A model generated the notes under the pieces. That model had not been told where the DNA came from, searched no databases, and saw only the letters and a list, made by a program, of their open reading frames with translations. From IMG/VR virus record IMGVR_UViG_3300025674_000376, positions 1 through 24,437 of that record: DNA of 24,437 bases. The stretch is one strand, 5' to 3'. Of this stretch, positions 1 through 24,437 are shown one piece after another (the first letter of the stretch is position 1; the number at the start of each line of letters is the position of its first letter). This stretch comes from a virus. The position numbers were made by a program, and so were the translations under genes.

Positions 1-568
1 TAGCATCAGCAGTTACACCAGTATATCCATTACCATCAAACTTTTCACCATTCCAGTTTTCTCTGGTTACTCTTGTTTCTGTAGTGATACCAGTTGCACT
101 GCTGCGAATTACATAAGAATATGTGCCACCATCATCCTCAAAGAAAGCACCATCAGTCTCATTAAACAATCCGAATCTTCTGCGAATACCGACTTGTGGT
201 GCCTCTAGACGAATTGCAAATGCGAGAGTTGCTGGTCTACCAGGAATGTATCTCATTACCTGTTTAGTTTGTCTGACAACCTTACTACCAGCAGTAGAAC
301 CAACTTCCATAACCACATTACTGGAACTGGCATTATAAGTAGCAGTTGCAACACCAGTGACTCTCTCATCCCAAACATCAGTCTCCTTACCATACTGGAA
401 AGTATTGAAGAAGACTGTTTGGAAAGGAGCAACCTTTAATCTGTTATTGTCAGAAAACTGAGGTCTCCAGTCTGTCTGGTTTCCCCAGTGATCTGCGATA
501 TTATAAACCTCAAAGAGACTTCTCTCTTGGTTTAGGAAGTCCTGTGTGTTCTTATTCCACTGAGCCAT
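1..568 (-). CDS. Conserved cyanophage-type protein, probable virion component (3' end outside window)
   Basis: The frame opens at ATG 568-566 and runs without a stop off the left edge, giving 189 visible residues. The start lies 3 nt after the stop of the 105-aa gene. The N-terminus (MAQWNKNTQDFLNQERSLFE) is polar and aromatic. It is followed by a W/F/Y-rich stretch (DHWGNQTDWRPQF, VFFNTFQYGKETDVWDE) and then an alternating beta pattern with GIRRRFGLF and FFEDDGGTYSYVI. From memory this matches a conserved cyanophage protein family usually listed as a virion structural or hypothetical protein; I know of no assigned biochemical role. No signal peptide, membrane segment or enzyme motif is visible. 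The beta-rich character and late-operon setting fit a particle surface or tail-associated protein. Family recognition is fair; the functional call is inference. Confidence 0.8.
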   Translation of the reverse strand, partial: MAQWNKNTQDFLNQERSLFEVYNIADHWGNQTDWRPQFSDNNRLKVAPFQTVFFNTFQYGKETDVWDERVTGVATATYNASSSNVVMEVGSTAGSKVVRQTKQVMRYIPGRPATLAFAIRLEAPQVGIRRRFGLFNETDGAFFEDDGGTYSYVIRSSATGITTETRVTRENWNGEKFDGNGYTGVTADA

Positions 569-571
569 GAA

Positions 572-889
572 TTAAACCCAATCTAGTTTTGCTGGATGAT
601 ATCTTTTAGAGTCTGTAATTTTATAGGGACTGTTAGATGCATCAATACCATAAACGGTTTGAACAATTGCACCAGGCATCTCTGCTTGTAAGTGCTCACC
701 CAGTTCCTCTCGGGTAGGGATACCATTCTGAGTCTTCATAGTGATTCTATGAATGCTACCCTGATAGATTACATCTGCCATGAAAGACTCTCCAACCTCT
801 TGTGGTTGTTGAGCGTTCATGTATAGATTGCCGTTAAAGTCGCCAGAGATATTGACGCTTTCGGATAAAAATTGTTTGAAAGATTTCAT
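572..889 (-). CDS. Small protein with capsid-targeting-like N-terminus, candidate internal head protein
   Basis: This gene encodes 105 aa and starts at ATG 889-887, one base after the TGA of the DUF6321-type gene (TGATATG), so the two are probably translationally coupled. The first ten residues, MKSFKQFLSE, closely resemble the T4 internal-protein capsid-targeting sequence MKTYQEFIAE. In T4 the gp21 prohead protease cuts that sequence after Glu, and its rule (L/I-x-E before a small residue) is met here by L-S-E then S. Cleavage after Glu10 would leave 95 residues of mixed alpha/beta character, with strands such as SFMADVIYQGSIHRITMKT. No domain was recognised in that body. By analogy it may be packaged in the capsid with DNA and injected. 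Against this, similar short N-termini occur on several cyanophage proteins and may have another meaning. The gene call is secure; the role is inference. Confidence 0.85.
   Translation of the reverse strand: MKSFKQFLSESVNISGDFNGNLYMNAQQPQEVGESFMADVIYQGSIHRITMKTQNGIPTREELGEHLQAEMPGAIVQTVYGIDASNSPYKITDSKRYHPAKLDWV
860..889 (-). other. Putative capsid-targeting sequence with prohead-protease site
   Basis: Codons 1-10 of the 105-aa gene encode MKSFKQFLSE, followed by SVN. T4 internal proteins carry MKTYQEFIAE at the N-terminus, which directs them into the prohead core and is removed by gp21. Identical positions are M1, K2, F7 and E10. T/S3, Y/F4, E/Q6 and I/L8 are conservative; Q/K5 and A/S9 differ moderately. 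The scissile bond would be Glu10-Ser11. The resemblance is seen in the sequence; function in this phage is inferred. Confidence 0.5.
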
Positions 890-890
890 A

Positions 891-1361
891 TCAGCAGTCC
901 CACGCTCTAAGAGATTTGTTGATTCTGCTATCAGGATCGCTAGCAGTTTTGGCAGAAGTAAGTTTCTTTTTCATGCCTTTCATCCTTGCACAGAATGATG
1001 AGCGACGCTTATTACCTTTTTCTTTGGAAGGTGCTTTGAGATCGCTACCAGGATTCTCTGCCTCATAAGACTTGCGTCCTTTTTCATTGAGACCACCTGC
1101 TTTATTCTTACCCTCTTTGCGAGTCCAGGCAGCACTTTCTACATTGAGTGTCTTGGGATAATCCTCATCTCCAGGTTTAGCGGGTTTCTCACCACGCTTA
1201 CGCTTGGCATGAATATTGTCCCAGAGACCTTTCTTTTTTTCCTCAGTAATTTTCACATCAGAATCATCCACTGCAGGAGCATCGCAATCTCCAGTGGTTA
1301 ATGTTTTCTTTTTCTTTGCCTCCGACACGAAATTGGAGATATCAGAATAAGAGTACGACAT
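891..1361 (-). CDS. Very basic DUF6321-type protein
   Basis: This gene encodes 156 aa and begins at ATG 1361-1359, 33 nt after the preceding stop and behind a late-promoter-like motif. The N-terminal ~42 residues are variable and acidic or lysine-rich. Residues 43-156 look like the conserved family I know as DUF6321: KKGLWDNIHAKRKRGEKP (43-60), SAAWTRKEGKNKAGGLNEKG (76-95), a SFCARMKGMKKKL segment (122-134) and a DPDSRINKSLRAWDC end (142-156). Lys and Arg are very abundant, and cysteines lie at 26, 124 and 156. No catalytic motif is visible. The basic composition suits nucleic-acid binding. Residues 11-15 read FVSEA, close to a T4 prohead-protease site (usually L/I-x-E then a small residue). 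It could therefore be a DNA-associated capsid protein, but that is conjecture. The family name is recalled, not searched. Confidence 0.85.
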   Translation of the reverse strand: MSYSYSDISNFVSEAKKKKTLTTGDCDAPAVDDSDVKITEEKKKGLWDNIHAKRKRGEKPAKPGDEDYPKTLNVESAAWTRKEGKNKAGGLNEKGRKSYEAENPGSDLKAPSKEKGNKRRSSFCARMKGMKKKLTSAKTASDPDSRINKSLRAWDC

Positions 1362-1393
1362 ATCTAAACAAGGAGATAAAAATCCTGCTCCTA

Positions 1394-2035
1394 CTATTTA
1401 GTTGTGTCTATTTTCTCTCCAACATCATCAATATCACAATCTTTTATCATAGTAGCAATGTCACCACCAATTTTGGAACCTTGATCCTGTCCGAGCATTA
1501 CCGCCCATCCCGCAGCCAAGAAACCAATATAAGGAATGCTACTAAACCATGGGGCAACAGCAGCACCCATAGAAGCGCCAACCAGTCTACCTGCATTTTG
1601 TCCCCCACCTTCCGCCTTGATACACTCTATATTTTTGGCAGTCAGCTTTCCCAAGCCGCTACCTCCCTGAAGGTGACGAGCACCATCCATAGTATACTCT
1701 TCAGATTGTTTAACATCTGTACGACCACCAATGCCAAAGAATCCATTCTTTTTTTGAATATCTTTATTGATGCTCATAACTCTAGGATCGTTTGCACGAT
1801 ATTCGATGGAATAACCATCTTTCGAAGCTTCTACAGTATATGCAGTATAGTCACCTACGGGCAAATTAATAACTGGTAATCTAGATGCATTCATTAAATG
1901 TCCAAGTATTCCAAGATGAGCAATACCAAACAAAGCACCAACAGAAAGTGCTACCCATTTAAATGGAGACTTGCTCGGTACATGCTCGGTGACTTGATCA
2001 CTTTCTGTCGCAACAGTAGATTTCCATAATTCCAT
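1394..2035 (-). CDS. Membrane-anchored protein with glycine-rich hydrophobic C-region, unknown function
   Basis: This gene encodes 213 aa and starts at ATG 2035-2033, 18 nt after the preceding stop. Residues 27-48 (WVALSVGALFGIAHLGILGH...) form a convincing transmembrane helix after a short polar N-terminus with KSPFK, consistent with an anchor. Residues 55-140 look soluble and contain one Cys (138). Residues 144-181 are rich in small residues in a glycine-zipper-like pattern (GGGQNAGRLVGASMGAAVAP, then GFLAAGWAVML), so a second membrane-inserting hairpin is likely. The C-terminal tail is acidic. I do not recognise a family. Being next to a small two-helix membrane protein and behind packaging genes, it could act in lysis (spanin or holin partner) or in membrane penetration during DNA entry. 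It has no signal-peptidase or lipobox site. Confidence 0.8.
   Translation of the reverse strand: MELWKSTVATESDQVTEHVPSKSPFKWVALSVGALFGIAHLGILGHLMNASRLPVINLPVGDYTAYTVEASKDGYSIEYRANDPRVMSINKDIQKKNGFFGIGGRTDVKQSEEYTMDGARHLQGGSGLGKLTAKNIECIKAEGGGQNAGRLVGASMGAAVAPWFSSIPYIGFLAAGWAVMLGQDQGSKIGGDIATMIKDCDIDDVGEKIDTTK
1395..1402 (-). promoter_or_regulatory. Late-promoter-like motif ACTAAATA
   Basis: Read on the minus strand this is ACTAAATA, six of eight matches to the T4 late consensus TATAAATA. It lies 33 nt upstream of the DUF6321-type start at 1361, and its last two bases are the first two of the TAG stop of the preceding gene. The junction position supports it; the degenerate first two bases weaken it. 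Confidence 0.4.
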
Positions 2036-2053
2036 TTTTCTAAAAGCGATGGA

Positions 2054-2515
2054 TTAAATTGTAGGCATTACAGGAGGTTCGTCGTCTTTCTTAGGTGTGG
2101 TGGCAATTTGAATTGGTGCTTGTTCGATACGAATGGTCTGAGCAGGTGCTGTCTGTGCTGCTGCGGCAATCAGTTTCTCAAGATCTGCCTTAGAGACACC
2201 GCCACCGCCACCCATCTTCATTGTTCCATCACCAGACTTCTTCGCAGTCTGAACTCCAAAGGTAGCTAGGACCCCAGTGAAGACGGATGCGATGAAAGTA
2301 GGATCAAGTTTCTGCTCAGGGATTCCAAGGGCAGCAGGCAACTTAATGTATGCAAGGGTAAGAATACCACCAGACCAGATAAGAATACCAAGTCTAACCA
2401 TTGTACTAATCGCTTCTAACTGACCTTCATGATCAGCAGCAGCATCCTTTAGTTTAGCAAACGGACCTTTCTTTTTTTCTTCCTCTTTCAGAGGTTCTTT
2501 TACTTCTTCTGCCAC
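2054..2515 (-). CDS. Small two-helix membrane protein, candidate holin
   Basis: This gene encodes 153 aa and begins at ATG 2515-2513, 21 nt after the gp16-like stop and behind an AATAAATA late motif. A charged N-terminus (residues 1-36, Lys/Glu-rich) precedes two hydrophobic segments, about 39-64 (MVRLGILIWSGGILTLAYIK...) and 73-91 (TFIASVFTGVLATFGVQTA), with a short PEQKLDP turn between. Then come a glycine run (102-106), a SKADLEKLIAAAAQ helix and an acidic, proline-containing tail ending PPVMPTI. Size, two closely spaced helices and charged ends fit the general plan of class II holins, and a late gene next to packaging genes is a plausible place for one. I recall similar uncharacterised proteins in cyanomyoviruses. 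The holin role is inference; a membrane protein of the virion or infection complex is the alternative. Confidence 0.85.
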   Translation of the reverse strand: MAEEVKEPLKEEEKKKGPFAKLKDAAADHEGQLEAISTMVRLGILIWSGGILTLAYIKLPAALGIPEQKLDPTFIASVFTGVLATFGVQTAKKSGDGTMKMGGGGGVSKADLEKLIAAAAQTAPAQTIRIEQAPIQIATTPKKDDEPPVMPTI

Positions 2516-2536
2516 GAGCTCGATGACAAGGCTCTT

Positions 2537-2953
2537 CTATTTATTTTTTGACATCTGTTTAAGCATCTTTTGAAGTTCAGCAGTGCTTCCTACAAACATC
2601 GCATTATTAGTCACATTCGTTGGACCTTTACTCTCTTCATTGATTTCCTTCAAATCTTTCTGAAGTTTCAAGAATTTATCTGTTGTATCAGCAACACTCT
2701 TGAGTAATTGACCAGCAACTTCATATGCTCTAGGAGATTGAGATTCTTCTGCTAACTCCATAATACCATTCAAAGCTTCTTGACCCTTTTCAATTAAAGA
2801 GTATAGATTTGCCCTGGTGTATTCATAGTCCTTCTCCACATCATCTTTTGCTAGACGATCTGGTTTTTCTTTTTCTTTCTTAACGGGAGTTACATCTACA
2901 ACTTCACTTGTAGTGTTTAACGCTTCGTCTATTTTACCGAAATCATTCTTCAT
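2537..2953 (-). CDS. 16: gp16-like small terminase subunit
   Basis: This gene encodes 138 aa and overlaps the end of gp15 by 4 nt (ATGA), so translation is probably coupled. After an acidic/basic linker come helical segments typical of T4-type cyanophage gp16: KDYEYTRANLYSLIEKGQEA (about 46-65), a segment with SQSPRAYEVAGQLLKSVADT (72-91), and a coiled-coil stretch through KFLKLQKDLKEINEE. The C-terminal part carries NVTNNAMFVGSTAELQKMLK, also typical. T4 gp16 (164 aa) forms an oligomeric ring that helps the gp17 motor start headful packaging; no gp17 is inside this window. The position directly after gp15 is as in T4. Recognition rests on layout and remembered motifs. Confidence 0.82.
   Translation of the reverse strand: MKNDFGKIDEALNTTSEVVDVTPVKKEKEKPDRLAKDDVEKDYEYTRANLYSLIEKGQEALNGIMELAEESQSPRAYEVAGQLLKSVADTTDKFLKLQKDLKEINEESKGPTNVTNNAMFVGSTAELQKMLKQMSKNK
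2538..2545 (-). promoter_or_regulatory. T4-type late promoter motif AATAAATA
   Basis: The minus strand reads AATAAATA followed by G, seven of eight to TATAAATA. It lies 22 nt upstream of the start of the two-helix membrane protein, and its last two bases begin the TAG stop of the gp16-like gene. The same 7-mer also occurs at chance-like frequency inside genes, so the junction position is what supports it. Confidence 0.5.
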
Positions 2954-3750
2954 ACATCCTCCCGTCTAGTGGGACTATAAACCTTACCATCACTAAAGTC
3001 AGTGAAGGTTTCGGAGAATCCAAAATCATCTCCAGGTTCTGCATCGATTGGATCAGGTACAGCAGTGTATCTGACTTCTCTCTTAGCAGTCTGGATATCA
3101 GTATCTGCATAGTAATCGACTTGGACCTTACGGATGAGACCGTCGGTGCTTTCTGCAATAGGACCAAACAGATAAGTCTTTGCTACAAAATTGAGTGTAT
3201 ATGTTAGAACTCTTCTTGTAGAAAAGTCTCCTTCATACTCATCAGTAAATGAAATATTTTCCAAAACAATAGGAATGTCTCTCTTTTCTCCAATACTATC
3301 GATCAAGTCAATGGTAATATTAAAAGATGGTTGGAAGAATGGAAGAATCTGCTCAACGATCTGCAGAGCATCATCATTCAACTTTGTCATGATGTTAAGT
3401 TGAAATCCAACATTGTAAGGAACGGGAAGAAATACTTTTTTTACATTTCCTCCACCATCAACTGCTTTGAATGTTTTTGTGACCGAGGTTTTTCTAGACC
3501 CGTCATAGGATAAAGAACTCATCTCGAAAGACATTCTAGGGAGAGAGATGGCAGTTGGTTTATTGAGATCTTGTTGCTGCTCTAACTTTGCAAGAAACTT
3601 AGATCTCGGACCATATGCTAGGGGAACTTTGAGATCACTAATTGTAGCACCAGATTTGTTTTCTTTCTGAATATGAACATCGTTAAACAGAGTACCAAAA
3701 GCAACAACTGTTTTGCGAAGAATTTCGTGATAAAAGTATGTACCTAACAT
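2950..3750 (-). CDS. 15: gp15 tail-sheath stabiliser / tail terminator
   Basis: This gene encodes 266 aa, close to T4 gp15 (272 aa), and overlaps gp14 at TGATG. In T4, gp15 forms a ring capping the tail tube and contracted or extended sheath and provides the site where the head-neck joins. Conserved blocks match T4 gp15: an N-terminal YFYHEILRK-FGTLFNDVHI segment (5-27), LKVPLAYGPRSKFL (40-53), a QIVEQILPFFQPSFN block (130-144, almost identical in T4), KRDIPIVL (156-163), STRRVLTYTLNF, and GLIRKVQVDYYADT. The C-terminal tail is acidic then basic. Gene order gp13-gp14-gp15-gp16 independently supports the call. Confidence 0.95.
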   Translation of the reverse strand: MLGTYFYHEILRKTVVAFGTLFNDVHIQKENKSGATISDLKVPLAYGPRSKFLAKLEQQQDLNKPTAISLPRMSFEMSSLSYDGSRKTSVTKTFKAVDGGGNVKKVFLPVPYNVGFQLNIMTKLNDDALQIVEQILPFFQPSFNITIDLIDSIGEKRDIPIVLENISFTDEYEGDFSTRRVLTYTLNFVAKTYLFGPIAESTDGLIRKVQVDYYADTDIQTAKREVRYTAVPDPIDAEPGDDFGFSETFTDFSDGKVYSPTRREDV

Positions 3751-5180
3751 CAGAAGTTACCGAATGGATTTCTCTCTGTGAAATCAAGAATGTCGTCAGC
3801 GGCAGTCTCTATTTCGTCATTAAGAGTATATGGACTTGCTGTATCGATTCCAGTGTGTGACAATACTTGGTATCTGGCAGAAGATGCAGTTCCAGTAATG
3901 AATTCGCCAGGAGTGAATACTCCATTATTTATTGCAATTTCTAACTTTCTCTGATCCTCATTGAATATCTTGACATATCCTTCAGTTCCCGAGAGAGATC
4001 CAACGACTCTTTCGTTGAAGAAATATGTACCCACACCAAGAGAAAGAGGACTTCCAATGGTGATAGTCGGTGTGGCTTCATACCCAGCACCAGCATTAGT
4101 AATATAGATTCTGTTAAGTCTATCTCCACTTAGAGTTGCAACAGCAGTAGCTTGTACTTGACCTGCTTTTACTCCAACTACAGCACCAGTTGTGCCAATG
4201 CCAACATCGGCAGGATGCTGAATTGTGATAATCGGAGGAGAAACATAGTTTGTTCCGAGGTCAGTAATACGAATGGATGTAATACCACTATTTGTCAAAG
4301 CAGCTGTTGCTGCAGCACCAGCACCAGGACCACCAAAACTAATTGCTGGTGGTAAGGTGTATGCAAATCCAGGATTCGTTAGTACGACTTGATCAATAGA
4401 ATAGAGACCTGATGTTTCCGTGGTGAATGCAACGGCGGCGGCAAGGGATGAAGTAACACCAGCAGGAGACGGGGAGATAGTGACAGCGGGTGCGGAAGTA
4501 AAACCATATCCATCGTCATTAAGGAAAATTTGTTGTAAGGCACCTTGGCTAGCAAAGGAGTCAACAACTGCTAGAGCAGTAGATCCAATGCCAGCAAGGA
4601 CAACTGTAGTGACTTCTCCCTCTGTTGTAATTCTTTCGTCGATAAAGTCTATATTTGTATCGACATACTCGTCTTCGTAGCGGAAGAGTTCGCACTGTAA
4701 TTCGTAAATATAATTCTTTCCAAGTTGATAGAACGGATTTTCGTGTTCTACATGCTTGATTTCAAATAATCTTTCTCCTAGTGGAAAATAGATTAGATCT
4801 CCTTCTTTCGGTCTCTCGCCAAAGAGGATATCAGTTCCAGCATTTCTGGCATCATGAGATACCACAAACGGAGCAATGAAGTCTTCGTATCTTTCTCTAG
4901 AAACAGTCAGTGTAATTTCATTTTGCAAGTTGATACCAAACTTGCTCATGATATCACTACCTTTCGCATATCCTTCGTAGTTGTTCAGATATGCTTCTAA
5001 AATATATGCATCTGTAAACTTAGACGATTGTACTTCTCCAAGCACATCGTCAGTAACAATTAATTTTCTTGGAATGTAATATACATCCACCCCAAACATC
5101 CTCAGATGTTCGTCAATAAGCTGCTGAATGAGATTCTGCTCATTCGGAGATCCTTGGAGAAAGAAAGGATTTAAAGCCAT
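3750..5180 (-). CDS. 14: gp14 neck protein with large repeat insertion
   Basis: This gene encodes 476 aa, much longer than T4 gp14 (256 aa). It starts at ATG 5180-5178, overlapping the gp13 stop (TAATG). The N-terminal ~180 residues fit gp14: NPFFLQGSPNEQNLIQQLID (4-23), FGVDVYYIPRKL, DARNAGTDILFGERPKEGDLI in part, and LGERLFEIKHVEHENPFYQLGK in part. The C-terminus FTERNPFGNF is also typical. In T4, gp13 and gp14 form the neck that seals the filled head and receives the tail. Residues about 190-440 form an inserted beta region with four copies of a GxGY-type unit, at 217-236, 265-283, 303-321 and 357-376 (for example DGYGFTSAPAVTI, GTNYVSPPIITI, GAGYEATPTITI). The insert probably projects from the neck; what it contacts is unknown. 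Confidence 0.93.
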   Translation of the reverse strand: MALNPFFLQGSPNEQNLIQQLIDEHLRMFGVDVYYIPRKLIVTDDVLGEVQSSKFTDAYILEAYLNNYEGYAKGSDIMSKFGINLQNEITLTVSRERYEDFIAPFVVSHDARNAGTDILFGERPKEGDLIYFPLGERLFEIKHVEHENPFYQLGKNYIYELQCELFRYEDEYVDTNIDFIDERITTEGEVTTVVLAGIGSTALAVVDSFASQGALQQIFLNDDGYGFTSAPAVTISPSPAGVTSSLAAAVAFTTETSGLYSIDQVVLTNPGFAYTLPPAISFGGPGAGAAATAALTNSGITSIRITDLGTNYVSPPIITIQHPADVGIGTTGAVVGVKAGQVQATAVATLSGDRLNRIYITNAGAGYEATPTITIGSPLSLGVGTYFFNERVVGSLSGTEGYVKIFNEDQRKLEIAINNGVFTPGEFITGTASSARYQVLSHTGIDTASPYTLNDEIETAADDILDFTERNPFGNF

Positions 5181-6001
5181 TATCCAATAAGATCAAGGGG
5201 CGGGGTTTCGTATGTTGATAACATTTTGTCTTCAATACGCTGTAACTCCATCACAGCATCTTCATAAATTTGTCTACCGTTGAGTTCTACGCCTCCAGGG
5301 AGTTTGACTCCTTGGAACTTGATTAAGTTCTGACCCCACTGCTTCTTAACTAAAGAAGTGAAGTACTTTTTCAAGAAAGAATCGTTGTAGACTCCAGCAT
5401 AGTTTGCTGGATCCATGATTCTTTGACAGTCAATAATTATGTAGGTGTCTTTTTTGGTTGATCCCCAATCAATATCCAAATACAGTCTATTATTTCTCTT
5501 GTTATATCTGATCTGCTTATTAGTAGAAAGTAGGAAATCAATATCTTCAATATATGTTTTTGTCATTGCATAACTCAAGAGTCCATCATATCCCAAGTTA
5601 AATGCAATATCGTTCAAGAACATCTGATACTTGTAACTGAACATATTGTTAGAGACATGACTAGAGTCAAAGATAAAGACTCTTTCAATTCCAATAACCG
5701 AATCAGGTACAACTAAGAAGTTTGAGTTCTCTTCAAAGTCTCCAGATGATGTAGTAGATGTAGTAATACCAAGAGACTCTTCATTACCTCTTGCTCTGCC
5801 TCTTTTGATGTCATCTTCAGTAACTTTGTACTTTAGATAAAGTCTTTCTACACCATCAAAATGACGCTCTTGAAAAAGTTGAAGAGCGTCGTCTAAAGCA
5901 TCGTCTACCTGTTCGTCCGCTACATTAATCTCCAAGACAGGATACCCAAGTTGCCTAAGGGCATAGTCTTTGAGTCCCTGTCTTGTGGTTGGCTTTGCCA
6001 T
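5180..6001 (-). CDS. 13: gp13 neck (head-completion) protein
   Basis: This gene encodes 273 aa (T4 gp13 is 309 aa). Its ATG at 6001-5999 overlaps the fibre-gene stop (TGATG). The N-terminus (TTRQGLKDYALRQLGYPVLE, then VADEQVDDALDDALQLFQER) is a helical element common in head-to-tail connector proteins. The C-terminal 63 residues (211-273) contain the strong gp13 signature KKYFTSLVKKQWGQNLIKFQ, followed by LPGGVELNGRQIYEDAV and a final ELQRIEDKM helix. A middle block (residues about 100-140) carries VPDSVIGIERVFIFD. In T4, gp13 and gp14 complete the neck after packaging. Placement before gp14 agrees. Confidence 0.95.
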   Translation of the reverse strand: MAKPTTRQGLKDYALRQLGYPVLEINVADEQVDDALDDALQLFQERHFDGVERLYLKYKVTEDDIKRGRARGNEESLGITTSTTSSGDFEENSNFLVVPDSVIGIERVFIFDSSHVSNNMFSYKYQMFLNDIAFNLGYDGLLSYAMTKTYIEDIDFLLSTNKQIRYNKRNNRLYLDIDWGSTKKDTYIIIDCQRIMDPANYAGVYNDSFLKKYFTSLVKKQWGQNLIKFQGVKLPGGVELNGRQIYEDAVMELQRIEDKMLSTYETPPLDLIG

Positions 6002-9000
6002 CAGAATGTACCCCCGTCGATGCTGTCAGACCAAATTGGAATGTTGTTTTCGTCAGTTGTCAGGACATAGTTTGAAGTAGTCAGGAATCCAACTGTGCTC
6101 AGACCACTGACGATCCTTCCATCATTTTCAAAGTAAGCAACACCATTAGGTCCGCTATATCCAATACCGTTGATTCCACCTTGATCAGATCTGTAGTAGA
6201 TACCATCACGGAATGTACCGTAACCGATTACGCTCAGATCATCTTGGACAGTTACCTGACCAGCAGCAGAATCAAGAACGAGTTCACCGCTAAGAGTATT
6301 TATTTTGGTGGAAGAAGAACCAGCACCGATTGTAATGTTAGCGATCGTAGATACGCCAGTTACTTTCAGATTATTGGTGGTTGTTACACCAGAGATGAAC
6401 AGGTTACGACCGTTAACCTCATCATAAACAACATCACCGATGATATTCAGATTACCAGCGATGTAAACATCGGTGTTGAAGGTAGCAATACCAACGACTG
6501 TCAGTCCGAGACCAATTACAGTGTCGCTAGCAACATCTAACTTACCAGTTTGCAGTTCGCCAGAGACGCTAGCACCAATTGCCGTTGTCTCAAATCTCCT
6601 ACCATTATCATAATTCAGTTGAACTTTGCCATCAGCAGTGAAGTTAGCGAGAGTCTCGCCAGTGTACTTCTGAAGTTCTACCTGATTAGAACGGATTGCA
6701 AGGGTTCCTGTACCAGTATCATCGATGTAAGAGTTAAATCCATCGTGGTAGATTTGCAGGTCATCATCATTACCAAAGTTTGCCTTGACTCCATCTTTGA
6801 AGCTAGTGATTCCAGTAAATACTGCGTTGGTTACTGCAACACCAGTAATCTTGGCATCAAAGGCATCGAGTGCCTCTGTATCAATCGTTGTGATGGTAGC
6901 AGCAGTACCAACAGTATCTGTTACTGCCAGACCAGTAATGTTGACATCACGAGCATCTAAGGTCTCGATATCAACTGTTGTGATGGTAGCATATGTACCA
7001 ACCAGAGAAGTTACGAGACCAGTTACTACTCTTAGATTTTCAACTGTAAGAGTTGACTCAAATTCAGAGTCTCCTGTTACGGTCAGACCAGCACCAACGG
7101 TGAGGTTGGATGTGAAGGTAGCAACACCAGTGATCTTAAGATCTTCAAGCAGGGTAGATCCGAGAACATCGAGTCTTGCTCTTGGAGATGCAGTAGCGAT
7201 ACCCAGTAACTGACCAGGATCAAGACGCATACCCTCAACACCGTCAGTGTTGAAGCGGATAGTGCCGTCAGAACCAGAGTCATCAAGAGCAATGGAGGTG
7301 TCGCCCTTCTGGAAGGCATCCAACTGGATGACCGTAGCGGTCAGGATACCCAGGACATTGACATCGCCAGTGATGTTAATCGAACCAGCACCAGCAGGGT
7401 CGATGTTGATATCACCAGTGGTGGATTCGATGTTGTTTCCAGAGATCTGGATGTTACCGAATGTGCCGCTGGTAGGAGTGATCGTGCTGCTGTCTACGCC
7501 ATCAGTGATCTGGAGGGAAGACAGTGCCTGCAGACTGGTTACCTGCTGCGAGAACGCAACCGTGCCAGACTCCTGATCGACATAGAAGGCATCACCGACT
7601 CTGAAGTCACCCTTATGGTCGATGCTGACAAAGGAAACATCGCCGTTGTTAACCTCAGTAACTTCGTTTGCCTGAATTGCCAGGTTAGGATCGTTGGAGA
7701 AGTCTCCACCAGCACCAACATGGTTGAAGTTCAGAGCAAAGAGTCTCAGGGTTACGCCATCACCGTCAGCAATGACACCCTTTTGACCATACTCAACAGC
7801 ACATCCGACCGAACGCATGTCGGCACCGAACTTGCTGTAGTCGGCAAGGATAACCTTAGTAGCAGTTCCGATGCCACCACCCGCTTGAGTGATGCGAACA
7901 TCTTGATATCTGATTACATCATCAGTTGTAGTTTGGATACCAGCAGAACCATTGAAGTGCAGTAACAGGGAAGTATCCTTATCACCGAGCAACTCGGCGG
8001 TCGGAGCAGTGAATCCTGCGGTGTACTTAGCAACTCCGTACTCAACTCTGACTTCATCGATATAACCTACCAGAGAGTTGCTGGTTCCATCAAAGTCAGC
8101 ACCGATAACCAGACCCTTGGATGCACCGTAGTCTGTCGTGTCTGATGCCTTAGTACCAATTTGTGTACCATCAACAAACAGTCTTGTATTTGTACCTTGT
8201 CTTGCCAGGGCAACATGATACCAAGTTCCAGTAGCAATACCAGCACCAGAACCTTCGATAGCGGTTGTTGTGCCAACACGCATATCAACTTCACCAGCAG
8301 CACGGAAGGCAAGACTGATACCTTCAGCGTCTGTTCCGTTGTCTCTGAAGTCGATCAGAGTTGCAGAAGAAAGACCAGACTGATAAGAGTTGACGAAGAA
8401 TTCAACCGTAAAGTCTGTATTAGTTCCGAATCCGAGATCTCCGCTAGAAGGAACGCTAATAGAATCATTAGTTCCATCAAGCGCGAGAGAAGCAGTACCA
8501 AACTTCTTAACAGTTGTGCTCAGTTGAGCATTATCGTTAAAGGTGATTGCCTTAGCAGATCTAGCAATGAGTACCTCAAAACCAGTTTGCTTGCCAGTTA
8601 CATCGATGTAAGTACCATCGTAGTCAGCAACAACAGCGGTAGCAAGACCAGTTACTCCATCGGTATCGTAGTAGGTGATAGTATCACCAACGCCCAGCGT
8701 GGTGATGCCAGTCATTCTCAGTCTGGTTTCACCAGTAGAGGACAGACCGACAGATCCAGATACACCCTTAACCGCTTCGCTAGCAAAGTAGGTGAAACAG
8801 TTCAGGTACTCGATACGAGCACCGTTGGTCATTTCGAGACCCTTACCGCCAGGAACGATGAAGGTACATTCGTTGAACAGGAAACCTGCCTCTAAGGACC
8901 CAGGAGCGAGTTCTGAACCATCAACATAGGCACCACCACCCGAGATGTAAGAAGACGGCGGAGAGTCCGCAGAACCGTATCCGTAGGGATCGGTAGCAGT

Positions 9001-12000
9001 GATGTTGCTACCCTTGTTGAAGACGGTTACACGCTGGACATAAGGCGATCTGGCGGTAATAGCGATGCCAGGAGCATAACGGAACGCCCAACCTTGGTTA
9101 CCAGCGGTATCGAAGTACTGACCAGCAACGGTGACATCTTCGACAACCGTTCTGTCGTTCATCAAGAATGCGTCCTTTTGCCTTGTGGCAATCGTAGGCA
9201 TAATCTTGGTAGCACGGAGACCCGCACCCTTGACCGTTACACCAGCAGGGATAAGCAGTGGGAAGGTTTCCTCATAAACGCCAGCATCAATTTGCAGAAT
9301 CTCATTGACGCCAACCCCTGTCATTGCTGCCAGGGCATACTTAATCGTTCTGTATGGTCTCTCGGGGGTTCTACCGCGAGAAGCATCACCATCGTCAACA
9401 CCATTCAGAGAAACATACCATGTGTCAGTTCTGGCGTTAATGGTAGCAATACCAATCTGAGCAGGTTCACGCCAGGTGATTGTGCCTGCAGGATCAGTGC
9501 TCAGGATGTGCTGAGTGTTAACACCAACAACTCCAGTGGAGTCATACAGCGAAGTGATGAAACCAGAAGTGATGAACGCAGAGGTAGCGATACCAACCTG
9601 AGTTACCAGATTAGTGATAGCGAAGTCTGTGGCAAGACCAGCAGTGATCTTCGCATCTTCAATATCCGCATTTACAAAGTCAACGGTTACGATAGTTGCA
9701 GCAGTGCCAACTACATCGGTAACAGCAAGACCAGTGATGTTTACATCACGAGCATCCAGGGTCTCAATATCTACTACTGTAATAGTAGCGTATGTACCAA
9801 CCTGAGATGTGATAATACCAGCAGTGATCTTCGCATCCAGTGCATCAAATACTTCAGTATCAAGAGTGGTGATAGTTGCAACACCACTAGTGATCAGATT
9901 TTGGATAGTACCAATTCCAGAGATGTTGATGTTTCTACCAACAACCTCGTCGTATTGAACATCACCGATGATATTCAGATTACCAGCGATGTAAACATCA
10001 CTTTGGAATGTAGCAATTCCAGTTACTGTAGAAGCACCAGATACTTGAATATCGGTAACTGCTAAACCAGTAATATTGACATTACGAGCATCAAGAGTCT
10101 CAGTATCAAATACCGTGATTGTGGCATATGTACCAACGATACTTGTTACAACACCAGCAGTAATCTTAGCGTTTACAATGTCACCTTCGGTGACATCGAT
10201 TGTGGTGATTGTAGCAGCAGTACCGACGATATCTGTAACTGCCAGACCAGTAATGTTTACATTACGGGCATCGAGAGTCTCGATATCAACAGTCGTGATT
10301 GTGGCATAGGTGCCAACCTGAGATGTGATAATGCCTGCGGTGATCTTGGCATCTCTGGCATCGAGAGTCTCAATATCAACAGTCGTAATAGTCGCATAGG
10401 TGCCAACAAGACTGGTAATAATACCAGCAGTGATTTTGGCATCAAGGATATCAGCGGCATCGAGGTGTGCAGTACCGTCGATGTAGATATCTCTCCACTC
10501 ACGATCGGTAGTGCCTAGATCCAGAGAGTCATCGACATTAGGAATAAACTTAATGTTAGATTCCCATGCTTCTCTTGGGAAGTCATACAGGAAGGTCTTA
10601 TCAGTCGTTCCTTTAAGAATGATACCACCGTCGTTGGCCGCGGCATCAGAGGCAGAAATACCAGAGGTAATACCAATCTCAATGTTCTTGTCAGTTACTT
10701 GCAGAACCTGACTCTGAACAAAAGTAGTGGTTCCTCTGACGGTCAGATCGCCAACAACGGTAAGAGCACCACCAACACGAACATCGTTTTGGAAGTTAGC
10801 ATCTCTGATCGTTGCATATGTGCCTGTCAGAGAGGTGATAATACCTGTTGTGATCTTGGCATCAAGAGCATCAAGATTCTCAAAGTCTGCTGTGTTATAG
10901 GTTACGCCATAACCAGACAAGGAAGTAACAACACCAGCAACAACCTTGATTGTATTGATATCACCTTCGTTAGAGTCGAAGGTTGTGATGGTTGCGTATG
11001 TACCTACAAGAGAGGTTACAAGTCCAGTAGAGATCTTGACATCTCTGAGGTCAGCAGTCTCGGTATCAAATACAGTAATTGTGGCATATGTGCCAACTTG
11101 AGATGTAATGATACCAGCGGTGATCTTCGCTGCTTCGATATCTGCATTTACGAAATCTACATTCGTAATAGTTGCAGCAGTACCGACAGTATCCGTGATG
11201 ATACCAGACTGAATCTTAGCGTAAGTGATCGCAAAGTCAGTTGCTAAACCAGCAGTGACTTTGATGTCCTCAACACCAATATCATTGGCATCGATTTGAG
11301 GAACAGATGTTACGCCAGCGATTACTGTGTTACCAGTGCCCTTATCAACAATTACTACACCACCGACATCGAGCAACCCAAAGGGTCGTGTGGTGCCGAT
11401 ACCGACATAACCAAGTTGGTTACCGTCGATCCAATTGATATTCTCGTTACCAATTACAAGTTGATTGTCGCTATCTCCGATAGCAACATTTCTTTGATAA
11501 CCGATAATAACATTGCCACTGCCATAAGTTTCGTTACCAGCAGAATAACCAATGGCAATGTTCTTGCTACCGTCTACTCTGTAAAGAGTGTAAGGACCGA
11601 TAGCAATGTTTCTTTGCTGTTGTCTGGACCCCGTACCACCACTCAGGAAGGTTCCGTTCTTGCTTGTTACAGAACCTGTAAGGGTCTGGAATCCGAAAGG
11701 CATGGTGAATGTATCACCAACCTCATAACCATCACCAGGAGAGATGATTTCAATATTTGTGACAAGACCAGTGGAACCAGTCTGAAGTCTAACTAACAGA
11801 CCCTGACCAGATCCACTGGTTTCTGTTACATCTTCAGTCTGATCATAATCTGCAACAGCAGTTTGGTCACCAACATTAATGCTCAGACTTACCGCATCAA
11901 CAACGGGGAAAGTCTCACCGTACATTGCCTGGTTACCCAGAGCAATGTTCTCGTCGTTACCACTAGAAGATAAGGCAAAACCTACCTTATCACCGATCAT

Positions 12001-12873
12001 CAGGTTCTTAGTACCTTGCAGTCTAAATCCTGCAAAGTTACCAATAGCAATATTAGATTCTAATTCATCAAAGCTGGAAAGGATACCAGCATACTGCATT
12101 GCACTGGCACCAATCGCAATGTTGCGACGGTTAAGGACTGTTTGTCCCATGCCAGCAGCGGCATAGTCACCAATAAAGATGGATCCGTCTGCACTGCTAA
12201 GACCTACAGCAGTGTCACGACCAATCTTGATAATATCATTGGCAAAGGTTACTTGGTTACTGAAAGAACCAACACCTGTTACCTCTAGATTGTTAGCAGT
12301 AAGAGCATGTCCTACATTTACTTCATAGTAGTCAGCACTTGTGCCACTCAATGTGGTCACAACACCTGTTACTGCAAACAGGTCTTCAATAATACCATTA
12401 GTAAATGTAAAGTTTGTTGCCTCTAATGTAGCAGCAGTTGCAACACCAGTGATATTCCAATTTCTAGCATTTGCCTCGTCATAAACGAGGTCACCAGTTA
12501 CATTAAGGTTACCACCTACGGTAAAGTCGCTATTGACTGTACCAACACCTGCGACATAAAAATCGTCTACGACAGTCCACTTGGAAACTCTTGCTTGAGT
12601 ATCAAGAACGACAACTTTAGATGCTTCAGGTGTACCGAAAGAAGCGGGATTTTCTGGGAAAAGGCTGGTGTAATACTCACCACCAATCGGAATTGGGGAT
12701 GCAGTGGGACCAGATGGACTACCGATATATAACTTCTTATATGACTTACCAGCACCTACATCGCTGGTATCGTATGCATAAACAAGTTCACCAAAGGATA
12801 CGCCAGTACCAACGGGAGCAATGTTCGGCGGCGAAGTGCCAAGCGTTCTTTTGAGGAGGATCGTTGCGGACAT
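6001..12873 (-). CDS. Giant modular tail or neck fibre (2290 aa) with repeats, beta-helix and LamG-like domain
   Basis: The start ATG 12873-12871 overlaps the stop of the 70-aa gene (TAATG). Visible modules in order: an N-terminal domain (1-130) ending in a GNLNVTGDLVYDE element; eight NxAIG-type repeats (about 251-475) like YadA-head repeats of trimeric adhesins; a GIGTTRP motif; four blocks of 30-residue repeats (536-701, 812-943, 1014-1088, 1947-2021); a right-handed beta-helix-like domain (about 1152-1390, with GRTPERPYRTIKYAL and GVTVKGAGL); a LamG/concanavalin-like jelly roll (about 1454-1646, with FTVEFFVNS, GTWYHVALAR and GYIDEVRVEYG); a DLQIYHDG fibre motif (about 2036); and a C-terminal IDGGTF. 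Such proteins usually trimerise. It occupies the place of T4 wac before gp13, so it may be a whisker-like or side fibre; no foldon was recognised. Glycan binding by the LamG and beta-helix parts is inference. Confidence 0.9.
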   Translation of the reverse strand: MSATILLKRTLGTSPPNIAPVGTGVSFGELVYAYDTSDVGAGKSYKKLYIGSPSGPTASPIPIGGEYYTSLFPENPASFGTPEASKVVVLDTQARVSKWTVVDDFYVAGVGTVNSDFTVGGNLNVTGDLVYDEANARNWNITGVATAATLEATNFTFTNGIIEDLFAVTGVVTTLSGTSADYYEVNVGHALTANNLEVTGVGSFSNQVTFANDIIKIGRDTAVGLSSADGSIFIGDYAAAGMGQTVLNRRNIAIGASAMQYAGILSSFDELESNIAIGNFAGFRLQGTKNLMIGDKVGFALSSSGNDENIALGNQAMYGETFPVVDAVSLSINVGDQTAVADYDQTEDVTETSGSGQGLLVRLQTGSTGLVTNIEIISPGDGYEVGDTFTMPFGFQTLTGSVTSKNGTFLSGGTGSRQQQRNIAIGPYTLYRVDGSKNIAIGYSAGNETYGSGNVIIGYQRNVAIGDSDNQLVIGNENINWIDGNQLGYVGIGTTRPFGLLDVGGVVIVDKGTGNTVIAGVTSVPQIDANDIGVEDIKVTAGLATDFAITYAKIQSGIITDTVGTAATITNVDFVNADIEAAKITAGIITSQVGTYATITVFDTETADLRDVKISTGLVTSLVGTYATITTFDSNEGDINTIKVVAGVVTSLSGYGVTYNTADFENLDALDAKITTGIITSLTGTYATIRDANFQNDVRVGGALTVVGDLTVRGTTTFVQSQVLQVTDKNIEIGITSGISASDAAANDGGIILKGTTDKTFLYDFPREAWESNIKFIPNVDDSLDLGTTDREWRDIYIDGTAHLDAADILDAKITAGIITSLVGTYATITTVDIETLDARDAKITAGIITSQVGTYATITTVDIETLDARNVNITGLAVTDIVGTAATITTIDVTEGDIVNAKITAGVVTSIVGTYATITVFDTETLDARNVNITGLAVTDIQVSGASTVTGIATFQSDVYIAGNLNIIGDVQYDEVVGRNINISGIGTIQNLITSGVATITTLDTEVFDALDAKITAGIITSQVGTYATITVVDIETLDARDVNITGLAVTDVVGTAATIVTVDFVNADIEDAKITAGLATDFAITNLVTQVGIATSAFITSGFITSLYDSTGVVGVNTQHILSTDPAGTITWREPAQIGIATINARTDTWYVSLNGVDDGDASRGRTPERPYRTIKYALAAMTGVGVNEILQIDAGVYEETFPLLIPAGVTVKGAGLRATKIMPTIATRQKDAFLMNDRTVVEDVTVAGQYFDTAGNQGWAFRYAPGIAITARSPYVQRVTVFNKGSNITATDPYGYGSADSPPSSYISGGGAYVDGSELAPGSLEAGFLFNECTFIVPGGKGLEMTNGARIEYLNCFTYFASEAVKGVSGSVGLSSTGETRLRMTGITTLGVGDTITYYDTDGVTGLATAVVADYDGTYIDVTGKQTGFEVLIARSAKAITFNDNAQLSTTVKKFGTASLALDGTNDSISVPSSGDLGFGTNTDFTVEFFVNSYQSGLSSATLIDFRDNGTDAEGISLAFRAAGEVDMRVGTTTAIEGSGAGIATGTWYHVALARQGTNTRLFVDGTQIGTKASDTTDYGASKGLVIGADFDGTSNSLVGYIDEVRVEYGVAKYTAGFTAPTAELLGDKDTSLLLHFNGSAGIQTTTDDVIRYQDVRITQAGGGIGTATKVILADYSKFGADMRSVGCAVEYGQKGVIADGDGVTLRLFALNFNHVGAGGDFSNDPNLAIQANEVTEVNNGDVSFVSIDHKGDFRVGDAFYVDQESGTVAFSQQVTSLQALSSLQITDGVDSSTITPTSGTFGNIQISGNNIESTTGDINIDPAGAGSINITGDVNVLGILTATVIQLDAFQKGDTSIALDDSGSDGTIRFNTDGVEGMRLDPGQLLGIATASPRARLDVLGSTLLEDLKITGVATFTSNLTVGAGLTVTGDSEFESTLTVENLRVVTGLVTSLVGTYATITTVDIETLDARDVNITGLAVTDTVGTAATITTIDTEALDAFDAKITGVAVTNAVFTGITSFKDGVKANFGNDDDLQIYHDGFNSYIDDTGTGTLAIRSNQVELQKYTGETLANFTADGKVQLNYDNGRRFETTAIGASVSGELQTGKLDVASDTVIGLGLTVVGIATFNTDVYIAGNLNIIGDVVYDEVNGRNLFISGVTTTNNLKVTGVSTIANITIGAGSSSTKINTLSGELVLDSAAGQVTVQDDLSVIGYGTFRDGIYYRSDQGGINGIGYSGPNGVAYFENDGRIVSGLSTVGFLTTSNYVLTTDENNIPIWSDSIDGGTF
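6430..6471 (-). repeat. 42-bp exact direct repeat, copy 2 (downstream copy in coding order)
   Basis: This stretch is identical over 42 bases to 9958-9999 and in the same orientation. It encodes the VYIAGNLNIIGDV element of the fibre. The match ends at 6429 and 6472. Confidence 0.85.
6811..7035 (-). repeat. Fibre repeat block D: two full units and one half unit
   Basis: Units begin at 7035, 6945 and 6855 and encode LRVVTGLVTSLVGTY, VNITGLAVTDTVGTA and AKITGVAVTNAVFTG, with ITTVDIETLDARD between the first two. The block lies about 2.6 kb from block C, beyond the beta-helix and LamG modules. Confidence 0.83.
9610..9834 (-). repeat. Fibre repeat block C: two full units and one half unit
   Basis: Units begin at 9834, 9744 and 9654, again 90 bp apart. 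They encode AKITAGIITSQVGTY, VNITGLAVTDVVGTA and the half unit AKITAGLATDFAITN. The block sits shortly before the beta-helix module. Confidence 0.83.
9958..9999 (-). repeat. 42-bp exact direct repeat, copy 1
   Basis: This is identical to 6430-6471, about 3.5 kb away, and encodes the same VYIAGNLNIIGDV element. A third, diverged protein-level copy (VGGNLNVTGDLVYDE) lies near 12475-12520. Confidence 0.85.
10045..10440 (-). repeat. Fibre repeat block B: five 90-bp units
   Basis: Units begin at 10440, 10350, 10260, 10170 and 10080, with exact 90-bp spacing. Two forms occur, AKITAGxxTSxVGTY and VNITGLAVTDxVGTA, mostly followed by ITTVDIETLDAR. The last unit breaks off into a TVTGIATFQSDVYIAGN stretch. 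Confidence 0.85.
10771..11265 (-). repeat. Fibre repeat block A: five 90-bp units plus a 45-bp half unit
   Basis: Units begin exactly 90 bp apart at 11220, 11130, 11040, 10950 and 10860 (descending), each encoding a variant of AKITAGIITSQVGTY-ATITTxDxExxDxxx. A half unit of 15 residues (IKVTAGLATDFAITY) precedes them at 11265. The fifth unit diverges in its second half. Confidence 0.85.
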
Positions 12874-13085
12874 TAGAAGACACCTCCGTCAATGATAGCG
12901 GCTGGGAAATTTTTAGTTGTGATGAAGGTGTTTGTCGCCGCTTCATAAACCAAAATAACACCGTCCTCCAAGTTTGTCGCGTCTACATCCGCGAGTAGAG
13001 TTAATCTACCACCAGAACCTCCACCGAGGGCACCACTGGCAATAACTTTGACTTGATTTGATGTGCCGATTCGTAATGATGGCAT
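12873..13085 (-). CDS. 70-aa fibre-associated protein with C-terminal IDGGVF
   Basis: The start ATG overlaps the stop of the 112-aa gene by one base (TAATG), and the stop likewise overlaps the start of the giant fibre, so the three genes form a coupled unit. The sequence has MPSLRIGTSNQVKVIASGAL, a glycine-rich turn (LGGGSGGRLTLL), a block with LADVDATNLEDGVILVYEAA, and ends AAIIDGGVF. Similar small proteins stand upstream of fibres in marine cyanomyoviruses, as far as I recall, but have no known activity. Its last six residues (IDGGVF) mirror those of the 2290-aa fibre (IDGGTF), suggesting a shared docking or capping element. A role as fibre adaptor or assembly partner is inferred from this and from coupling. 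Confidence 0.8.
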   Translation of the reverse strand: MPSLRIGTSNQVKVIASGALGGGSGGRLTLLADVDATNLEDGVILVYEAATNTFITTKNFPAAIIDGGVF

Positions 13086-13423
13086 TACCTTGTGACTCCT
13101 GCTCTGACTAGGACCATTCCTTCAACGACCTTGTACTTATAGCCACCAGCGTCTTCGAGGTTCACATCATATACATAACGCCCTGGTTTTAAATCAACCG
13201 TAGCAGTCGAACCCAGAGAGATCTGAATCTGACCGTTTTCGGGATCGGTAACGGTAGATGCAAATGAGACGGCAGTGCTACTACCTGCCCACTTTCTCAT
13301 CTGAGAAGTTGCTGTGTAGTTAGTTAAGTTTAAAAAACTTCCTGTGTCGTTGTCCCCTAAACTGAAACCGTGTTGAAAATCAACCCCAGTGTCAATTTGA
13401 AGATTAGCAATGTAAACTGCCAT
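13085..13423 (-). CDS. 112-aa beta-sandwich-like structural protein
   Basis: The gene begins at ATG 13423-13421, 23 nt after the 54-aa gene's stop and behind an ACTAAATA motif. It has alternating beta strands: an N-terminal AVYIANLQIDTGVDF, a GDNDTGSFLNLTNYTATSQM block, VTDPENGQIQISLGSTATVD, and LKPGRYVYDVNLEDAGGYKY. This pattern (strand, 'L-x-Y-x-A-x-x-Q-[MI]-R-K', 'x-G-x-[IV]-x-[IL]-x-L', 'x-G-x-Y-x-Y-D') resembles the small N-terminal beta-sandwich of BppU-like phage baseplate proteins. The likely role is a baseplate or fibre-attachment adaptor; this is a fold-level guess, not a family assignment. It is followed by overlapping fibre genes. Confidence 0.82.
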   Translation of the reverse strand: MAVYIANLQIDTGVDFQHGFSLGDNDTGSFLNLTNYTATSQMRKWAGSSTAVSFASTVTDPENGQIQISLGSTATVDLKPGRYVYDVNLEDAGGYKYKVVEGMVLVRAGVTR

Positions 13424-13446
13424 CTTTTACATCACGGATTATCCTA

Positions 13447-13611
13447 TTAGGTATTTAGTTTCCTTAATTCCTGTAATACCTGCTGCATAGTCAATTTGAT
13501 CTCTAGAACATCTGCTTTGAGCAAATCTAGTTCAGTGCGTGGGATATCGCCAGTATCCTCTGGAACAAATCCATGATATTTTAAAAATTCAGAATGGGGA
13601 TTTCTACTCAT
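13447..13611 (-). CDS. 54-aa coiled-coil protein (small overlapping gene)
   Basis: Translated by eye: ATG at 13611-13609, TAA at 13449-13447, 54 residues. The start overlaps the stop of the 67-aa gene as ATGA. The protein opens MSRNPHSEFLKYHGFVPEDT and ends in a leucine-rich heptad stretch (LDLLKADVLEIKLTMQQVL, then QELRKLNT). It shares its architecture with its upstream neighbour: a short N-terminal piece followed by a C-terminal amphipathic helix. If it is not a gene, the space 13424-13607 would be empty, which is unusual in this tightly packed operon. I do not recognise a family. An oligomeric structural or chaperone-like role is plausible from the coiled coil. Confidence 0.75.
   Translation of the reverse strand: MSRNPHSEFLKYHGFVPEDTGDIPRTELDLLKADVLEIKLTMQQVLQELRKLNT
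13452..13459 (-). promoter_or_regulatory. Late-promoter-like motif ACTAAATA
   Basis: The minus-strand ACTAAATA lies 28 nt upstream of the 112-aa gene start, at the end of the 54-aa gene, in one of the few breaks in the overlapping gene string. The form is the same as at 1395-1402. Two mismatches to TATAAATA make it tentative. Confidence 0.4.
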
Positions 13612-13811
13612 AGTTTATCAATAATTTTACTTAACATATTCTTAATCTCATCGATGTCTTTTTTCATAGACTCGATTTCTTGTTTCTCATTCTTTCTAGC
13701 ATCTCTTTGCCTTATGTATGCCTGATAATTGGAGTCATCGCCGTTGACGATGGCTCCAGTTTCAGAATCTCTCCACAGATAAGAGTGCCCTTCGACGGGA
13801 ATCAAACTCAT
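13608..13811 (-). CDS. 67-aa coiled-coil protein
   Basis: The start ATG 13811-13809 overlaps the stop of the giant DUF4815-type gene by 4 nt (ATGA), so coupled translation is likely. The N-terminal half MSLIPVEGHSYLWRDSETGA, then IVNGDDSNYQAYI, looks like a conserved short motif that I recall on small cyanophage proteins. The C-terminal half (KNEKQEIESMKKDIDEIKNM, then LSKIIDKL) is a clear heptad coiled coil. Function is unknown. It could be a small baseplate or assembly component, or a chaperone for the giant protein encoded just before it. Confidence 0.85.
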   Translation of the reverse strand: MSLIPVEGHSYLWRDSETGAIVNGDDSNYQAYIRQRDARKNEKQEIESMKKDIDEIKNMLSKIIDKL

Positions 13812-16800
13812 GCTACCGCAATTACCCTCAGGTTCTTGATTACAGGATACTTCGCTTGATTAGTTCCAGTGAATACGATTTTAATTTGGAAACCGTTGAA
13901 ACTTGGAAGTTCATCTATAGAGTATGTATACTCTCTGTATTGGGTCTCATCCGCAGCAACAGGAGCATCAGATCTACCATCGTTTTGTTTGGGATCAATT
14001 ACTTGATCACCGATACCATCTCCGTCTGTATCTATGAGGTTAAGATAACCAGGGAACAGTTCGAAATCAGGAGTTACCTCGCTAGAATCGGTCTTAAGGA
14101 TGCTATAAAGGCATCTAAAATCACACTCAACGGGTCTGCGAGCCTCGAAGATAACCTTCAGAGAAGTAGCAGGATTCTTAACATAGATCGGATTTGAGAG
14201 ATAATAAGAAGCATGAGGATCACCAAATCTGCCGTTGACTCTAGGATCTGTTCTATAATCAGCAATTGGAGAATTCAATCTGTTTTCAAACAGGTTGGAT
14301 GATGCAGCTTCGATGTTAATCGTTGGAGAATTGAACTCGTCGCCATTGTTGTCCAGAGCGATAGTATATCCAAAGGACTTACTCCTAGGAAGGGATCCTA
14401 GCTTATCAGATTCATTTACACGAGATGCAATAATCCGAGTTGTATCGAACTGAGTAATTCTATTGAAATCGATATTTGTTAGACCATCATCAACATAAGC
14501 AGACTCAGAACCGTTAGGAGATGTGCCTGTAACAGTTCTCAACTGAAGAGAGATAAAGTCCCCAGGTCCGAATGTCGCTGCGGCAAACAGAGGTCTTACA
14601 GCGTCATATTGAATGTTTCTAGAGGCATAAACATTCTTTCCGCCACCAGAAGCTTCTTCTCTAAAGGAAACCTGTGGAATATTGTTGGTTCCATCATCAC
14701 TACCTCTGCTAGAACCTCGGTTAATTTGAATGTGATATTCATCAATATCTCTAAGCAAAGCGGAAACATCATGCTCTGTATTGATTCTTCTGAGAGATAC
14801 TCCAGAGTATTCATACTTGGAGATGATATCATTTTGAAAATGGTTAAGTGCTTTGGTTCCATCAACTCCTCTTACAACGCCACCGAGACTTGAAATGCCA
14901 ACGGATGTGTAAGAAACAATCTCACTGTTGATCAATGCATATCCTGTGTTTGCTGCACTTACAGTAGCACCTTCAAATGTAGCAAACTGCGATGTAGAAG
15001 CAACAGAAACTGTTGTCTCATTAGACGCCAAAGCAACTGACAGTTCAGTAGGAACTGCATCGGACTCAACACCTTCAATAATAACTTTGTTAGAGGTGCT
15101 ATGCATACCATGATTTCTGCAATCTACTCTGAAATATTCTCCAGTGTAAACAGATCCAGTAGCATCATATGTGATAATATCAAGTCCTGTGTCAATTGTA
15201 GATCCACTATCATGATAGTAGAGAAGATCATTGGTTGTCGTATTGAATAACTCTGCTTGTACATCTGTCAGATACAGGGTATCGATACCACCCAAGGAGT
15301 TAATACCGATGCGGACTCCAGATCCAGCATTACCCATGTCTGCAGTAACAATACCAATGACATCGCCTACTTTGTATCCTCTACCAGAAGATGCAATTGA
15401 TACTCCAGTGATAGCAGAGATACCAGAACCAACAGTAGCGTTAAGAGTAAGACCTTCTCCGTTACCGACAATATTATATGTACTTACTGGATTGATAGGA
15501 GTTCCATAATTCCGTCCCCCAGTTAAAATACCAGGAGTTCCGAGAACAGGACCGCCTTTATCATCGATGTATCCATAGCGATATGTTTCTGTACTTTCTC
15601 CAATTTTTCTGCCCTGAGTAAACACCGTTCCAATTAGACCAGCATTAGATGTAGTTGTGATACCAATCTTTGCCTTCTTAGGAAGAGCTGTAATGGGGTC
15701 GAAGTTTAGAGGAGGGAGAAGTCCGTTATTGGGTTCAATGGGAGGGTTGTAGAATGTAAGAAGACCGCTATCAGCAGTAAACTTGGCTCTATAGAGTGTG
15801 AATGTAAGATCTTCAAACTGAGATGGTGTCCAAATTTCTCCGTTTTGTGACTTGAACAGAGATCCCATGGCAAACTGTTGGGAGTAAATCTTACCCTGAG
15901 CAGAGGGAAGCAACTGAGCGTTGAGTGCTTTTTGACCCATTTCTCCACAGAATACCTCATACTCGTCACTATCAGAAACAAGTACGATAGCGTATGTAGT
16001 TTCGGGATCCAAATAGAAAGGAGTTCTGAATCTTACCCTTGTAGGAATAGATCCATTTACAGATGTAGTAATATCAGAAGGTCTCAGAACGGCAACGGCA
16101 TTTCTTTCAATCACCTGTAATGTGGGTGTACCGAGTTCTACTGTTCTGACTTGGACTGTTACTGGAGTGGTTCCGCTATTCTTCTTGGAAAAGAAGACAT
16201 CAAGAGAAGTAATCCACGCACCCTCTGGTCCTGTTACAATTGTTTGAGCAAGAGGGTCTCTTCTCCTTACCTGAACACGGCGAGCTCTCGCGGGTGCCAC
16301 TACTGTTCTATTAACAACCGTTGTGCGGTTAATGATAACTGGCGGCGGCGGAGGAGGCGGGGGAGGAATAGTACCTCTAATGTCAATTGTAGAGAGGTTA
16401 GTAATCGTAGTAGTCTGAAGAGTCGTAATTCTAATATCAGTTTGTACGACTCTTGTTGTTCCAGTTGCAAGGTATCTACCAATCGCAGTAGAAATAAGAG
16501 TGCTTCCTGGTGCTGGATCTTGGTTTGTTTGACTAGATGTTAACTTAAAGTCTCTGCTTCCCGATCTGATTCTGACCTGAGGTGTGGGAGTTTGATTAGG
16601 ATCTCTGATGAAGACAGATCCAATCAAATCACCAAAGTCATCAGAAATCAATCTGATTTGACTAACAGTTGCTTGAGCACCGCTCGTCAATCCTCTCAGA
16701 ACCATTCCAGGAAGAACAAGACCAAAGAAAGCTCCTTGTGCCTGAGCAGCGAGTCCTACTGTGTCAATGTTGAGAACTGTGGATGCCTGAGAATATCCGT

Positions 16801-19800
16801 TAGGAAGCGTAGATGTTGGGTTATAGGGATCAATGCTATATGTTTCAGTGGGATTATTGAAAGGTCCAGATTTGTGATTAGGAGTACAAAGTCTAAACTC
16901 AAAATTGTTGCCAGCAACACGACCTCTAATAGTTTCTCCAACTTGGAAAGATCCAGAAACATTGTTAACTTCAAGAAGTTTGGGAATAATATCAAGTCCG
17001 CTTTGGTTATCAAAGAAAGCATAGAAACTGGTATTGGGTTTCAGACCAATTCCTCTGAATTCAATGTTCCTAGAACGGCAGAATGGATCAAATGTTTCCT
17101 CTGCGATAAAGGTGTTTTCAGATCTAATGTCATCTCTTTGAACAGATCTACCAACTTCTCTAGTTCTTGTAGTAGCAGATCCACCCAGAGTTCCGCCTCT
17201 AGTTAAACTAAAGTTTGCTGTAACTTGATTATTGAAGATTGTAATACCAATCGTATTACGAATGACATTTTGAGTTCTTCTAGTATTAATCCAGTTATCA
17301 ACTGTCGGATTAAGTCTAAGTTCACCAGTATATGCAACAACATGGAACGGGTTGATGTTGTTTACTTTGGTTGCAAACTCTTGCTTGATATACTCAACTT
17401 CCTCATATTTAAGGCTGAGGAGATCTCCAGTTTTTTGTGTATTGGGATCAAGCAGATTAAAGTTTGAATCGTAATCAACCTGAGAAACGGGGAGATTTGT
17501 TGCAGGTGCTACTTGTAGATCAATAGAAGCAAATTCTCTAAGAGGTCTAAGTTCACCAAGATCCGTATCAATCTCACAGGGAGAACTAGGATCCATGAAG
17601 TCACTAGTCTTAAAATTGTCTACAAAGAATCCAGACTTAAATCTAGAAAGACCTTGAGCATCTCTAATTTGTAGAGACTCGGCACTCTTTTCAAGTAGAG
17701 AGAGACTAGTAGCAAGTTCAAGATTTTCAACTCTATCGGCAAGATCACCGATATCACGCATTGTGAATCTACGGTTATCCTTTAAGTAGACTCTCGCTTC
17801 TTCTACATCTTTCATATATGCGGGAAGAAGAATAGTGGCGATCTCCATTCCTATACTAGTGCTAGCGGGGGGAATAGGTTGCCTTGATGCTTTGCCAAGT
17901 TCTACCTTAAATGATCCATCTGGGAGAAGAATCAACTTGTCGATTCTAGGTAGATAGAAATCATAATCAAATGTCATTGACTCGTTAGGAGTCAAAATTC
18001 TATCTGGTTCACCGTCAAAGTCTCTAGATGTATAGTAGAAAGGAGACTTCGATGCAGAACCAGGATTAAATGTAGTTACTCTAGGTCTGAAGTCTAATAC
18101 ATCATGAGCAGCGACCTCAGAAGGTCCGATATTTGGAATGTCTTTGGAATATCTTTGCTCATCATAACTATTGACAGTAAATACATCACCCGTATCTCCA
18201 CTGGGCACATCATATCTATTGTAAACAACTAACAACTGTCTATGAGGAACATATGCTCCTCTGTTCCTCACAATTCTAGAATAATCATAATATTGATTTT
18301 TCTGCCCCTTATCTAGCAAATAGCTTGTAGTGATATCTCTATACTTTCCAGGAGTGTATGCTTGAAGAACCCCAACAACCTTAGATTCTTCAAATTCAAG
18401 TGGCTCTAGGACAGAGAATCTGTCATCTGTCAAGTATACAACTTCAATTTGACTATTAAGAGCATCAATAGATACAACCCTAGCAATTCCTTTGCTAGTC
18501 GTACCAAAAATATTTTCACCAACGATAGCACTCGCAAAGACATTATCCGTAGAAGAGAATGTCAGTTTATCGAGAATTGGGGCAGATGTATCTAGAGACT
18601 CATAGATTGCTACTACATCAATTACATCTGGATAGTTGAGACAGATTTCTCTGTCCTGAACTCTAATACCATAGAGTTCACTATGAGTCAGACCATCGTT
18701 AACGCTTGTGTTGGGGTCAGATCCAGATCTTCTGTTTGTAGATCTTGTGATAGAAACTTTTTGAGATCTCTTGTACTCTTTTACTTTATTCTTGATGTTT
18801 GCCTTAGAGACAGTTACATTAACTTTGATGTTAGATTGACTTGGCGTCAGTCCAGAAATAGTAAGAGATGTTGGAGTTACAAGAACTTGGGACTCATCAA
18901 TATCAGCGATTGTCCCACTAGAGTATTGTACTTGATATCTCTCTTGATCAAATGCAACGAAAGATGCGTCGTCAAGATTCACAGAAGAGATAGGAACAAC
19001 CAATACGCCACCAGCAGTCGTGGTTTCGTTGGTAACCTGGGCAGAAAGTAGTAAAGTAGAATTGCTGAAATCTACATTGGCAATATTGAGATCAGGGAGT
19101 CTAGTAATTAAAGATGCATTTTCAACATTACTGTCTTGAACACCGATCTTTACAGCACCCTCAAATGCTTTTACTCCACCATCAAACAGACCAGATACGG
19201 TTGTCATTGCTCCAACCTGCATCGATTGAAGGTCAGAAGCAATAGAAATAACAACATTTTGAGTGGGAACACTCAGAGCAGCACCACCAGTATCTGTAGC
19301 AGATTCGTATCTGATAACATCTCCAGGTTTGAATGATTGAAAACTATCAAATCTAGGAGAAGTCACCGTCCCTGCAGCAGTGATTCTCATCAGACCGTTT
19401 CCAAATCTAGGAGGAAGTCGGTCTGTCAGTTTTTTGTCTGCAGAGAATGTACTAGATTGTTGGAAACTGTAAACATCATTAATCCCATAAGTCTTGATGT
19501 TCTCAATAGCTCTGGGGAGTTCTTGTACTCCATTGATTAGGATTTGTTCTCCCAATCTGAAGTTTCCAGATGTTTGTGTGATGTTAACAGTACTAGTTCC
19601 AGATCCAGCTGCAACTGCATATCCACTAGCACCACTTTCTTTACCGACAATGTATGCGGATTCAATCAGTTCGGTAGCACTAACATTATCGTTTAGTGTT
19701 AATGTTGTATATGTTTGTACATCATACAAGTACATATTGAATTCTGTAGATGCATCTTTATATTCAGCATCTCTCAGTCCAATAGTATATACTTTAGCAT

Positions 19801-21103
19801 CTCCGATCTTTACACTAGTTCCCGCAGCAACATTTGTTGCTCCAGAATAAGGACCACTATAGAGATCAATTCTATTTGTAAAGGTAGTGAGACCTACGAC
19901 ATTATTGACAACAAATTTATTCCCCATTTCAAATGGGAATGCCTTATTCTTGACTTCTTGAGTCTCTCTGGGTTTGAATATGTCAATCGTTGTTGGACCA
20001 TCTGTAGAAATATCATATCCATAGACATATGCTTTACCAGCACTGATCTTTAATACAGCAAGATCATCAGACGGAGTGTTTCCGTCATATGTGGTTTGAT
20101 CGGAATAATACGCGCCATTATTCCCCTGTCTGTCATTTAGAGACTCTTCAACATTAACAATAAATTTCTCAACAGAATAGTTGCCAGACTCATCAAATGT
20201 TCTGGATGCAATATAATCTCTGATTCTAGAATATTCGGTGTCTTTCTTAATAGAAAGAATTGTTCCGTTATCAATTCTAAGAACTTCTACGAAGTCAGTA
20301 TCTTCAAAATCAGTAACTGCTTTTTTAGCAAGAACTAGTTTGATTTGAAGTCTATCTGCTCCAGGAGCAGCAAAGTTAGAAAATCCTTTTGCGTTGTCGT
20401 AAAGTGTATTATCTGCTTTAGCACTGATTGCACTTTCTACAATTTTTAGACCAACACGATAAGAAGGTTGGGAATTATATTGATCTAAGATAATTGTTTG
20501 CTTCTGTACCCTAACAAAATTACCCCTAACAAAATATACACCTTCATCAACAGATGCAGCAGATCCAATGCTGCAGGCATTCAGTTCAATTGTAGATGCA
20601 AATGTTCCACCAACATTAATGCTTGTACCGCCGAAAGAAAATGCCTGTTCAGCAACTAGAACTTCATTGTCACTGAAAAACTCAAAATCGCCAGTATTAG
20701 CAGACTTGATATATTTTACGAAAAAAGTATCGTTGTCGTTGTCAGACTCAGTAGCACTAATATAATTAATTACTTTTGCAGTAACTCCAGATGTCTGACC
20801 CTTGATTATTTTACCAACGACTTGAGAGGCATATGCTCCAATATCAACGCCTAAGTGAGTTGGATTAACTTGAACCGCATAATACTGCCCATCAAATGTG
20901 CATGATCCAGGGATAACAATGGATCCTTCCTTGAAGATATGACTACCGAATGTCTCTACCTGATTCTGCAGGATAGATTGTAAGGTAGAAAGTTCTCTAG
21001 CCTGTACGGGAAATCCTGGTTTGAACAGGACTCGATGATACCCCTTCTCGGCATCAAAGTCGTCATAGTATGGACTTACATTGAGGTTAGTCTGTTGTGG
21101 CAT
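13808..21103 (-). CDS. Giant DUF4815-type baseplate/tail structural protein (2431 aa)
   Basis: The start ATG 21103-21101 follows gp8 by 4 nt, with AAGAAG just before it. The N-terminus (SPYYDDFDAEKGYHRVLFKP, then GFPVQARELSTLQSILQNQV) is the hallmark of the DUF4815 phage structural family. Further landmarks: a NINPFHVVAYTGELRLNP block (about 1249-1266) ending DNWINTRR; a nine-proline run at 1580-1588; an Arg-rich linker (1606-1615); a DPLAQ motif (1616-1620) opening a beta-sandwich domain seen in cyanophage tail proteins; a GRGYKVGD element (about 1900); and a DTDGDGIGD calcium-type loop at 2358-2366 near the C-terminus. T4 has gp9-gp12 after gp8; none is recognisable here, so this protein probably takes over peripheral baseplate roles and fibre attachment. 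That substitution is inference; the family call is from memory. Confidence 0.92.
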   Translation of the reverse strand: MPQQTNLNVSPYYDDFDAEKGYHRVLFKPGFPVQARELSTLQSILQNQVETFGSHIFKEGSIVIPGSCTFDGQYYAVQVNPTHLGVDIGAYASQVVGKIIKGQTSGVTAKVINYISATESDNDNDTFFVKYIKSANTGDFEFFSDNEVLVAEQAFSFGGTSINVGGTFASTIELNACSIGSAASVDEGVYFVRGNFVRVQKQTIILDQYNSQPSYRVGLKIVESAISAKADNTLYDNAKGFSNFAAPGADRLQIKLVLAKKAVTDFEDTDFVEVLRIDNGTILSIKKDTEYSRIRDYIASRTFDESGNYSVEKFIVNVEESLNDRQGNNGAYYSDQTTYDGNTPSDDLAVLKISAGKAYVYGYDISTDGPTTIDIFKPRETQEVKNKAFPFEMGNKFVVNNVVGLTTFTNRIDLYSGPYSGATNVAAGTSVKIGDAKVYTIGLRDAEYKDASTEFNMYLYDVQTYTTLTLNDNVSATELIESAYIVGKESGASGYAVAAGSGTSTVNITQTSGNFRLGEQILINGVQELPRAIENIKTYGINDVYSFQQSSTFSADKKLTDRLPPRFGNGLMRITAAGTVTSPRFDSFQSFKPGDVIRYESATDTGGAALSVPTQNVVISIASDLQSMQVGAMTTVSGLFDGGVKAFEGAVKIGVQDSNVENASLITRLPDLNIANVDFSNSTLLLSAQVTNETTTAGGVLVVPISSVNLDDASFVAFDQERYQVQYSSGTIADIDESQVLVTPTSLTISGLTPSQSNIKVNVTVSKANIKNKVKEYKRSQKVSITRSTNRRSGSDPNTSVNDGLTHSELYGIRVQDREICLNYPDVIDVVAIYESLDTSAPILDKLTFSSTDNVFASAIVGENIFGTTSKGIARVVSIDALNSQIEVVYLTDDRFSVLEPLEFEESKVVGVLQAYTPGKYRDITTSYLLDKGQKNQYYDYSRIVRNRGAYVPHRQLLVVYNRYDVPSGDTGDVFTVNSYDEQRYSKDIPNIGPSEVAAHDVLDFRPRVTTFNPGSASKSPFYYTSRDFDGEPDRILTPNESMTFDYDFYLPRIDKLILLPDGSFKVELGKASRQPIPPASTSIGMEIATILLPAYMKDVEEARVYLKDNRRFTMRDIGDLADRVENLELATSLSLLEKSAESLQIRDAQGLSRFKSGFFVDNFKTSDFMDPSSPCEIDTDLGELRPLREFASIDLQVAPATNLPVSQVDYDSNFNLLDPNTQKTGDLLSLKYEEVEYIKQEFATKVNNINPFHVVAYTGELRLNPTVDNWINTRRTQNVIRNTIGITIFNNQVTANFSLTRGGTLGGSATTRTREVGRSVQRDDIRSENTFIAEETFDPFCRSRNIEFRGIGLKPNTSFYAFFDNQSGLDIIPKLLEVNNVSGSFQVGETIRGRVAGNNFEFRLCTPNHKSGPFNNPTETYSIDPYNPTSTLPNGYSQASTVLNIDTVGLAAQAQGAFFGLVLPGMVLRGLTSGAQATVSQIRLISDDFGDLIGSVFIRDPNQTPTPQVRIRSGSRDFKLTSSQTNQDPAPGSTLISTAIGRYLATGTTRVVQTDIRITTLQTTTITNLSTIDIRGTIPPPPPPPPPVIINRTTVVNRTVVAPARARRVQVRRRDPLAQTIVTGPEGAWITSLDVFFSKKNSGTTPVTVQVRTVELGTPTLQVIERNAVAVLRPSDITTSVNGSIPTRVRFRTPFYLDPETTYAIVLVSDSDEYEVFCGEMGQKALNAQLLPSAQGKIYSQQFAMGSLFKSQNGEIWTPSQFEDLTFTLYRAKFTADSGLLTFYNPPIEPNNGLLPPLNFDPITALPKKAKIGITTTSNAGLIGTVFTQGRKIGESTETYRYGYIDDKGGPVLGTPGILTGGRNYGTPINPVSTYNIVGNGEGLTLNATVGSGISAITGVSIASSGRGYKVGDVIGIVTADMGNAGSGVRIGINSLGGIDTLYLTDVQAELFNTTTNDLLYYHDSGSTIDTGLDIITYDATGSVYTGEYFRVDCRNHGMHSTSNKVIIEGVESDAVPTELSVALASNETTVSVASTSQFATFEGATVSAANTGYALINSEIVSYTSVGISSLGGVVRGVDGTKALNHFQNDIISKYEYSGVSLRRINTEHDVSALLRDIDEYHIQINRGSSRGSDDGTNNIPQVSFREEASGGGKNVYASRNIQYDAVRPLFAAATFGPGDFISLQLRTVTGTSPNGSESAYVDDGLTNIDFNRITQFDTTRIIASRVNESDKLGSLPRSKSFGYTIALDNNGDEFNSPTINIEAASSNLFENRLNSPIADYRTDPRVNGRFGDPHASYYLSNPIYVKNPATSLKVIFEARRPVECDFRCLYSILKTDSSEVTPDFELFPGYLNLIDTDGDGIGDQVIDPKQNDGRSDAPVAADETQYREYTYSIDELPSFNGFQIKIVFTGTNQAKYPVIKNLRVIAVA

Positions 21104-21107
21104 CTTC

Positions 21108-22682
21108 TTAGAATTCTAAAACGATTTTGATGTCTTCTTTTTGACGCTCATTCCTTGTAATAGAAGGTCTATTATCAAGGTAAATGATCTCACCAGTCCT
21201 TTTATTTATTTCGGATGGCGCAAGACCACTGGTGAATTGTACACCTAGATCAACAACTTTACCCGAAGGAGTAGTTGTTGAAATTCCAGAGAAACCAGAA
21301 TCAATGTTTACACTAAATCCACCATCTGCAGTAACAGCATTTCCAGAAGAAGAAAACTCCAAAACTGCCGCATCACCAGCAACGCTGATGCTATCAGTTG
21401 CATCGTAGTAAATCTGGTCAACATAAAGATTTCTGTCTTGGAAATACTTGATGACCTGAGTGGATGCATCATAAGAAGCTACATAACCCTTTGCAGTTCC
21501 AATTCCAGGAATAGCTTGTTGAATCTTAGATCCAATTGCGAGTGGTTGTGCGCTGCTTCCTGTAAACTTAATTGCTTTAGTGTTAGAAAATTCTGATGTG
21601 TTGAGAACAGCAGTAGATCCAGCACCAGCTGCAATTGGGTTTTTAAGGATACCAATCTGAGCAAATGTCGTATCGGAAGCAAAATCGTAACTAGAATTGT
21701 CAAATCTAGAGTAGATTAGAACCTTATCAGTGCCAAGTTCTTTATACAAATCATAACCATGTCCTCTGGACGGCGGAATGATGGGAGTCAGTTTGGCAAA
21801 CTTTGTAACAGAACCATTAATACTAGAAAGATCAACCCTTCCAAAACTGTATCCCTGACCACCAGCAGTAACTGTAGCGGAAATGATTTGTCCGTTTGTG
21901 TTGGTTTGAATTCTTACTTTACCTCCACTACCATCACCCAAAATGTCTACTTCTACTGGAGTAGACAGGAATGCATATCCTTCTCCCTGTTCATCGATAG
22001 AAACGACTTTAATTTGGTTGTTATTGATAGTGGAATCTCCGTTATCTCTAACAACTTTAATTTCATTATCTGTAGAGTTTAACCATTCGTTAGGAACAGC
22101 TACATATTCAGTTGAGTCGAATTTAACGATATCGGCGGGAGGAACAGTAAAGAGGTATTTCCATAGATAACCGTCACCACTCGTCCCAGCAGCGGATGGC
22201 TCCAAATCAGTAAATGTTGGTTCATCGAGAGAAGCACTCGCTACTGAGGTAATTCCAGCAGAACCATTGTTAATACAAATGTAGACTTGGAAGTCTTGGT
22301 TAATTATATAATAATTTGCAGAATATAGTCTGCTGGAGTTAGAAACCAGAGACCTGTTATTTGTGCTGTAGTCATGACGGTACATATCATATGATGTACC
22401 TTTTGTCCATTGAACTTTGCGAACTAGTCGTCTTACATCACCAGGAAGAATCTTTCGCCCAAACAGCATCGTGTCATAAACATGATTGACATAACTGATA
22501 TTATCAATTGGTGATGGAGGTTGGACAGTCGTACTGTTCCAAGTGCTAGTTCTTCCATAACCCGCAATAGTCGGATTAGCAAGACCTAAAAATGTATAAT
22601 ATGAATTAGATCCATCAATTACGGAGTCTACAAAATTATTTGCGTTAATGACCCTAAATTGATCGGTGATAATGGCTGCCAT
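21108..22682 (-). CDS. 8: gp8 baseplate wedge subunit
   Basis: This gene encodes 524 aa (T4 gp8 is 334 aa). The ATG at 22682-22680 is 36 nt after the previous stop, downstream of a perfect late promoter. T4 gp8 landmarks are present: an N-terminal ITDQFRVINANNFVD segment followed by YYTFLGLANP; a PPSPIDN-VYDTMLFGRKILP block (55-80); SGDGYLWKYLFTVPPADIVK (168-187) with TEYVAVPNEW; and the C-terminal GEIIYLDNRPSITRNERQKE (497-516) with DIKIVLEF, which aligns with T4 GEMIYMENRP...INILFTF. gp8 dimers sit in each wedge with gp10, gp7, gp6 and gp53. The extra ~190 residues include a GEGY/GQGY beta module (roughly 220-290). The start, next to the promoter, is the only good one. Confidence 0.93.
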   Translation of the reverse strand: MAAIITDQFRVINANNFVDSVIDGSNSYYTFLGLANPTIAGYGRTSTWNSTTVQPPSPIDNISYVNHVYDTMLFGRKILPGDVRRLVRKVQWTKGTSYDMYRHDYSTNNRSLVSNSSRLYSANYYIINQDFQVYICINNGSAGITSVASASLDEPTFTDLEPSAAGTSGDGYLWKYLFTVPPADIVKFDSTEYVAVPNEWLNSTDNEIKVVRDNGDSTINNNQIKVVSIDEQGEGYAFLSTPVEVDILGDGSGGKVRIQTNTNGQIISATVTAGGQGYSFGRVDLSSINGSVTKFAKLTPIIPPSRGHGYDLYKELGTDKVLIYSRFDNSSYDFASDTTFAQIGILKNPIAAGAGSTAVLNTSEFSNTKAIKFTGSSAQPLAIGSKIQQAIPGIGTAKGYVASYDASTQVIKYFQDRNLYVDQIYYDATDSISVAGDAAVLEFSSSGNAVTADGGFSVNIDSGFSGISTTTPSGKVVDLGVQFTSGLAPSEINKRTGEIIYLDNRPSITRNERQKEDIKIVLEF

Positions 22683-22715
22683 TATTATGAGCGGGCGAAA
22701 GGTCTAACTTTTTTG

Positions 22716-22723
22716 TATTTATA
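22716..22723 (-). promoter_or_regulatory. T4-type late promoter, perfect TATAAATA
   Basis: The minus strand reads TATAAATA, identical to the T4 late (gp55-dependent) promoter core. It ends 33 nt before the gp8 ATG and contains the TAA stop (22721-22719) of the preceding gene. Transcription would start a few bases downstream, giving a short leader of about 25 nt with no strong Shine-Dalgarno site. Confidence 0.7.
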
Positions 22724-24437
22724 ATCGTTTCGGAAGACCCCCCGTCCCTCTCAGTCCAACACCCCTTCTTTGTACAATGGGATATTCGCTCATTTGTGGG
22801 TCATAATTTAATCCCTTGACATTTGCATAAACTGGTCTAGCAGCACGATCAACCTCACCAAATCTACCCCAAGTAAAGTAAGCGTAAGGGTAGGCAGTAG
22901 AACCAACTCCAACAAAACCAGTTGTATCTGTATAAGATGCAATGTTTGCAGTAATGATTCCAAGGCGACTTCCAGATCCAGGGACAAAGGAAACAGCGGA
23001 TGCATAGTAGATATTATCGGCATAGTATGTACTAGTTCCAACAACATCTGTGTCGTGAGTATCGATAGATGTTATTGCAATACCAGTTGTGTTGATTCCA
23101 GTTCCATAGAGTCTGAAAGGATAATTGGTTCCAAGTCCAGTGGGATCATTACCATTGTTCACATACTCTTGAACATCAAATTGGATTTGAATTGCAAGAT
23201 CAGTTCCAATACCAGGACATGTGCTAATACCAGTCACAAGACCGATATATCCTTGTACATTAACTACCAATGGATTGATGCCCGTCATATCTTCATAATT
23301 AATACCAGAAACGGCGGTAGTTCCGAATCCAGTCTGAGCAATAAATGTGATGTTAAAGTTCTCAGTCAAAGAACCATCAGTATCTTTGAACAGGGCAACA
23401 GAATCAACAAAAACAAATGCGTCAGTTGTGCTTACAACACCAATTACGCTAGCAATCGGACTGATTTGAGCTTCAATAGAATCTCTTGCTTTAGAAACAA
23501 CTGCACCATCAATCAAAATGTCTTTCTTCTGTTTTATCCAAGTTAGTGGTTTGTAGTTGTCATTACTAATACCTACTCCTTGATAGAATGGTGTTTCTAC
23601 AGTAACTGCACTATCAATTCTCTTAACGATTCTATTTTCAGATTGTGCAAAGTTTTCGACAGTTTTAGGTACTCTATTCAGTTCTACCTCAGTACTCTTT
23701 TCAAGTTTAATTTCATCACCAACTTTAATAACTTCGTTGACATCAAACAGGAAGCTATCCTGCCCAATTGTTCCTCTGTAGAAGAAGATGACAACATTGT
23801 CTTCAGCAGTAGGTGCGGTAATAAATTCAAGGACTGATCCTCCAGTGAACACATAGTTAACTCCAGGTTCTTGGATTACACCGTTGATAAAGATGAGAAG
23901 AACTGCGGACAGATCAATTTCCTTAGAATCTGCATCATTTCTATCAATCTCAAAACTGACAATGGATCTCTGATACTCAAGAATGAATCTTTTCTGATCT
24001 CCATTTTGATATGGTTTGATATTATCGAGATAATCGATATTACCAAACTGCCATGCTGCTACTTGATCGGTAAATACATCAACGACTTCAATTTCAAAGT
24101 TTCTGTAGTTGTCTCCAGCACCAGGATCAGTAGAAAGACCAGAAACAGTGAAGGTATCACCGCGTTTGAATCCATAACCTTTCTTGCTAAATTCCCATCT
24201 GGCAACTTCATAATAAGTAGATCCAATTCCAGTGGCGGTGCCAACACCAGCGATTTCTACAGAAATAGAGCATCCAACACCTGTTACCGTAGTTGCGCCA
24301 AGACCAATTCTCGTCAAACCAACGATAGGGAGATTTTCCCCATTTGGTTCTGGGGGAAGAACCAGATCATCAGCAGTATAATTGGTTCCAGGACCAGTTA
24401 CGGAGAATACAAGAGATCCACCAGCACCAACAACGGC
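22719..24437 (-). CDS. Large virion structural protein in gp7 position (5' end outside window)
   Basis: The frame stays open to the right edge (40 further residues above the first TTG-type start at 24317), so the gene is 5'-truncated; 572 residues are visible. The visible part begins with GxGY-like beta elements (GPGTNYTADDLVL; KKGYGFKRGDTFTVSG). It then has the common phage beta motif LLIFINGVIQEPGVNYVFTG followed by FITAPTAEDNVVIFFYRG, then a helical or mixed section (NEVIKVGDEIKLEKSTEVEL), and further beta-rich segments. It ends in a basic tail with QRRGVGLRGTGGLPKRL. Lying immediately before gp8, it occupies the place of T4 gp7 (1032 aa, wedge), and cyanomyoviruses carry a large virion protein there. 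I see no direct sequence match to T4 gp7, so the assignment is positional. The promoter for gp8 overlaps its stop. Confidence 0.88.
   Translation of the reverse strand, partial: AVVGAGGSLVFSVTGPGTNYTADDLVLPPEPNGENLPIVGLTRIGLGATTVTGVGCSISVEIAGVGTATGIGSTYYEVARWEFSKKGYGFKRGDTFTVSGLSTDPGAGDNYRNFEIEVVDVFTDQVAAWQFGNIDYLDNIKPYQNGDQKRFILEYQRSIVSFEIDRNDADSKEIDLSAVLLIFINGVIQEPGVNYVFTGGSVLEFITAPTAEDNVVIFFYRGTIGQDSFLFDVNEVIKVGDEIKLEKSTEVELNRVPKTVENFAQSENRIVKRIDSAVTVETPFYQGVGISNDNYKPLTWIKQKKDILIDGAVVSKARDSIEAQISPIASVIGVVSTTDAFVFVDSVALFKDTDGSLTENFNITFIAQTGFGTTAVSGINYEDMTGINPLVVNVQGYIGLVTGISTCPGIGTDLAIQIQFDVQEYVNNGNDPTGLGTNYPFRLYGTGINTTGIAITSIDTHDTDVVGTSTYYADNIYYASAVSFVPGSGSRLGIITANIASYTDTTGFVGVGSTAYPYAYFTWGRFGEVDRAARPVYANVKGLNYDPQMSEYPIVQRRGVGLRGTGGLPKRL

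Follow-up and report, generated by a model that had tools for sequence, protein, structure and literature searches.

A conserved pair of late membrane-protein genes with a DUF6450 member as a candidate lysis cassette of marine cyanophages

In T7 the gene order around the lysis functions is tail fibre 17, holin 17.5, TerS 18, Rz/Rz1 and TerL 19, and the class II holin gp17.5 (phrog_920) is a small protein with two helices. The Rz-Rz1 spanins of T7 and lambda and the one-piece spanins combine an inner-membrane anchor with a periplasmic domain and a possible contact with the second membrane; T4 holin T is a one-anchor protein in an N-in layout, and T4 Imm is a small two-helix membrane protein that acts early in superinfection exclusion. 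Lysis of Prochlorococcus and Synechococcus by phages feeds the marine carbon cycle, and in the titles and abstract beginnings that were searched we found no assigned holin for T4-like or T7-like cyanophages, nor did any paper searched contain the word DUF6450. The accessible part of a 2026 paper leaves open a holin-endolysin mechanism as the cause of lysis timing in Syn9 (PMC13371907). Published reports count four lysis ORFs in S-CREM2, five in S-CREM1 and one in S-SZBM1; the S-CREM2 ORFs include two endolysins, and these authors may know of other cyanophage lysis genes.

We analysed a gene pair in a stretch of 24,437 nt (the window), which is the whole of IMG/VR record IMGVR_UViG_3300025674_000376 and represents the late region of a T4-like ocean cyanophage, encoded on the minus strand. 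Its genes encode wedge proteins of the baseplate, structural-type proteins of very large size and gp13, gp14, gp15 and gp16; the pair (here p153 and p213) lies 3' of gp16, ahead of genes for a DUF6321 protein, a phrog_1742 protein and a structural protein of the virion. Another IMG/VR fragment (L081) is 99-100% identical to the window across gp15, gp16, p153, p213 and the DUF6321 protein. A first-pass annotation of this DNA had described the pair as unassigned membrane proteins, apparently behind their own late promoter, possibly a lysis module or alternatively, for the glycine-rich p213, a channel for genome delivery. That the two are real genes was borne out by their ORFs (Table 1) and by their membership in conserved families, and "unassigned" remains the correct term, as DUF6450, phrog_2714/721 and phrog_605 carry no stated function. 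Its remark that the window holds no other lysis gene likewise stood, none being recognised when 16 proteins of the window were compared with PHROGs (E limit of 1 for 10 of them and of 0.001 for six). The sole match to a family of the "lysis" kind, that of a 105-aa protein to RIIA, was at chance level (E = 0.13), and gp14 gave a minor match to a tail-lysozyme family (E = 2.3e-05) over a repeat-rich stretch.

Table 1. Positions of the gene pair, its protein features and the flanking promoter motifs in the window
Feature	Position	Strand	Basis
p153, two-helix membrane protein, DUF6450 core and conserved C-terminal tail, holin-like candidate (153 aa, GTG start)	2054..2515	-	PF20048, phrog_2714
p153 helix 1, residues 39-57	2345..2401	-	hydropathy; W47 and S48 invariant in 21 sequences (alignment A2)
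p153 helix 2, residues 70-88	2252..2308	-	hydropathy; conserved core in alignment A4
p153 C-terminal tail, residues 109-134	2114..2191	-	conserved in 53 T4-like-type sequences (A4)
p213, N-terminal anchor, predicted beta region and glycine-zipper hairpin (213 aa, ATG start)	1394..2035	-	phrog_605, AlphaFold
p213 anchor helix, residues 25-49 (AlphaFold; 27-45 by hydropathy), invariant H40	1889..1963	-	H40 in 80/80
p213 four-stranded region, residues 64-114	1694..1846	-	AlphaFold secondary structure
p213 glycine-zipper hairpin, residues 133-197	1445..1639	-	AlphaFold and alignment
p213 invariant Cys138 codon	1622..1624	-	80/80
p213 invariant Cys200 codon	1436..1438	-	80/80
ATAAATA late-promoter motif of the p153-p213 unit, 29 nt ahead of the p153 GTG and overlapping the stop of gp16	2538..2544	-	same arrangement in L044 and L081
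Next late-promoter motif CTAAATA, at the p213 stop, before the DUF6321 gene	1395..1401	-	motif scan

The first gene product, p153, matched PF20048 (DUF6450) with an E value of 6.5e-34 and 116 bits against a Pfam cut-off of 25, and phrog_2714 with an E value of 1.1e-64; relatives were found by tblastn (E up to 0.1) in 444 of 50,697 phage records. The two helices and charged ends that had been described for it were recovered by hydropathy, and the AlphaFold model, although poor (mean pLDDT 58.4) and unfit for a fold search, supported helices in the hairpin part only (residues 31-56 and 72-85). No solved structure was matched by sequence. Positive residues flank both helices, from which we infer an N-in/C-in orientation. 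The C-terminal tail, with K109, P124, Q126, E131 and P134 invariant in the 53 sequences of alignment A4, is missing from the T7-like DUF6450 versions aligned in A2; its consensus includes QTIRIEQAP. Like T7 gp17.5, p153 is small with two helices (by hydropathy and the low-confidence model), and, judging by the motif described below, it also has a late-gene promoter, as a class II holin would. It differs from gp17.5 in its long conserved tail, which is not explained by a simple holin, and in sequence: hhalign found no similarity between DUF6450 and T7 holin 17.5 (probability 0.2%), and none of the Pfam or PHROGs matches of p153 pointed to a proven holin family. As the kinship to holin families that was tested came out negative, we keep p153 out of the holin class.

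The second product, p213, had one strong match, to phrog_605 (E = 6.7e-70, residues 19-200), and relatives in 365 of the 50,697 phage records (tblastn, E up to 0.1). Thinning of full ORFs reduced 146 sequences to 82 p213 representatives (and 190 to 52 in the companion set), of which 79 were aligned with the window sequence (alignment A3; L064, L081 and L161 were left out). Topology prediction by hydropathy and AlphaFold gave an N-terminal helix and a hairpin, in agreement with the single anchor helix and glycine-zipper hairpin noted earlier, although confidence in the model was moderate to low (mean pLDDT 71.7, pTM 0.37). The predicted hairpin is formed by helices 133-159 and 171-197, and its GxxxG pairs 149/153 and 186/190 are invariant in all 80 sequences; the positions unchanged throughout are H40, C138, C200, G149, G153, G171, G176, G186 and G190. 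Exactly two cysteines per protein are present in 78 of the 80 sequences and three in the other two. Because the invariant cysteines lie just outside the hairpin, they suggest a C138-C200 disulfide and hence that this part of p213 would reside in an oxidising compartment past the inner membrane.

The size and putative layout of p213 resemble those of T4 holin T, but p213 gave no match to PF11031 (T4 holin) and has a hairpin in addition. With the spanins it shares an anchor and a putative periplasmic domain; it differs in having a hydrophobic hairpin and no N-terminal lipobox, its usual two cysteines being those at 138 and 200. As for an outer-membrane spanin partner, p213 has no N-terminal cysteine, and the proteins of the module were inspected by eye only. 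Searches against solved structures by sequence returned two weak matches (best E = 0.077), and fold searches gave no clear match: in BFVD three matches reached an E value of 0.001 or better, the top one being a 323-aa protein of S-SSM7, in PDB nothing fell below an E value of 2, and in VIA the best match (Z = 5.2) covered the hairpin only, with the other parts barely included.

The late promoter of cyanomyoviruses is given as NATAAATA (PMC2984593). In the window, [AC]TAAATA occurs seven times on the coding strand (minus-strand positions 1395, 2538, 3926, 6297, 13452, 21203 and 22716) and not once on the other, and the earlier proposal that the pair has its own late promoter was strengthened by the conservation of this motif before p153 in relatives. 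Among the matches listed, 134 of 159 distinct regions had the motif in the 100 nt ahead of p153, as compared with 9.1 expected by shuffling, at a distance from the p153 ATG of 20-29 nt in 113 cases, 30-39 nt in 20 and 10-19 nt in one; it was found upstream of p213 in one of 143 regions (matches listed). A second control gave a similar picture, with the motif 15-45 nt upstream of 127 of 154 p153 ORFs and of 145 of 1414 other ORFs (10.3%), the control ORFs (at least 100 aa) having been called mechanically on both strands and hence not all being genes. For p213 and nine other labelled genes pooled the count was 40 of 504, comprising among others gc234 (0/91), gc945 (6/78), stb (25/116), petE (0/26), regA (1/13), gp62 (0/13), gp44 (0/7) and gp16 (0/9). 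Within the same pool, hsp20 had the late motif in seven of eight upstream regions, a sign of another late gene. Before p153 the commonest 7-mers in 158 regions were CTAAATA (66), the overlapping TAAATAG (60) and ATAAATA (58), CTAAATA thus being at least as frequent as ATAAATA.

Sorted by the nearest labelled upstream gene, the p153 motif was present after gc945 in 80 of 80 regions, after regA in 10 of 14, after stb in five of seven and after gc237 in neither of two; it was also present in all four regions with a distant upstream neighbour and in 33 of 44 without a labelled one. In the gp16 context it was found in two of eight regions when only ATG starts were used, and on re-examination lay between gp16 and p153 in four of eight, three of the eight starts (L020, L159 and L215) being extrapolated positions and not real start codons. 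With the upstream-most ATG taken as the start, p213 overlapped p153 or followed it by no more than 30 nt in 89 of 141 loci; the gap measured 31-600 nt in 50 loci and exceeded 600 nt in two. As the motif stands before p153 and almost never before p213, the two probably form one late operon, and in the window the next motif on the same strand, at the p213 end, brackets the pair. Thus, p153 usually appears to bring its own late-promoter motif whatever its location, and p213 to come without one.

To place the pair in its genomic surroundings, viral loci were taken from the best 80 matches per search, an uneven sample; 219 p153 loci were reduced to 185 distinct ones by dropping 34 with identical p153 DNA. 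Among the matches listed, the nearest labelled gene upstream of these 185 was gc945 in 94, regA in 14, stb in nine, gp16 in eight and gc237 in two, while in four the neighbour lay more than 900 nt away and in 54 there was none. The position after gp16 is therefore a minority arrangement (8 of 185 distinct loci, matches listed), which is a new observation, and the pair and its partners behave as a moving unit. We found the pair at genome sites of three or more kinds, in most cases alongside membrane or exported proteins (phrog_568, 570, 848 and 650): p153 follows regA in S-SM1 and S-RIM8 and comes one gene later in P-RSM6, and it lies near petE in S-SM2 and SynMITS9220M01. p213 was found within 3 kb downstream of p153 in 117 of 143 loci with at least 1.2 kb visible, and in the 54 loci where 4.5 kb or more could be inspected on the downstream side we counted gc235 in 50, gc234 in 49, gc236 in 48, stb in 47 and p213 in 46 (matches listed in both cases). 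In loci L071 and L073, p153, p213, gc236 and gc235 all point in the same direction. Since the record under study comprises only 24,437 bases, the absence of the other cassette genes here is uninformative on the remaining genome.

The partner proteins look like envelope proteins. Judged by eye, gc235 and gc236 have apparent N-terminal signal peptides, and gc234 ends in a hydrophobic helix and a basic tail; none of gc234, gc235, gc236 and stb matched an enzyme family over the cut-off. NCBIfam gave nothing near a cut-off, and the main text of Sullivan 2010 mentions none of GC218, GC219, GC234, GC235, GC236 and GC414. A small one-helix protein, stb (phrog_568; L088:10338-10658 and L091:8585-8863), carries the description "plasmid stability protein", a name that we did not adopt because it rests on the phrog_568 description and nothing else was found for it. 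The upstream neighbour gc945 (phrog_591, T4-GC 945; e.g. L092:7191-7943) has an HExxH motif in all 94 distinct sequences, HEGWH in 93, and a likely signal peptide in the one sequence inspected; it is likely an exported HEGWH metallopeptidase-like protein. We regard gc945 as a weaker associate, given its late motif in only six of 78 regions and its place before gp5 in S-SM1. A scan of genome_contigs for DUF6450 returned 17 loci (12 MAGs, four single-cell assemblies and one isolate), which are possibly phage DNA. The isolate is the flavobacterium Nonlabens xiamenensis, whose DUF6450 relative lies on a contig (L249) of 188 kb, a size that would fit cyanophage contamination.

The family is also present in T7-like cyanophages: P-SSP7, P-SSP10 and MedDCM-OCT-S28-C3 score above the Pfam cut-off, and further models detect it in P-SCSP1u and, as an unannotated gene, in S-TIP37. 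In P-SSP7 and S-TIP37 the DUF6450 gene has annotated tail-fibre genes on one side and the terminase genes on the other, which is the slot of T7 holin 17.5; in P-SSP10 and MedDCM-OCT-S28-C3 the terminase genes come after it and the large genes ahead of it are unnamed. The order differs in P-SCSP1u, where relatives of DUF6450, phrog_650 and phrog_848 follow TerS-TerL in the same direction. According to the P-SSP7 record, PSSP7_043 is predicted to span the membrane twice and 042 once, and 044 may begin with a signal peptide. PSSP7_043 resembles p153 in Pfam family, predicted helices and related neighbours; the T7-like versions differ in being only 101-103 aa in P-SSP10 and P-SSP7 and in the missing tail. 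Profile comparisons with hhalign (E values for one comparison each) linked gc236 to phrog_650 (98.5%, E = 2.8e-15), gc235 to phrog_848 (99.9%, E = 2.2e-34) and the gc234 C-terminus to phrog_9426 (93%, E = 2.6e-7). By sequence comparison, then, the neighbours of DUF6450 in T7-like cyanophages are relatives of the p153 neighbours (phrog_650, phrog_848 and the phrog_570 C-terminus), and a late envelope gene set appears partly common to T4-like and unrelated T7-like cyanophages. No p213 was found in P-SSP7 in a search run without a positive control, and T7-like phages seem to do without it. No DUF6450 was detected with the A2 model in Syn5 positions 33,000-46,214, and S-SZBM1 gave neither a PF20048 nor a p213 match; alignment A2 includes S-CREM2 gp131 and the P-SSP7 and P-SSP10 members, and its matches on S-CREM2 and P-SSP7 are circular. 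In Syn5, the gene between the tail fibre and TerS is gp47 (L255:3393-3653), whose product is hydrophobic near its N-terminus and charged in the remainder; it may be an unrelated protein that does the same work.

Taken together, we give a probability of about one half to the reading that the pair belongs to a late envelope-disruption or lysis cassette, with p153 as a holin-like hairpin and p213 as its periplasmic partner. The N-in/C-in hairpin p153 would accumulate late and perforate or depolarise the inner membrane in the manner of a class II holin; p213, anchored N-in, would set next to it a periplasmic region closed by a disulfide, together with a hydrophobic glycine-zipper hairpin, so as either to regulate p153 or to reach and disturb the second membrane in spanin-like work, and another part of the genome would supply the wall-cutting activity. 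The main weight for this reading comes from the promoter, the linkage and the position in P-SSP7 and S-TIP37. Against it stand the gene order of P-SCSP1u, the lack of DUF6450 in S-SZBM1 and the Syn5 stretch, and the motif in only four of eight gp16 contexts. Compared with a phage lysis locus, the DUF6450 gene takes the slot of the T7 holin in two phages, P-SSP7 and S-TIP37, but has no recognised endolysin beside it and comes after TerL in P-SCSP1u. Of the lysis module proposed by the first-pass annotation, the conserved late motif, the T7-holin position and the exported or membrane neighbours speak in its favour, whereas no endolysin was recognised in the p153-p213 cassette and similarity to the T7 holin was not found. 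In eight cyanophage records PF11031 matched none (no T4 phage served as positive control), and PF00959 (phage lysozyme) matched two, the S-SM1 ORF annotated "lysozyme murein" and the S-CREM2 virion endolysin ORF209, both times as part of a large ORF (925 and 1456 aa) at a long distance from the DUF6450 gene. A broader version is more tentative: marine T4-like and T7-like cyanophages may exchange one late cell-exit cassette (DUF6450 hairpin, phrog_650, phrog_848 and tail-anchored phrog_570/9426) for which we found no match among described lysis cassettes, p213 being in the T4-like members a new kind of spanin or a holin regulator of disulfide-closed, inner-membrane-anchored glycine-zipper type. 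The DUF6450 protein is a good candidate for a cell-bursting protein of marine cyanophages. With a conserved and late candidate now named in two phage lineages, the question can be put to direct test; cyanophage engineering has been described (PMC8776855).

The pair could instead belong to a late module for envelope remodelling or export that does not trigger lysis, its membrane proteins anchoring proteins of the gc235/gc236 type or helping to bring them to the outside of the cell, where they might, for instance, release progeny from surface structures or label the cell as infected. The membrane-anchored or exported look of gc234, gc235, gc236 and stb, the lack of an enzyme family over the cut-off among these usual neighbours of p153 and p213, and the lack of a recognised endolysin in the block agree with such a module, but DUF6450 occupies roughly the holin position of T7 in P-SSP7 and S-TIP37 and its T7-like versions consist of little beyond the hairpin, and we consider such a module rather unlikely. 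Still less probable is superinfection exclusion, in which p153 would act like T4 Imm and p213 as a blocker in the periplasm, so that other phages could no longer enter the infected cell. Both p153 and Imm are small two-helix membrane proteins, p213 is likely periplasmic, and the pair lies between regA and gp43 in S-SM1, S-RIM8 and P-RSM6; exclusion genes are usually early, however, and the late-promoter motif before p153 sets it apart from Imm. In favour of exclusion, cyanophages are said to lack the r genes that serve T4 in superinfection and lysis inhibition (PMC2984593). The PADLOC defence-system library gave no match for six proteins, which says little on exclusion.

The remaining alternative, that the virion contains p213 and that the glycine-zipper hairpin of this protein forms a DNA-delivery channel, is in keeping with the late-promoter motif, with the place of the pair among structural genes in the window and with the suitability of glycine zippers for membrane insertion. 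It was weakened, least so for p213, by the likely signal peptides of two cassette neighbours and by the absence of the probable DUF6450 relative S-CREM2 gp131 (64 aa) from the virion table of that phage, which has 52 proteins and whose smallest entries are 78-84 aa, weak evidence for so tiny a membrane protein; gp16 is, moreover, the nearest labelled upstream gene in only those eight of 185 distinct loci (matches listed). We judge a virion role improbable, the least probable of these explanations.

The S-CREM2 protein gp131 is probably a divergent DUF6450 relative: it matched the p153 model at E = 0.018 and the Pfam model at E = 9.9e-4, under the cut-off, and its S-N03 counterpart, located before gp13, matched phrog_21865 at E = 1.7e-7 and the p153 model at E = 1.7e-6. 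No p213 relative was found in S-CREM2. The 87-aa protein S-SZBM1_195 (L104:378-641), encoded directly after gp16 and listed with a high emPAI in the available part of the S-SZBM1 virion table, was considered as a DUF6450 protein and rejected, being a virion protein after gp16 with no DUF6450. In the DUF6450-like proteins of S-CREM2 (L087:37580-37774) and S-N03 (L099, ~8950-9144), helix 1 is preceded by an N-terminal loop, DINSNGILDRHE and DVNSDGVLDSHE, respectively, which we take to resemble a calcium-binding EF-hand.
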